A stretch of 64,000 nt of DNA from Lachnospiraceae bacterium (GTDB lineage: Bacteria > Bacillota > Clostridia > Lachnospirales > Lachnospiraceae). The notes below the pieces were generated by a model. That model had not been told where the DNA came from and made no database searches. It saw only the letters and a program-made list of their open reading frames with translations. This document shows, piece by piece, positions 1-64,000 of the stretch. A program made the translations under genes and the position numbers. The stretch's first letter is position 1; each line of letters opens with the position of its first letter. The DNA lies in contig JAEENO010000020.1 of NCBI GenBank assembly GCA_016283755.1, positions 84,156 to 148,155 on the forward strand, written 5' to 3'.

Positions 1-2405
1 ACTGCAGGTCTATATTCAAATGGAAGTATTATTGTAAAGGTTGTACCGACTTCCAATTCGGAAGCAACCTCTATCGTACCGTCCATCTCTGTAACAATTC
101 TATTTACAAGTGCAAGTCCTAAGCCCGTTCCCGAGTACTTATCCGAGAACATATTGCGTTCCTGCGCAAACGGCTCATAAATCTTTTGTAAAAAGCTCCT
201 GCTCATACCGCAGCCGTTATCCTTAATTGTAATTTTATCCCGACAATTGGTATCGGATATAAAGTTTCTTTCAATCTTAAGGGATACTTTACCGTATTCC
301 CCGGTAAACTTATAAGCATTACTGAGAAGATTCATAAGTACCTGTCTGCATCTTGTCGCATCGGCAAATACCTCGACGTGCTTATTCTGATCTTTTACGT
401 ATTCAATTGAAAAATCTATCTTCTTCTCCGCCATCTGCGGCGCAATAATTTTCTCAACCGTAGACAGTAATTCCGGAGTTCTTATCCAATCTCTGTTAAG
501 TTCAAGCTTACCGCTCTCTATACGGCTCATATCAAGGATATCATTAATAAGTGAAAGAAGGTACGAACTTGAAGTCTCTATATCATTAAGGTTTGACATA
601 ATTGAGGCTCTGTCAATCGTCTTATTCTCTTCAATCTCAGACTGCGCAATCTTCGTCATTCCGATAATAGCATTCATCGGAGTTCTTATCTCATGCGACA
701 TGTTAGACATGAAGTCTGTCTTCGCAGCAACCGCGAATTTGAGCTTTTCATTGGCTGTAATAAGTTCCTCATTCTTCGTGCTTAACTGCTTGGCAAGATA
801 TCTTTTATTCGTGAGGTACAGATAGAAAAGATATAGAATTGCCATGAAAAAAACTGCTATAATAAGAAGCTGCATCGAGTACTTACGAAGGAATGTCGTA
901 AAATCCGCCTTGGATGCTGCAGAAAGCTGATATATCGTAGTTGTCTCAACAAGCGATTCATCGTCAAATGTAACTATACACTTATTAAGAATCGATGAAA
1001 GTACGGAATTATCTGTATTTTTCTCAAACGCAAAGAACATATCACCTGTACCGATATATGCGTTTACGAATTCGACACTCGGGTATTTGCTTCCGATCAA
1101 AACCGATGCAACTCTGTAATCTATATACGCATAACTTATCTTACCGTGAATAAGACTTTCCATGCACTTGTCCATACTTTTAAAATATACAAGCGATGAA
1201 TGTTTGAATTCATTTGTAAGATTTGCTTCAATACTGTTACTCGGTGATACAATTCCGATAACTACCTTACCGTCAAGAGGTACATTTAAGTTACGCCTTT
1301 TTACGAGAAACGCAGTAGTTGACATAACAGGCTCAGACAGGTAATATCCCGGCATAACGGATTCATTCTCAAGAAGAATCATTCCCGATATGAAATCCGC
1401 CTTATGATTCTCATCCGCATTCTTAAAAGTAAGGCCCGTAAGCTCACTTATCATATTAAGGATATCCACCTGGATACCTTTTTCTTCATCATCTTTGACA
1501 GTGTAATACGGCATACCGTTATTATACTGCTGAACATATATCACGGGATTCTGCTTAATGAATTCCGCTTCTTTTCTCGTAAAGTTAGGAACGGCTCCCT
1601 GAAGCTTCTTGCCGAAGTATTTACTGTCAAGTTCGGCTCTGAAGTATGGGTTAACCATCAATATATCAAATAATGCCGAATTAAACGCCTGCATCAATTC
1701 TTCATTTCCCTTATAAGTCATGGCATACAAAGGCTCATTATAGCCTTCATATACACGCTTAAAATACGGTCTTACTCCCATTTCTGTAGAGAAAACCGCA
1801 TCGACGTTACCGGCTCTTAATTCATTATATGCATCAGAAATCGAAGTAAATATAAAAGGACTATAGTTAAATCCATTATCCGAAGCTAATTCATTCAGCA
1901 CATGCTCGCCTATGGAATTCTTAAGATATGCAATTTTCATGTTATTAAACGACTTGAAATCATCGTAATAATAACGGGTATCATCGCTTCTTACATAGAT
2001 TCTGGATGTCTCATATCCAACAATATCATTGGAATAGATAAATCTTTCCGTTCTCTCTTCCACATACGAAGCGTTAAGAACAAGGTCTATCTCATGCTTT
2101 TCAAGCTTTTCAAGTAAAACTGACCACTCGTCAACAACATAATTATATTCCCAGCCTGTCTTTTCAGCAATCTTCTGTAAGAATTCAGGAACGTAACCAT
2201 AGTAACCGGTCTCTGTTTCGGAGAAAAACGCTGACTCATAATTAACAACACCGATATTTACAATCTTCTTGCTGTACCTGGAAAAACCTTCACCCGCAAC
2301 AGCATAACTCGCCATCATGCCGACGCATAATGTAAGCATCGTCACGATGGCAAGTATTGATTTAATATTCACTTCGTTTTTCTTTAACCGAAACAAGAAT
2401 TTCAT
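1..2405 (-). CDS. Sensor histidine kinase with two N-terminal periplasmic solute-binding (SBP_bac_3-like) modules, EvgS/BvgS-like; C-terminal part cut by window edge
   Basis: Manual minus-strand translation: MKFLFRLKKNEVNIKSILAIV..., signal peptide, NIGVVNYESAFF..YVPEFLQKIAEKTGW SBP start, TM, then HisKA FMSNMSHEMRTPMNAIIGM and HATPase NLLSNAYKFT / DNGCGM / GTGLGLALV; absent from the ORF track because it runs off the edge. Confidence 0.85.
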   Translation of the reverse strand, partial: MKFLFRLKKNEVNIKSILAIVTMLTLCVGMMASYAVAGEGFSRYSKKIVNIGVVNYESAFFSETETGYYGYVPEFLQKIAEKTGWEYNYVVDEWSVLLEKLEKHEIDLVLNASYVEERTERFIYSNDIVGYETSRIYVRSDDTRYYYDDFKSFNNMKIAYLKNSIGEHVLNELASDNGFNYSPFIFTSISDAYNELRAGNVDAVFSTEMGVRPYFKRVYEGYNEPLYAMTYKGNEELMQAFNSALFDILMVNPYFRAELDSKYFGKKLQGAVPNFTRKEAEFIKQNPVIYVQQYNNGMPYYTVKDDEEKGIQVDILNMISELTGLTFKNADENHKADFISGMILLENESVMPGYYLSEPVMSTTAFLVKRRNLNVPLDGKVVIGIVSPSNSIEANLTNEFKHSSLVYFKSMDKCMESLIHGKISYAYIDYRVASVLIGSKYPSVEFVNAYIGTGDMFFAFEKNTDNSVLSSILNKCIVTFDDESLVETTTIYQLSAASKADFTTFLRKYSMQLLIIAVFFMAILYLFYLYLTNKRYLAKQLSTKNEELITANEKLKFAVAAKTDFMSNMSHEIRTPMNAIIGMTKIAQSEIEENKTIDRASIMSNLNDIETSSSYLLSLINDILDMSRIESGKLELNRDWIRTPELLSTVEKIIAPQMAEKKIDFSIEYVKDQNKHVEVFADATRCRQVLMNLLSNAYKFTGEYGKVSLKIERNFISDTNCRDKITIKDNGCGMSRSFLQKIYEPFAQERNMFSDKYSGTGLGLALVNRIVTEMDGTIEVASELEVGTTFTIILPFEYRPA

Positions 2406-2425
2406 TAACTACTCCGGACTAAGCG

Positions 2426-3817
2426 TTATTTGTTTAAATATTCCATAATGCCTCGGGCTGCCTTCTTACCTGCACCCATGGCAAGTATAACGGTTGCTGC
2501 TCCCGTTACAGCATCACCGCCTGCAAATACTGCAGTCTTCGTTGTCTGTCCGTTGTCTTCTTCTGCGATAATGCATCTTCTCTTATTAACATCAAGACCC
2601 TTGGTTGAATTTGCAATTAGAGGGTTAGGTGATGTTCCGAGCGACATGATAACCATATCTGCTTCAATTTCAAATTCGGAATTCGGAATCTCTATAGGCG
2701 ATCTTCTTCCCGATTCATCAGGCTCGCCAAGTTCCATTCTGATACATCTTATACCCCTAACGAATCCGTTGTCATCAACAAGAATCTCTGTAGGGTTGGT
2801 AAGAAGATTGAATATGATTCCCTCTTCTTTTGCATGATGTACTTCTTCCTTTCTTGCAGGAAGCTCTTCTTCGGAACGTCTGTATACTATTGTGGTTTCA
2901 GCGCCAAGTCTTAATGCCGTTCTGGCAGCATCCATCGCAACGTTACCGCCTCCGACAACTACCGCTTTCTTACCGCGCATTATAGGAGTCTTGTAATCCT
3001 TAAATGCCTTCATTAAGTTATTTCTTGTAAGATACTCGTTAGCTGAGAATACACCCTTGGCATTCTCGCCCGGAATACCCATGAACTTAGGAAGTCCGGC
3101 ACCTGAACCGATAAATACAGCCTTAAATCCTTCCTTCTCCATAAGTTCATCAATAGTAATCGACTTACCGATAACTACGTCTGTTTCTATCTTAACTCCA
3201 AGTTCAAGGAGTTTTTCCACTTCCTTCTTAACGATTTTCTCCTTAGGAAGACGGAATTCAGGAATACCGTATACAAGTACTCCGCCTGCTTCATGTAAGG
3301 CTTCGAAGATTGTTACATCGTAGCCTGCCTTGATAAGGTCTCCCGCACAGGTAAGTCCGGAAGGACCTGAACCGATAACGGCTACCTTAATTCCGTTACT
3401 CTTAACCTTATCTCCGCTCTTGAAACCATGCTCCATTGCATAGTCTGCAACGAATCTCTCGAGTTTACCGATTGCAACCGGTTCGCCTTTAATACCTCTT
3501 ATACACTTGCCTTCACACTGCGTCTCCTGCGGACATACTCTTCCGCATACTGCCGGAAGCGCAGAAGACTCGGAAATAATACGATATGCGCCTTCAAAAT
3601 CGCGCATCTTTACTTTCTCAATAAATCCCGGAATATTAATGGATACCGGGCATCCGCCTACACACATAGGGTTCTTGCAGTTTAAGCATCTTTCAGCTTC
3701 TTTTACTGCTTCTTCTTCATTATATCCCAGGCAAACTTCTTCGAAGTTCGTTGCTCTAACCTTAGGATCCTGCTCTCTTACAGGAACTCTTGTCATCCCA
3801 TCCATATTAATCACCAT
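2426..3817 (-). CDS. nfnB: NADPH-dependent glutamate synthase small-subunit-like / NfnB subunit of ferredoxin:NADP+ oxidoreductase
   Basis: Cys-rich N-term CLNCKNPMCVGGCP, CGRVCPQETQCEGKC, two Rossmann motifs (GSGPSGLTCAGDL, VVGGGNVAMDAART); start taken as MVINMDGM (3817), overlapping upstream gene end; ORF-track start at 3931 is too long. Confidence 0.85.
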   Translation of the reverse strand: MVINMDGMTRVPVREQDPKVRATNFEEVCLGYNEEEAVKEAERCLNCKNPMCVGGCPVSINIPGFIEKVKMRDFEGAYRIISESSALPAVCGRVCPQETQCEGKCIRGIKGEPVAIGKLERFVADYAMEHGFKSGDKVKSNGIKVAVIGSGPSGLTCAGDLIKAGYDVTIFEALHEAGGVLVYGIPEFRLPKEKIVKKEVEKLLELGVKIETDVVIGKSITIDELMEKEGFKAVFIGSGAGLPKFMGIPGENAKGVFSANEYLTRNNLMKAFKDYKTPIMRGKKAVVVGGGNVAMDAARTALRLGAETTIVYRRSEEELPARKEEVHHAKEEGIIFNLLTNPTEILVDDNGFVRGIRCIRMELGEPDESGRRSPIEIPNSEFEIEADMVIMSLGTSPNPLIANSTKGLDVNKRRCIIAEEDNGQTTKTAVFAGGDAVTGAATVILAMGAGKKAARGIMEYLNK

Positions 3818-4709
3818 TGCACTGTCCGCATCCGCCGTGATGAGTATCACCTTCACGAAGCTTAAGGAGTGCTCTTCCTTCTTCAGTTTTATATAAACTC
3901 TGTCTTGACATAGACTCATCGAAGTCCACAAGGTGACCGTCGAATTCAGGACCGTCTACACATGCGAACTTAACCTTACCGTCAACGGTAAGACGGCAAG
4001 CACCGCACATTCCGGTACCGTCAACCATAATAGGGTTCATTGATACTATAGTCGGAATATCGTACTTCTTGGTTGTAAGACATGTAAACTTCATCATGAT
4101 AAGCGGACCGATTGCAACACATACATCATAATGCTTGCCTTCGGCAACGAGATCGTCAATAACCTTGGTTACCATACCGCTTCTTCCATAACTTCCGTCA
4201 TCTGTAGTAATGTAAAGATTACCTGCAACCTTCTTCATCTCATCTTCAAGAATAAGAATATCCTTAGTCTTGGCACCTACGATAACATCGCAATCAATGC
4301 CGTGCTCATGAAGATACTTAACCTGCGGATATACAGGCGCTGTTCCTACACCGCCGGCAACAAAGAGTATCTTCTTGCCCCTTGTATTCTCGATATCTGT
4401 AATAAGTTCTGAAGGATTACCTAATGGGCCTACTACATCCGTAAAGGAATCGCCCTTTTCCATCTTAAGCATCTCTTCAGTAGATGCTCCGACAGCCTGA
4501 AATACAATTGTGACTGTCTCTTTTTCCCTATCATAATCACATATTGTAAGCGGTATTCTCTCTCCCTCTTCACCGTGTCTTACAATAAGGAACTGTCCCG
4601 GCAAACATGATGCCGCAACCCTCTTGGCTTTAACAACCATAAGGCAGATGTTTTGATTCAACATAGATTTTTCTATTATCTCAAACATTATGCCTATCCT
4701 CCCATTCAA
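3807..4709 (-). CDS. nfnA: Sulfide/dihydroorotate dehydrogenase-like FAD/NAD-binding protein, NfnA-like subunit
   Basis: FNR-like fold with GGVGTAPVYPQ, C-terminal 2Fe-2S cysteines GMCGACRLTV..FACVDGPEFDGHLVDFD; directly upstream of nfnB. Confidence 0.85.
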   Translation of the reverse strand: MNGRIGIMFEIIEKSMLNQNICLMVVKAKRVAASCLPGQFLIVRHGEEGERIPLTICDYDREKETVTIVFQAVGASTEEMLKMEKGDSFTDVVGPLGNPSELITDIENTRGKKILFVAGGVGTAPVYPQVKYLHEHGIDCDVIVGAKTKDILILEDEMKKVAGNLYITTDDGSYGRSGMVTKVIDDLVAEGKHYDVCVAIGPLIMMKFTCLTTKKYDIPTIVSMNPIMVDGTGMCGACRLTVDGKVKFACVDGPEFDGHLVDFDESMSRQSLYKTEEGRALLKLREGDTHHGGCGQCNGD

Positions 4710-4714
4710 TTTGT

Positions 4715-5659
4715 CTAATTAAAATATACAAGCTCATCTTCAGGCTTCTCAGCCGGTGTGTACTCTGTTATATATAACACCGGTCCTTTGCCTTTATATT
4801 CGATGGCAAATTCATTCTTTATCTTCGCGGTTAAATTAATCCACGATTTATGTGCAATCTCCTTGGATTTGTCAAATTTCGCTTTAAAACCGATAAACTG
4901 TACGTCTTCAATACAGCAGGTCATGGCAAAACGTCCCGGTACGAACACACCCGGCTTCATCTTATCCGGATTATAGCAAAGCGCTAAGAACTTAACTGTC
5001 TTGCCGTCGTACTTCTTAGGGTTCTCCTGCGCATCCATAAACCAGATAGCATAGTCCATATCGGAAATCTCAATTACGTCCTGATTAATATCAAAAGGTA
5101 ACGGTTCCGGTGTCTCATCAATCGTGCCGTCCTTCTTCTCATATACAATCTGTGCTCTTCTATTGTTGGTCTTAACGGCGGTTCTGAACTTAATCTTAGG
5201 AGTATTCTCATCGGAACGATTGAATATTACCACATCAGATAAGAAAAGTTGCTCCATCATCATGGCTCTCATGTTGGTAAGATAATTATTAAATGTCGTT
5301 GAATCTACCGTTGTAAGAGTCTGTACAAGTTCACATGTCTCAGGAAGCAATCCTTCATTAAAGGGAGCCACTTCCCATGTGCCGTTATACTCTATGAATA
5401 TATTGTCCGGCTTATAATCCTTGATGCACTTATTGATGAATTCCGTATTGAAATTCTCTTTCTCTTCGCACATTACAAGGTCGGTATTCATCTTCTTAAG
5501 TTCATCCGTATCAAATTCCACATCACCATCTTCGCAGCAGATGATTAAGTTCTTATTACCTACTCCGAATCCGTTCTCGATAAGGGTTTCCTTGATAAGA
5601 GATGTCTTACCGCTGTCCATAAAACCGGTAAAAAGATATACCGCAATACTTTCCTGCAT
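4715..5659 (-). CDS. G3E (CobW-like) GTPase domain fused to TIGR03943/YcgQ-like C-terminal domain
   Basis: P-loop TGFMDSGKTSLI; C-terminal VPGRFAMTCCIEDVQFIGF...W...GPVLYITEYTPAEKPEDELVYF resembles YcgQ C-terminus. Confidence 0.7.
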   Translation of the reverse strand: MQESIAVYLFTGFMDSGKTSLIKETLIENGFGVGNKNLIICCEDGDVEFDTDELKKMNTDLVMCEEKENFNTEFINKCIKDYKPDNIFIEYNGTWEVAPFNEGLLPETCELVQTLTTVDSTTFNNYLTNMRAMMMEQLFLSDVVIFNRSDENTPKIKFRTAVKTNNRRAQIVYEKKDGTIDETPEPLPFDINQDVIEISDMDYAIWFMDAQENPKKYDGKTVKFLALCYNPDKMKPGVFVPGRFAMTCCIEDVQFIGFKAKFDKSKEIAHKSWINLTAKIKNEFAIEYKGKGPVLYITEYTPAEKPEDELVYFN

Positions 5660-5672
5660 ATCCTACCTCTTC

Positions 5673-6779
5673 TTACATTCCGAATAATTCTTTAATCTCT
5701 GCTTCGTTAACGGAAGTACCGATAACAACAAGACGTCCTGTATAATCAGGTGCTCCGTCACGCATCTCGTAATCACCAGGTACCATATCGAAATAAATCC
5801 ACTTTCCGTCTGTAGCAGGAATCATACCCTTCGCACGAAGGATTGTTGATTCATACTTCTCTGAATTAACAAGCGTATTAAGAGCTTTTTCAACTGTGCT
5901 TCTGTCAAACTTATGCGGAGTCTCGATTCCGATTGAAGTAAATACTTCATCCGCATCATGATGATGGTGATGGTGATGTTCATGCTCCTCGTGGTCATGA
6001 TCGTGATGGCAGCAATGACCGTGCTCATGCTCATGCTCTTCCTCATGGTCATGGTCGTGGTAGCAACAATGCTCATGTTCGTGATCGTGCTCATCATGGT
6101 CATGATGATGATGCTCTTGTTCGTGAGCTTCATGCGCTTCATGTGCTTCCTTCATAAGATCAGCCATAAGATCGCTCTTCTTTTCTACCGCTGCAAGGAT
6201 TGTATCACCCTTAAGCTCATCCCAAGGTGTTGTTATAATTGCCGCATTAGGATTCTTCTCCTTCATGACTTTAACAACTTCCTCAAGCTTAGCGCTATCT
6301 ACTTCCTGAGTTCTTGATAATACGATGGTTGTTGCAAACTCAACCTGGTTATTGAAGAACTCACCGAATGCCTTCATCTGCTTTAATGCCTTATTGGCAT
6401 TAACAACTGTAACAAGCGCATTTAACTTAACAGGAACGCTCTTCTCAACATCAACAACAGATGCCATAACGTCTGAAAGCTTGCCTACACCAGATGGCTC
6501 AACAAGAATTCTGTCAGGATGGAATCTGTCACATACTTCACCGAGGCTCTTGGTAAAATCGCCTACAAGAGAGCAGCATATACATCCCGAATTCATCTCG
6601 GTTATCTCAATTCCGGAATCCTTTAAGAATCCGCCGTCTATTCCGACTTCGCCGTATTCATTCTCGATAAGTACAACCTTCTCTCCTTTAAATACTTCCT
6701 CAAGGAGCTTCTTAATAAGAGTTGTCTTGCCTGCTCCAAGGAAACCGGAGATAATATCAATCTTAGTCATTTTAATCAA
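5673..6779 (-). CDS. CobW/G3E family GTP-binding metallochaperone with long His-rich insert
   Basis: SGFLGAGKTTLIKKLL, ENEYGEVGIDG, CICC metal motif (NSGCICCSL), EPSGVGKL, then HEAHEQEHHHHDHDEHDHEHEHCCYHDHDHEEEHEHEHGHCCHHDHDHEEHEHHHHHHHD. Confidence 0.92.
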   Translation of the reverse strand: MIKMTKIDIISGFLGAGKTTLIKKLLEEVFKGEKVVLIENEYGEVGIDGGFLKDSGIEITEMNSGCICCSLVGDFTKSLGEVCDRFHPDRILVEPSGVGKLSDVMASVVDVEKSVPVKLNALVTVVNANKALKQMKAFGEFFNNQVEFATTIVLSRTQEVDSAKLEEVVKVMKEKNPNAAIITTPWDELKGDTILAAVEKKSDLMADLMKEAHEAHEAHEQEHHHHDHDEHDHEHEHCCYHDHDHEEEHEHEHGHCCHHDHDHEEHEHHHHHHHDADEVFTSIGIETPHKFDRSTVEKALNTLVNSEKYESTILRAKGMIPATDGKWIYFDMVPGDYEMRDGAPDYTGRLVVIGTSVNEAEIKELFGM

Positions 6780-6801
6780 ACTTCCTTTCGTATACTATGT
6801 A

Positions 6802-8571
6802 TTACATTCTGTCAGGTGCTTCGAAACCAAGAAGATCAATCGCGGTCTCTAACACTTCTTTTGTAAGCTTAAGTAAAAGTATGTAACTTGCCTGTCTGTC
6901 AGGATCTTCTTCCGCCATAATATTGGTCTCATGATAGAAATGATTGAAGATATTGGCAAGCTCATAAATATAAGCACATACCTTATGAGGTGCGTATTCA
7001 GCTGCTGCGTTCTCAATCATAGCACCGAATCCCGCAAGTGCAAGCATAAGGTCTTTCTCCGCCTTGGAACCCGGCGGAAGAATCACCTTGCCGTTAGCGC
7101 TTTTACCCGAAGATGCATACTTATTAAGAATCGACTTAATACGAACTATCGAGTAAAGAAGGTAAGGACCTGTGTTGCCCTCAAATGATGTGAATCTGTC
7201 TATATCAAAAACGTAATCTTTCGTAGCCTGATTGGATAAGTCGCCGTATTTTAACGCTGCAAGACCGACTATCTTGGCATTCTTTCTTGCTTCCTCATCG
7301 TCATCGACAGGATGATTGTTCACGATCTTATTGTACATTTCGGTCTCAATATCTTTTAAAAGCTCGGACAGACGCATTACGCCGCCGTCTCTTGTCTTGA
7401 ACGGCTTGCCGTCTTTACCGTTCATTGTACCGAATCCGATATGAACAAGCTTCATATCATCCTTAACGTATCCCGCTTTTTTGACAACACGGAATACCTG
7501 CATAAAATGAAGCTCCTGTCGCTTATCTACAACATATATAATCTCGTCCGGATTCTGATCGTGCACACGCATCATAATTGTTCCGATATCTGTAGTTGCA
7601 TAGAGCGCTGCACCGTCAGACTTTCTGATAAGGCACGGTGGCATCTCTCTCTTGTCAGTCTCTTCCGCAACGTCAACTACAAGCGCTCCGTCGCTTTCGT
7701 GAGCAATGTGTCTATCCTCAAGGTCCTTAATCATATCAGGAATATAAGGCTGGGCATTGCTCTCACCAAGCCAGAGCTCGAAATCAACGTTAAGGTTGCC
7801 GTAGTTAATCTTAAGATCTGCGAATGAAAGCTTTAAGATATGGTCCAGTAAAGCTCTGTAAGCTCTGTTACCCTGTTGCATCTTGCTTGTAACTTCCATT
7901 GCTTCCTGATGATAATCCTCATGCTCCTTGGAATATGCGGATGCGAAAGGATACATTTCTTCAAGATCCGATAATGTAAACGGAGGCTCCGACGGATACT
8001 CTCCCGTATATGCGTCATCAAAATAGCAAAGATCAGGCTTTCTTCTTCTAAGCTCCGTAATAAGAAGACCTATCGGAAGTCCCCAATCTCCGATGTGAAT
8101 ATCACCGTATACCGTATTGCCTGTATATTTAAGAATTCTCTTAATGCTCTCTCCGATAATTGCCGGACGCAAGTGTCCGATGTGGAGCGGCTTTGCTACG
8201 TTAGGTCCACCGTAATCAATAACGATTGTCTTAGGATTCTTATTCTCTTCAAGTCCGAACTTAGGCTCTTTAGCCATAAGATTGATTCTCTCGGCAAGGA
8301 ACTTTTCCGAAAGGTCCATATTAAGGAATCCCGGCTTAACAGACTCTACCTTGGCAAAAACTTCGTTGCCGTTAAGCTTCTCTGCAATCTCATCGGCTAT
8401 CATAAACGGAGCCTTATGTGCTTCCTTTGCACAAGCCATGGCGCCGTTACACTGATATTCGCAAAGGTCAGGTCTATTGGACACTGTTACCTTACCGAAT
8501 GAACTGTCATAACCGCAATCGGCAAAAGCTTGTCCCACCACTGCCGATATCTCATCAAGTAATTTCTTCAT
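6802..8571 (-). CDS. argS: Arginyl-tRNA synthetase
   Basis: GPNVAKPLHIGHLRPAIIGES HIGH motif, GYVKDDMKLVHIGFGTMNGKDGKPFKTRDGGVMRL, C-terminal anticodon-binding domain. Confidence 0.95.
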   Translation of the reverse strand: MKKLLDEISAVVGQAFADCGYDSSFGKVTVSNRPDLCEYQCNGAMACAKEAHKAPFMIADEIAEKLNGNEVFAKVESVKPGFLNMDLSEKFLAERINLMAKEPKFGLEENKNPKTIVIDYGGPNVAKPLHIGHLRPAIIGESIKRILKYTGNTVYGDIHIGDWGLPIGLLITELRRRKPDLCYFDDAYTGEYPSEPPFTLSDLEEMYPFASAYSKEHEDYHQEAMEVTSKMQQGNRAYRALLDHILKLSFADLKINYGNLNVDFELWLGESNAQPYIPDMIKDLEDRHIAHESDGALVVDVAEETDKREMPPCLIRKSDGAALYATTDIGTIMMRVHDQNPDEIIYVVDKRQELHFMQVFRVVKKAGYVKDDMKLVHIGFGTMNGKDGKPFKTRDGGVMRLSELLKDIETEMYNKIVNNHPVDDDEEARKNAKIVGLAALKYGDLSNQATKDYVFDIDRFTSFEGNTGPYLLYSIVRIKSILNKYASSGKSANGKVILPPGSKAEKDLMLALAGFGAMIENAAAEYAPHKVCAYIYELANIFNHFYHETNIMAEEDPDRQASYILLLKLTKEVLETAIDLLGFEAPDRM

Positions 8572-8604
8572 ATATCCTGTCTACTCCTTCTGACTTTCTT
8601 CACC

Positions 8605-9450
8605 CTACATAAAGAATGATTCATTAAGCATCATCATTCCGACCGAATCTACGGAACCCGTCATGATAATCTCGTCATCATCATTCATCTCGACACTAAG
8701 GTCTCCTCCCGGCTGACTTACGACTATCTTTCTATCGGTAAGTCCGAGTCTTGTCGTTACCGCAATAGCGGCGCACGCAGATGTACCGGACGCAAGCGTA
8801 TAACCTGCACCTCTCTCATATACTTCAATCTCGACATGGTCGCGACTTATTACATGGAGCATCATGAAATTGATTCTCTCCGGGAAATAATCGGCCGACT
8901 CAATCATCGGGCCCAATTCCATAACTTTATCATAATGAACCTCATCGGTCATATATACGCAATGAGGGTTACCTACACTAAGACATGTAACCTCGTACAA
9001 TGTACCGCCGAAATACATCGGCTCATTGATGACTTCACGCTCTTCTCCTATAACCGGAATCTTGGATGCGTGGAAGTCTGCCTTCCCCATCTTCGCTCTA
9101 ACAAGCGTTGCATCATCGTTAAGAAACTCAACATACGTCTTGCCGCTTGCTGTGTAGAATTCAGCGCTTTTACCCGTAACATACCCTTCGTCGAATAAGT
9201 ACTTGGCGAAAATTCTGATACCTGTACCGGAATTGGACGCTTCCGAACCATCCGGGTTATAACATTTAACAGATATCTTATCGCCTTCTCTTATAGGTCC
9301 GTACAGTATTCCGTCGGCGCCGATACCGAAATTACGCTTACAAAGCTTTCTGATATGGGCTTCCTGCAAGTTAACATCACACTTTTCAGGATCTATTACC
9401 AGGTAGTCATTGCCTAAACCGTGGTATTTCTTAATCATAAATGAATTCAA
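8605..9450 (-). CDS. dapF: Diaminopimelate epimerase
   Basis: KYHGLGNDYLVID, FGIGADGILYGP, NPDGSEASNSGTGIRIFAKYL, GAGYTLASGTSACAAI (N.GTG/SGT-type active site). Confidence 0.9.
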   Translation of the reverse strand: MNSFMIKKYHGLGNDYLVIDPEKCDVNLQEAHIRKLCKRNFGIGADGILYGPIREGDKISVKCYNPDGSEASNSGTGIRIFAKYLFDEGYVTGKSAEFYTASGKTYVEFLNDDATLVRAKMGKADFHASKIPVIGEEREVINEPMYFGGTLYEVTCLSVGNPHCVYMTDEVHYDKVMELGPMIESADYFPERINFMMLHVISRDHVEIEVYERGAGYTLASGTSACAAIAVTTRLGLTDRKIVVSQPGGDLSVEMNDDDEIIMTGSVDSVGMMMLNESFFM

Positions 9451-9467
9451 CTTACCGCTACCCCCAT

Positions 9468-9989
9468 TTATTCTTTGTCAGCCGAGTTCTCATTAATAAT
9501 ACTCTGAAGTTCGTCCTTTCTCATGTTAAGGATCGCTTCTGCCTGTGCCTTGGTCTCATCGGAAACTTCGCCCTGTCCGTAAGTGCCGGAATAGGAACCC
9601 GTTGACGCATTGTAGTTAGGGTCTTTCTCGCCGGCGAGCTTTTCTTCCCATTCTTTCTTCTTGGCAAGCTCATCTTCTTCTGCTTCTCTTTGAAGTCTCC
9701 GGAATATCTCGTCTGCCTGTGCAAGAACATCCGGATCGATATCGGATACATCAAGTGTAGGATCGACTATCTCAACACCCTCAGGAACATTGCTTCTTCC
9801 AAGATCATCGTCGGTTGCCGCAACATTATCGGAAGAAGCATCAGTCTCTCCCATAGCGGCCTTCCGCATAGCCTCTTCTTCTTCGACCGTAACGAAATGA
9901 ACACGGTTTCTTTTAACAACCGTCTTCTTAAGATCGCTTTTAAAGTTCCTCATATCAATTGTATCGATAATAGGGGCTCTGTCTTTCAT
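9468..9989 (-). CDS. Hypothetical acidic protein
   Basis: Open frame with codon usage consistent with neighbours; MKDRAPIIDTIDMRNFKSDLKK...; ORF-track start 10010. Confidence 0.6.
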   Translation of the reverse strand: MKDRAPIIDTIDMRNFKSDLKKTVVKRNRVHFVTVEEEEAMRKAAMGETDASSDNVAATDDDLGRSNVPEGVEIVDPTLDVSDIDPDVLAQADEIFRRLQREAEEDELAKKKEWEEKLAGEKDPNYNASTGSYSGTYGQGEVSDETKAQAEAILNMRKDELQSIINENSADKE

Positions 9990-10071
9990 AGTCTGACCTC
10001 CAATAGGCATAGTTCTGATAATATTATACTACTACATGGTAAAAAAGCAAAGTTTTAGAGACATTCTTTAA

Positions 10072-11280
10072 TTATAAAAGCGGCTTTAATGCACGGTCCA
10101 GAATACCCGTCATATAGGCAATCGCAACTCCGTAATTGGTCATCGGAATGTTCTTTGCCTTGGCAAGTTCCATTCTGTGCTCCATCTCTTTATCGTTAAG
10201 CATACATCCGCCACAGTGGATTATAAGCTTTGCTCCGTCTATCGACTCATCAAAGTCCGTACCGCTTGTAAACTTGAATCTCGGCTCTATTCCGGTAAAA
10301 CGTCTTATAAGATTTGGAAGCTTAACCGTTCCGATATCTCCGCACTGTCTGTGATGCGTACATCCCTCCGATATAACAACGGTATCCGTTACGGATAAGT
10401 CCTTAATCTTTTTTACGGATTCAGACAGATAAAGGATGTCATAATTAAGTCTCGCAAGAAGAATTGAAAATGAAGTCAACGGAATATTACTCGGCACTAT
10501 CTTATCTACACTCGCGAATGCCTGACTATCTGTTACAACAAGTGCCGGCGGATTCTTCAATGCACGAAGTGCTGCCTCGAGTTCATTAACCTGAACAACC
10601 ATTGTAATTCCGTCAAAATGAAGTACATCCCTTATTGCCTGCTGCTGCGGAAGAATCATTCTTCCCTTAGGTGCGGATTCATCTATAGGAGTTACAAGTA
10701 TGATAACATCGTCCTTCTTAACGAGATTATCAAGCATATGATTTTCCTTAATTTTTCCCTTCATTAAGGTTCCGAGATACTCTCTTAATTCATTGATGTT
10801 CTCTTTATTCCTTGCGCTGACATAGAATACATGGCCTTTTATTGCAGGGTCATTATCAAAACGTCTCTTATCGATATCCTTCATCTTGTCAATCTTATTA
10901 ACGACTATGACGTAAGGAACTTTTCTCTCATTAAGCTCCATAATAATTGCAAGCTCGGATTTTCCCATAATAGATGTTCCGTCAACTACAATTAACGCAA
11001 GGTCGGTACTTCTTAATACTTCAAAAGCTCTGACAATTCTTTCCTTGCCGAGCACCGTTTTATCATCAAGACCCGGTGTATCTGTAATTACAACAGGACC
11101 TAAAGGAAGTATCTCCATAGACTTATGTACCGGGTCTGTTGTTGTACCCGGTAAATCAGCGACTATCGATATTCTCTGACCGGTAAGCGCATTAATAAGT
11201 GATGACTTACCCGCATTGGTATGTCCGAAGATTCCTATATGTATTCTTTCCGAACGTGGCGTATCTGTTAATCCCATCAT
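10072..11280 (-). CDS. hydF: [FeFe] hydrogenase H-cluster maturation GTPase HydF
   Basis: GTPase motifs GHTNAGKSSLINALTGQ, DTPGLDD, NKID; C-terminal SEGCTHHRQCGDIG and IIHCGGCMLN Fe-S cysteines. Confidence 0.93.
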   Translation of the reverse strand: MMGLTDTPRSERIHIGIFGHTNAGKSSLINALTGQRISIVADLPGTTTDPVHKSMEILPLGPVVITDTPGLDDKTVLGKERIVRAFEVLRSTDLALIVVDGTSIMGKSELAIIMELNERKVPYVIVVNKIDKMKDIDKRRFDNDPAIKGHVFYVSARNKENINELREYLGTLMKGKIKENHMLDNLVKKDDVIILVTPIDESAPKGRMILPQQQAIRDVLHFDGITMVVQVNELEAALRALKNPPALVVTDSQAFASVDKIVPSNIPLTSFSILLARLNYDILYLSESVKKIKDLSVTDTVVISEGCTHHRQCGDIGTVKLPNLIRRFTGIEPRFKFTSGTDFDESIDGAKLIIHCGGCMLNDKEMEHRMELAKAKNIPMTNYGVAIAYMTGILDRALKPLL

Positions 11281-11299
11281 ATCCTCCTTGGTATTATAA

Positions 11300-11333
11300 A
11301 GGGCGCACCACCTTGGTGATACGCCCCCTTGTT
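11300..11333 (-). terminator. Rho-independent terminator after ftsZ
   Basis: GGGCGTATCACC/GGTGGTGCGCCC inverted repeat between ftsZ and hydF, followed by a T-containing tract on the minus strand. Confidence 0.6.
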
Positions 11334-11340
11334 ATACTTA

Positions 11341-12594
11341 TTATTTTCTGGAATTCTTTAAGAAATCAGGCACCTGAATATTCTTTTTCTCTACTTTGCT
11401 CTCAATAGGCTCAGCTCTTCTTATGCCCGGTAACGGATCCTGAATCGTCTGTGTCTGCTGCTGAGTTGGCTGCTGTGCAGGCTGTACCGGCTGTACAGGC
11501 TTAGCACTTGCAACAGGTTGCTGATTAGGATTCGGTACATACGATCTTGTAGGTGGAGTTACCGGAATCCTCTGCTGCGGTGCTGTTGATGTTCTTGTAA
11601 GTCCGAGTCTGTCATTAACACTAACAGGCTTCTCTTCAAGTCCGGTAGCAATTACCGTAATGGTAACTTCATCTATATCTTCCTCCATCAAACCGAAGAT
11701 AATATTGGAATTCTCTCCAACGAGATCACGTACATAAGTTGTTGCTTCGTCTGTATCAAAGAGGCCAACACCACCGGTGAAGTTAATAATAACATCCGAT
11801 GCTCCGTTAATGGATGTCTCAAGAAGAGGACTCGCAACGGCAATCTTAACTGCCTCGAGTGCCTTGTTCTCACCCTTGGCTGAACCGATACCGATATGAG
11901 CAACACCCTTGTTCTCCATAACAGTCTTAACGTCTGCGAAGTCAAGGTTGATTAATGCAGGCTTATTGATAAGATCTGTAATACCCTGAACTGCCTGCTG
12001 TAATACCTGGTCTGCCTTCTTCAATGCATCCGTCATCGACGTTCTTCTCTCTGAAATCTCAAGAAGCTTATCGTTAGGGATAACGATCAATGTATCTACG
12101 TACTCCTTAAGGCGCTCAATTCCGCCCAAGGCATTGTTCATTCTTACTCTGGCTTCAAATCTGAAAGGTTTCGTTACAACACCTACTGTTAAGATTCCAA
12201 GATCCTTGGAAATCTTAGCTACCACAGGAGCTGCACCGGTTCCGGTACCACCGCCCATACCGCAGGTTACGAATACCATATCAGCGCCTTCAAGTGCTGC
12301 TCTTATATCCTCTTCAGACTCTTCCGCAGCCTTCTGTCCGATCTCAGGCTGTGCACCTGCACCAAGACCTTTGGTAAGCTTCTCACCGATCTGAATAACT
12401 CTCTCGGCTTTGCAAAGCTTAAGTGCCTGCTTATCGGTATTAATTCCGATAAACTCAACACCGCCTATATTCTCATCTATCATTCGATTAACCGCATTAT
12501 TGCCGGCGCCGCCGACACCTACGACCAGTATCTTCGCACTGACATCTATTCCTCTATCCTCTAATTCAAGCAAGGGTTCTTCCTCCTTCACCAA
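11341..12594 (-). CDS. ftsZ: Cell division protein FtsZ
   Basis: [29 protein letters not shown] tubulin signature, C-terminal conserved [12 protein letters not shown]. Confidence 0.98.
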
Positions 12595-12695
12595 TCTCTA
12601 TATCAATTAAAAATAATATCCCAATCTGCCTAATAACACACTACTAAATATAATATCTTTTTTCCGACAAAAATTCAACAAAAAATCATCATAAT

Positions 12696-13475
12696 TTATG
12701 GTTGTTTTTCAAAAATAATATCCGTGTTTTTCTCTGAATAATCCTCCATGTGCAACACACCCTTTTCGCCGCTTAATTTCGGCAAAATCTTGGCAAGTCG
12801 CACCACTTTATCGTTAAGATTATCCGCTTCTCCGAACATAACAGTTATGTCCCCATATATAATCTCAATATCCGTTGAAGAATTAAACCATATAACTTCA
12901 GGCATTATCTCATACTTCTCAAGTGCAAGCGTAATTGCGAGAAGATTCTTATACATGCTTCTGCTGTCAGTCTTAATCGTCTCGTATAATGCGACTTCTT
13001 TAACCTGAATTCCCTTAATTAAAGCAATATCGGGTAAGACCTCAGTGGAAAGTTCAACAACAACTCCGTCTTTATCAATATAAGCGAACTGTCCCGTAGC
13101 TTCCACATACATATATCCGATTATCTTTTTCTCATAGACTCTTATCGTAAGCTCATTTAAGCCATCCATCTTAACTTCCGTCTTGTCGATAAAAGGAAGC
13201 TTCTCAGGCTCTTTAAACTTATACTTAAGATAGACATATAACGTATTGTACGAATACTCATCATTAAGTATTATTCTTTTTACAGCATCGTCTTCGTAGA
13301 GGTTATTGCCTTTGATATTGACTTTCTTGACATTACACGCAAAATATACAAACATAAATAAGCCGACAGTTATAATAACCACGCCGACAAGTATTATCAA
13401 TATGCGAAGCAATATGCTGTCTTTTTCTTCAGCCGGTTCGTTATCTGTTACCGGCAATTTGCGCTTCTTCAACAT
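12696..13475 (-). CDS. FtsQ/DivIB-type cell division protein
   Basis: Single TM then POTRA/FtsQ-like region, position in dcw cluster. Confidence 0.8.
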   Translation of the reverse strand: MLKKRKLPVTDNEPAEEKDSILLRILIILVGVVIITVGLFMFVYFACNVKKVNIKGNNLYEDDAVKRIILNDEYSYNTLYVYLKYKFKEPEKLPFIDKTEVKMDGLNELTIRVYEKKIIGYMYVEATGQFAYIDKDGVVVELSTEVLPDIALIKGIQVKEVALYETIKTDSRSMYKNLLAITLALEKYEIMPEVIWFNSSTDIEIIYGDITVMFGEADNLNDKVVRLAKILPKLSGEKGVLHMEDYSEKNTDIIFEKQP

Positions 13476-14619
13476 CTGACTCCTCTATCTTGATACGCTT
13501 TGATACACTTAAAACCACACCTATTTCCGCAAGCAGGAATACTACCGAAGTTCCTCCATAACTTATAAAAGGCAATGAAATACCGGTATTCGGAATTGTA
13601 TTCGTTACAACGGCAATATTAAGAACAACCTGGGTTGCTATATGACCCAGAACTCCCATAACAATAAGCGCACCGAAAGTATCATTCGAATGCTTTATAA
13701 TTATCGCAAATCTGTAAATCATCAATGCAAAAAGCACTATAACCGAAATTGCGCCGAACAATCCCAGTTCCTCGCAGATAATCGAGAATATCATATCGTT
13801 CTGTGCTTCCGGAACGTGACCTAATTTCTGGATACTCTGTCCTAAACCCTTACCCATTATTCCGCCGGATCCTATAGCATACAAACCCTGAAGGGTCTGA
13901 CCGCCGTTCTTTGCTGTCTCCGGATTAAGCCATGCATCGATACGCTGTGCTCTGTAGCCGACTTTCATGATATATACCGCGCCTATAAATACGAGCACCA
14001 TACCGGTTAGCAAAAACTGCATATACTTTCTGCTTGATGCAAAAATCATTATAAGTACAATTGCCATTACGATAATAGCATTGGAAAGATTTGTTATAGC
14101 TATTCCGGCGAACGCAGGCATTACAAGCACGAATGCCTTGACCACCGTCTTGATATCATCTATCTTGTCTCCTATACTTACAAGAAATGCTGCCATAAAT
14201 ATAATTATCGCAAGCTTTGCATACTCGGAAGGCTGGAAAGATATACCATTAATAACAATCCATCTCTTAGAACCGTTGATTTCTTTACCAATAACAAAAA
14301 CCAGATATATAAGAACCAATGAACTAAGGTATACCCAAGGTGCAAATCTCTTAAGCCACTTATAATCAAAATTGGCTGCAATTATCATCGCAACAAGACC
14401 TAAGATAGTATTTCTTAACTGTTTCATAAAATAGTAATTTGCACGTCCGAATTTAAGTTCTGCCACATATGACGACGTCGAATATACCATAAGAAGGCCA
14501 AAAGCAAGTAAGAAAAGCGTAATAAATAAAAGCGTATAATCAAAGAAGAAGACAGATGTCTCCCTCTTCTCCTTGCGCTTTTTCTTCTTAACTTCCTTAA
14601 CTCTTGCGTCGGGCATCAA
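13441..14619 (-). CDS. ftsW: Peptidoglycan glycosyltransferase FtsW
   Basis: SEDS family: YSTSSYVA, NGSKRWIVINGISFQPSEYAKLA, PEAQNDMIFSIICEELGL, PNTGISLPFISYGGTS. Confidence 0.93.
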   Translation of the reverse strand: MMPDARVKEVKKKKRKEKRETSVFFFDYTLLFITLFLLAFGLLMVYSTSSYVAELKFGRANYYFMKQLRNTILGLVAMIIAANFDYKWLKRFAPWVYLSSLVLIYLVFVIGKEINGSKRWIVINGISFQPSEYAKLAIIIFMAAFLVSIGDKIDDIKTVVKAFVLVMPAFAGIAITNLSNAIIVMAIVLIMIFASSRKYMQFLLTGMVLVFIGAVYIMKVGYRAQRIDAWLNPETAKNGGQTLQGLYAIGSGGIMGKGLGQSIQKLGHVPEAQNDMIFSIICEELGLFGAISVIVLFALMIYRFAIIIKHSNDTFGALIVMGVLGHIATQVVLNIAVVTNTIPNTGISLPFISYGGTSVVFLLAEIGVVLSVSKRIKIEESDVEEAQIAGNR

Positions 14620-16035
14620 TTAATTCTCCTTGATGTTTCTGACAATATCCTTAAAGATACGTCCACGCTGCTCGTAGTTATCAAACATTCCCCAGCTTGC
14701 ACAAGCAGGTGAAAGTAAGACCGCATCTCCCGGGCATGCGTTTTTAATACATATATCCATACACTCTTCGAATGTATCAGCCATTACGATGTTGGTAACA
14801 CCGTATTTTCTAGCACATTCCGCAATCTTGTCGCGTGTAACACCGATAAGAACAAGAAGCTTAACCTTGTTATCAAAAGCCTTGATCCAGTCGTCATACT
14901 CGCTGCCCTTATCATATCCGCCTCCGATAAGGATTGTAGGCTTTGTCATAGCCTTAATTCCCTGAATTGCTGCATCCGGATTCGTTCCCTTAGAATCGTT
15001 GTAGTAATCTACGCCGTTCTTGGTTGCAACGAATTCGATTCTGTGCTCAACAGCCTTGAAATCTCTTATAACCTTAAGTGTAATATCAAGCGGCACATTC
15101 ATGGCTTCCGCAATCGCAAGTGCAGCCATAACATTCTCTATATTGCACATTCCGACAAGATTCATGTCGGTAACATTCATAATCTTCTTCGGTTCTGCAG
15201 GGTTATCGTTATATGATACGGCTTTACCCTCATAACCCTTGTAATTTCTTACGCCTGCACGATAGATTGCACCATCTTCGTAGTAGAATCCGTTCTCTAA
15301 CTTCGTTGATGATGAAAAAGCTATAACCGTTGCAGGGCATCTGTCGATAAAAGCTCTCGTATCAGGACTGTCGTAATTAAGTACGCATACGTCATCCTTT
15401 GTCTGATTAAGTGTAATATCTTCCTTAGCCTTGATATATGCTTCCATCGTATGATGACGGTTAAGATGATCCGGTGTAATATTAAGAATTGCAGTAACTA
15501 CAGGATGAAAATCAATAATTGTCTCAAGCTGGAATGAACTTATCTCTGCAACCGTAATCTGATCTTCTACCTGCGCTGCAGCCTTCTCTGTATAAGGAAT
15601 ACCGATATTACCGACAACATCAACGTGCTTATAATAAGCCTTCATAATTTCGCCCGTAAGAGTTGTAGTCGTGGTCTTACCGTTGGTTCCCGTAATACCG
15701 ATAACACTGCCTTTACCGCAGATATATCCTAATTCAATCTCACCTATAATCATAACACCGCGATTGCGCATCTCGTTAATCCACGGAAGATCCGTAGGTA
15801 CGCCCGGGCTTAATATAAGGCAATCAGTGCTTTTCTTAACATCATCGCTAAGCTCGCCAACAATGATATTAACACCGCGCAATACAGGATTATCGTTAAT
15901 AAGCTTATTAACATCAAGCTTCTCATTGGAATCTGTAAGTGTTGCTTCGATACCTTTTTCTTTTAAAAGTGCAATTGCCGCAACTCCGCTCTTTCCGGAA
16001 CCTACGACAAGAATTTTTTTACCGTCAAGAATCAT
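14620..16035 (-). CDS. murD: UDP-N-acetylmuramoylalanine--D-glutamate ligase
   Basis: VIGITGTNGKTTTTTLTGEI, ITPDHLNRH, YYNDSKGTNPDAAIQGI, LSPACASWGMFDNYEQRG. Confidence 0.96.
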   Translation of the reverse strand: MILDGKKILVVGSGKSGVAAIALLKEKGIEATLTDSNEKLDVNKLINDNPVLRGVNIIVGELSDDVKKSTDCLILSPGVPTDLPWINEMRNRGVMIIGEIELGYICGKGSVIGITGTNGKTTTTTLTGEIMKAYYKHVDVVGNIGIPYTEKAAAQVEDQITVAEISSFQLETIIDFHPVVTAILNITPDHLNRHHTMEAYIKAKEDITLNQTKDDVCVLNYDSPDTRAFIDRCPATVIAFSSSTKLENGFYYEDGAIYRAGVRNYKGYEGKAVSYNDNPAEPKKIMNVTDMNLVGMCNIENVMAALAIAEAMNVPLDITLKVIRDFKAVEHRIEFVATKNGVDYYNDSKGTNPDAAIQGIKAMTKPTILIGGGYDKGSEYDDWIKAFDNKVKLLVLIGVTRDKIAECARKYGVTNIVMADTFEECMDICIKNACPGDAVLLSPACASWGMFDNYEQRGRIFKDIVRNIKEN

Positions 16036-17033
16036 AATTTACCTCCGCATATACCGGCAAAGCCTACGAGACAAAGAAGTGCTGTAACTATTGCAAAGAA
16101 AGCAACAACCTTAGTCTCTGAATATCCCTTAAGTTCGTAGTGATGATGGATAGGCGTCATCTTAAATATACGCTTACCCTGACCGTACTTCTTCTTCGTG
16201 TACTTAAAGTAAGATACCTGAATAATTACCGATAATACCTCAACAAAATAAATGAAACCGACAATCGGTAAGTAAAGCGGAAGCTTAAGTATATATGCCA
16301 TTCCGGCAACATAACCGCCAAGTGCAAGTGAGCCTGTATCGCCCATAAATATCTTGGCAGGATATGCATTGAACATAAGGAATCCAAGAAGCGCACCTAT
16401 TACAGCTGCAGGAAGTAATGCAACCTGCTCTGTCTTGTAAAGTGATACGCAAATAAAGAAAAGTGATACCGGAAGTGTAACGGTTGATAAAAGTCCGTCA
16501 AGACCGTCGGTAAAGTTAACACCGTTAGCCGTTCCGATAACAACAAAGAACATCAAAGGTATTGTCAAAAAGCCTGCGTTAAGATAATAACCGCCTGCTA
16601 CGAAATACTGCGAAAACGGAATTAAAAGTGTAAGATCGTTGCCTGAGAAAAATACCATATAAGCTGCAAATACAGCTGTTACAACAATCTGAAGAAGCAT
16701 CTTCTGATAGCTCAAAAGTCCGTCGGAGCGTTTCAATACTACCTTAAGATAATCATCAAGAAAACCGATTACCGCATATCCCCAGGTAAGAATTAAAACA
16801 GGTAATACCTTAGGATACTTGCCGATGCTTATTAAGACAGCAACGGTAAGTCCCGCAAGGATAAGCATGCCTCCCATTGTAGGGGTACCGTTCTTAACCT
16901 GGTGAGACTCAAGTTCCTCTCTCTCGGTATTGCCGACTTTGAGCTTTTTAAGCCATGGAATAAGTACCGGGCCGACCGCCACGGTAACGAAATAAGCAAT
17001 TATAAGCGGAAGAATTATCTCCTGCAAATACAT
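16032..17033 (-). CDS. mraY: Phospho-N-acetylmuramoyl-pentapeptide-transferase
   Basis: TPTMGGMLIL, NFTDGLDGLLS, NAYPAKIFMGDTGSLALGG, FKMTPIHHHYEL; start adjusted to MYLQEIILPL. Confidence 0.96.
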   Translation of the reverse strand: MYLQEIILPLIIAYFVTVAVGPVLIPWLKKLKVGNTEREELESHQVKNGTPTMGGMLILAGLTVAVLISIGKYPKVLPVLILTWGYAVIGFLDDYLKVVLKRSDGLLSYQKMLLQIVVTAVFAAYMVFFSGNDLTLLIPFSQYFVAGGYYLNAGFLTIPLMFFVVIGTANGVNFTDGLDGLLSTVTLPVSLFFICVSLYKTEQVALLPAAVIGALLGFLMFNAYPAKIFMGDTGSLALGGYVAGMAYILKLPLYLPIVGFIYFVEVLSVIIQVSYFKYTKKKYGQGKRIFKMTPIHHHYELKGYSETKVVAFFAIVTALLCLVGFAGICGGKL

Positions 17034-17108
17034 AAAAATCACCTCTATAATATATATAACGAATAAATTATAGACCACTTAAAGTGCTATGGCAACCATT
17101 AAAGATTA

Positions 17109-18995
17109 TTAATCTCCGAAAATATCATCCTCGTAATTTTCTTCAGGCGGAGTCAGAGTCGGAACGCTTCCTTCCTTGTCTTCATCAGGATAAATGTTGA
17201 AGTAAGGAAGTATCTCTGTCATAATCTCTTTCGCAAGATTCGTTGCAAGCGAACTTTGCGCCTGGTTCTCAAGATTCGGTTCATCAATAATTACGTATAT
17301 TAAAAGCTTAGGATTGGCCGCCGGTGCAAATCCGATGAAAGATACCAGGTACTTCTTGTTGCCTCGTGGGAGCTTTTCCGCGGTACCGGTCTTACCGCCC
17401 ATGGTGTAACCTTCTACCTTGGCAGAATGGCCTGTTCCTACCTGAACCGTTGTATATAAGTATTTTCGTAAATATCTCGAAGTCTCTTCGGATATGGTCT
17501 GTCTTATAAGATATGACGAAAGCTGTTCTTCCGCTCTTCCATCCGCTGTCCAGCACTCTTTTAATATATGAGGCTTATAATAATTGCCTCCGTTGATAAG
17601 CGACGAAAAGCCCGCTGCAAGCTGAACCATGGTTACATTAAAGTTCTGACCGAACGAGTTGGTTGCAAGCGATGCTGCATTCATATTATCGATTGTGTAG
17701 ATTAAAGTATCTGTTCTTGCTTCACCCGGAAGGTCAATATTGGTCTTCTTACCGAATCCGAAGATCGCCTGATACTTCGTAAAAGCATCAACTCCGATTA
17801 CACGGCTCATCTGCATAAGCGCGTCATTACAGGAATTATTGATTGCCTGCTCTATGGTCTCCCATCCGTGGCCTTCACGGTTAACGCATCTTATCTTATG
17901 TCCGCCGGCATTCTCTGAGCCGTCACAATAGTAATGCTCGTCACCGGTAAGCTTACCACAGTCAAGGCCTGCCGCAACCGTAAAGGGCTTCGCGGTAGAA
18001 CCCGGCTCATATGTCGATGTTACGCAGAAATTATTCCAGAGGTTATTGAGTATATTAAGAATCTCTTCATCAGACATTTCAGCAATCTGTTCTTCCGAAT
18101 AATACATGGAAAGATCTCTCGGATCGTTAAGATCAAATGAAGGATATGATGCCATAGCATATATTTCGCCGCTGTTAGGGTCCATAACGATTACAGCCGT
18201 ATTCTTACTTCCGAGTCCATACTCTCCGTAGCTTAAACTGTCATTAAAAGCTTTGATTTTCTGCTCTACTACCATCTGAACATTAAGATCGAGCGTGGTG
18301 CACAATGTATGACCATCCGTAGGATTAATAATATTCTTCTGGAAATCATTGTCGGAATCAAGATATCCGTACTGTCTTCCGTTAATGCCGTTTAATGTAT
18401 CGTTATAATACTTCTCTAATCCGGTCACACCTTCATTACCTGCTGTAATAAAACCTATAACATTGGCTGCCAGGCTTCCGTAAGGATACATTCTAATATA
18501 TTCCTTCTCAAACCATATACCGGTTATATAGGCTTTGTTCGTATCAACAGTTTCCTTATATGCATTGAATTCCTGAACTTTTTCGAAGGAAACCTTTTTC
18601 TTTAATACAATGTACTGACTTGTCTTGTTCTCGTTAAGCTTCTCTCTTATCTCGGTTTCATCTAATTCAAATATTTTAACGAGTGCTCCGACACTTACAT
18701 CAATGCAGTCCTTCTTAGCATTAAGTACTTTGCAGTCAAGTATTACATTATATACATCCATACTTGTTGCAAGGATTGTACCGTTTCTGTCTACAATATC
18801 ACCTCTTTTATAAGGAATCGTAAGTGACGAGTACTCCTGCTGATTAAGGACTATTCTCTTATAACGCTCGCCCTGAACCATCTGAATATATATAATTCTT
18901 CCCACTAAAAACAGTAGTGCCGCGAATATTATCACGAGCACTACCGTTAATTTCTTATTGATTGTCTTTCTTATTGTTCTTTTATAAGACTTCAA
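17109..18995 (-). CDS. Class B penicillin-binding protein (FtsI/SpoVD type), no PASTA domain seen
   Basis: STYEPGSTAKPF (SxxK), NNSCNDALMQ (SxN), MGGKTGTAEK (KTGT), dimerisation domain, dcw position. Confidence 0.93.
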   Translation of the reverse strand: MKSYKRTIRKTINKKLTVVLVIIFAALLFLVGRIIYIQMVQGERYKRIVLNQQEYSSLTIPYKRGDIVDRNGTILATSMDVYNVILDCKVLNAKKDCIDVSVGALVKIFELDETEIREKLNENKTSQYIVLKKKVSFEKVQEFNAYKETVDTNKAYITGIWFEKEYIRMYPYGSLAANVIGFITAGNEGVTGLEKYYNDTLNGINGRQYGYLDSDNDFQKNIINPTDGHTLCTTLDLNVQMVVEQKIKAFNDSLSYGEYGLGSKNTAVIVMDPNSGEIYAMASYPSFDLNDPRDLSMYYSEEQIAEMSDEEILNILNNLWNNFCVTSTYEPGSTAKPFTVAAGLDCGKLTGDEHYYCDGSENAGGHKIRCVNREGHGWETIEQAINNSCNDALMQMSRVIGVDAFTKYQAIFGFGKKTNIDLPGEARTDTLIYTIDNMNAASLATNSFGQNFNVTMVQLAAGFSSLINGGNYYKPHILKECWTADGRAEEQLSSYLIRQTISEETSRYLRKYLYTTVQVGTGHSAKVEGYTMGGKTGTAEKLPRGNKKYLVSFIGFAPAANPKLLIYVIIDEPNLENQAQSSLATNLAKEIMTEILPYFNIYPDEDKEGSVPTLTPPEENYEDDIFGD

Positions 18996-19015
18996 TTCTC
19001 TATCCTAACCGCATT

Positions 19016-19552
19016 TTACTTGCCGGTAAATATCATGCCGAAAACGGTATTATCCTTTCCGCCTGGGATATCTCTATATTGCTCCATATAATCCGTATTG
19101 TCAATATGATAATACTGAATCTGGCCCTCTGCAGGATATACCATTTTAAGTTCATTTATGGCCTTATCTCTAATCTCTTCAAGATTTACGGATGCTTCGA
19201 TTCTCTTCTCGTATACGTTGTTGGTTTCGGTAAGATTAACGAGCTGCGCTTTTAAAGAAGTGACATGATTTAATCTCTTATTGTACTCTGCTCTTAAGTT
19301 AATGTAGGATACACATAAGACCATAACAAGAGCAGTTGCACCGATCATTGCAACCATATTGATTCTGCTCTTTCTCTTCTGGCATGCAAGAGTATGAACT
19401 CTATGAAGTCTGCGAGCTTCTTCTTCCTCGAGACGTCTTCTCTCATTCTCCTCTGCTATTGCCTGTCTTCTTGCAGCTTCCTTGCTAAAATCAAACGCCG
19501 GAGCAGCGGTTCCTTCAACATACTCCTCATTCATCCATGAAACATTTGCCAT
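19016..19552 (-). CDS. FtsL/septum formation initiator-like protein
   Basis: TM plus coiled-coil, located between rsmH and PBP in dcw cluster. Confidence 0.7.
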   Translation of the reverse strand: MANVSWMNEEYVEGTAAPAFDFSKEAARRQAIAEENERRRLEEEEARRLHRVHTLACQKRKSRINMVAMIGATALVMVLCVSYINLRAEYNKRLNHVTSLKAQLVNLTETNNVYEKRIEASVNLEEIRDKAINELKMVYPAEGQIQYYHIDNTDYMEQYRDIPGGKDNTVFGMIFTGK

Positions 19553-19567
19553 AAGTCTTCTCCTTTT

Positions 19568-20512
19568 TTATTTCGCAGCTTTCTCGAATACACGAAGCTT
19601 TGCGCTGTGTGATCTGCTGTTAATTTCAAGTTCTTCAGCTGATGGCGTAATAGGCTTTTTCGTAACTACATGTCCTTTGCTTTTCTTCCCACATACACAC
19701 ACCGGAAATTCCTTAGGGCATGTACACGGGTTCTCATTCCTCTTAAATGCTTCCTTAACAATTCTGTCTTCCAAGGAATGAAACGTTATTATTGCTAATC
19801 TCCCCGAAGGTGCTAAGAAATCTATCATTCCGTCTATGGAATCTGTTAAGACTTCAAGCTCCTTATTACATTCAATTCTAAGTGCCTGGAAAGTTCTCAT
19901 CGCAGGATTCGGACCATCCATCCAGAACTTCTTAGGAATCGCATGTCTTACTATCTCTGCAAGTTCACCTGTTGTTTTGATTCTCCCCTTACTTCGCTCG
20001 GCTACTATGTGCTTCGCGATGTTCTTGGCGAACTTGTCTTCACCGTAATCTCTTATTATCTTAAATATTTCATTTTCATCATATTCGTTAACGATCATCT
20101 CTGCTGTTAAAGGATTCCTGTTATCCATTCGCATATCAAGCGGTGCATCCTTTTCCATATATGAGAATCCTCGTTCTTTTGTGTCCAATTGGAAGGATGA
20201 AACCCCGATGTCAAGAAGTATTCCGTCTACGTTCTCAATACCAAGCTCCTTAACTCTTGTAACCAGGTTCTTATAATTATCCCTGATTATCATCGCCCTC
20301 TCGTTATATTGCATAAGCTTCAGAGTCGCTGCATTAATTGCGTCTTCATCCTGGTCGATTCCTATGAGCCGTCCGTTTTCATTAAGTCTCTTGCATATCT
20401 CAAAAGAATGTCCCGCACCTCCAAGTGTTCCGTCTACATATATCCCGTCAGGCTTAATATTGAGCGATTCAATTGTCTCATTAAGTAAAACCGATACATG
20501 ATTGAATTCCAT
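19568..20512 (-). CDS. rsmH: 16S rRNA (cytosine(1402)-N(4))-methyltransferase RsmH
   Basis: [56 protein letters not shown]. Confidence 0.96.
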
Positions 20513-20525
20513 TTCTTATGCCTTT

Positions 20526-20954
20526 CTATATGCTAAGTCCGAGTTCTGCCATATGCTCTGCAATCTCGTCCATATCATCGTATGTATTATCCTGCCATCT
20601 TTGCTTATCCCAGATCTCAATCCTCGATAACGTTCCGGCGGTTACTATATCCTTATCGAGTCCTGCATATTCTCTAAGCACAGGCGGTATAAGTACTCTT
20701 CCCTGCTTATCAATCTCGCACGAAGCTGCACCGGAGAAGAAGAATCTTAAGAACTTCCTCGCATCCTTCGAAGTTAAGTTAACCGTCTTAAACTTCTCTT
20801 CGATGTTCTTCCATTCTGTAGTGGTGTATCCGTAGAGACAACCGTCAAAACCTTTTGTAATAACGCACTCATCACCGAACTCCTCACGGAACTTGGACGG
20901 AACTATCATTCTGCCCTTGGCATCAATCGAATGATTATACTCACCCATGAACAT
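20526..20954 (-). CDS. mraZ: Transcriptional regulator MraZ
   Basis: GEYNHSIDAKGRMIVPSKFRE, DKQGRVLIPPVLREYA (AbrB-like repeats), head of dcw cluster. Confidence 0.95.
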   Translation of the reverse strand: MFMGEYNHSIDAKGRMIVPSKFREEFGDECVITKGFDGCLYGYTTTEWKNIEEKFKTVNLTSKDARKFLRFFFSGAASCEIDKQGRVLIPPVLREYAGLDKDIVTAGTLSRIEIWDKQRWQDNTYDDMDEIAEHMAELGLSI

Positions 20955-21021
20955 AATGATTATTCCTCCTTTCCACGATTCTTTCGATTTTTAAGCGGTT
21001 ATCCACGAAGTTATTAACTTA

Positions 21022-21061
21022 TCCACCACTTCGTGGTACTTCCCACCACTTCACTCCACTT
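21022..21061 (-). promoter_or_regulatory. Putative MraZ operator (four tandem 10-bp repeats)
   Basis: Minus strand AAGTGGAGTG AAGTGGTGGG AAGTACCACG AAGTGGTGGA upstream of mraZ. Confidence 0.75.
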
Positions 21062-21154
21062 TCAATCATATAGTACTACAAATTGCACATTAAATCAAGT
21101 GTTTTTCTTGATTTTCTGCACGTTTCACGGATTTTTTATAAAACCACAAAATAA

Positions 21155-21206
21155 AGAAAGCCCCGAAAAAACGACCACTAAATAAGTCATTTTTCCGGAG
21201 CTTTTA
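21155..21206 (-). terminator. Terminator after lgt
   Basis: AGCTCCGGAAAAATGAC...GTCGTTTTTTCGGGGCT imperfect inverted repeat with T tracts on minus strand. Confidence 0.6.
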
Positions 21207-21245
21207 CTCCATACTTTTCAATATGAAATTATGAAACTTTTGTGT

Positions 21246-22124
21246 CTATGCTGCAGGGGAACACTTCTTCCTAAGTCTTATTCTTACAGCTATATCAATG
21301 ATAAGCGCTGCAACGAATAATACCATTCCGAGAACCTGCGATATCGCAATTCCCGTACTTCCTATCTGAAGCTGGTCCGTACGAAGTCCTTCAATCCAGA
21401 ATCTTCCGATTCCGTATCCGCCAAGATACCATAAGAACACTTCGCCGTTGAAGGCCTTATGTCTCTTAAATGCATTCATAAGTATAAAAACGCCCAAATT
21501 CCAGAGTCCTTCATAAAGGAAGGTCGGATGTACCTGTACAAACTTAATATCGTCTATAACAACGGAATTTGCTTCCATAAGCGGTGTTATCTCGTTATCC
21601 CTTATCGCAGATACAGGAAGCTGCATTGCGAGAAGATTATTCGTATATCCTCCGAATGCCTCTCTGTTGAAGAAATTGCCCCATCTGCCGATTATCTGTC
21701 CCAAGACAAGGCCAAGTCCCGCTGTATCGGTCAAAAGCGGAAATGAGAGCTTTTTAACCTTGCCATAGATAAATGCGGTAATAATCGCTGCTATAACCGC
21801 ACCGTATATCGCAAGTCCGCCGCCTCTTATATTGATAATATCAGCAGGATGCTTACCGTAATAATCCCACTTAAAGATTACATAGTAAAGTCTTGCTCCT
21901 ATAACCGAGAAAACAACCTCATATATTGCAAGGTCCATATAAGTCTCGGGATTCTGCCCGCTTCGCTTTGCTTCATAGCACGCCATTGCAATTCCGGCAA
22001 GTACCGCCAAAGCAATACATACGCCGTAAAAAGCTATCTCAAGCTTACCTATGAAAAAGCTTTTTCCCACATAGTTAAGATGTATTCCTATGTTCGGAAA
22101 ATTAATCATATAGTCCATAATCAC
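21246..22124 (-). CDS. lgt: Prolipoprotein diacylglyceryl transferase
   Basis: GGGLAIYGA, GRWGNFFNREAFGG, HPTFLYEGLWN signature. Confidence 0.95.
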   Translation of the reverse strand: MIMDYMINFPNIGIHLNYVGKSFFIGKLEIAFYGVCIALAVLAGIAMACYEAKRSGQNPETYMDLAIYEVVFSVIGARLYYVIFKWDYYGKHPADIINIRGGGLAIYGAVIAAIITAFIYGKVKKLSFPLLTDTAGLGLVLGQIIGRWGNFFNREAFGGYTNNLLAMQLPVSAIRDNEITPLMEANSVVIDDIKFVQVHPTFLYEGLWNLGVFILMNAFKRHKAFNGEVFLWYLGGYGIGRFWIEGLRTDQLQIGSTGIAISQVLGMVLFVAALIIDIAVRIRLRKKCSPAA

Positions 22125-22127
22125 ACC

Positions 22128-24092
22128 TTACTTGTTATCCTGCTGTACAGTTACTTCTCTTATTGCCTTGGTACGAATCTCTTCGCAGATTCTGTCGGCA
22201 AATTCCTTAACTGACATCTTGCCTTCATCACCGGCAAATCTTGATCCTACTGCTACTTCGCCCGCAGCTTCTTCCTGCTCACCGACAACAAGTCTATACG
22301 GGATTCTGTCAAGACGAGCTTCTCTTATCTTAAATCCGATCTTCTCGGAACGCGCATCAACTTCAGTCTCAATGCCGCGAGCACGAAGCTCAGCACATAC
22401 CTTATCCGCATAATCAATATACTTATCGGATATAGGAAGAATTCTTACCTGTTCAGGGCAAAGCCATGTAGGGAAGTTACCTGCATAGTGCTCGATAAGC
22501 CAAGCAAGGGTTCTTTCATAGCATCCCATTGATGTTCTGTGAATAATGTAAGGGCGAACCTTATCACCGTTCTGGTCGATGAAGTACATATCGAACTTTT
22601 CTGCGGAAGCGCAGTCAAGCTGAACCGTAATCATTGTATCTTCCTTGCCGTATACATTTTTAGCCTGAATATCAATCTTAGGGCCGTAGAAAGCTGCTTC
22701 TCCGTCTGCCTCTGTAAACGGAACACCCTTCTCAATAAGAACTTCTCTTAAAGCACCCTGTGTTCTGTTCCAATAGTCTTCGTCACCGATATACTTCTCT
22801 GTATTGGCAGGATCCCACTTTGAGAGTCTGTATGTAACGTCATCCTGTAAACCAAGTGTAGAAAGAATATGGTAAGCCAAGTCGATACAGTTCTTTAACT
22901 CCTGCTCTGCCTGGTCAGGACGGATAATGTTATGTCCTTCAGATATAGTAAACTGACGAACTCTTGTAAGTCCATGCATTTCTCCGGAGTCTTCGTTTCT
23001 GAAAAGTGTTGAAGTCTCGCTCATTCTATACGGAAGGTCTCTGTAGGACTTCTGCTCATTCTTATATACAAAGTACTGGAACGGACATGTCATAGGACGA
23101 AGTGCCATACATTCCTTGTCTTCCGGATCGCCAAGAACGAACATTCCGTCAAGATAATGATCCCAGTGACCCGAAATCTTGTAAAGGTCTGACTTAGCCA
23201 TTAACGGAGTTCTTGTTCTTACGTAGCCCCACTCTCTGTCCTCAAGGTCCTCAATCCATCTCTGGAGCTTCATAATCATCTTGGTTCCCTTAGGTGTAAA
23301 GAGAGGAAGTCCCTGTCCGATTACATCTACAGTTGTAAATAATCCCATTTCGCGGCCAAGCTTATTATGGTCACGACGCTTAGCATCTTCAAGCTGCTCA
23401 AGGTAAGCATCAAGGTCTTCCTTGTTATCAAATGCAGTACCGTAGATTCTCTGAAGGCGCTCTCTCTTCTCATCGCCTCTCCAATATGCCATTGAAGAAG
23501 AGATAAGCTTAAAAGCTTTAACTCCCTTGGTATTCATAAGATGAGGGCCTGCGCAAAGATCTGTGAAGCCTTCTCCCTGGCTGTAGAAAGAGATAATTGC
23601 ATCTTCAGGAAGATCACGAATAAGCTCTACCTTATATGGCTCCTTTAAATCTTCCATCTTCTTGATTGCTTCTGCTCTCGGAAGTTCGAAGTATGTAAGA
23701 CGCTCACCCTTCTTAATAATCTTCTTCATTTCCTTTTCGATTTCGTCAAGGTCTTCTCTGGAGAATGGCTCAGTATCGAAATCATAATAGAATCCCGTAT
23801 CGATTGCAGGTCCGATTGCTACCTTAACATTAGGACGTACAACCTTAACAGCCTCAGCCAAAATATGTGATGCTGTATGGCGAAGAACTCTTAAACCTTC
23901 AGGGTCCTTAGCTGTAAAGATTCTTAAAGTGCAATCCTTATCTATAACTGTTCGAAGATCGCACACCTTGCCGTCGATTTCAGCTGCACATGCCGCACGG
24001 CCGAGACCTTCGGAGATATCCATTGCGATATCGAATGCCATTTTCTTTTCCTGATACTCTCTTACAGAGCCATCAACCAATGTAATCTTCAT
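22128..24092 (-). CDS. thrS: Threonyl-tRNA synthetase
   Basis: TGS domain, HTASHILAEAV, GHWDHY, RPMTCPFQYF, class II motifs, C-terminal anticodon-binding domain. Confidence 0.97.
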   Translation of the reverse strand: MKITLVDGSVREYQEKKMAFDIAMDISEGLGRAACAAEIDGKVCDLRTVIDKDCTLRIFTAKDPEGLRVLRHTASHILAEAVKVVRPNVKVAIGPAIDTGFYYDFDTEPFSREDLDEIEKEMKKIIKKGERLTYFELPRAEAIKKMEDLKEPYKVELIRDLPEDAIISFYSQGEGFTDLCAGPHLMNTKGVKAFKLISSSMAYWRGDEKRERLQRIYGTAFDNKEDLDAYLEQLEDAKRRDHNKLGREMGLFTTVDVIGQGLPLFTPKGTKMIMKLQRWIEDLEDREWGYVRTRTPLMAKSDLYKISGHWDHYLDGMFVLGDPEDKECMALRPMTCPFQYFVYKNEQKSYRDLPYRMSETSTLFRNEDSGEMHGLTRVRQFTISEGHNIIRPDQAEQELKNCIDLAYHILSTLGLQDDVTYRLSKWDPANTEKYIGDEDYWNRTQGALREVLIEKGVPFTEADGEAAFYGPKIDIQAKNVYGKEDTMITVQLDCASAEKFDMYFIDQNGDKVRPYIIHRTSMGCYERTLAWLIEHYAGNFPTWLCPEQVRILPISDKYIDYADKVCAELRARGIETEVDARSEKIGFKIREARLDRIPYRLVVGEQEEAAGEVAVGSRFAGDEGKMSVKEFADRICEEIRTKAIREVTVQQDNK

Positions 24093-24113
24093 ATCAATTC
24101 CTCCTTAATAAAT

Positions 24114-24335
24114 GAAAAAAGTCCCTTGCATATGCAAGGGACGTAATATACGCGGTTCCACCCAAGTTGCCATTCTCATGGCCTCTCAAACTGACTATAA
24201 CGTAGTCACCGGACCTTATTAGGGCCGCTCTGAGGTGGTCTTCGGACGAATGTCTATTAAATCGCTCTCAGCATTCACGATTCTCTCTGTCATATACTTA
24301 GACGTCTTACTCTTCTCATCAACGCGTTGGTTTGT
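24114..24335 (-). promoter_or_regulatory. T-box leader of thrS (antiterminator plus terminator)
   Basis: Minus-strand T-box TGGGTGGAACCGCG (24151-24164); terminator GTCCCTTGCATATGCAAGGGAC + T-run (24114-24142); candidate ACC (Thr) specifier in GAAGACCACC; 5' boundary approximate. Confidence 0.88.
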
Positions 24336-24373
24336 TAAATTATTTGAATGATAACGCAATTGCGCTTCGTTGT

Positions 24374-24548
24374 CAAGTGCCACTTGGCTATTCTTTGAGC
24401 TTCGGTTCGCATAGCGAACTCGAATCCTGCTTCGCAGGACAAGTGCCGCACTTTTGTGCGTCACTTGGCTATTCTTTGAACTTCGGCGCACATAGTGCGC
24501 TCGAATCCCACTGCGTGGGACAAGTGTCATACTGCGTATGCCACTTGG
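24374..24548. repeat. Tandem ~80-81-bp repeats with covarying hairpins
   Basis: CACTTGG anchors at 24381, 24462, 24542; CAAGTG at 24374, 24440, 24521; three hairpins per unit with different but perfectly paired stems. Confidence 0.9.
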
Positions 24549-25061
24549 TTATTTACCGCAACAATGCTTATATTTCTTACCGCTGCCGCATGGACACGGA
24601 TCGTTTCTTCCGACTTTCTTACCTACACGGATAGTTGTGGATTCTTTCTGCTCCTTATAGAGAGCTTTTCTCTCATCCTCGGTAAAAATGCTTTCCCACT
24701 GCGGAAGTCCGTATAACCAGTCAGCCTTAGCTCTTACCATATTCTTATATAGCTTAGCCTTATCAAACTTCAATGAAACAACCGTATCCTCTTCCATTGT
24801 GTCAATCGGGTTAGGTGTTACAAGCGAATCATCTATTCCATCAAGAAAACCAACCATTGCCATAAGTTCGATTCCGAACTTATCTGCAAGTTCCTTAACG
24901 GTTCCCTTTACTTCCTCATCAGGATTCGTAAGAAGCTTCTCATATACGGAAGTCTCCTTCTCAAAATATCTTCTCCAGAAGCTCTGCAACTCATTTCTGT
25001 CTGCCTGCTCATTATAAGCCATGCTTCTCCACTGTTCCAATAATGCCATAATGCACCTCAT
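24549..25061 (-). CDS. SEC-C metal-binding motif protein
   Basis: C-terminal [21 protein letters not shown]. Confidence 0.85.
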
Positions 25062-25120
25062 TTTAATATTCTATGGGATAAGCCCACTTCACCTATTATA
25101 CTTTAATTCATATAAAACTA

Positions 25121-25157
25121 CAATAAAAAGCGCCCGAAATTTAGATAATCTCGGGCG
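25121..25157 (-). terminator. Terminator after NCS2 permease
   Basis: GGCGCCCGAGATTATCTAAATTTCGGGCGCTTTTT on minus strand. Confidence 0.75.
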
Positions 25158-25196
25158 CCACAACTTTTTCAACTTTTTCTTCTTAAACTCTATAAA

Positions 25197-26612
25197 TTAC
25201 ATAACTACAAAGAACTTAATAATGAAGAGGAGTGAAAGTACATATGTGAGAATTGATACTTCCTTAGCCTTTCCTGTAATTAACTTAATGATTGTATATG
25301 TAATGAGACCGATACCGATTGCATGTCCGATCGAGCTTGAAATCGGCATAGCGATAAGCATTAATGCTACAGGAGCTGCCTGTGTGATGTCCTCGAAGTT
25401 AACGTTCTTAAGACCTGAAAGCATTAAAATTCCAACATAGATTAATGCAGATGAAGTAGCTGCTGAAGGAATGATAGCTGCTATAGGTGAAATGAACATA
25501 CATGCAAGGAACATGATACCTGTTGTTAATGCTGTAAGACCTGTACGTCCGCCTGCTTCAACACCTGAAGCTGACTCAACGAATGTGGTAACTGTAGAAG
25601 TACCTGTGCAAGCACCTGCTACTGTACCAACAGCATCTGCAAGTAACGCTTCTCTCATCTGAGGCATGTTGCCCTTCTCGTCAACCATACCTGCACGTGA
25701 AGCTGTACCAACAAGTGTTCCGATTGTATCGAACATATCGATAATGCAGAATGTAATTACAAGAGTAATTGCTGTTGTCCAGCCAATCTGCATGAATCCT
25801 TCAAAGTTAAACTTAAATAAAGTTGTTGCAGCCATATCGCCAAAAGGAGGCAACCAGCTAGCTGTCTTTAATCCTTCGAAAGGATTGGTCTTGAATACAA
25901 GAATCTTAGCTACCCAGTTAACAACTGAAGCTACGAGCATACCAAGAATAACGGATCCTTTTACCTTCTTATGGTTAAGGAAGATAATTACGAATAAACC
26001 GATAAACATTGTAGCAACTGCAAGTACCATCTCGCCGTATCCGGAACCGATGAGCTCTTCCTTAGCATACTTAGCTGTAAGTGCGCCGAAGAAATCTCTC
26101 ATTACGAAGAAAGGACCACCCTTATCGGAGAAGATCTGGCAGTTGGAACCAAGACCGATGTTAAGTAACATAAGTCCGATTGCCGGAGCGATACCAAAAC
26201 GTACTCCAAGAGGAATAGCATCAACAATCTTCTCACGAATCTTGAAGATAGAAAGGATAATAAAGATAATACCTTCAATCAAGATGATAACAAGTGCGGA
26301 CTGGAATGACTCAAGATATGACATACCTGTAAGTCCAACGATGTTACCAACTACGATTGCGAAGAATGAGTTAAGTCCCATTCCCGGTGCCATAGCAAAC
26401 GGCTTGTTAGCACAGAATGCCATAACGAACATACCAATTGCGGATGCGATACATGTTGCAAGGAATACACCGTTCCAAAGCGGGCTTCCTACATCCCAGT
26501 TTGTAAGTAAGTTAGGATTCAATGCAATGATGTAAGCCATTGTCATGAACGTAGTCAAGCCGGCGATAATCTCGGTCTTGACTGTAGTCTTATTTTGCTC
26601 AAGCTTAAACAT
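25197..26612 (-). CDS. NCS2 family nucleobase (purine) permease, PbuG/AdeQ-type
   Basis: TTFMTMAYIIALNP, APGMGLNSFFA, GTASRAGM, GTSTVTTFVESASGVEAGGRTGL. Confidence 0.92.
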   Translation of the reverse strand: MFKLEQNKTTVKTEIIAGLTTFMTMAYIIALNPNLLTNWDVGSPLWNGVFLATCIASAIGMFVMAFCANKPFAMAPGMGLNSFFAIVVGNIVGLTGMSYLESFQSALVIILIEGIIFIILSIFKIREKIVDAIPLGVRFGIAPAIGLMLLNIGLGSNCQIFSDKGGPFFVMRDFFGALTAKYAKEELIGSGYGEMVLAVATMFIGLFVIIFLNHKKVKGSVILGMLVASVVNWVAKILVFKTNPFEGLKTASWLPPFGDMAATTLFKFNFEGFMQIGWTTAITLVITFCIIDMFDTIGTLVGTASRAGMVDEKGNMPQMREALLADAVGTVAGACTGTSTVTTFVESASGVEAGGRTGLTALTTGIMFLACMFISPIAAIIPSAATSSALIYVGILMLSGLKNVNFEDITQAAPVALMLIAMPISSSIGHAIGIGLITYTIIKLITGKAKEVSILTYVLSLLFIIKFFVVM

Positions 26613-26781
26613 AAGTTAGAGACCTCCTATAAATTTTTCTCACAATGATAATTATAATTAATGCGTCACAATTTTTCCATACTTTTTTGACTTTTATTTA
26701 TACAAATTATTAATATCTCAAAGAACTTTTTTCAAAAACTTTTACATTAAAAAATTGGCAGAATTTTTCATCAAAAAGCAA

Positions 26782-26809
26782 CAAAAAAGCAGGTCTACGA
26801 CCTGCTTTT
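26782..26809 (-). terminator. Terminator after 26817 gene
   Basis: AAAGCAGGTCGTAGACCTGCTTTTTT on minus strand. Confidence 0.75.
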
Positions 26810-26816
26810 AAAATCA

Positions 26817-27608
26817 TTATAAAACTCTTAATCTGTATCCTGCGTTCACATAATCAATCTGTGTGATCTTAAAACATCTTACATACTCGCCTGCAGCATT
26901 GTATACCATAAGATATACGTTAACACCGTCTGTACGAGGTGTATAAAGTACCTGATAAGAGAAACCTGCACGAGGTACAAGCTCTATAATCTTATCTTCC
27001 GCAACGGTGATATCTCCGTTAAGTCCGGAATACGTAACCGTAAGGAATACTTCCGATGTAGTATTCTTGTTCTTGGCTTCCTTACATAAGCTTACCGTAA
27101 TCTTGTCATTATCGACAATTGCCACGTCCTCACCGTTCTTGTAAGCAGCAATATCCTCTTCACTCATAAGATACTTTGCAGTCTTCTTGGAATAAGGAAG
27201 TCTGCTCTCAACCGTATGCTCATCCCAAATACCGTCACCGTAGGTAGCTCTTACGATATATGTACCGTAATATCTAACCGTAATAATCTTGGTAACAGGC
27301 ATTACGGAATCGGTGGAATTGGTAATCGTATCTGTAATCTTCTGCAACTTCATACCCTGCTGTACACCGTTATTCATAAGGTCCGGATAGACCGTATAAG
27401 TAACCGTTGTATTAGCCGGTACGTAGAACTTAACATATAACTTGCCGTTGTACTTATTATCAACGGTATCAATCAAAGTCGGATCATTGTCTGTGTAATC
27501 AGCTTTCGCCGATTCAGGATGCGCCATTGCAATGAACACAACACAAAGTACGCAAAGTAAAGCCAGCGCCTTTTTGGTTAATGAATTCAATGTGTATCTC
27601 CTCCTCAC
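26817..27608 (-). CDS. Hypothetical secreted protein
   Basis: N-terminal signal peptide (LLCVLCVVFIAMAHPESAKA), beta-rich remainder. Confidence 0.65.
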   Translation of the reverse strand: MRRRYTLNSLTKKALALLCVLCVVFIAMAHPESAKADYTDNDPTLIDTVDNKYNGKLYVKFYVPANTTVTYTVYPDLMNNGVQQGMKLQKITDTITNSTDSVMPVTKIITVRYYGTYIVRATYGDGIWDEHTVESRLPYSKKTAKYLMSEEDIAAYKNGEDVAIVDNDKITVSLCKEAKNKNTTSEVFLTVTYSGLNGDITVAEDKIIELVPRAGFSYQVLYTPRTDGVNVYLMVYNAAGEYVRCFKITQIDYVNAGYRLRVL

Positions 27609-27770
27609 TTATATACTACTACACATATTGCCATTGTAATACATTTGTAACAAAAAATCAAGTTTATTCTATTTTGTCAGCAAATATACACAATTCGAAA
27701 CGTTTCGCTTGACCTTATCCCCTATAATTTGTTACACTACAAAGCGAACAAACTATTGCGAGGTACGTAT

Positions 27771-27977
27771 ATGGATAAGATTCGCAGAATACTTGCTATA
27801 ATCGGCATCGTACTTCTTGCCGGATTATACATTGCAACAATATTCGCGGCATTTACCGCATCAGAGAACTCCTTCGGATTATTCATGGCTTCAATCGCCG
27901 CAACAATCATAATCCCTGTTCTCATCTGGTTATTCACACTGTTCTATAAGCTTTCTCACAAGAAAGACGATGAATAA
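27771..27977 (+). CDS. Small two-TM membrane protein, hypothetical
   Basis: MDKIRRILAIIGIVLLAGLYIATIFAAF...; RBS-like GAGG shortly upstream of ATG 27771. Confidence 0.6.
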   Translation: MDKIRRILAIIGIVLLAGLYIATIFAAFTASENSFGLFMASIAATIIIPVLIWLFTLFYKLSHKKDDE

Positions 27978-27978
27978 C

Positions 27979-28398
27979 TTATTGTTTCATAACGAAGAAT
28001 GTGTAAGACGCCTTGCTTATAAGGCGTTTTTCTTCATCCTTAATTTCAACTTCTATAACCTGTACGGTCTTACCTGCCTTAATTATCTTAGACGTAGCCG
28101 TAAGTGTCTTAGTCCTTGATAAAAGCGCCGGTGCGAGAAATGACATCTGCGCATCAAGTGTTGTAACCTTAACTCCATTTGCTACCGCAGCTGTTCCCGC
28201 AGTAATATCGGCAAGTGAGAATAACACACCACCGTGAACGGAACCTAACGGATTAACCTGCCAATCCTGAATGGTTAAAAGCGCTGTAGCCTCTCCGTTA
28301 CCGAGTGCGGTAAATACCATTCCCATTCTCTTTGAATACTCATCCACACAATTGGGATTGCCGACAAGTTCCTCTATATTAAATCCTTCTACTGACAT
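27979..28398 (-). CDS. PaaI family hotdog thioesterase
   Basis: NPLGSVHGGVLFSLADITAGTAA, TLDAQMSFLAPA. Confidence 0.85.
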   Translation of the reverse strand: MSVEGFNIEELVGNPNCVDEYSKRMGMVFTALGNGEATALLTIQDWQVNPLGSVHGGVLFSLADITAGTAAVANGVKVTTLDAQMSFLAPALLSRTKTLTATSKIIKAGKTVQVIEVEIKDEEKRLISKASYTFFVMKQ

Positions 28399-28408
28399 TT
28401 ATAATTCC

Positions 28409-29272
28409 CTATCCTATCTTCTTAGAGCATGCAATAGCAAGCGAACCCGGTCCGATGTGACAGGATACGCTTAACGAAAGCGGCTGAAGCACTATCTCAT
28501 TATTAGGAAACTCCGCCTTAACTTCCTCATAGAACTCTTTTGCAAGTTCTTCATCCTTAGTATAGGCAATCTCAAGATTCATACCCGTACCGTCGGGACA
28601 ATTAAATCTCTCCTTAAAGTCCTTCTTCATCTGCTCTATCATTGTTGCCTTCGCAGATTTAACGGTTCTTGCAGTACTGAAAAGATCGAGCTTTTCACCG
28701 TTAATGGAAAGAACAGGCTTAATCTTAAGAAGTGTTGCGATTGAAGCTGCAGCAGGTGTAACCCTTCCACCCTTCTTAAGATAATACATGGTATCTACCA
28801 TGATATATATACTGCTGTCTGCCTTAACTTCTTCAAGATAATTCCTGATCTCTTCCGCAGACATCCCTCTGTCGCGAAGTGTTATTGCATCAAGCACCGA
28901 CTGCCTCTGGGTAACCGAAATACGGTGGTTGTCAACTACATATACTCTGTTGCCGTAGTCCTCAGCAAGAAGTGTAGCTGCTGCTGTACTTCCGCTAAGT
29001 CCGCTGGACATAGGTATATATACAAGCTCATCATATGATTCAAGAATCTCATCAAACATATCCATTGTATTACCCATTGCAGGCATGGATGTCGAGATCT
29101 CCTCATCTTCCGCAAGAAGTCCGTAGAACTGTTCCTGCGTAAGATTGATTCCCTCAAAATAGCTTGTTCCCTTAATTATAAAAGGCATCGGAATTACATA
29201 TACGCCGAGCTTGACAGCTTCTTCCTGCGTTATTCCGCTGTTACTGTCAGTCATTATTGCGACCGTAGCCAT
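28409..29272 (-). CDS. DegV family fatty-acid-binding protein
   Basis: VAIMTDSNSGITQEEA, TSMPAMG, SSGLSGS, HIGPGSLAIA. Confidence 0.93.
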   Translation of the reverse strand: MATVAIMTDSNSGITQEEAVKLGVYVIPMPFIIKGTSYFEGINLTQEQFYGLLAEDEEISTSMPAMGNTMDMFDEILESYDELVYIPMSSGLSGSTAAATLLAEDYGNRVYVVDNHRISVTQRQSVLDAITLRDRGMSAEEIRNYLEEVKADSSIYIMVDTMYYLKKGGRVTPAAASIATLLKIKPVLSINGEKLDLFSTARTVKSAKATMIEQMKKDFKERFNCPDGTGMNLEIAYTKDEELAKEFYEEVKAEFPNNEIVLQPLSLSVSCHIGPGSLAIACSKKIG

Positions 29273-29287
29273 TAAATTACTCCTCCC

Positions 29288-31192
29288 CTATTCCAATTCA
29301 AAAGCACCGGTATAAAGTCTGTAGTAGTTACCGTGCTGAGCTATCAATTCTTCATGTGTTCCGCGCTCGGTAATAACACCGTTCTCAAGATACATGATAG
29401 CCTTGGCATTTCTTACAGTAGACAAACGGTGTGCTATAACGAATACCGTTCTGCCCTCCATAAGCTTGTCCATACCATCCTGTACAATCTTCTCTGTACG
29501 CGTATCGATTGAAGAAGTTGCCTCATCAAGGATAAGAACAGGCGGATCCGCAATCGCAGCTCTTGCAATTGAAAGAAGCTGTCTCTGTCCCTGTGAAAGC
29601 ATACCGCCGTCGCCGGTAATTACGGTGTCATAACCATCCTTAAGATGTCTTATGAAGTAATCCGCATTTGCAAGCTTGGCTGCCTTAACAACATCCTCAT
29701 CGCTTGCATCAAGACGGCCGTATCTTATATTCTCCCTGATTGTTCCCGTAAAAAGATGTGTATCCTGTAATACGATACCGAGAGAACGTCTAAGATCGTC
29801 CTTCTTAATATCCTTTACATTAATACCATCATAGACGATCTCACCCTCATTAACATCATAGAATCTGTTGATAAGGTTGGTAATTGTTGTCTTACCCGCG
29901 CCGGTATGACCGACAAAAGCAATCTTCTGTCCCGGCTTGGCATATAGATTAATATCCTTTAAAACCGTCTTTTCTTCATTATATCCAAAAGTTACGTCAT
30001 TAAACTTAACGAATCCCTTAAGAGGGATAAGCTCGGTCTCGCCGTCCGTAACCTTCTTCCATGCCCAATGATCTGTACGCTCTGCGCACTCTGTCAAAGT
30101 ACCGTCCGCATTCTCATGTACGCGCGCAATTGTAACCGTGCCATCATCAATTTCAGGCTTCTCATCAATAAGCGTAAAGATTCTGTCCGCACCTGCCAAA
30201 GCCATAACAACGGATGCAACTTCCTGAGATACCTGCGTTATAGGGTTGGTAAAGTTCTTGGTATACTGTAAAAACGCAACCAATGTACCGAGTGTAAGCG
30301 GTAACTTACCTGTAATAATAAGCGCTGCTCCTGCTATTGCCACAAAGAAATAGAGGAAATTAGACATCTGTGCCATAACAGGCATCATGATATTTGCAAA
30401 TATACTTGCTCTCTTTGCATTGTTACAGAGGTCTTCATTTAATCTGTTAAATTCCTCGACTGCCTTCTCTTCATGGTTAAATACTTTAACGACCTTCTGA
30501 CCGTTAAGCATTTCCTCGATAAAGCCGTTGGTCTTACCGATTGACTTCTGCTGTGCTACATAGAAGGTAGAACTTTTACCCGCAAGGAACTTACCTACGA
30601 ATACGATAATGACAAGGCAAAGTACAACAAATATTGTAAGCTGCCAGCTCATTCTTATCATTCCGTAGAATACCGCAACAATTGTAACTATAGATGAGAA
30701 CAGGTTAGGAATACCCTGGCTTATCATCTGACGAAGAGTATCCGTATCGTTCGTATAACGGCTCATAATATCGCCGTTCTTATTGGTATCAAAGTACTTA
30801 AGCGGTAACGTCTGCATCTTCCGCATCATACTGTTACGCACAGACATAAGCGCATCCTGTGATACATTGATCATAAGGCGCGAATGTAACCACGCAAGGA
30901 ATACAACGATCGCATAAGTAATCGACATTCTTATTACAACACTGTATAACGGACCAAGATCAGGATTGGAAACTCCTATCATCGGCTTAATTCCGTCATC
31001 TACAAGTTCCTTAAGAAGTGATACTCCGTATGCGGAAAGAACAGCTCTTGCAAGTAAACAGATAAATACAATAACAATTGCAAAGGCGTGCTTTTTCGTA
31101 ACAAGCGCAAGTAATCTTCCGAGAACTACTTTCATACGGCCCTTAGGAAGTTTTGGCGGCGGGCCCATAGGTCTTCTAGGCGGCATCGTCAT
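29288..31192 (-). CDS. ABC transporter, fused permease/ATP-binding protein
   Basis: Walker A GHTGAGKTT, LSQGQRQLLSIARA, DEATSSIDTRTE; large N-terminal TMD. Confidence 0.94.
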   Translation of the reverse strand: MTMPPRRPMGPPPKLPKGRMKVVLGRLLALVTKKHAFAIVIVFICLLARAVLSAYGVSLLKELVDDGIKPMIGVSNPDLGPLYSVVIRMSITYAIVVFLAWLHSRLMINVSQDALMSVRNSMMRKMQTLPLKYFDTNKNGDIMSRYTNDTDTLRQMISQGIPNLFSSIVTIVAVFYGMIRMSWQLTIFVVLCLVIIVFVGKFLAGKSSTFYVAQQKSIGKTNGFIEEMLNGQKVVKVFNHEEKAVEEFNRLNEDLCNNAKRASIFANIMMPVMAQMSNFLYFFVAIAGAALIITGKLPLTLGTLVAFLQYTKNFTNPITQVSQEVASVVMALAGADRIFTLIDEKPEIDDGTVTIARVHENADGTLTECAERTDHWAWKKVTDGETELIPLKGFVKFNDVTFGYNEEKTVLKDINLYAKPGQKIAFVGHTGAGKTTITNLINRFYDVNEGEIVYDGINVKDIKKDDLRRSLGIVLQDTHLFTGTIRENIRYGRLDASDEDVVKAAKLANADYFIRHLKDGYDTVITGDGGMLSQGQRQLLSIARAAIADPPVLILDEATSSIDTRTEKIVQDGMDKLMEGRTVFVIAHRLSTVRNAKAIMYLENGVITERGTHEELIAQHGNYYRLYTGAFELE

Positions 31193-32918
31193 CCCCTCCT
31201 TTCACCTGTGAATCATATACATCCTTATAGATTTCACTGGTCTTATATAACTCATCGTGTGTACCGATTGCGGATACACGTCCCTCTTCAAGAACGATAA
31301 TCATATCCGAATCCATAACAGATGCTATTCTCTGCGCAATAATAATCTTGGTTGTATCAGGAATCTCATTCTTGAACATATCACGAATAAGCGCGTCCGT
31401 TCTCATATCAACCGCACTTGTAGAGTCATCAAGGATAAGAATCTTAGGTTTCTTTAAAAGCGCTCTCGCGATACATAATCTCTGCTTCTGTCCACCGGAG
31501 ACATTGTTACCGCCCTGCTCTATCTTATAATCATACTTGTCTTCCCATTGCTCGATAAATTCGGAAGCGCAAGCCATGTCGCATGCCTTCTTAATCTCTT
31601 CAGCGGTAGCGTTCTCATCGCCCCAATGCATATTGGAAGTAACGGTACCCGAGAAGACCTCGTTCTTCTGCAATACCATTGATACTGCGTCACGAAGTGC
31701 ATGCATATCATAATCTCTTACATCAACTCCGCCAACCTTAACAGAACCGCCTGTTACATCATATAGACGCGGGATAAGCTGAACGAGAGTCGACTTGGAA
31801 CTACCGGTTCCACCGATAATACCTACAGTCATACCGGACTTAATATCAATATTAACATCGGTAAGGACATTCTTATCCTCACCCTTCTCATAAGCAAAAT
31901 CAACATGTTCAAACGTAATTGAACCGTCTTTTACTTCTTCAATCGGATTCTCAGGATTCTTCAAGGTGCTCTCCTCGTTAAGAACCTCGGTAATACGCTC
32001 TGCTGAAGCTATCGACATAACGAGCATTACGAGGATAAACGATACCATCATAAGGCTCATAAGAATCTGCATTGTATATGTAAACAGCGAGTTTAATGTG
32101 CCGACCTCGACTTCGCCGTAAATTGCAAGCTTACCGCCGATAAGGGATAAAAGCACATTAATCGCGTTAACGACGAACATCATAATAGGCATCTGGATTA
32201 CCATTATCTTCTCTGCCTTAACCGCAATCTTGGCAATCTTATCGGTAATCTTCTCAAACTTGTCAATCTCATAAGATTCACGAACATAAGCCTTAACTGT
32301 ACGGATGTTAAGAAGGTTCTCCTGAACATCGTTGTTAAGGTTATCGATTTCTTTGAACATCTGCTTGAAGAAGCCATGTACGTTGGTAATAATGAAATAA
32401 AGCGCCACAGCTAGAAAAGGCACCGCAATTACAAATAGTGATGCAAGCTTGGCATTAAGACGGAATGCCATAATAAGAGCAAATACCATCATAAGAGGAG
32501 CTCTTACGCACATTCTTATAATCATCTGAAATGTATTCTGAACGTTGGTTACGTCAGAGGTAAGTCTTGTAATAAGACTCGAAGAAGAGAACTTATCGAT
32601 ATTCTCAAACGAAAAGCCCTGCACCTTACTAAAAAGCGCCTTGCGTAAGTTCTTTGCAAGTCCGGTTGAAGCTATAGCAGCATGCATACCGCTCGTTACA
32701 CCGAACAATAATCCGCCGAACGACATAACAAGCATTATAACACCGGTTCTGATAACATAATTAAGGTCTCCGTCACCCTTCTCAAGACCATTATTAATAA
32801 GTAATGCCATTATGTACGGAATCATGGTATCCATAAGAACTTCCATGACCATAAGAGCCGGAGCAAGAATAGTATTCTTCTTGTATTCGCCTATATATGA
32901 GGCAAGTTTCTTAATCAT
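31176..32918 (-). CDS. ABC transporter, fused permease/ATP-binding protein (partner)
   Basis: GGTGSSKSTLVQLI, VSGGQKQRLCIARALL, DDSTSAVDMRTD; start adjusted to MIKKLASYIGEY. Confidence 0.93.
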   Translation of the reverse strand: MIKKLASYIGEYKKNTILAPALMVMEVLMDTMIPYIMALLINNGLEKGDGDLNYVIRTGVIMLVMSFGGLLFGVTSGMHAAIASTGLAKNLRKALFSKVQGFSFENIDKFSSSSLITRLTSDVTNVQNTFQMIIRMCVRAPLMMVFALIMAFRLNAKLASLFVIAVPFLAVALYFIITNVHGFFKQMFKEIDNLNNDVQENLLNIRTVKAYVRESYEIDKFEKITDKIAKIAVKAEKIMVIQMPIMMFVVNAINVLLSLIGGKLAIYGEVEVGTLNSLFTYTMQILMSLMMVSFILVMLVMSIASAERITEVLNEESTLKNPENPIEEVKDGSITFEHVDFAYEKGEDKNVLTDVNIDIKSGMTVGIIGGTGSSKSTLVQLIPRLYDVTGGSVKVGGVDVRDYDMHALRDAVSMVLQKNEVFSGTVTSNMHWGDENATAEEIKKACDMACASEFIEQWEDKYDYKIEQGGNNVSGGQKQRLCIARALLKKPKILILDDSTSAVDMRTDALIRDMFKNEIPDTTKIIIAQRIASVMDSDMIIVLEEGRVSAIGTHDELYKTSEIYKDVYDSQVKGGDDDAA

Positions 32919-33054
32919 AAAAACTCCTTTGTTGCAAAACAATCCAAGTACTATTTTATCTTTTTTTATGCAAGAAATCAATAAAAATGTCTACATGATA
33001 ATAATCTCATCTATTGCACAAAATGACATAAGATACCACTGCGGCTATCGTAAC

Positions 33055-33267
33055 TAAAACGGGACAATATATACGCTAAACGAACATTTGCATTGCGCAC
33101 TTAGTGAATTCTAGCAAGGATAGCAACGAGCTCGACCTGTTTGAGCAGCCTCGTCCTGATGAGACGAGGCTAGCGAGTTTCGAGCGAGGCACGCGTGATC
33201 ATCCTTGCGACGAATGAACTTAGTGCAGCAATAGCCGTGAGTGTGCGTATATATTGTCACCGTTTTA
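33055..33267. repeat. Long imperfect palindrome / MITE-like element with terminal inverted repeats
   Basis: TAAAACGGGACAATATATACGC (33055-33076) vs reverse complement TAAAACGGTGACAATATATACGC (33245-33267), plus nested internal stems. Confidence 0.75.
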
Positions 33268-33272
33268 AGCCA

Positions 33273-33308
33273 CAAAAAAGCAGGAGAATTATTCATTCTC
33301 CTGCTTAA
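33273..33308 (-). terminator. groEL operon terminator
   Basis: GCAGGAGAAT...ATTCTCCTGC followed by T-run on minus strand. Confidence 0.85.
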
Positions 33309-33323
33309 AGGCATATATATCGC

Positions 33324-35245
<1,922 letters not shown>

Positions 35246-35293
35246 AGAAAATTGCCTCCTATCTATTTGATAATATAGTATTTAAATTCGTTG

Positions 35294-35320
35294 TTAGCAC
35301 TCTTGATATACGAGTGCTAA
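35294..35320 (-). promoter_or_regulatory. CIRCE element (HrcA operator)
   Basis: TTAGCACTC-N9-GAGTGCTAA exact match upstream of groES. Confidence 0.97.
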
Positions 35321-35379
35321 TCACAAAACATATATTACTACTATTATCTTAGAAATGCAACCTAATTTCTAAAAAATTT

Positions 35380-36147
35380 TCATGATTTTTTCCAATAGAA
35401 AAAAAGAAGGAATCCGAATAAAAGCGCTCCGATTCCAAGGATATGATTATATACAGATGCAGACTCTATTATCTTATATAACGGAGTCGCAGGAAGAAAG
35501 AAAGCAAGCGTATTCGCTGCCATATGTGCAAGAATTGAAGTCCATAATTCACCCGTCATATCAAATATAACGGCGAATATTATTCCGAGTAAAAAAGCAT
35601 AGACTCCCTGGACTATATTAAAATGTGCTATTCCGAATACTGCTGCACTTATAAGAACCGCCAAGACACGCGGCATGGCACACTTTAACTTAAAGAAAAG
35701 AATACCTCTAAACACAAGCTCTTCTACAATCGGTGCAATAATAAGGGCTGCAAGAACTTTAACAATAAAGATATCGGAGCTTACTGCGTCGGTTATTCTT
35801 CTGTATGTCGGAGAATAAGCCTTAAGCTTGATAAGTTCAACCACATAATTAAGTCCTATACAGAATACCGCACCTGATATAACGGAAAAAGCGCCTGCCT
35901 TAACCTTATCTAAGGAGCTTTTACCAAGGTGGCTCTTATGACTTGTCATATGATAAAAATACAACATTGCAGGTATGCATATTCCCTTGGCGATGACCTG
36001 TGGCAGGGAATATGAAACCTCCTTTAAGACAGTAAAATGCAATAACCCCTCCATTACAAAAGAGATTATTGCATAATAGATTACCAAGGGATATACACCT
36101 TCAAATATTGCTACGATTTTCTTGCCCATTGTCTTACTCTTTCTCAA
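35380..36147 (-). CDS. CPBP family intramembrane metalloprotease
   Basis: APIVEELVFRGILF and FGIAHFNIVQGVYAFLLGI motifs. Confidence 0.9.
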   Translation of the reverse strand: MRKSKTMGKKIVAIFEGVYPLVIYYAIISFVMEGLLHFTVLKEVSYSLPQVIAKGICIPAMLYFYHMTSHKSHLGKSSLDKVKAGAFSVISGAVFCIGLNYVVELIKLKAYSPTYRRITDAVSSDIFIVKVLAALIIAPIVEELVFRGILFFKLKCAMPRVLAVLISAAVFGIAHFNIVQGVYAFLLGIIFAVIFDMTGELWTSILAHMAANTLAFFLPATPLYKIIESASVYNHILGIGALLFGFLLFFYWKKS

Positions 36148-38173
36148 ACTGTTTGTCCGGATCTATCCACTTTCTAAGAATAGCATCAAGACTTGCAAGA
36201 TCCATAGGTTTGAATATGTAATCGTCGAGTCCTTCATCAAGGAACATCTTCTCTACGCCCTTAATAGCGTTGGCAGTAAGAGCAATAATTACATTATGCT
36301 CGTACGTACCCTTCTCGCGTTCACGAATCCTGTGGGTTGTCTCAATACCATCCATCTGAGGCATCATATGATCCATAAAGATAATATCATATTTGTTGCC
36401 CTGTTCCAATAGTTTAAGACAATCCATTCCGCTTCCGGCGAAAGATACATTAAGTTCGAAAAACTTCATCATTGAAGCAGCCACTTTAAGGTTAACCGGG
36501 TTATCATCTACAACAAGTACTTTGATACCGGGTGCCCTGAATGGCTTAACGGTCTTCTTTTCTTCCGTCTTCTGATCACTTGCGCGATTCTCAAGTATTG
36601 CAAGGAGTTTCGTTATGCTGAACGAATGCATGAGAGTCTCTCTTCTCTGAATATCCTCATGCACAACATCGAAAAGCTTAACCATTCCGATGAACTTTGC
36701 CCTTTTAAATCCCGACTTCTTCTCCTTAATTCCTTCATAAAACGAAGCAAAATTATAGAATACATAAGAATTCTCAACATCATCAACCTGGCTCAATGCA
36801 TCAGGTGCGTCAAGAACGACCGTACTTATCTTCAAACTTCCGAAAGTCTGAACGAAAGCATCCAGGAAATGAGGATTGCTCTCAAGAAGATATATCTTAT
36901 ACTTCTCAGGATTTGTTATCTTAACGAACGGAGTCTTGTTAAGTACCTTCTGCATAACCTTAACGGTTACGGACGTACCAAGGCCATAATCACTTTCAAT
37001 TACTACACTTCCACCCATGGCTTCAGCAAGCCTCTTGGTAATCGCAAGTCCGAGTCCCGTACCTTCAATGTTACGATTCTTCTTGGTATCCGCCTGATTG
37101 AATGCATCAAAAATATGCTCAAGATCGTTCTTCGGAATACCGGAACCGGTATCCTTCATAATAAAGGTAATCTCAACCATATCATCGACAATCTCGCCGC
37201 ACTTAATCTCAAGCGAGACATAACCCTTATTGGTATGTTTGCATGAGTTACCCAAGACATTAATAAGAACCTGCTTAAGTCTTACCTCATCGCCCATAAG
37301 TACGGACGGAAGATTAGGATCTATTATATTGGTAAATATAACCTTCTTATCTTTAAGTCTTGTCTCGATAATATTGGAAACATCCTGAGTCATAGACGCA
37401 AGATCGTATCTGTCTTCGATTAATTCAAGCTTGCCCGCATCAATCTTGGAGAAATCAAGAATATCATTAATAATATTAAGTAACGACTTCGAAGAATTAT
37501 GAATGGTATTAAGATATTCTTTCTGTGTATCATTCATATCATCAAGCAATAAAAGCTCACTCATACCAAGTATCGCATTCATAGGAGTTCTGATCTCGTG
37601 CGACATATTGGCAAGAAATGTACTCTTACTCTTATTAGCTTCAATAGCCTTCTCAGTCTCTTCTTCAAGGCGCTTTTTATATCTTTCCTGATACTTTGCA
37701 ACAAGCACGAAGAATACAAGACATACCAGCGTAAATGTCTCAGAAAGATAGAATGTTCCCGGATCAATCTTGGAAAGAAACGACCTGTCAAATGCGCTTG
37801 CAATCATATCGATTACAAGAATATCGAATACAACCATCGCATATAAATGAACGGCTTTGTAACTGAAAATAGGTAGAATATATGCACCCGCCGCAATTAC
37901 CGATATCGGCACAAGCGCAAACGAGTGAATCATATAGCTGTCAAACACAAGATAGATAAGCGCGGTAAAAACAAATATTCTCTGTTCCGCGGTTACTGAC
38001 AAAGTTTTGATAAAACAGCACAAAAAATCAGCAACCAGCAATATAATCGCACCTATTGTAACAATCACCGCAATACTCTTCGGCGCTACATAGAACGAGT
38101 ATAATGAAGTTGCTGTTATCATAAAAGCGAATCCTGCGATCCACATTATTTCTGTCCTTCTTCTAGGAGTCAT
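36134..38173 (-). CDS. Hybrid sensor histidine kinase/response regulator
   Basis: TM region, FLANMSHEIRTPMNAILGMSE, GTGLGLAITKRL, C-terminal receiver VLVVDDNPVNLKVA...IIFMDHMMPQMDG. Confidence 0.93.
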   Translation of the reverse strand: MTPRRRTEIMWIAGFAFMITATSLYSFYVAPKSIAVIVTIGAIILLVADFLCCFIKTLSVTAEQRIFVFTALIYLVFDSYMIHSFALVPISVIAAGAYILPIFSYKAVHLYAMVVFDILVIDMIASAFDRSFLSKIDPGTFYLSETFTLVCLVFFVLVAKYQERYKKRLEEETEKAIEANKSKSTFLANMSHEIRTPMNAILGMSELLLLDDMNDTQKEYLNTIHNSSKSLLNIINDILDFSKIDAGKLELIEDRYDLASMTQDVSNIIETRLKDKKVIFTNIIDPNLPSVLMGDEVRLKQVLINVLGNSCKHTNKGYVSLEIKCGEIVDDMVEITFIMKDTGSGIPKNDLEHIFDAFNQADTKKNRNIEGTGLGLAITKRLAEAMGGSVVIESDYGLGTSVTVKVMQKVLNKTPFVKITNPEKYKIYLLESNPHFLDAFVQTFGSLKISTVVLDAPDALSQVDDVENSYVFYNFASFYEGIKEKKSGFKRAKFIGMVKLFDVVHEDIQRRETLMHSFSITKLLAILENRASDQKTEEKKTVKPFRAPGIKVLVVDDNPVNLKVAASMMKFFELNVSFAGSGMDCLKLLEQGNKYDIIFMDHMMPQMDGIETTHRIREREKGTYEHNVIIALTANAIKGVEKMFLDEGLDDYIFKPMDLASLDAILRKWIDPDKQFEKE

Positions 38174-38235
38174 AAAGTCACCGTTATCCCTTTCAAGTAT
38201 AATTCGACATTTATAATGTGGATTCTATCACTTAT

Positions 38236-39507
38236 CTATGTTAAAACTGTTAAAACCGTGTCATATAAATATGACAACGAACCGAAAACGAGAACCGCAT
38301 CATCTTCTGCTATATACAGGGTACGGCACTTACCTACCGCTTCATGCATTGTATCCGCCATTTTTACGGATTTGCAGTACTTTTCGCACACCTTTGCAAG
38401 CTCTTCTTTCGATAATCCTCTGTCTACCGGAGGCGTAACACATACACAAGTCTCACAGTAAGGTAAAACCTCGGCTACAATCTTCTCGACTTCTTTATCC
38501 TTCAAGATTCCTACAACGGCATGAATCTTATATCCGCCCAAAGTACTCTTAACTGTCTTCCCAAGCTTAATTGCTGCATCTTCGTTATGACAGCCGTCAA
38601 TAATCGTAAGCGGCTTATCCGCAATAACCTCAAATCTTCCCGGCCACTTGGTCTGTCCTAATGCAGTAAAAGTTCCCTCCGTTAGCTTATCTATACCCAG
38701 TATAAGCTTTAAAGCCTCAACCGCAAGGCAATAATTCTCCTTCTGGCAGAATCCCGTAAGCCTTAAGTTATTATCAACACCATCGTATGAGACTTCCATA
38801 CCGTATGGCGTAATATTCAAAATCTCCGCCTTACCCGCATCCGCGTATGTTAACTTGGAATTATGCGCTTTTGCGGAAGCTTCTATTACGGTATTCACTT
38901 CTTCCTTCTGTAAAAGCGCAACAACCGGAGAAGAATCCTTAATAATTCCGGCTTTCATAGTTGCAATTTCACTTAATGTATCACCAAGAAACGCCATATG
39001 ATCCATGCTTATCGAAGTAATAACCGAAAGAAGCGGTTTCTTGACAACATTCGTTGCATCGGTAAGTCCGCCGCAGCCTACTTCAATGAGGCTATAATCG
39101 CAGCCTTCTTCCTTCATATAAAGGTATGCCGCAGCAGTCTCAACTTCAAATACCGTAGGTCCCGGAAGTCCGCGGGATACTATTCTGTCATAAGCTTCCT
39201 TAACTTCCATCATAAGCTCGGCAAGTCGCTCCTTACTTATCGGAACCTCGTTAACTTTCCACATTTCCTCATATTCAAAAACTGCCGGCGAGGTAAATCT
39301 GCCGACTTTATAACCCAAGGAACAAAGGGCATGCTCAATAAAAGCTCCCGTAGAGCCCTTACCATTCGTTCCCGCTATATGAATGACTTTGCCGTAATCT
39401 TCCGGATGACTAAGTTCTTCGCATAATCGCATAATGGACTCCATACCGAGTATGGAGCCCTTAACACGCGTCATATCCAGAAAATCCATAGTTTCTTTGT
39501 AATTCAT
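38236..39507 (-). CDS. folC: Folylpolyglutamate synthase/dihydrofolate synthase
   Basis: HIAGTNGKGSTGAFIEHAL, TSISMDHMAFLGDTLSEIA, IDGCHNEDAAIKL. Confidence 0.9.
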   Translation of the reverse strand: MNYKETMDFLDMTRVKGSILGMESIMRLCEELSHPEDYGKVIHIAGTNGKGSTGAFIEHALCSLGYKVGRFTSPAVFEYEEMWKVNEVPISKERLAELMMEVKEAYDRIVSRGLPGPTVFEVETAAAYLYMKEEGCDYSLIEVGCGGLTDATNVVKKPLLSVITSISMDHMAFLGDTLSEIATMKAGIIKDSSPVVALLQKEEVNTVIEASAKAHNSKLTYADAGKAEILNITPYGMEVSYDGVDNNLRLTGFCQKENYCLAVEALKLILGIDKLTEGTFTALGQTKWPGRFEVIADKPLTIIDGCHNEDAAIKLGKTVKSTLGGYKIHAVVGILKDKEVEKIVAEVLPYCETCVCVTPPVDRGLSKEELAKVCEKYCKSVKMADTMHEAVGKCRTLYIAEDDAVLVFGSLSYLYDTVLTVLT

Positions 39508-39515
39508 GGATACCT

Positions 39516-41759
39516 CTATTTCTTTGTTCCCTTACCGTCTCTATGCGCAAGGTGAATTCTGTGGAGCGCCACTTCAGCGCCTTTTCTTGATATATACTTC
39601 TCTTCGCCCTCTTTTAAGATATGGATACCGATAATCTTATCATCTTTTCCCACCTTAATTCCGCGAACGCCGACAGCAGTCTTCTTCTTTTTCGGAATCT
39701 CTGAAATCGGGAATCTTAAGAAGTAACCCTTATCGGTCTCAATAATAACAGTCTCCGTTCCGTCGACTATTGTTACATTCATAAGTGCAGCCTTGGCATT
39801 AAGCTTGGTTGCAGCCGTAGTCTTCTTAGCAACGTCAAATTCATCACCTTCAACGAGCTTACACATACCGTCGGATGAGCCCATAAATACGTCTTTGCCG
39901 CTTAAGTCCAACTTACTCTCAACAAGCACCATCTGCTCCTTAGAGCTTGTGTAGTTACTGATATTATCAATAGGCGTACCCTTATCTCTGAATCGTCCGA
40001 ACGGTACATCTAAAACTTTCACCATGTGAAGCTGGCCCGTATCCGTAAAGATACTTAATCTGCCTGTATTCATGCAATGAATAATATACTTATTCTCTTC
40101 GTGAACAGCTTCCTGATTACGCTCATAAGTAGGAAGATCGATTGTCTTGCAGTAACCGAATCTGTCCATAAGGAAGACTACCTCCTGCTCCTCTATCTTC
40201 TTCTCTTCGATAACGATCTCTTCAGCGTTCTCGATTGCAGTTCTTCTCGGTCTTCCGTACTCCTTGATGAATCCGTCGATTTCCTTCATAATGACTTTCG
40301 CCATGTAGAGACGGCTGCCAAGAATCTTCTCGTATTCAGCGATATTCTTTAAGGTCTCCTCATGCTCTTTCATCAAAGCTTCCATTTCGAGACCGATTAA
40401 CTTAACAAGACGCATATCTAAGATTGCTGTTGCCTGTCTTTCCGTAAAAGCTAAGAACGCTGCTTTCATTTCAGATTCCTTGTTCTTGAAAGTTACATTC
40501 GAGGTATCACCCTTGGTAAGACATGCTTTGGCATCAGCCACATTCTTACTTCCGCGAAGAATCTCGATTATCAAATCTATTACATCACAGGCTTTTATAA
40601 GACCTTCCTGAATCTCTTTCTTATCAAGTTCCTTATCAAGTAAAGTCTTATACTTTCTTGTATTAATCTCGTACTGGAAGTTAACATGATGACGGATGAT
40701 ATCCGTTAAGCTCATAGTCTCCGGTCTTCCGTCGACTACGGCAACCATGTTAACACCGAAGGTATCTTCAAGTCGAGTCTTTTTGTAGAGAAGGTTCTTG
40801 ATGTACTCAACATCTGCGCCCTTCTTAAGTTCGATAACGATTCTAATACCTTCTTTTGAAGACTGGTTGGAGATATCTACGATATCATTGGTCTTCTTGG
40901 TCTCAACAAGTGAATATACATCGTTTAAGAACTTGCCGATATTAAGACCTATCATAGGATAAGGAATCTCTGTTACAACAAGCTGTGTCTTACCACCCTT
41001 TAATTCCTCTACCTCAATCTTGCCTCTTATCTTAATCTTACCTACACCTGTAGTGTAGATTTCAAGTAATTCGTCTTCGTTTACAACTATACCGCCGGTC
41101 GGGAAATCAGGACCTTTGATATATTCCATAAGTTCAGCCACTTCAATATCAGGATTCTTGATATAAGCCTTAACCGCTTCAAGAACCTCTGTTATATTAT
41201 GAGGCGGAATACTTGTAGTCATACCTACTGCAATACCTTCCGCACCGTTTAAAAGAAGGTTCGGAACACGTACCGGTAATACAACCGGCTCCTTCTCCAT
41301 ACCGTCGAAGTTAGGTTTAAAATCAACCGTATTCTTATCAAGGTCGTTAAGGAAAGCCATTTGCGTAACTTTCGCAAGTCTTGCTTCCGTATAACGCATT
41401 GCAGCGGCGCCGTCACCTTCTATGGAACCGAAGTTACCGTGACCGTCGACAAGCGGGAGTCCCTTCTTGAAATCCTGCGCCATTACAACCATTGCTTCAT
41501 AGATTGAAGCATCACCGTGCGGATGATACTTACCCATTGTATCACCTACGATACGAGCGCTTTTTCTATGAGGCTTATCGTATTTAACACCGAGCTCATG
41601 CATGGAATAAAGTGTACGTCTTTGTACCGGCTTAAGTCCGTCCCTTGCATCAGGCAATGCTCTGTCCACGATTACGCTCATCGCATAGTCAATGAAGGAC
41701 TTCTGCATAACCTCAGAGTACTCGGTTCTTATGATCTGTTCTTCCATATGCTTCTTCAT
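39516..41759 (-). CDS. parC: Type II topoisomerase subunit A (ParC-like)
   Basis: MSVIVDRALPDARDGLKPVQRRTLYSM, HPHGDASIYEAMV, MRYTEARLAK; no GyrA-box QRRGGKG seen, so ParC favoured over GyrA. Confidence 0.75.
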   Translation of the reverse strand: MKKHMEEQIIRTEYSEVMQKSFIDYAMSVIVDRALPDARDGLKPVQRRTLYSMHELGVKYDKPHRKSARIVGDTMGKYHPHGDASIYEAMVVMAQDFKKGLPLVDGHGNFGSIEGDGAAAMRYTEARLAKVTQMAFLNDLDKNTVDFKPNFDGMEKEPVVLPVRVPNLLLNGAEGIAVGMTTSIPPHNITEVLEAVKAYIKNPDIEVAELMEYIKGPDFPTGGIVVNEDELLEIYTTGVGKIKIRGKIEVEELKGGKTQLVVTEIPYPMIGLNIGKFLNDVYSLVETKKTNDIVDISNQSSKEGIRIVIELKKGADVEYIKNLLYKKTRLEDTFGVNMVAVVDGRPETMSLTDIIRHHVNFQYEINTRKYKTLLDKELDKKEIQEGLIKACDVIDLIIEILRGSKNVADAKACLTKGDTSNVTFKNKESEMKAAFLAFTERQATAILDMRLVKLIGLEMEALMKEHEETLKNIAEYEKILGSRLYMAKVIMKEIDGFIKEYGRPRRTAIENAEEIVIEEKKIEEQEVVFLMDRFGYCKTIDLPTYERNQEAVHEENKYIIHCMNTGRLSIFTDTGQLHMVKVLDVPFGRFRDKGTPIDNISNYTSSKEQMVLVESKLDLSGKDVFMGSSDGMCKLVEGDEFDVAKKTTAATKLNAKAALMNVTIVDGTETVIIETDKGYFLRFPISEIPKKKKTAVGVRGIKVGKDDKIIGIHILKEGEEKYISRKGAEVALHRIHLAHRDGKGTKK

Positions 41760-41777
41760 AATACTAATTAACTACTC

Positions 41778-43700
41778 CTATACGTCAAGTTCGGCATCAG
41801 CCGCATTATCATGAATAAACTTCTTTCTCGGACCGACATCCGTACCCATAAGCATCTCCGTTACATCAGACGCCATTCTCGCATCCTCAATCTCTACAAG
41901 CTTAAGCTTTCTCGTCTCAGGATTAAGAGTTGTCTCCCATAACTGCTTCGGATCCATTTCTCCAAGACCTTTGTATCGCTGCAAAGTGAACTTTTCCGTA
42001 TGGGTCTTTCTGTATCGCTCAAGGGCCGCGTCGTCGTAGAGGTACTCGCCCTCACCTTTTGGCGGCACCACCTTATATAAAGGCGGCATTGCTATATATA
42101 CATGACCTTCCTGGATAAGCTCAGGCATAAATCTGTAGAAAAGCGTGAGCAGCAAGGTCGAGATATGCGCACCGTCGACATCGGCATCGGCCATTATGAT
42201 TATCTTATCGTATCTAAGCTTCGTAATATCGAAGTCATTACCGTATCCTTCGGAGAAACCGCATCCGAACGCATATATCATGGTCTTAATCTCGGCGTTG
42301 GCAAGAACCTTATCGATTGATGCTTTTTCCACGTTAAGGATCTTACCACGGATAGGCATAATTGCCTGATACATACGGTTTCTTGCCATCTTCGCGGAGC
42401 CGCCCGCGGAATCTCCCTCTACGATGAAGATCTCGCACTTGTCCGCTTCACGGCTCTCGCAGTTTGCAAGCTTACCGTTAGAGTCAAATGAAAACTTCTG
42501 CTTGGTAAGAAGATTGGTCTTGGCCTTCTCTTCTGTCTTTCTGATCTTAGCGGCCTTCTCTGCACAGGCAATAACGCTCTTTAATACTTCAACATTTCTG
42601 TCGAAGAATAACTGAATCTCCTCACCCGTAACCTTACTTGCGACACGAGCAGCATCCTGGTTATCAAGCTTGGTCTTGGTCTGACCTTCAAAACGCGGAT
42701 CCGGATGCTTCATTGAGATAACGGCAGTCATACCGTTTCTTACATCTGCACCTGTAAAGTTCTGGTCCTTATCCTTTAAGATACCGAGCTCTCTTGCGTA
42801 ACTGTTGATAACGGTCGTAAACATAGTCTTAAAACCGGTTATATGTGCTCCACCCTCGGCATTGTATATATTATTGCAGAAACCAAGCACAGTCTCTCGG
42901 AATTCATTCGTAAACTGGAATGCAACTTCAACTTCGATTCCTTCGGATGCGCCCTTAAAATAAACTACATCATGAATGGTCTCTACGTTCTTATTAAGCT
43001 CATCGACGAAGCCCACGATACCTTCAGGCTCGTGGAATACCGTCTTCTCTCTTGTCTCTTCTCTCTTATCCTCGAATGTAATCGTAAGATTCGGGTTAAG
43101 ATAAGCAGTCTCATGAAGACGTGACTTAACATCATCAGAAATAAACTTGGTCTTCTCGAAAATCTCTCCGTCAGGGAAGAAATTAATGGAAGTACCGCGG
43201 CTTCTTGTCGTACCTATAGTAGGAAGTAAGCCGTTCTCAAGCTTAATTACAGGCTGTCCCTTCTCATAACGGTCGTGATATATCTTACCGTCGCTCATTA
43301 CCTTAACATCAAGGTATTCAGACAGCGCATTAACAACAGATGAACCTACACCGTGAAGTCCACCCGAAGTCTTATAAGCATTATTATCGAACTTACCGCC
43401 TGCATGAAGTGTCGTGAATACAACACGCTCCGCAGATACGCCCTTCTTATGCATACCGACAGGAATACCTCTACCGTCATCCGTAACGGTACAGGATCCG
43501 TCCTCTTCAATCGTTACAAAGATATTGTTGCAATATCCCGCCAAATGCTCGTCGACCGCGTTATCAACAATCTCATATATTAAATGGTGAAGACCTTTTC
43601 TCGAAACCGAACCGATATACATACCGGGACGCATACGAACGGCTTCAAGACCCTCAAGGACTGTAATACTCGAGGCGTCATACACATCTTTTTTCACCAC
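41778..43700 (-). CDS. parE: Type II topoisomerase subunit B (ParE-like)
   Basis: GHKL ATPase EIVDNAVDEHLAGYC, DGRGIPVG, GGLHGVGSSVVNALS, Toprim EGDSAGGSA..., DADVDGAHI. Confidence 0.78.
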   Translation of the reverse strand: MVKKDVYDASSITVLEGLEAVRMRPGMYIGSVSRKGLHHLIYEIVDNAVDEHLAGYCNNIFVTIEEDGSCTVTDDGRGIPVGMHKKGVSAERVVFTTLHAGGKFDNNAYKTSGGLHGVGSSVVNALSEYLDVKVMSDGKIYHDRYEKGQPVIKLENGLLPTIGTTRSRGTSINFFPDGEIFEKTKFISDDVKSRLHETAYLNPNLTITFEDKREETREKTVFHEPEGIVGFVDELNKNVETIHDVVYFKGASEGIEVEVAFQFTNEFRETVLGFCNNIYNAEGGAHITGFKTMFTTVINSYARELGILKDKDQNFTGADVRNGMTAVISMKHPDPRFEGQTKTKLDNQDAARVASKVTGEEIQLFFDRNVEVLKSVIACAEKAAKIRKTEEKAKTNLLTKQKFSFDSNGKLANCESREADKCEIFIVEGDSAGGSAKMARNRMYQAIMPIRGKILNVEKASIDKVLANAEIKTMIYAFGCGFSEGYGNDFDITKLRYDKIIIMADADVDGAHISTLLLTLFYRFMPELIQEGHVYIAMPPLYKVVPPKGEGEYLYDDAALERYRKTHTEKFTLQRYKGLGEMDPKQLWETTLNPETRKLKLVEIEDARMASDVTEMLMGTDVGPRKKFIHDNAADAELDV

Positions 43701-43767
43701 GATAATTTCCTCCTAATTCATTGGAAAGTATTCCACTTTTCCTATTATCGTTTTATAGAATAACACA

Positions 43768-43803
43768 AAAACTTGTGCTTTGTAAAGAGCCAAAGCACAA
43801 GAT
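43768..43803 (-). terminator. Terminator after glycerate kinase
   Basis: CTTGTGCTTTG-N8-CAAAGCACAAG inverted repeat. Confidence 0.65.
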
Positions 43804-43813
43804 AAAGGTATTT

Positions 43814-44965
43814 TTAATTTTTGACCAAAACAACGGAAACATCGTTCAAATTGGTATTTGTAGGGCCTGTTACGATAAGAGAATTAACTTTTTTTAATGC
43901 ATTATATGAGTCATTATCCTCTAACGCTTCCCTTATCACTTCGCGGGAAAGTGCTTTAACTGTAGAAGAATCTACGAATCCACCCGCCGCATCCGTCGGT
44001 CCGTCCGTACCGTCTGAACCTATTGAAAATATAGCTACGTTATCAAGATTATCTATTCCGAGTGCTGCGGAAAGTGCAATCTCTGTATTGCGTCCGCCAC
44101 GTCCTCCGCCTTTTACGACTACGGTAGTTTCCCCCCCGTATATAAAAGCTCTGCTCGTGAATCTATCGCATGCACTTACTTCTTCTCGGGCTTTCGCAGC
44201 TAACATAGCACCCGCATCCACGGCATATCCGGTTAATGTGCTCGTTACAATCTCTGCTTTATATCCAAGCTCCTCGCAGGTTTTCTTTGTCTCATTGCAA
44301 AGAAGTTCCACATTGCCGATGATCTTAGTCTCCACGTTATCTCCGATTGCCGGTCCTGATGCTATTACTTCTATCTTATCTCCCAAGACATCCGATAATA
44401 TAAGTGTTGTTATATGCGCAGGCTTACAGTGCTCTGCAAACTTTCCGCCCTTTACTTTCGAAAGCTTGCTTCTTACGCGGTTTAATTCGTATATATCCGC
44501 ACCGCTCTTTAATAATCTGTCCGTAGTATCCTGCAGTTCTTTTAAAGAGCAATCAGGACTTTCAAAAAGCGCTGAACCGCCACCCGATATCAGGAACAAG
44601 ACTTCATCATCGCTTGTCAGATTCTCCGTCATTTTAAGCACTTCTACGGTTGCCTTAACGGAATTCTCGTCAACTATAGGGTGACCTGCTTCATATACCC
44701 TTAAGCGCACCATACTGTCTGTATTGACAGAGCTTTTATAAGAATGGCCGTACTTGGTGATTACTATACCTTCGTCTATTTCGGAAGGTAAGGATAGTGC
44801 CGCACCTTCAGCCATCTTAAAGGCCGCCTTTCCTATCGCAACCAAAATTAAGCGACCTTTCGGTCGCTTAAAATCTTGTAAAGCACTTATAACAAGCTTA
44901 TCCGGCATACATGCCGAGATAGCATGAGTAACAATATAATCGCAATCTTCTCTTAATGTACTCAT
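43814..44965 (-). CDS. Glycerate 2-kinase (MOFRL/GckA type)
   Basis: LFLISGGGSALFESP, SDVLGDKIEVIASGP, SIGSDGTDGPTDAAGGFVD. Confidence 0.88.
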   Translation of the reverse strand: MSTLREDCDYIVTHAISACMPDKLVISALQDFKRPKGRLILVAIGKAAFKMAEGAALSLPSEIDEGIVITKYGHSYKSSVNTDSMVRLRVYEAGHPIVDENSVKATVEVLKMTENLTSDDEVLFLISGGGSALFESPDCSLKELQDTTDRLLKSGADIYELNRVRSKLSKVKGGKFAEHCKPAHITTLILSDVLGDKIEVIASGPAIGDNVETKIIGNVELLCNETKKTCEELGYKAEIVTSTLTGYAVDAGAMLAAKAREEVSACDRFTSRAFIYGGETTVVVKGGGRGGRNTEIALSAALGIDNLDNVAIFSIGSDGTDGPTDAAGGFVDSSTVKALSREVIREALEDNDSYNALKKVNSLIVTGPTNTNLNDVSVVLVKN

Positions 44966-44977
44966 ATATGCTCCAAA

Positions 44978-46516
44978 TTATTTGATAAGAAGGCTCTCTC
45001 CTGTCATTTCTTTAGGCTTCTCAATTTCCATAAGCTCAAGAAGTGTAGGAATGATATCGCATAATCTGCCGTTATCTTTGAGCTTATACTTCTCATCCGC
45101 ATTGATTAAGATAAAAGGTACAGGGTTGGTTGTGTGCGCTGTTAACGGTTCACCTGTCTCGTAATCAACAAGCTGCTCGGAGTTACCGTGATCTGCGCAT
45201 AAGAACATCTGGCCGTCAACCTTTTTTATCGCCTGAACAACTTCGCCTACACACTCATCAACAGCTTCGCATGCTTTTACTGCAGCTTCGAATACACCTG
45301 TGTGTCCTACCATATCCGGGTTTGCGAAGTTACAGATGATTACATCATACTTCTCGGAAAGAATCGCATTAACGAGATTCTCACATACTTCATATACAGA
45401 CATTTCAGGCTGAAGGTCGTATGTTGCAACCTTAGGAGAATTGATCAAGAATCTGTCCTCTCCTTCATAAGGCTTCTCAACACCGCCGTTAAAGAAGAAT
45501 GTTACATGCGCATACTTCTCTGTCTCGGCGATTCTTGCCTGCTTAAGTCCGAGTGAAGAGATATACTCACCGAAAGTATTCTTAAGTTCAACCTTCTTAA
45601 ATGCAATCTCCTTATTTGGAATTGTTACATCATATTCTGTAAAGCAAGTGTAATGAACTTTTTTACGAGGTCCGCGATTAAATCCATCGAAATCATCACA
45701 GCAGAAAGTTCTTGAAATCTCACGTGCTCTGTCCGGTCTGAAGTTATAGAATATGATACTGTCGTTATCGTTAATTGTCGCAACAGGCTTGCCATTTTCA
45801 GTTGCTACTATAGGAAGTACGAATTCATCGGTAACATCGTTATCGTAAGATGCTTTTAAACCTGCAGCGGCATCTTCAACTTTAACACCTTCGCCTTCGG
45901 TAAGAGCGCGATAAGCCTTCTCGATACGCTCCCATCTGTTATCTCTGTCCATTGCGTAGTAACGGCCCATAATGGTTGCGATCTTACCTACGCCAATTTC
46001 TTTCATCTTCTTCTGTAATTCTTCAACATAAGTAATACCCGATGTCGGAGCTGTGTCTCTTCCGTCCATAAAACAATGAACGTATACGTTGCTTACACCT
46101 TCGCGCTTAGCCATCTCAAGAAGTCCGTAAAGATGAGTATTGTGACTGTGTACACCGCCGTCAGACAATAGTCCGTACAAATGAAGTGCTGAATTATTCT
46201 TCTTAACATTATTCATTGCATTAAGAAGCGCTTCATTCTTGAAGAAATCCCCGTCTTCAATCTCCTTTGTGATTCTGGTAAGTTCCTGGAATACAACACG
46301 TCCCGCACCCATATTAAGGTGTCCTACTTCGGAGTTACCCATCTGTCCATCCGGCAATCCTACGTGCAACCCGCTCGCATTACCGTGAACAAAAGGATAT
46401 TCCTTCATAAGTCTGTCGATATTGGGAGTTTTCGCGGTATATACCGCATTAGCCTTGGTATTCTCATTTAATCCAAATCCGTCAAGGATTAATAATAATG
46501 TTGGTCTTTTCTTCAT
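44978..46516 (-). CDS. gpmI: 2,3-bisphosphoglycerate-independent phosphoglycerate mutase
   Basis: LLILDGFGLNENTKANAV, NSEVGHLNMGAGRVV, HCFMDGRDTAPTSG, LCADHGNSEQL. Confidence 0.97.
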   Translation of the reverse strand: MKKRPTLLLILDGFGLNENTKANAVYTAKTPNIDRLMKEYPFVHGNASGLHVGLPDGQMGNSEVGHLNMGAGRVVFQELTRITKEIEDGDFFKNEALLNAMNNVKKNNSALHLYGLLSDGGVHSHNTHLYGLLEMAKREGVSNVYVHCFMDGRDTAPTSGITYVEELQKKMKEIGVGKIATIMGRYYAMDRDNRWERIEKAYRALTEGEGVKVEDAAAGLKASYDNDVTDEFVLPIVATENGKPVATINDNDSIIFYNFRPDRAREISRTFCCDDFDGFNRGPRKKVHYTCFTEYDVTIPNKEIAFKKVELKNTFGEYISSLGLKQARIAETEKYAHVTFFFNGGVEKPYEGEDRFLINSPKVATYDLQPEMSVYEVCENLVNAILSEKYDVIICNFANPDMVGHTGVFEAAVKACEAVDECVGEVVQAIKKVDGQMFLCADHGNSEQLVDYETGEPLTAHTTNPVPFILINADEKYKLKDNGRLCDIIPTLLELMEIEKPKEMTGESLLIK

Positions 46517-46530
46517 CTTAACATCCTCTC

Positions 46531-47940
46531 TTACTGTGCTTCTCTGACGTATCCGTCATTATCTATTGTAACGCCGTCGGATAACGATCTTATGTATCCT
46601 AATGCATTATCAAGTTCTTCCTTATTCTCTATCTTATAAGTTAAGCCGTTCTCATATTCACACGGTATAACCCTGTAATCTACCTTATTATCTTCATGAA
46701 TAACTATCTGAAAAAGCATGGTATGCCTTGATATCGCAGTCGTCCAGTCAAACCAGTAGTTGCCGAGACTATAGAGGATCGGCGCACCCATAAAGTATTC
46801 AAAGCCCTGAAGGCAATGAGTATGTCCTCCGACTACAACGTCAGCACCCTTTTCTATATACTTCATACCGAGCATCCTCTGATCGGCACCCATCTCATCG
46901 GTATCTTCCGTACCCCAGTGTACGTAAGCAATGACATAATCAGCCTTCGCTCTTGCTTCTTTAATAACTTCAAGATACTTATCCGGATTAAGTGTCTTAA
47001 GTACTCCCGGAGTTGTTGCGGTTGCTTCCCGCGTAAAGTTATAGCTTCGCTCAACCTGCGTTGCGGAAGTAAAAGCTATCTTACGTCCGTTTACGATAAA
47101 ATATACTATCTCCGACGCTTGCTCTAAGTTACGGCCCGCGCCGACATAAGGCATATCTATATCTTCCAATGTCTCAAGCGTAGAGATAAGACCTTCTTCA
47201 CCGTAATCATAGACATGATTATTGGCAAGAGACACTATATCAACACCAAGTGTACGCAGGCTTGCAGCGTATTCAGGCTTTGCCTTGAATGTATAAGCCT
47301 TGCCCTCAAGCGGTTCTCCCACCTCAGTATAAGTGCATTCATTATTAATCATGAATATATCCGCATTATGCATCTCTTCGAGGAGCGCTTTGGAGAAACA
47401 ATGCTCGGGCTCATTCTGAAGACTAAGCATAATCTCCATATTGCCCCAGGAATCATCGAAATTGATATCACCTGCAAAATCTATGATAATATCAGTTTTC
47501 GCGTCCACATTCTTAACATATACATTATCAAGATAATCAGGATGGATTCCCTTATCCGCACAATAATATACCCACAGAACATGCAACGTATTACCTGTTA
47601 ATTCATAGTAACAGCTCTCGTCTCCGCCTACCTTAAGCTTACTTTCAAGCTTCTTAAGAATCTCTTCTCCGTATCTTGCATAGAACCACAGATAAAAGCT
47701 CTCATCGAGAGGATATCCGTAAGTATTCTGCGAATTGGCAAGACGAAGCAGATCTTCTATAAGAATCTGTGCTTCATTGGTAAGCTCGCGATTCTTCAGT
47801 GTCTCCATATCTACGTAATGCTCTTCTTCAGCCTTATGAAATTCATTATCACCGGAATTCTTCTTACCACATCCCGGAAGTATCGTTAATACTGTCATCG
47901 ACACGATAATAAGAAGTGCCGTCAATTTCTTAAGTTTCAT
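46531..47940 (-). CDS. CapA family protein (PGA synthesis-type metallophosphatase), lipoprotein
   Basis: Lipobox LTILPGCGKK, DFAGDINFDD, MINNECTY, SLANNHVYDYGEEGL, YVHWGTE, VVGGHTHCLQGFE. Confidence 0.9.
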   Translation of the reverse strand: MKLKKLTALLIIVSMTVLTILPGCGKKNSGDNEFHKAEEEHYVDMETLKNRELTNEAQILIEDLLRLANSQNTYGYPLDESFYLWFYARYGEEILKKLESKLKVGGDESCYYELTGNTLHVLWVYYCADKGIHPDYLDNVYVKNVDAKTDIIIDFAGDINFDDSWGNMEIMLSLQNEPEHCFSKALLEEMHNADIFMINNECTYTEVGEPLEGKAYTFKAKPEYAASLRTLGVDIVSLANNHVYDYGEEGLISTLETLEDIDMPYVGAGRNLEQASEIVYFIVNGRKIAFTSATQVERSYNFTREATATTPGVLKTLNPDKYLEVIKEARAKADYVIAYVHWGTEDTDEMGADQRMLGMKYIEKGADVVVGGHTHCLQGFEYFMGAPILYSLGNYWFDWTTAISRHTMLFQIVIHEDNKVDYRVIPCEYENGLTYKIENKEELDNALGYIRSLSDGVTIDNDGYVREAQ

Positions 47941-48027
47941 CTTATAATATAATCCCTTTTAGTAAGACATATATGTTATATTTTACCGCAGATTAATCAA
48001 TAATTCTATCTATAAAATAAATAAAAA

Positions 48028-48056
48028 GGGAACCATGCCATTCCATGATTCCCTAA
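48028..48056 (-). terminator. tpiA terminator
   Basis: AGGGAATCATGGAATGGCATGGTTCCCTTTTT on minus strand. Confidence 0.75.
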
Positions 48057-48068
48057 ATATTAACTAAA

Positions 48069-48815
48069 TCAGCAATTTACAATCTTACCGAAATCAGCCT
48101 TAAGTGCTGCACCGCCGACCAAACCGCCGTCGATATCAGGCTTGCCGAAGATCTCTGCGGCATTCTCGCCCTTAACGGATCCGCCGTACTGAATACGAAC
48201 GGATTCAGCAGTTGCATCGTTATACATAACACGGATTACGTCACGAATTGCCTTGCATACTTCTTCTGCCTGATCGGATGTAGCTGTCTTACCTGTACCT
48301 ATAGCCCAGATCGGTTCATAAGCGATAACCATCTTAGCAACATTCTCTGCAGGAACACCGAATAAGCACTCCTTAATCTGAGTATTGATAAAGTCGATTG
48401 TTACGCCCATTTCTCTCTGTTCTAACGTCTCGCCGCAACACAGAATAGGTGTAAGACCTGCCTCGAAAGCTTTTTTAACCTTCTTATTAAGAAGTTCGTT
48501 ATCCTCACCGAAGTACTGTCTTCTCTCGGAATGTCCGAGGATTACGTACTTAACACCTGCATCAACAAGCATCGGTGCGGAAATCTCGCCTGTAAAAGCG
48601 CCCTTATCTTCAAAATACATATTCTCAGCGCCTACAACTACATTAGTTCCCTTAACTGCGTTAATTACAGGAACTATATCAATTGCAGGAACGCAATATA
48701 CTACTTCTACACTATCTGACTGAACAAGCGGCTTTAATTCTTCAACAAGCTTAATTGCTTCCGAAGGAGTCATGTTCATCTTCCAGTTTCCTGCTACTAT
48801 TCTCTTTCTTGACAT
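48069..48815 (-). CDS. tpiA: Triosephosphate isomerase
   Basis: [47 protein letters not shown]; start adjusted to [13 protein letters not shown]. Confidence 0.97.
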
Positions 48816-48831
48816 CTTATGTCCTCCCATT

Positions 48832-50055
48832 CTATTTATCGTCAGCTGCAACAACGCCCGGAAGTGCCTTGCCTTCAAGGAATTCAAGTGATGCACCGCC
48901 ACCTGTTGAGATGTGGCTCATCTTATCTGCAAATCCCATCTGGTTAACTGCCGCTGCGGAATCTCCGCCACCGATGATTGTTGTCGCATCTGTATCTGCA
49001 AGAGCTTTTGCTACTTCCAAGGTACCCTTTGCAAGTACCGGGTTCTCGAATACGCCCATAGGTCCGTTCCATACTACAGTCTTAGCATTCTTAACTTCAT
49101 TCTTAAAAAGCTCCATAGTCTTAGGTCCGATATCAAGGCCCATCTTGTCTGCCGGAAGCTTATCTGAAGGGAATACTTCTGTATCGATAGGTGCATCGAT
49201 CGGATCCGGGAAAGCTGCTGCTACTGTTGTATCGATAGGAAGAAGAAGCTTCTTGCCAAGCTTATCAGCCTTCTCCATCATTTCCTTACAATATGAAATC
49301 TTCTCATCGTCTACAAGTGATGTACCGATCTCATATCCTTTTGCCTTAAGGAATGTATAAGCCATACCGCCACCGATGATTAATGTATCGCACTTTTCAA
49401 GCAAATTATTAATTACATTAAGCTTATCAGCTACCTTAGCTCCGCCCAGGATCGCTACGAAAGGACGTACAGGATTCTCTACCGCATTGCCAAGGAAATC
49501 AATCTCCTTTTGCATTAAGTATCCGACTGCGTTCTTGCCACCCTTAGCGGTGATAAACTTTGTAACGCCTTCAACGGATGCGTGGGCTCTGTGTGATGAA
49601 CCGAATGCATCGCATACATAGAAATCCGCAAGATCTGCAAGTTCCTTGGAGAACTTCTCGCCGTTTTTCGTCTCTTCCTCGCCTCTAAAGCGGGTATTCT
49701 GTAAAAGCACAACATCGCCTTCAGCCATTGCATTAACTGCTGCTGTTGCTGCATCGCCTGTTACATTGTAATCGGATACGAAATTAACTTTCTTTCCGAG
49801 CTTTTCAGATAAGCGCTCTGCTACAGGAGCAAGAGATTCACCTTCGTTAGGGCCGTTCTTAACCTTGCCTAAGTGTGAGCAAAGGATAACCTTGCCGCCG
49901 TCCTTAAGAAGCTTGTTGATTGTAGGAAGTGCAGCTGTGATACGGGTATCGTCTGTAATCTTGCCTTCTTTCAACGGAACGTTGAAGTCGCAACGAACAA
50001 GGACTCTTTTGCCCTTAACGTTAATATCATCAACCGATAATTTATTCAATGCCAT
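48832..50055 (-). CDS. pgk: Phosphoglycerate kinase
   Basis: [48 protein letters not shown]. Confidence 0.97.
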
Positions 50056-50087
50056 ATACTTCACCTCTAATTTTCAATAATAATGGG

Positions 50088-50117
50088 CCCGGTCCACAAA
50101 GAACCGGACCCTTTTAA
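50088..50117 (-). terminator. gap terminator
   Basis: AAAGGGTCCGGTTCTTTGTGGACCGGGCCC. Confidence 0.55.
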
Positions 50118-50132
50118 TTCGAGTCTAATTGA

Positions 50133-51149
50133 TTATTTTAACTCTGAGAAGTACTTAATTGTACGAACCATCTGGCTTGTGTAGCTGTTCTCGTTATCAT
50201 ACCAAGAAACAACCTGTACCTGATATGTATCGTCATCAATCTTAGATACCATTGTCTGAGTTGAATCGAATAATGAGCCGTATCTCATACCGATAATATC
50301 GGATGAAACGATCTCGTCTACGTTGTAGCCGAATGACTCGTTGGAAGCTGCCTTCATGGCTGCGTTGATACCGTCAACTGTGATGTCCTTGCCCTTAACA
50401 ACTGCGATAAGGATTGTTGTTGAACCTGTAGGTACCGGAACACGCTGTGCAGCGCCGATTAACTTGCCGTTTAACTCAGGGATAACAAGACCGATTGCCT
50501 TAGCTGCTCCTGTTGAGTTAGGAACGATATTAACTGCTGCAGCACGTGAACGACGAAGATCGCCCTTTCTCTGAGGTCCGTCAAGTGTCATCTGGTCGCC
50601 TGTGTAAGCGTGAATTGTCTGCATAATACCTGACTGGATCGGTGCATACTTATTAAGTGCCTGTGCCATAGGTGCAAGGCAGTTGGTTGTACAGCTTGCT
50701 GCTGAAATAATATCATCAGAAGCCTTTAAGATATCATGGTTAACATTATATACGATTGTAGGAAGATCGTTACCTGCCGGAGCGGAAATAACTACCTTTC
50801 TTGCACCTGCCTTAATGTGAGCGGCTGCCTTTTCCTTAGATGTGTAGAAACCTGTACACTCAAGTACTACGTCAACGCCAAGCTTACCCCAAGGGCAGTT
50901 AGCTGCATCGGATTCAGCATAGATCTTAATTGTCTTACCGTCAACAGTAATTGAATCTTCACCTGCTGTTACTGTATCTGCAAGATCATACTTCTTCTGA
51001 GCACTATCATACTTAAGAAGATGAGCAAGCATCTTAGGGCTTGTAAGATCGTTAATTGCTACTACCTCATATCCTTCTGCTCCAAACATCTGTCTGAATG
51101 CAAGACGTCCAATACGTCCAAAACCATTAATCGCTACTTTAACTGACAT
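50133..51149 (-). CDS. gap: Type I glyceraldehyde-3-phosphate dehydrogenase
   Basis: [45 protein letters not shown]; start adjusted to MSVKVAING. Confidence 0.97.
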
Positions 51150-51420
51150 AATGATCCTCCTATTTAATTGATATCGGTATTTTATTCTGAATATGACCAA
51201 GTATCGGTCATCCATCAGTCAACTTTTATTATAGCATAGAAAAAAGATTTTACCACATTGAAATTTAATGTCTTTGCGAAAATACCCGTTGTGATATAAG
51301 TATCAATCAACAGGCTATAACTTATGGCTGCATTGTGATATAATAACGACATGGTTTTATCGGGTTTATCGGTAAGACCTAACGGGGTTTATAATAATTT
51401 ATATCAGGAGCTTTTATAAC

Positions 51421-52347
51421 ATGGGTAACACATTCTACTTCAACTGGGAACCGGCTCTTATGGAGTGGCTCCAGGCGCATATGGGAAGTTTCGGAACGAC
51501 CTTTATGTCCTATTGTTCAGCGTTCGGTGAGGAATTAATCCTTATCGGAGTTATGTGCATTCTTTACTTTATCTATGATAAGGAAACCGCAAAGTATGTT
51601 GCAAGACGCTATATGGTTGCAAGCTGCGGATTTGGTTTCATCAAGAACATCTTCTGCAGATTACGCCCTTATTTCGTACATGATAATGTAAAATGCTTAA
51701 AACCCGTCGATCCCAATGCGGACCTATATGACGTAACGCATCAGGGTTTCTCCTTCCCAAGCGGGCACTCCGCAGGAAGTATGGCAATCTTCGGCGGCGC
51801 AGCCGTTAAGATTAAGAAAGGCTGGTTTAGAGCACTTGCAGCAATAATTATTCTTCTTGTAGGTATCTCAAGATTCGCACTCGGTGCTCACTATCCTACC
51901 GACGTTCTTGCAGGCTGGGGAATCGGTATCTTAAGTATATGCCTCTTCTCTCTTATGGAGAAGTACATTAAGAATCGCAAGATTGTATATCTTATCTGGC
52001 TTTTAATCTTCTTACCGGGATTTTTCTTCGCAACAACAACAGACTTCTACTCAAGCTACGGTATGATGATCGGTGTATTCGGAGCAGATCTTTTCGAAGC
52101 AAAGTTCGTTAAGTTTGAGAAGCCTAAGAATATCTTTACAGGTATCTTAAGAATAGTCGGCGCACTTGCTATTTATTATGCACTTAACGTATTATTGAAG
52201 ATGCCGTTTAGTTCTGAATTCCGTTCATCCGCAACACTTGCTTCTTACCTTGTAAGAATAGCAAGATACGGACTTATGTTATTCGTTCCGATGGCAATCT
52301 ATCCTATGTGCTTTAAGCCATTAGGCAAGATATTCTTTAAAAAATAG
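51421..52347 (+). CDS. PAP2 superfamily phosphatase, membrane protein
   Basis: RPYFVHDNVK, FSFPSGHSAGSM, SRFALGAHYPTDVLAGW. Confidence 0.9.
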   Translation: MGNTFYFNWEPALMEWLQAHMGSFGTTFMSYCSAFGEELILIGVMCILYFIYDKETAKYVARRYMVASCGFGFIKNIFCRLRPYFVHDNVKCLKPVDPNADLYDVTHQGFSFPSGHSAGSMAIFGGAAVKIKKGWFRALAAIIILLVGISRFALGAHYPTDVLAGWGIGILSICLFSLMEKYIKNRKIVYLIWLLIFLPGFFFATTTDFYSSYGMMIGVFGADLFEAKFVKFEKPKNIFTGILRIVGALAIYYALNVLLKMPFSSEFRSSATLASYLVRIARYGLMLFVPMAIYPMCFKPLGKIFFKK

Positions 52348-52377
52348 AGCTTTTATACAATTACATAATCAATAAAA

Positions 52378-52406
52378 ATATCCGGAGATCTCTCTCCGGA
52401 TATTTT
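52378..52406 (+). terminator. Terminator after PAP2 gene
   Basis: ATCCGGAGATCTCTCTCCGGATATTTT. Confidence 0.75.
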
Positions 52407-52453
52407 AGTCTAACGTGAGTTTCTATTTAAGTTAATCACTATAGGGAGTGATA

Positions 52454-52891
52454 TTAATAATCCTCTTCTTCTTCGCCTTCTGATATATCAGACTTCGGCT
52501 TCTTTAAGCCTTCGATGGTGATTCCGTGCTTCTCTGCGTAATCCCAAAGTGCTGCATGAATTGCTTCTTCTGCAAGTAGTGAGCAATGAACCTTAACAGG
52601 AGGAAGTCCGTCAAGAGCTTCCATAACTGCCTGATTGGTAACCTTTAAAGCCTCTTCAATAGTCTTACCCATTACAAGCTCTGTTGCCATTGATGATGTT
52701 GCAACTGCTGCGCCGCAACCGAAGGTCTTGAACTTGCAATCTCTTATTATCCCGTTATCATCGATATCAAGATACATTCTCATGATATCGCCGCACTTTG
52801 CGTTACCTACTGTACCAACGCCTGATGCGTTCTCTATCTCGCCAACGTTTCTAGGATGCTGAAAATGATCCATTACTTTTTCGCTATACAT
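52454..52891 (-). CDS. iscU: Fe-S cluster assembly scaffold IscU/NifU-like
   Basis: GTVGNAKCGDIMRMYL, FKTFGCGAAVATSSMATE, PVKVHCSLLAEEAI. Confidence 0.93.
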   Translation of the reverse strand: MYSEKVMDHFQHPRNVGEIENASGVGTVGNAKCGDIMRMYLDIDDNGIIRDCKFKTFGCGAAVATSSMATELVMGKTIEEALKVTNQAVMEALDGLPPVKVHCSLLAEEAIHAALWDYAEKHGITIEGLKKPKSDISEGEEEEDY

Positions 52892-52910
52892 AACATACCC
52901 TCCGTTAATC

Positions 52911-54098
52911 CTACTTATTCTGCTTCTTTACGAAATCTTCGTAAAGCGGTGACATTGCTCTTAATGTCTCTATAATCTTCTTTAATTCATCAACCGTGTA
53001 ATCAATCTCTTCCTTGGTGGTCTCATAGCTTAATGTAAGTCTTAATGAGCCGTGTGCAATCTCATGCGGTAAACCGATCGCAAGAAGTACATGTGAAGGA
53101 TCGAGTGAACCCGATGTACAAGCAGAACCGGATGAACCGCAGATTCCCTTGCCGTCAAGCATGATAAGCATTGATTCGCCTTCAATGAATCTGAAGCATG
53201 CATTAACGTTATTAGGAAGTCTATGTGTTCTTGAACCGTTAATCTTGGTATAAGGGATCTCATTCTCAAGTCTTCCGATTAAGTAATCACGAAGTTCGGA
53301 TTCCTTCTTGATTCTCTCATCAAGTGTAGCCTTGGCAATCTCGCAAGCTTTACCGAATCCTGCGATACCCGGAATATTCTCTGTACCTGCACGACGCTTT
53401 CTCTCCTGTGCGCCGCCATGTACGAATGACTTAATCTTAACGCCCTTTCTAATATAGAGCATTCCGACTCCCTTAGGTCCGTATAACTTATGTCCGCTTG
53501 CGGAAAGCATATCGATATTCATTTCATCTACATTGATATGAACCTGCCCGAATGCCTGAACCGCATCTGTATGGAAGTATATTCCGTGCTTATGAACAAC
53601 TTCACCGATCTCTTTGATCGGTTCAATTGTACCGATCTCGTTATTGGCAAACATAATGGATACTAAGATTGTATCCGGACGAATAGCTTTTTCAACTGCT
53701 TCAGGAGATACGATACCGTCTTCATCAACATCAAGGTATGTAACTTCAAAACCGTTCTTCTCCAAGTATTCGCATGTATGAAGAATTGCATGATGCTCAA
53801 TCTTCGATGTAATTATATGCTTGCCTTTATCCTTTAATAATTCTGCAGTTGCCTTAAGTGCCCAGTTATCTGCCTCAGAACCGCCTGCTGTAAAGTAAAT
53901 CTCATCAGTGTTGGCACCGATCAAGTCTGCAACCTTAGCTCTCGCATCGGTTAAAGCTTCCTTTGCCTTAGCTCCTACCGAATATATTGCAGATGCATTA
54001 CCGTAGTTCTCCGTAAAAAACGGAATCATGGTCTCCACAACTTCCGGACGTACCTTGGTTGTTGCTGCATTGTCAAGATATACGATTCTCTTCTCCAT
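52911..54098 (-). CDS. iscS: Cysteine desulfurase (IscS/NifS)
   Basis: VYLDNAATTKV, SASGHKLYGPKGVG, GGAQERKRRAGTENIPGI, GSSGSACTSGSLDPSHVL. Confidence 0.95.
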   Translation of the reverse strand: MEKRIVYLDNAATTKVRPEVVETMIPFFTENYGNASAIYSVGAKAKEALTDARAKVADLIGANTDEIYFTAGGSEADNWALKATAELLKDKGKHIITSKIEHHAILHTCEYLEKNGFEVTYLDVDEDGIVSPEAVEKAIRPDTILVSIMFANNEIGTIEPIKEIGEVVHKHGIYFHTDAVQAFGQVHINVDEMNIDMLSASGHKLYGPKGVGMLYIRKGVKIKSFVHGGAQERKRRAGTENIPGIAGFGKACEIAKATLDERIKKESELRDYLIGRLENEIPYTKINGSRTHRLPNNVNACFRFIEGESMLIMLDGKGICGSSGSACTSGSLDPSHVLLAIGLPHEIAHGSLRLTLSYETTKEEIDYTVDELKKIIETLRAMSPLYEDFVKKQNK

Positions 54099-54100
54099 GT

Positions 54101-54535
54101 CTATTCCTCTCCTACATTGCGGCTGTCGTTGACAAGCTCGCTTATAAATATATTGTTAATTGTATCGTTCACGCTATCGTTGATCTTCTTCCACACAAGT
54201 CTTGTTGTGCAATGTCCCGTTGCGCCGCAACTGTGCTCACAGGATTCCTCCTCCGTTGCACATTCAACCGGTGAAAGGTCACCTTCAAGTGCTCTTAATA
54301 CATCGCCTACCGAAATCTCTTCGGGCTTTCTTGTAAGTACATATCCTCCCGAAGCTCCGCGAACCGATTCCACAAGATTAGCTTTCTTAAGCTTAGTCAT
54401 AAGCTGTTCCAAATAACTTATTGAAATATCCTGACGCTTGGCTACTTCCGCAAGTGATACCGGTTCTTTCTCCGAATAGATCGCTATATCAACAAAAGCT
54501 CTTAAACCGTAGCGTCCTTTTGTAGACAGTTTCAT
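54101..54535 (-). CDS. Rrf2 family regulator (IscR/CymR-type)
   Basis: MKLSTKGRYGLRAFVDIA, wHTH, cysteines CATEEESCEHSCGATGHC. Confidence 0.92.
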   Translation of the reverse strand: MKLSTKGRYGLRAFVDIAIYSEKEPVSLAEVAKRQDISISYLEQLMTKLKKANLVESVRGASGGYVLTRKPEEISVGDVLRALEGDLSPVECATEEESCEHSCGATGHCTTRLVWKKINDSVNDTINNIFISELVNDSRNVGEE

Positions 54536-54556
54536 GTGATTACCTCACTTAAACCC

Positions 54557-54616
54557 AATTCCTACAGATTTAATTCCTAGTATTGTAATTCCTAGTAAAT
54601 TAATTCCTACTATTTT
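54557..54616 (-). promoter_or_regulatory. Four tandem 15-bp operator-like repeats upstream of Rrf2/isc operon
   Basis: AATTCCTA starts at 54557, 54572, 54587, 54602 (exact 15-bp period). Confidence 0.85.
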
Positions 54617-54730
54617 TGTCAGAATTATAATATCATCTATTTTTACAGTTTGCAATAGCTTACTTAAAATTTTTTATTAAAGAATAATGAAAGTATCGAT
54701 AAAACAAATTCTAATATAATGCAAAAAAAT

Positions 54731-54759
54731 AAGGAGAACCATTTCGGTTCTCCTTAAAG
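54731..54759 (-). terminator. efp terminator
   Basis: AAGGAGAACCGAAATGGTTCTCCTTATTTTTT on minus strand. Confidence 0.85.
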
Positions 54760-54766
54760 TCATTAA

Positions 54767-55324
54767 TTAAACTCTTGATAAATACTCGCCTGTACGTGTA
54801 TCGATCTTGATTACTTCGCCCTGCTCTACGAATAACGGAACATAAACCTGAGCACCTGTCTCAACGATTGCCGGCTTTGTAGCGCCCTGTGCTGTATCGC
54901 CCTTGAATCCAGGCTCTGTCTCTGTAATTGTAAGCTCTACAAAGAGAGGCGGTTCAACTGCGAATACGTTACCATTGTGGGAACATACCTTAACCATTTC
55001 GTTATCCTTAACGAACTTAAGAGCATCACCGATTGCATCCTTGTTAAGACCAATCTGCTCATATGACTCAAGATCCATGAAGTAGTAAAGATCTCCGTCA
55101 TTGTAAAGATACTGCATATCCTTACGATCTATTCTGGCTGCCGGGAACTTCTCTGTTGGTCTGAATGATGTCTCGACAACACCACCGTTCTTAACATCCT
55201 TTAACTTTGTACGAACGAAAGCTGCACCCTTACCAGGCTTAACGTGCTGGAATTCTATAATCTGGCAAACCTTTCCATCATATTCAATAGTAATACCGTT
55301 TCTGAAATCTCCTGCAGAAATCAT
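54767..55324 (-). CDS. efp: Elongation factor P
   Basis: [36 protein letters not shown]-terminal [12 protein letters not shown]-like. Confidence 0.97.
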
Positions 55325-55604
55325 GTGTTTTCCTCCTTAATACATATCACTGCTCTATTGATCTAAATTTAATAATATCCATTACCATTTAAGGCAACAA
55401 TCTATGATATTATAACTTATACAATCTATCTTTTCAAGCATTTTCTTCTTTAATAGAACTTTTTTTAAATGTCAATATTAAATGCGAAAAAAAATATAAT
55501 AAATTGTCTTGGTCCAGATCCATGTTTTTAAGCATAACTTCAAACATAATTTTCAAATACCGTGCTTTAGTTAGAAAAAATAGGGAAAATACGGATATAC
55601 AAAT

Positions 55605-55625
55605 AAAACTGGCAAAACCAGTTTA
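55605..55625. terminator. Short hairpin downstream of transposase gene
   Basis: AAACTGGCAAAACCAGTTT. Confidence 0.45.
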
Positions 55626-55648
55626 TAATTAAAAATAACATTTCTGTG

Positions 55649-56698
55649 TTACAAACTAATTCCAAGAGCATTTAGCTCCTGATTATACATCTCTTCCGAA
55701 GATTTATAACCAAATATCTTTCTCGGATAGTTATTGATCCAGTCTTCGACTCGCTTAACATCGCGTTGTTTTAGAATATTAAGATCTGTTCCTTTTGGAA
55801 TATGCCGGCGAATCATACGATTTTGATTTTCATTAGAGCCCCTTTCGCAGCTGCAATAAGGATGACAGTAATAAATTGTTGTCCTGTTAATATCGCTGCG
55901 ATGGCTTTTTTGCATTCCCAAATAATCTTGAAATTCCGAACCATTATCGACAGTTATTGATTTAAATATCTTTTTAAAATTTCGTTCTCCGAACTTCTTT
56001 TCAAGAGTATTTAATGCTTTCACTACACATTCCGTTGTATGCCTTTTAAGTAGCAAACACAACTCTTTTCGGGTTTTTCTTTCAGTCAAAACCAACAAGG
56101 ATTTTTTCGAGATGCCCTGCTTACCTACTACTGTATCCATTTCCCAATTTCCGAATTCTTTTCTAGAGAGTACCTTTTCCGGTCTTTTTTCTATACTGAG
56201 TCCTTTACTTGGACGAGCTTGTCTAATGACTCTATTATATGACCGTTTTTTGCATTTGCATTTGATAGGCAATTGCTTGTTTGTCAATTTGTAGAATATG
56301 CCTTTATCGATGTAGCTATATAGGGTTGATACGCATATACTTATAGTATTACCTTCCTTTTTTATAGCTTCTAACGCAGCCGCAGGACTGTATTTCTTAT
56401 TAATGATTATATCCTCGATACGATTTGCAAAAGCACGTTCTTTATCAATTTTCAAATTTGGTCCTTTACATGACATTATTTCATTAATATGTTCTTGAGC
56501 AATATCCGGACTATAACGTACTTCTGTTGTTTCGTCACTATTTCGCGCTACAAAGTATCCTCTGTTTTTTTCTCTATATATTGTACTAATATGTTTATCA
56601 AGAAGCTTCGCAATATCTTTAGGTGTATGGCCCGCTTTAAGTAAAACTTCAATTTTCAAGCGATCATTAAATGTTAAGTGTCTAAACGTTTTTCTCAT
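55649..56698 (-). CDS. IS30 family transposase
   Basis: N-terminal HTH FRHLTFNDRLKIEVLLKAGHTPKDIAKLLDKHISTIYRE; DDE core GNWEMDTVVGK, ITVDNGSEF, SCERGSNENQNRMIRRHIPKGTD. Confidence 0.95.
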   Translation of the reverse strand: MRKTFRHLTFNDRLKIEVLLKAGHTPKDIAKLLDKHISTIYREKNRGYFVARNSDETTEVRYSPDIAQEHINEIMSCKGPNLKIDKERAFANRIEDIIINKKYSPAAALEAIKKEGNTISICVSTLYSYIDKGIFYKLTNKQLPIKCKCKKRSYNRVIRQARPSKGLSIEKRPEKVLSRKEFGNWEMDTVVGKQGISKKSLLVLTERKTRKELCLLLKRHTTECVVKALNTLEKKFGERNFKKIFKSITVDNGSEFQDYLGMQKSHRSDINRTTIYYCHPYCSCERGSNENQNRMIRRHIPKGTDLNILKQRDVKRVEDWINNYPRKIFGYKSSEEMYNQELNALGISL

Positions 56699-56888
56699 AA
56701 AGTATACTTCCTTCGATGCCCCGGCTTGCTTGTCGCAGGACAAATAATCCTATTTATCATTTTAGACATTTGCGCATCAAAATTCAATTTTTTCTTTTTG
56801 ATTCCGTTAACTTTTTAGCTTATCTTCTTCTATTTCTTGGATCATCTGCTCATGTGTAATGTATTTTTCTTTCATCGTTTCCAAATAA

Positions 56889-56920
56889 AAAATCACTAAC
56901 CAAATATAGTTAGTGATTTT
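56889..56920. terminator. Perfect 12-bp stem hairpin, probable bidirectional terminator
   Basis: AAAATCACTAAC-N8-GTTAGTGATTTT. Confidence 0.65.
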
Positions 56921-57101
56921 ACTATTATTTAAAAAGGTATATGCGGTTTTAGCACCAAGAAGGGATAATAGTTCTACTACTGTGTAAATTGGGATATCCC
57001 AAAACCGACAATCCCATTTCATTGTCTTTTGCTTTCTTTAACTACAGTGCACAGTTTCCAGGAAGAGACGTAACTTAATCATCTGAGCTCGGCTTGTGAA
57101 A

Positions 57102-57174
57102 TGCGCCGTACTGGATTCGAACCAGCGACAACTCGATTAAAAGTCGAGTGCTCTACCAACTGAGCTAACGGTGC
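57102..57174 (-). tRNA. tRNA-Lys (anticodon TTT)
   Basis: Minus strand GCACCGTTAGCTCAGTTGGTAGAGCACTCGACTTTTAATCGAGTTGTCGCTGGTTCGAATCCAGTACGGCGCA, 73 nt cloverleaf; A3-C70 acceptor mismatch; no encoded CCA. Confidence 0.92.
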
Positions 57175-57176
57175 AA

Positions 57177-58043
57177 TTACGTTTTGAGTAATATGTAATA
57201 AATATGAGGCAAGTATCGAGTTTCTTTTTTAATGTCAAATCTCACAATCACCAATACTGGTTCCATATCTTTTAAGCAGTTCAGATCTGACATAAGATTC
57301 TCTTTTAGGATATCATCTATATATTCTGACGGATATTCAGAATATGTCATTTCTCCAACATAAATGCTATGTTGCTTTTCGTTGATTAGATCTTCTAATC
57401 GCCTTTTATAATATTGCCTGGCTTTATAATTATTAGTAATCTCATAACTTTTCATCGGAGCAACTGATAAATCTAATATCCTATCTTTGGATATATCCTG
57501 AACTTTAATGGGATATTTTACAGTATCCGTTTGGAAAAGCTTATTAAGTAGATCTTTTAAAGCATATTTAAATGTAGTGCTATATGAATCTAATACTGTT
57601 AAAGGCAATTTTCGTTCGTAAACATAAAGAGTATCTTTATAGCATTTTTTATAGAAGAAAATCAGACCTTTTATATAATTTGCCGGATATCTTTTATCAA
57701 GTACAGCCGGAAATCCCATGTAACGTAAAAACTCTTCTAAATTATACACGCGTTGGTCCGTACTTTTATTTTCTATAACTTCTGGAACTTTTTCCGACAA
57801 AAAGACTGTCGGTATATCAATAGAAAGCCCAAGAAAATCGCACATTAAATTCATGCTTTCTTCTTCATACATTATTACTTTAGAGGATTCCTTTAACGCA
57901 GCTTCTAAAGCTTCTTTTCCAATTTGCTTTTTTTCTTCATCTAAAAGCCGTTCGCTAAATAGTATCTTTCCGTCAAAAGAGCCGATTGTAAAATTAAATA
58001 AAGCCTGAACCGGAGCCAAGGAATAGTAAATAAAAAGAATCAT
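57177..58043 (-). CDS. Hypothetical protein
   Basis: Long ORF, adjacent to upstream stop, stop codon 2 nt before tRNA. Confidence 0.7.
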   Translation of the reverse strand: MILFIYYSLAPVQALFNFTIGSFDGKILFSERLLDEEKKQIGKEALEAALKESSKVIMYEEESMNLMCDFLGLSIDIPTVFLSEKVPEVIENKSTDQRVYNLEEFLRYMGFPAVLDKRYPANYIKGLIFFYKKCYKDTLYVYERKLPLTVLDSYSTTFKYALKDLLNKLFQTDTVKYPIKVQDISKDRILDLSVAPMKSYEITNNYKARQYYKRRLEDLINEKQHSIYVGEMTYSEYPSEYIDDILKENLMSDLNCLKDMEPVLVIVRFDIKKETRYLPHIYYILLKT

Positions 58044-58045
58044 AG

Positions 58046-58522
58046 TTAATCAAAAATAATAATATCTTCAGGGTTAAATTGGTTTGTAAGTCTGATTTTT
58101 CCTTCGTCTGTTATGTCAAAAATATAAAAAACAGAAACAGAATAATCATAGTTATATAGCTTAAGAATAAATACGTCGGAGCTAATATCAAGAGAATATA
58201 TCCAATTCTGAACATTGGGATTATCGGAATTAACATAGCCACTATAGTTATTATCATCTCCAAAATTAAAAATTTTATCCCCGGATGTATATACCTCTCC
58301 TTTTATCATCATGCCGTATGATTCTAACAAGCAATCATTAATAACTTGATAAGATTCCGCTGATTCTTCTGCTTTGTTCTTGATTTCATTACTATTGTGC
58401 TTACTTCCCGGCATTTTATGAATTATCAAGATCGATATCATAAAAATAATAACGATACCGTCTAGTATAAGTAGAAGCATACTTGTTTTATTATTCTTAA
58501 AAAGTTCTTTTATCTTATTCAT
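58046..58522 (-). CDS. Hypothetical membrane-anchored protein
   Basis: One N-terminal TM (MLLLILDGIVIIFMISILIIH), start overlaps XRE stop by 4 nt. Confidence 0.7.
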   Translation of the reverse strand: MNKIKELFKNNKTSMLLLILDGIVIIFMISILIIHKMPGSKHNSNEIKNKAEESAESYQVINDCLLESYGMMIKGEVYTSGDKIFNFGDDNNYSGYVNSDNPNVQNWIYSLDISSDVFILKLYNYDYSVSVFYIFDITDEGKIRLTNQFNPEDIIIFD

Positions 58523-58971
58523 TGTGTTATTTCTTTTTCTCGCTTATATGTATTAATTGCACTTACCATAGATGATACTTGCTCTAGTATTAATGATTTT
58601 GCTATTGGATCAAGTTCTTTTATTAATTCTGCAAAAATCCCCTGATAATCAGTAACATTAAAGTTCATATTCGGTATTACAGATGACGGTTCAATATTTA
58701 GTGCTGCAGAAATCTTAAATAGGGTAGCTACAGATATGGATTTTACTGTTGAAGAATTAAAAAGCCTAGCAATTGTAGATTTCGAGATACCCGTAGTTCG
58801 CGATAATGCATTATAAGATATATTTTGACGATCCACTTCTCTTAATATGTTTTGATAAAGCGTTCTTGTGTATATATTTATAACTTCATCGTTAAAGCCG
58901 TTGTTCTTTTCCATGTTTTGAATTAGAACAGTTCCGATTTTTTTATTTCTTCGTTGTTGAGGCACAGTCAT
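58519..58971 (-). CDS. XRE family HTH transcriptional regulator
   Basis: NALSRTTGISKSTIARLFNSSTVKSISVATLFKISAALNIEPSSVI. Confidence 0.85.
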   Translation of the reverse strand: MTVPQQRRNKKIGTVLIQNMEKNNGFNDEVINIYTRTLYQNILREVDRQNISYNALSRTTGISKSTIARLFNSSTVKSISVATLFKISAALNIEPSSVIPNMNFNVTDYQGIFAELIKELDPIAKSLILEQVSSMVSAINTYKREKEITQ

Positions 58972-58996
58972 ATTCCTTTCTATATTGTAATAAATC

Positions 58997-59006
58997 GGTA
59001 ATTACC
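58997..59006. promoter_or_regulatory. Candidate autoregulatory operator palindrome upstream of XRE gene
   Basis: GGTAATTACC about 25 bp upstream of XRE start. Confidence 0.4.
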
Positions 59007-59114
59007 AATAGTAGTAATAATATTAGTATATATTTAGATATATACCATTTTTCTAATTTAGTCAAGCAAAAATCGAACCATTATATCCAAAACGTTCTTT
59101 TTTTGAATATATAA

Positions 59115-59150
59115 TTACCGGAGCCTCATAAAGAAGCTCCGGTAAGTTTT
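59115..59150 (-). terminator. Terminator after DUF5688-like gene
   Basis: TTACCGGAGCTTCTTTATGAGGCTCCGGTAA inverted repeat. Confidence 0.7.
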
Positions 59151-59181
59151 AGTATATCATAGAATACCTTTTCTTATTCTA

Positions 59182-60144
59182 TTACATCTTCTGAATATTA
59201 TTCTTGATGCCTTCTGCCTGCATTGACATGTACTCATTAGGCATAAGAAGCTGCATCGTTTTATTATCATATACATAAACGTGATCTGATAAAATATCCT
59301 CTGCGTCAACTGACTCTGTGTTAACCGCTTTAACCATAGCATCAAATTCTTCAAAATGATTATCTCTTAAGTCATTCATCGGAACAGCAATCACTTCATG
59401 AATTGATGACGGTAAAATCATCAATGAAGAACCAATATAATCAACAAATTTCTTCATGAAATCGTTGTCAAGTATTACCGATGCGCCCTGGAACTTATCC
59501 TCCGTGTGTAGAATAAACATCTGCGGGCCTTCCATTTCAAAAGGCATATCTGACATATCTGTATCCGATGTAACCTTTAATGATTTCATAAAATCTGTCA
59601 TGGATGTTACTATTGGTGTTCTTCCTTCGAGTTTGTTTTTCTTCGCTGCATCCATAAGGTCATTAACGTTTACATTCCATCGTTCTAAATGACTAGTTTT
59701 AATTAATACTGTTCCTTTGCCAATTGTTGAATCTGAAATTAAAGCCTTGAACACAATAGCCAAATCCTTATAAGGAATATACGGAACATCTTTCAAAAGG
59801 CTTTCGTTTTCCTTTCTATTAATTAATGTTGCAAATATCTTTGAATTAACCTGGGCAAAATCATTAAAAAACGAAAAGTCAACAGCTTCTACTTCAGCTT
59901 TTATATAAGCATCATTGATTGCATTAACTATTTCTTCAAAAGAGAAAAGATCTCTATCATATAAATCATAATATTTATTAAGATAGATAGTTGGAGTGCA
60001 ATTATGTCCTTCCTTTGAGATGTTAATTCCGTCAAGAACAACTCCGTTGTTCTTATTTACCTGAACTATAGAGACGGTATAATCTTCTCCGTAAATATCC
60101 TTCAATTTACTTAATACAGCTTCCTTAAATTCATTATAATTCAT
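59182..60144 (-). CDS. DUF5688-like protein, copy 1
   Basis: VNKNNGVVLDGINISKEGHNCTPTIYLNKYYDLY, LPSSIHEVIAVP, LSDHVYVYDN; paralog of 61400-62389. Confidence 0.75.
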   Translation of the reverse strand: MNYNEFKEAVLSKLKDIYGEDYTVSIVQVNKNNGVVLDGINISKEGHNCTPTIYLNKYYDLYDRDLFSFEEIVNAINDAYIKAEVEAVDFSFFNDFAQVNSKIFATLINRKENESLLKDVPYIPYKDLAIVFKALISDSTIGKGTVLIKTSHLERWNVNVNDLMDAAKKNKLEGRTPIVTSMTDFMKSLKVTSDTDMSDMPFEMEGPQMFILHTEDKFQGASVILDNDFMKKFVDYIGSSLMILPSSIHEVIAVPMNDLRDNHFEEFDAMVKAVNTESVDAEDILSDHVYVYDNKTMQLLMPNEYMSMQAEGIKNNIQKM

Positions 60145-60210
60145 GGTTTCCTCCTCGGTTTAAGCAATATCGCTTTTGATACTATAGATGATAGCAAGTT
60201 TTTTATGGCA

Positions 60211-60260
60211 AGGTGGTGTCATAAATTGTGCTGTTTTTCTTTTTTTGTTCGATTTTTGCA
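60211..60260 (-). promoter_or_regulatory. 50-nt shared upstream motif, copy 1
   Basis: AGGTGGTGTCATAAATTGTGCTGTTTTTCTTTTTTTGTTCGATTTTTGCA (plus strand), 41/50 identical to 63176-63225. Confidence 0.75.
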
Positions 60261-60393
60261 GTGTTGTTATGATTCTTTGTATTAGGTATGGAATATAATT
60301 AAAAAAGAACCACTCAATTCTCAATGGAGAAAGGAATGATTCTTTTTACTTCCATATTTAAATGCTAAAATTATAAGAATCTCGAATAAATTC

Positions 60394-60816
60394 TTACTTA
60401 TAATTCATGTTGCCATATATCAATGAATCATCTGCGAATTTAAATCTGTTAGATATATTTCTTAAACACTCATTAAAATAAGCATCCAGTTTTATCAATG
60501 TTTTTTCTGATGTTATAAGTCCGGTTGAAAAATCAAACGCGGAACACTGCTGCTGTGATAACATATTATCGTATTCAAGCGGTATTAATTCTTTTCTTTC
60601 AAAATCAAGCGCAAAATAAATCGAGAGAATATCTTCGTCTGTTTCTTTGAATAAAAGTGAATAGATTGTATTCCCAAAATAGTCTGTCATCCCGGTTTCC
60701 TTTAATTGTATTGACAAGCCATTATTAGATACAATCTTCCCACTGTCCTCATTTAAGGCAGTGGGAAGATATGGGAATACTAAATTGAAATTCTCTGCAG
60801 CATTAGCGATCAGCAT
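60394..60816 (-). CDS. Hypothetical protein
   Basis: MLIANAAENFNLVFPYLP...; start adjusted so that it overlaps the stop of the small upstream ORF, preceded by AAAAAAAGGA RBS. Confidence 0.65.
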   Translation of the reverse strand: MLIANAAENFNLVFPYLPTALNEDSGKIVSNNGLSIQLKETGMTDYFGNTIYSLLFKETDEDILSIYFALDFERKELIPLEYDNMLSQQQCSAFDFSTGLITSEKTLIKLDAYFNECLRNISNRFKFADDSLIYGNMNYK

Positions 60817-60958
60817 CGTTTGATTCCTTTTTTTCTTCATCAGAAACAAATGTATAATCGATCTCTTTTACTCTATTCGCGCTCGCTGCTCTTGCAAACT
60901 CTTCATATTCTTTCTTGATATAAGCCATCTGTAAATTTGAATTCTTGTGTTCACTCAT
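60803..60958 (-). CDS. Small hypothetical protein (51 aa), not in ORF track
   Basis: MSEHKNSNLQMAYIKKEYEEFARAASANRVKEIDYTFVSDEEKKESNDADR; preceded by AAGGAGATTTAG RBS. Confidence 0.7.
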   Translation of the reverse strand: MSEHKNSNLQMAYIKKEYEEFARAASANRVKEIDYTFVSDEEKKESNDADR

Positions 60959-60982
60959 AATCTAAATCTCCTTATCATTATT

Positions 60983-61375
60983 TTATAGCTGATTATTTAA
61001 ATAATCAATAGGCTGCATATTTAACTCCTTAAGTAAGCTAAATGTCCTGGTTTCAGCATTATAAAAAAGTCCGTCGTCAAAGTTGGTTTTTACTTCATCC
61101 ATAGCTGACTTTAAACCTTCAAAAGATTTTCTAAATATTTCAAGATCTTTTTTCAGATCATACATCGCTTCTGCCACATAAAAATCATCAAAGATAGGAA
61201 TGATAGCAATATCGTCTTCCAGGCCGACAACAGATAGAATATCATTTTTTAATGATGCAGTATTCTCACCTTCTTCCAACTCACAACTGTAAAGCTTTGG
61301 ATGTTGGGCGGCTGCTAATATAAATTTCTCATTCCATCGGCGCTTTATTTCTTCAATCTTTGCCATTTCATACAA
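60983..61375 (-). CDS. Hypothetical protein
   Basis: ORF in same operon, MAKIEEIKRRWNEKFILAAAQ... Confidence 0.65.
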   Translation of the reverse strand: MYEMAKIEEIKRRWNEKFILAAAQHPKLYSCELEEGENTASLKNDILSVVGLEDDIAIIPIFDDFYVAEAMYDLKKDLEIFRKSFEGLKSAMDEVKTNFDDGLFYNAETRTFSLLKELNMQPIDYLNNQL

Positions 61376-61399
61376 ACCTTTCTAATTATCATTAATTAT

Positions 61400-62389
61400 T
61401 CAAATCATCCGTATATTCTCGACACCCACCGCTTTCTTAAGTTCTTCCATCGTTGTATCCGCAAGAGATAAGGTTCTCTTGGCTGCATCAAAACGATATA
61501 CATGATCTGAAAGCTGCTCTTCTTCAGAAACCTGAGTTCCATTGACCTCTCTTACCATCTCTGACAAAGCCTCTGGTGTTCCCATTTCCGTACTTACCGC
61601 AATTACTTCATGCACAGATGAAGGCAAAATATAAAGGTCAGTTCCAACCTTCTTAGAAAGCTCGGAAAGTGCATCCTCATAAAACATAGAAGCTGCTCCA
61701 TTAACCTTTGCAGCATTAGAGATAACATACATCTGCTGTGTAGGAGGCATTTCCTCAAACATCACATCAGCCATCTCTGCAGGCATACCGTCTTTTCCAA
61801 ACATCTCTCTCATGACTTCGTTCATGGACTGGATGGTAACCGGAAGAATCTCCTTGGTATTTGCCACTGCAAGCTCATGAAGTTCATCTGCGTTTACTCC
61901 CCACATATCCATATGTTCATTGCGGATTGTGATAGTAGCAGTTCCTTCGCTGTCACATCCGAGCATTACCTTATAGATCAAAGACAAGTCTTCTCTCTCA
62001 TGATGAGGAACCTGCGAAAGCAACTTTGCGTTACGCTCTGTATTCACAGCAACCATGATTACATGGTTTTTTACAAAATCAAAATCCTGGAACTTCTCCG
62101 CAACGTTGCTAAACTCTTCCGGAGCCTTAATACTGGATACCACGGTGTTTGTGATCTGATCCATAAGCATATCTAAGTCTTTACCTTCTTCGTACTGCTT
62201 AAAGTACCCATCAAGATAAATGTTCGGAGCAATGTTGCTATCCTCCGGGGTTACTGTAATCCCATGAAGAACAACTCCATTGTTCTTTTCCACTTCACGG
62301 GCGCGAATCTGTGCACCCTTACACTCTTCCGGTAAACGCTCCGGAAGAGTCATCAACGTATAATCCTGAAATTCATTAAAACTAAGCAT
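61400..62389 (-). CDS. DUF5688-like protein, copy 2
   Basis: VEKNNGVVLHGITVTPEDSNIAPNIYLDGYF, YILPSSVHEVIAVSTEMGTPEALSEMV, LSDHVYRFD. Confidence 0.78.
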   Translation of the reverse strand: MLSFNEFQDYTLMTLPERLPEECKGAQIRAREVEKNNGVVLHGITVTPEDSNIAPNIYLDGYFKQYEEGKDLDMLMDQITNTVVSSIKAPEEFSNVAEKFQDFDFVKNHVIMVAVNTERNAKLLSQVPHHEREDLSLIYKVMLGCDSEGTATITIRNEHMDMWGVNADELHELAVANTKEILPVTIQSMNEVMREMFGKDGMPAEMADVMFEEMPPTQQMYVISNAAKVNGAASMFYEDALSELSKKVGTDLYILPSSVHEVIAVSTEMGTPEALSEMVREVNGTQVSEEEQLSDHVYRFDAAKRTLSLADTTMEELKKAVGVENIRMI

Positions 62390-62507
62390 ATTCGTGCTCC
62401 CTTCTTATAAATAATTATTATAATATAAACAGCATCTCATTGCTGTATTGCTGTTCATATTTTCCTTATTTATCGCTATATTTTTATTTTAATACGTAGT
62501 TTGAACC

Positions 62508-63116
62508 TTATGTTTTCTTATAGGTTAAGTCATATTGATATTTTTCCTGCTGCTCTTTTAAAATGCTTATCGCAAAGGCCAAGTTATTCATGTCTTCTTT
62601 ATATGAGTCGTACTCGTCTTGGTCATAAGAGTCATATTCAACATCGCCGGGAATCTGTTCTTCAAGTTTTTCTTCACAATAATTTCTAAAGTATTCCAAT
62701 GTCTTAAGTGCCTTATCAAAAAATTCGAATTTAGGCATCGCATTTTTACGCAAATCTTCCTCGTTTTTAATGAATCTAATCGGTACATTCATAAAATCGA
62801 ATATCTTTTTTCTTGAAGAATAAAGCGCAAATTGTTCTATTATTAGATGGAATGTTGTATGACCATATCCATCACCCCAAAATAACTCAGTTGATTCCAA
62901 GCCATTTAATTCATTTTTTGACTTAAATAGATTTACTTCGTCATCAACAAAATAATAAGCATCTTTAAACTCAATCTTTATATATCCCGTAGATGAATAA
63001 CTTGTTTCTACTTTTAAAGCAGAAACAAGTCTTTCCTCATTATTCTTGAACTTAAGAATTATATAATCCGGATTAATATGTTCAGATTTTACTTCGGCTT
63101 TAATTCGTATATCCAT
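62508..63116 (-). CDS. Hypothetical protein
   Basis: Long ORF MDIRIKAEVKSEHINPDYIILKFKNNEERLVSALKVETSY... Confidence 0.65.
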   Translation of the reverse strand: MDIRIKAEVKSEHINPDYIILKFKNNEERLVSALKVETSYSSTGYIKIEFKDAYYFVDDEVNLFKSKNELNGLESTELFWGDGYGHTTFHLIIEQFALYSSRKKIFDFMNVPIRFIKNEEDLRKNAMPKFEFFDKALKTLEYFRNYCEEKLEEQIPGDVEYDSYDQDEYDSYKEDMNNLAFAISILKEQQEKYQYDLTYKKT

Positions 63117-63175
63117 ACTAAAATGTCCTCGTAATCACGTTGTTGTTTTCTTATTATATCTTATTTAATAGAACA

Positions 63176-63225
63176 AAGTGGTTTCATAAAAGACATTGTT
63201 TTTCGTTTTTTGTTCGATTTTTGCA
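63176..63225 (-). promoter_or_regulatory. 50-nt shared upstream motif, copy 2
   Basis: AAGTGGTTTCATAAAAGACATTGTTTTTCGTTTTTTGTTCGATTTTTGCA (plus strand); TATAAT-like -10 lies downstream on the minus strand. Confidence 0.75.
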
Positions 63226-63230
63226 ACAAA

Positions 63231-63258
63231 ATTCCCCGGCAAATTTGCCGGGGAAAAA
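63231..63258 (-). terminator. Terminator after HEPN gene
   Basis: TCCCCGGCAAATTTGCCGGGGAATTTTG on minus strand. Confidence 0.75.
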
Positions 63259-63280
63259 TTATAGCTTTTGTTTTGTTATC

Positions 63281-63676
63281 TTATCCTTGCTTTGGTTCTA
63301 CTAAAAGAAGCGTATCTATAAATAATGTAACTTCATTTAAAGCCTTTCCTACTTTATTTTTTTCCAATTTATAATTTGTTATATATCTTGTCTTTGATTC
63401 CCAAATTGTAAACATTTCACCGTGTTCTTTTATATATTCTGGAATATCTACGTTTAAGTTTTCTTCCTTAAACTTCAGCAGCAATTGTGTTATATCGTGT
63501 GTTTTAATGTACTCAATTCCATTTTGTTCTAACAAAAATTTAATCGCTAATTCAACGGTTTGTTGTAAATGATATCCAACAAAATTTAAATATGCTTCAT
63601 CTTCACATAAGTTATTATATATACTTTTTGCCACTTCCAAATTTTGCAATGCTTTAGTCAGTAATGTTTCGTTCAT
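63281..63676 (-). CDS. HEPN domain protein
   Basis: NLEVAKSIYNNLCEDEAYLNFVGYHLQQTVELAIKFLLEQNGIEYIKTHDITQLL. Confidence 0.85.
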   Translation of the reverse strand: MNETLLTKALQNLEVAKSIYNNLCEDEAYLNFVGYHLQQTVELAIKFLLEQNGIEYIKTHDITQLLLKFKEENLNVDIPEYIKEHGEMFTIWESKTRYITNYKLEKNKVGKALNEVTLFIDTLLLVEPKQG

Positions 63677-63980
63677 AAATTTTCACTCCTGTCTTTTTTA
63701 TTTCAGATAACAATCTTTCATCTACCGTATAATTAGTCCAAAGATCAAATAGAAATGGCATATACACCGTAATTAGGTTTTTTTCATTTTTTTCGAGCGT
63801 TACATATATATCCACGTCACTTCCGGAATGACATCTTTCGGTAACACTTGAACCAAATATTGTTATTTCCTGTACAGTTTCATTTTTCAATAATTCATCA
63901 TACAGCTGTTGGACTTTCTTTTGTTGTAAAGGATGTATCTTATCACAATTCATAAATGGACTTTTAATACAAATTTTCAT
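63654..63980 (-). CDS. MNT-type minimal nucleotidyltransferase
   Basis: TIFGSSVTERCHSGSDVDIYVTLE (GSxx..SDxDI motif); overlaps HEPN start. Confidence 0.85.
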   Translation of the reverse strand: MKICIKSPFMNCDKIHPLQQKKVQQLYDELLKNETVQEITIFGSSVTERCHSGSDVDIYVTLEKNEKNLITVYMPFLFDLWTNYTVDERLLSEIKKTGVKIYERNITD

Positions 63981-64000
63981 TGCTATTTGCTCCTTTTCCA

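Follow-up and report, generated by a model that had tools for sequence, protein, structure and literature searches.

A dispersed, structure-defined element of rumen Lachnospiraceae, present as truncated tandem copies between the SEC-C and thrS genes

The window analysed here is a stretch of 64,000 nucleotides from a Lachnospiraceae bacterium (assembly GCA_016283755.1, contig JAEENO010000020.1), in which a SEC-C motif gene and thrS are both coded on the minus strand. The interval between the SEC-C stop codon and the promoter-like sequence and T-box leader of thrS holds two 80/81-nt units and a stub (Table 1). A preliminary description, made from the sequence of the window, had reported tandem units of three hairpins each at this position, together with a partial left copy devoid of the nested hairpin. 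Both observations are confirmed, every stem listed there being found at positions 24374-24552 and the partial copy reading CAAGTG-G-CACTTG on the minus strand. This strand is best taken as the reading direction of the array. RNA folding of the minus-strand array yields -84.6 kcal/mol, with a z-score of -7.3 against dinucleotide shuffles (0 of 200 as good), and the plus strand reaches a z-score of -5.7. In this direction, each unit consists of hairpin 1 (CAAGTG...CACTTG with an inner stem), hairpin 2 (TCC...GGA) and hairpin 3 (TTCG...CGAA). The three-hairpin frame proposed earlier holds as far as these hairpins go, but it missed a closing helix, P1, formed by AAC/GTT in one unit and AGC/GCT in the other. 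Because P1 encloses the three hairpins, each window unit is predicted to form a four-way junction. It likewise missed a leading fourth hairpin (hp0), which full members of the family carry upstream and which is absent from the window copies.

Table 1. Features of the SEC-C/thrS interval, in window coordinates
Feature	Coordinates	Strand	Remarks
SEC-C motif gene, directly upstream (context)	24549..25061	-	C-terminus CCGK-stop here, CCGKNA-stop in three array-free orthologues
Unit 2, 5' linker GTAAATAAC	24548..24556	-	Includes SEC-C stop TAA (24549-24551) and P1 5' strand AAC; motif GTAAATAAC/GTATATAAC recurs in other copies
Unit 2, hairpin 1 (CAAGTG G CATAC GCA GTATG A CACTTG)	24521..24547	-	
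Unit 2, hairpin 2 (TCCCAC GCA GTGGGA)	24506..24520	-	Family core TCC NN C GNA G NN GGA
Unit 2, hairpin 3 (TTCG A GCGCAC TAT GTGCGC CGAA)	24482..24505	-	
Unit 2, P1 3' strand GTT	24479..24481	-	Partner AAC 24548-24550; P1 paired in 33/34 copies
Inter-unit linker	24468..24478	-	Terminal AGC is the unit 1 P1 5' strand
Unit 1, hairpin 1 (CAAGTG A CGCAC AAAA GTGCG G CACTTG)	24440..24467	-	
Unit 1, hairpin 2 (TCCTGC GAA GCAGGA)	24425..24439	-	
Unit 1, hairpin 3 (TTCG A GTTCGC TAT GCGAAC CGAA)	24401..24424	-	
Unit 1, P1 3' strand GCT	24398..24400	-	Partner AGC 24468-24470; covaries with unit 2 AAC/GTT
Third-unit stub, hairpin 1 outer stem only (CAAGTG G CACTTG)	24374..24386	-	Last bases overlap the -35-like TTGACA
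thrS promoter-like TTGACA-17-TATCAT (context, outside the element)	24348..24376	-	Consensus match by eye; equal spacing in the G006 orthologue
thrS T-box leader (context)	24134..24331	-	RF00230, 102.7 bits
thrS (context)	22128..24092	-	

All cells of the two window units (100%) are paired, as claimed for them despite their differing stems: 7 of 27 pairs differ between the units, all on both sides and none on one side alone, and 8 of 30 pairs differ, all still paired, when the closing helix is counted. The statement that the stems change completely was nevertheless overstated. The tips alone differ (20 of 40 columns), whereas CAAGTG/CACTTG, TCC/GGA and TTCG/CGAA, the outer parts, do not vary between the units (0 of 26 columns). 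Among 13 linker columns the sole difference is the base coupled to P1, and the tips vary significantly more than the linker (p = 0.002-0.008).

The promoter-like sequence between the array and the T-box suggests that thrS may have its own promoter, and the stub repeat runs into it. Comparison of orthologous SEC-C loci, which had been proposed as a check, revealed that the array is missing at all four loci compared (G006, with a 93% identical protein, G005, G003 and G001). Given the shortened C-terminus of the window SEC-C protein relative to three orthologues, the insertion probably replaced its last codons, and the linker of the element would now supply the stop. The spacer after the SEC-C stop of G006 (L084) has, without the element, other short hairpins (CGCAC-GTGAA-GTGCG and GCGG-AGTCA-CCGC), which are possibly decayed remnants of the element or unrelated to it. 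In the thrS T-boxes of the window genome (G000) and G006, the two stems counted present three double and two wobble changes, too few to decide the mode of change.

BLAST searches of the array against its own genome, plasmids and phages revealed no other real copy in the genome and none in plasmids or phages, and a first pattern built on the window-specific anchor CACTTGGCTATTCTTTGARCTTCGG, which is outside the conserved part of the family, matched the window copies only. A covariance model of the two window units (R1), as suggested in the preliminary description, yielded matches in two species of the genus under permissive search. The R1 match in G177 was rejected as an unrelated terminator-like hairpin. 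R1, built on two units, was too narrow, and comparison of its matches defined the true core, TGTCC NN CG N AG NN GGATT. Further searches with the core pattern, with models R2 and R3, and with ATATGGCA-N(4-34)-TGTCCNNCGNAGNNGGAT in a scan of 84,980 genomes, brought the family to about 35 real copies in about a dozen Lachnospiraceae genomes, mostly rumen MAGs, a carrier count in which some of our numbered genomes and the named MAGs are probably one record. The covariance models and the sparse pattern found three loci in the window genome (C43, C26 and C27) in addition to the two window copies, and others in several genera. Carriers include the genus mates G003 and G006, the other Lachnospiraceae G160 (at least seven copies), G300, G242 and G230, and the MAGs RGIG3232, RGIG5105, RGIG6995, RGIG2768, SRR8387716_bin.19, SRR12081303_bin.78 and RUG14895.

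Under the stricter filters of the large searches, the element was found in only a handful of 397 family genomes sampled, and the window genome was the sole carrier in a 391-genome sample of the class. Two patterns gave 0 matches in viral contigs, and the element matched no Rfam 15 family, either in the window or in 13 loci at E <= 1. Several candidates were judged to be chance matches, either on inspection as coding DNA or for lack of P1 or the core (L048-L052, L067, L070, L078 and L095) or from weak scores (L033-L036, L040, L096 and L097). Homology to purine riboswitches, proposed on the common GATATGG, was dropped, as topology differs and Rfam gave no match. With only about 15 scattered letters conserved, the family is missed by ordinary similarity searches and is defined by its structure. 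Together, these results show that the window holds two truncated copies in tandem, and a stub, of a small dispersed element whose family, so far undescribed, roams among rumen Lachnospiraceae. The preliminary description had considered an undescribed mobile family possible, and had named a lack of other copies, or stems drifting out of pairing, as evidence against its reading; neither was found, and the family presents lineage-specific insertions in addition to its non-Rfam status.

A full copy spans about 110 nt and comprises hp0, a linker, and hairpins 1-3 on the short closing helix P1. Hp0 has an ATCA, ATCG, TTCA or ATAAA loop, often with a GNA/GNA internal loop near its base, and is followed by the linker (C)GATATGG or GTAWATAAC. 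Hairpin 1 has CA...TG ends; hairpin 2 is usually TCC NN C-GNA-G NN GGA, and sometimes TGC-GAA-GCA or a form with GA/GA; and hairpin 3 presents TT...AA or TC...GA ends, often with a GA/GA tandem, followed by CC or GTT. Since the end of the linker pairs with the bases 3' of hairpin 3 to form P1, the predicted fold is a four-way junction without free joint bases, preceded by hp0. Most copies have GG/CC as P1, the others AAC/GTT, AGC/GCT, GAC/GTC or GCC/GGC. No search model included P1 pairing, yet 33 of 34 copies have a Watson-Crick innermost pair, where shuffling gives 23.3 (at most 29), and this pair covaries (G-C 27, C-G 6). The GNA triloops and the GA/GA and GNA/GNA internal loops are specific to the sense strand (G-A 23 vs T-C 5). 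Tandem copies follow a period of about 107-119 nt with hp0, and of 80-81 nt without it, as in the window. The U-run of an intrinsic terminator is missing, with hp0 followed by CGATATGG/GTAAATAAC and hairpin 3 by CC/GTT. That hp0 belongs to the element follows from the in-frame insertion and the common borders of dispersed copies described below; its origin as a foldback from the target gene, considered where the end of RidA serves as hp0 arm (L019), was set aside. In G300, two successive, strongly diverged units (L063, ~1395-1583, plus strand) lie between rplJ and rplL, downstream of an L10 leader, and separate the presumed genes for ribosomal proteins L10 and L7/L12.

Placement relative to genes is highly consistent. 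All assignable copies (~28 of 28) stand in sense orientation directly after their upstream gene, although independent cases of orientation number perhaps 22, as some loci are orthologous or locally duplicated. At the GC-rich loci L047, L061 and L066, where ORF calls overlapped, the frame with a recognisable protein end was taken as the upstream gene. In most assignable copies hp0 starts at the stop codon or a few nt away, and in a few the stop codon overlaps hp0 or the linker. In G242, the element follows from ~1472 directly behind a tRNA-Pro (L093, 1394-1470, plus strand), indicating that a stop codon is dispensable for placement, while the occasional downstream gene in opposite direction indicates that the orientation follows the upstream gene. 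The genes preceding the element are unrelated to one another, encoding SEC-C, RidA, iron alcohol dehydrogenase, FliE, ATP synthase A, PFL, an ABC ATPase, NifU and SIS proteins, and no transposase was found among the ten upstream genes scanned. This identical architecture behind many unrelated genes contradicts the notion that the array serves the SEC-C/thrS locus as a local regulator or terminator. Its location immediately before the promoter-like sequence and T-box of thrS would fit such a role, but with hairpins that lack a U-run 3', no Rfam match and absence from the orthologous loci, we regard a local function as highly improbable.

Several copies bear the marks of insertion. Two G160 copies behind different genes (L064 and L065) have in common, from TGAGCGG on, 69 nt with one difference; their similarity extends to CGCGACCC and their flanks are unrelated. 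The L074a/L074b pair shows the same pattern. In L075 (JAFRSU010000030.1, minus strand, ~1342-1460), a radical SAM/SPASM gene of the TIGR04340 (ACGX) type is interrupted, with its reading frame intact, by a complete element: residues 4-192 of the protein match positions 2-190 of TIGR04340 and residues 222-378 match positions 184-340, leaving an insertion of 36 residues, or 108 nt. At another locus (L021), about ten extra residues of FliE are read from the element. Terminal inverted repeats were not found, the AG[CT]GGA... and ...ACCC borders of dispersed copies being non-complementary, and no target-site duplication is evident at the borders of the two copy pairs. Direct repeats near L028 resemble a partial second unit.

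These findings also bear on whether the element might be an RNA inherited by vertical descent only, either a structured RNA gene or a regulator of riboswitch type with a specific ligand or target. Conserved junction letters, covariation and sense orientation are all expected of such an RNA, and the flgL-fliW intergenic copies of G000 and G006 (L026 and L042) are indeed orthologous, with seven double changes including P1. Near-identical copies nonetheless occur behind unrelated genes of one genome, the element is patchily distributed, one copy has inserted in frame into a coding gene, and the copies lie after, rather than before, genes, all of which makes this reading very unlikely. A partial second unit seems to follow the G006 flgL-fliW copy.

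Pairing is maintained throughout the family. In 27 copies, 99.4% of 465 cells in the three hairpins are paired, 136 cells carry changes on both sides where shuffling gives 38.6, and covariation is 0.541 against at most 0.075 when slid; the alignment is derived from the covariance model and leans towards structure, but the raw sequences show the same pairing. Seven related pairs (tandem, orthologous and paralogous) present 38 double, three wobble and three mismatch changes. This retention of pairing through double changes supports the earlier suggestion that either the structure is under selection or arms are replaced by template switching. Very few G-U pairs occur: about 880 pairs contain 10 G-T and 5 A-C, with no clear G-T excess, and in a control on the same DNA, although with small numbers, G-T accounts for 2 of 727 element pairs and 4 of 180 pairs of terminator-like hairpins. 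The differences between L064 and L065 concentrate in hairpins 2 and 3 (11 of 45 vs 1 of 69 elsewhere, p = 1e-4). In the paralogues L047 and L104, double changes are scattered and a neighbouring terminator changes in like manner. The suggestion that the repeats may be hypermutating is only partly borne out: the window tips vary more than the linker, and hairpins 2 and 3 of the two G160 copies more than the remainder of the element, but the other pairs are compatible with gradual compensation. In the tandem units of L046 (G300, 1387-1575, minus strand), which are nearly identical, the second hp0 has a new left arm (GTTCCGC) that matches the old right arm (GCGGAAC), as arm rewriting would produce.

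Selection at the RNA level normally tolerates G-U, so its rarity here leaves room for upkeep at the DNA level. On this account the element would be a DNA palindrome whose fold counts while the DNA is single-stranded, in transposition or replication, as in REP/RAYT systems or integron attC sites, with template switching between arms rewriting whole stems and any RNA being incidental. The predominance of double changes and the clustering of changes next to identical parts, in L064/L065 and in the window tips, speak for it. GNA triloops and sheared G-A motifs are, moreover, very stable in DNA as well. Template switching is documented as creating and maintaining perfect hairpins (PMC8794818). A purely DNA-level element should, however, be found both sense and antisense to the upstream gene, where all assignable copies are sense, and the scattered changes of L047/L104 resemble those of ordinary RNA selection. 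We therefore consider an exclusively DNA-level palindrome unlikely. Block renewal through template switching would explain the pattern of change in the window and in L064/L065, as would, equally, strict selection in large populations, gradual compensation and block renewal being inseparable in MAG sequences with one genome per species.

The element resembles several known systems in part. Rickettsia palindromic elements (RPE) are dispersed palindromes of ~100-150 bp able to insert into coding genes without breaking the reading frame (PMC10969869), as L075 does here. Many RPEs lie within ORFs, whereas nearly all copies here follow stop codons, and the present element, found in Lachnospiraceae, combines several hairpins in a four-way junction that has a GNA core and stems that vary. 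The CGTC tag reported for the R. conorii RPE (PMC3733652) is missing from the element borders read from dispersed copies, RPE being compared by description only. REP/REPIN sequences are small palindromic repeats 3' of coding regions, with sub-families carrying alternative complementary stem residues; REPs are single hairpins of 20-40 bp with a GTAG tag and frequent G-T stem pairs, reported from Proteobacteria, Cyanobacteria, Chloroflexi and PVC (PMC3733652). The placement after coding regions and the complementary stem variants are shared, but the element here is 110 nt long and has four hairpins, not a single stem-loop, and no fixed tag, GTAG occurring at the start of hp0 in a few copies only. 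Cotranscribed MITE-type elements (Correia/NEMIS and ERIC) are miniature, lack a transposase gene and form hairpins able to alter mRNA stability (PMC10969869). In size, hairpins and absence of a transposase gene the present element is similar; it differs in its multi-branch interior and in lacking terminal inverted repeats and an evident target-site duplication. Integron attC sites lie just after genes and work through their fold, with variable stem sequence and conserved landmarks. The element shares these traits, but its architecture and landmarks are unlike those of attC, and no integron or cassette array was seen here.

Taken together, the comparative evidence favors, with a probability of about 0.6, a non-autonomous mobile miniature element that is cotranscribed with its upstream gene and whose four-way-junction fold is kept by purifying selection. 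The element would be transcribed as the tail or an intercistronic part of the upstream mRNA, and the transcript would fold into the four-way junction, on which purifying selection could act through a host factor, a mobilising enzyme, or a harmless or stabilising effect in the mRNA; the constant junction letters may constitute the recognised part. Spread would be non-autonomous, and tandem duplication would multiply the element locally. RNA is indicated by the uniform sense orientation and by the G-A rich motifs of the sense strand, and the rarity of G-U suggests that copying at the DNA level contributes at least part of the mutations; these two views are compatible. A bolder proposal, which we deem rather unlikely, is that of a new class of structure-defined mobile elements that insert in sense behind genes, possibly by a step that involves RNA or is coupled to transcription, are recognised by their four-way junction instead of terminal repeats, and have their stems renewed in blocks by template switching. 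If so, sequence would diverge while the fold stays perfect. The in-frame copy in L075 shows that the element can also supply peptide segments to proteins. If selection acts on RNA, the family would represent a novel type of element at mRNA tails or between cistrons, and if template switching maintains the stems, its many related copies and orthologous pairs would provide a natural test system for how perfect hairpins keep their pairing.
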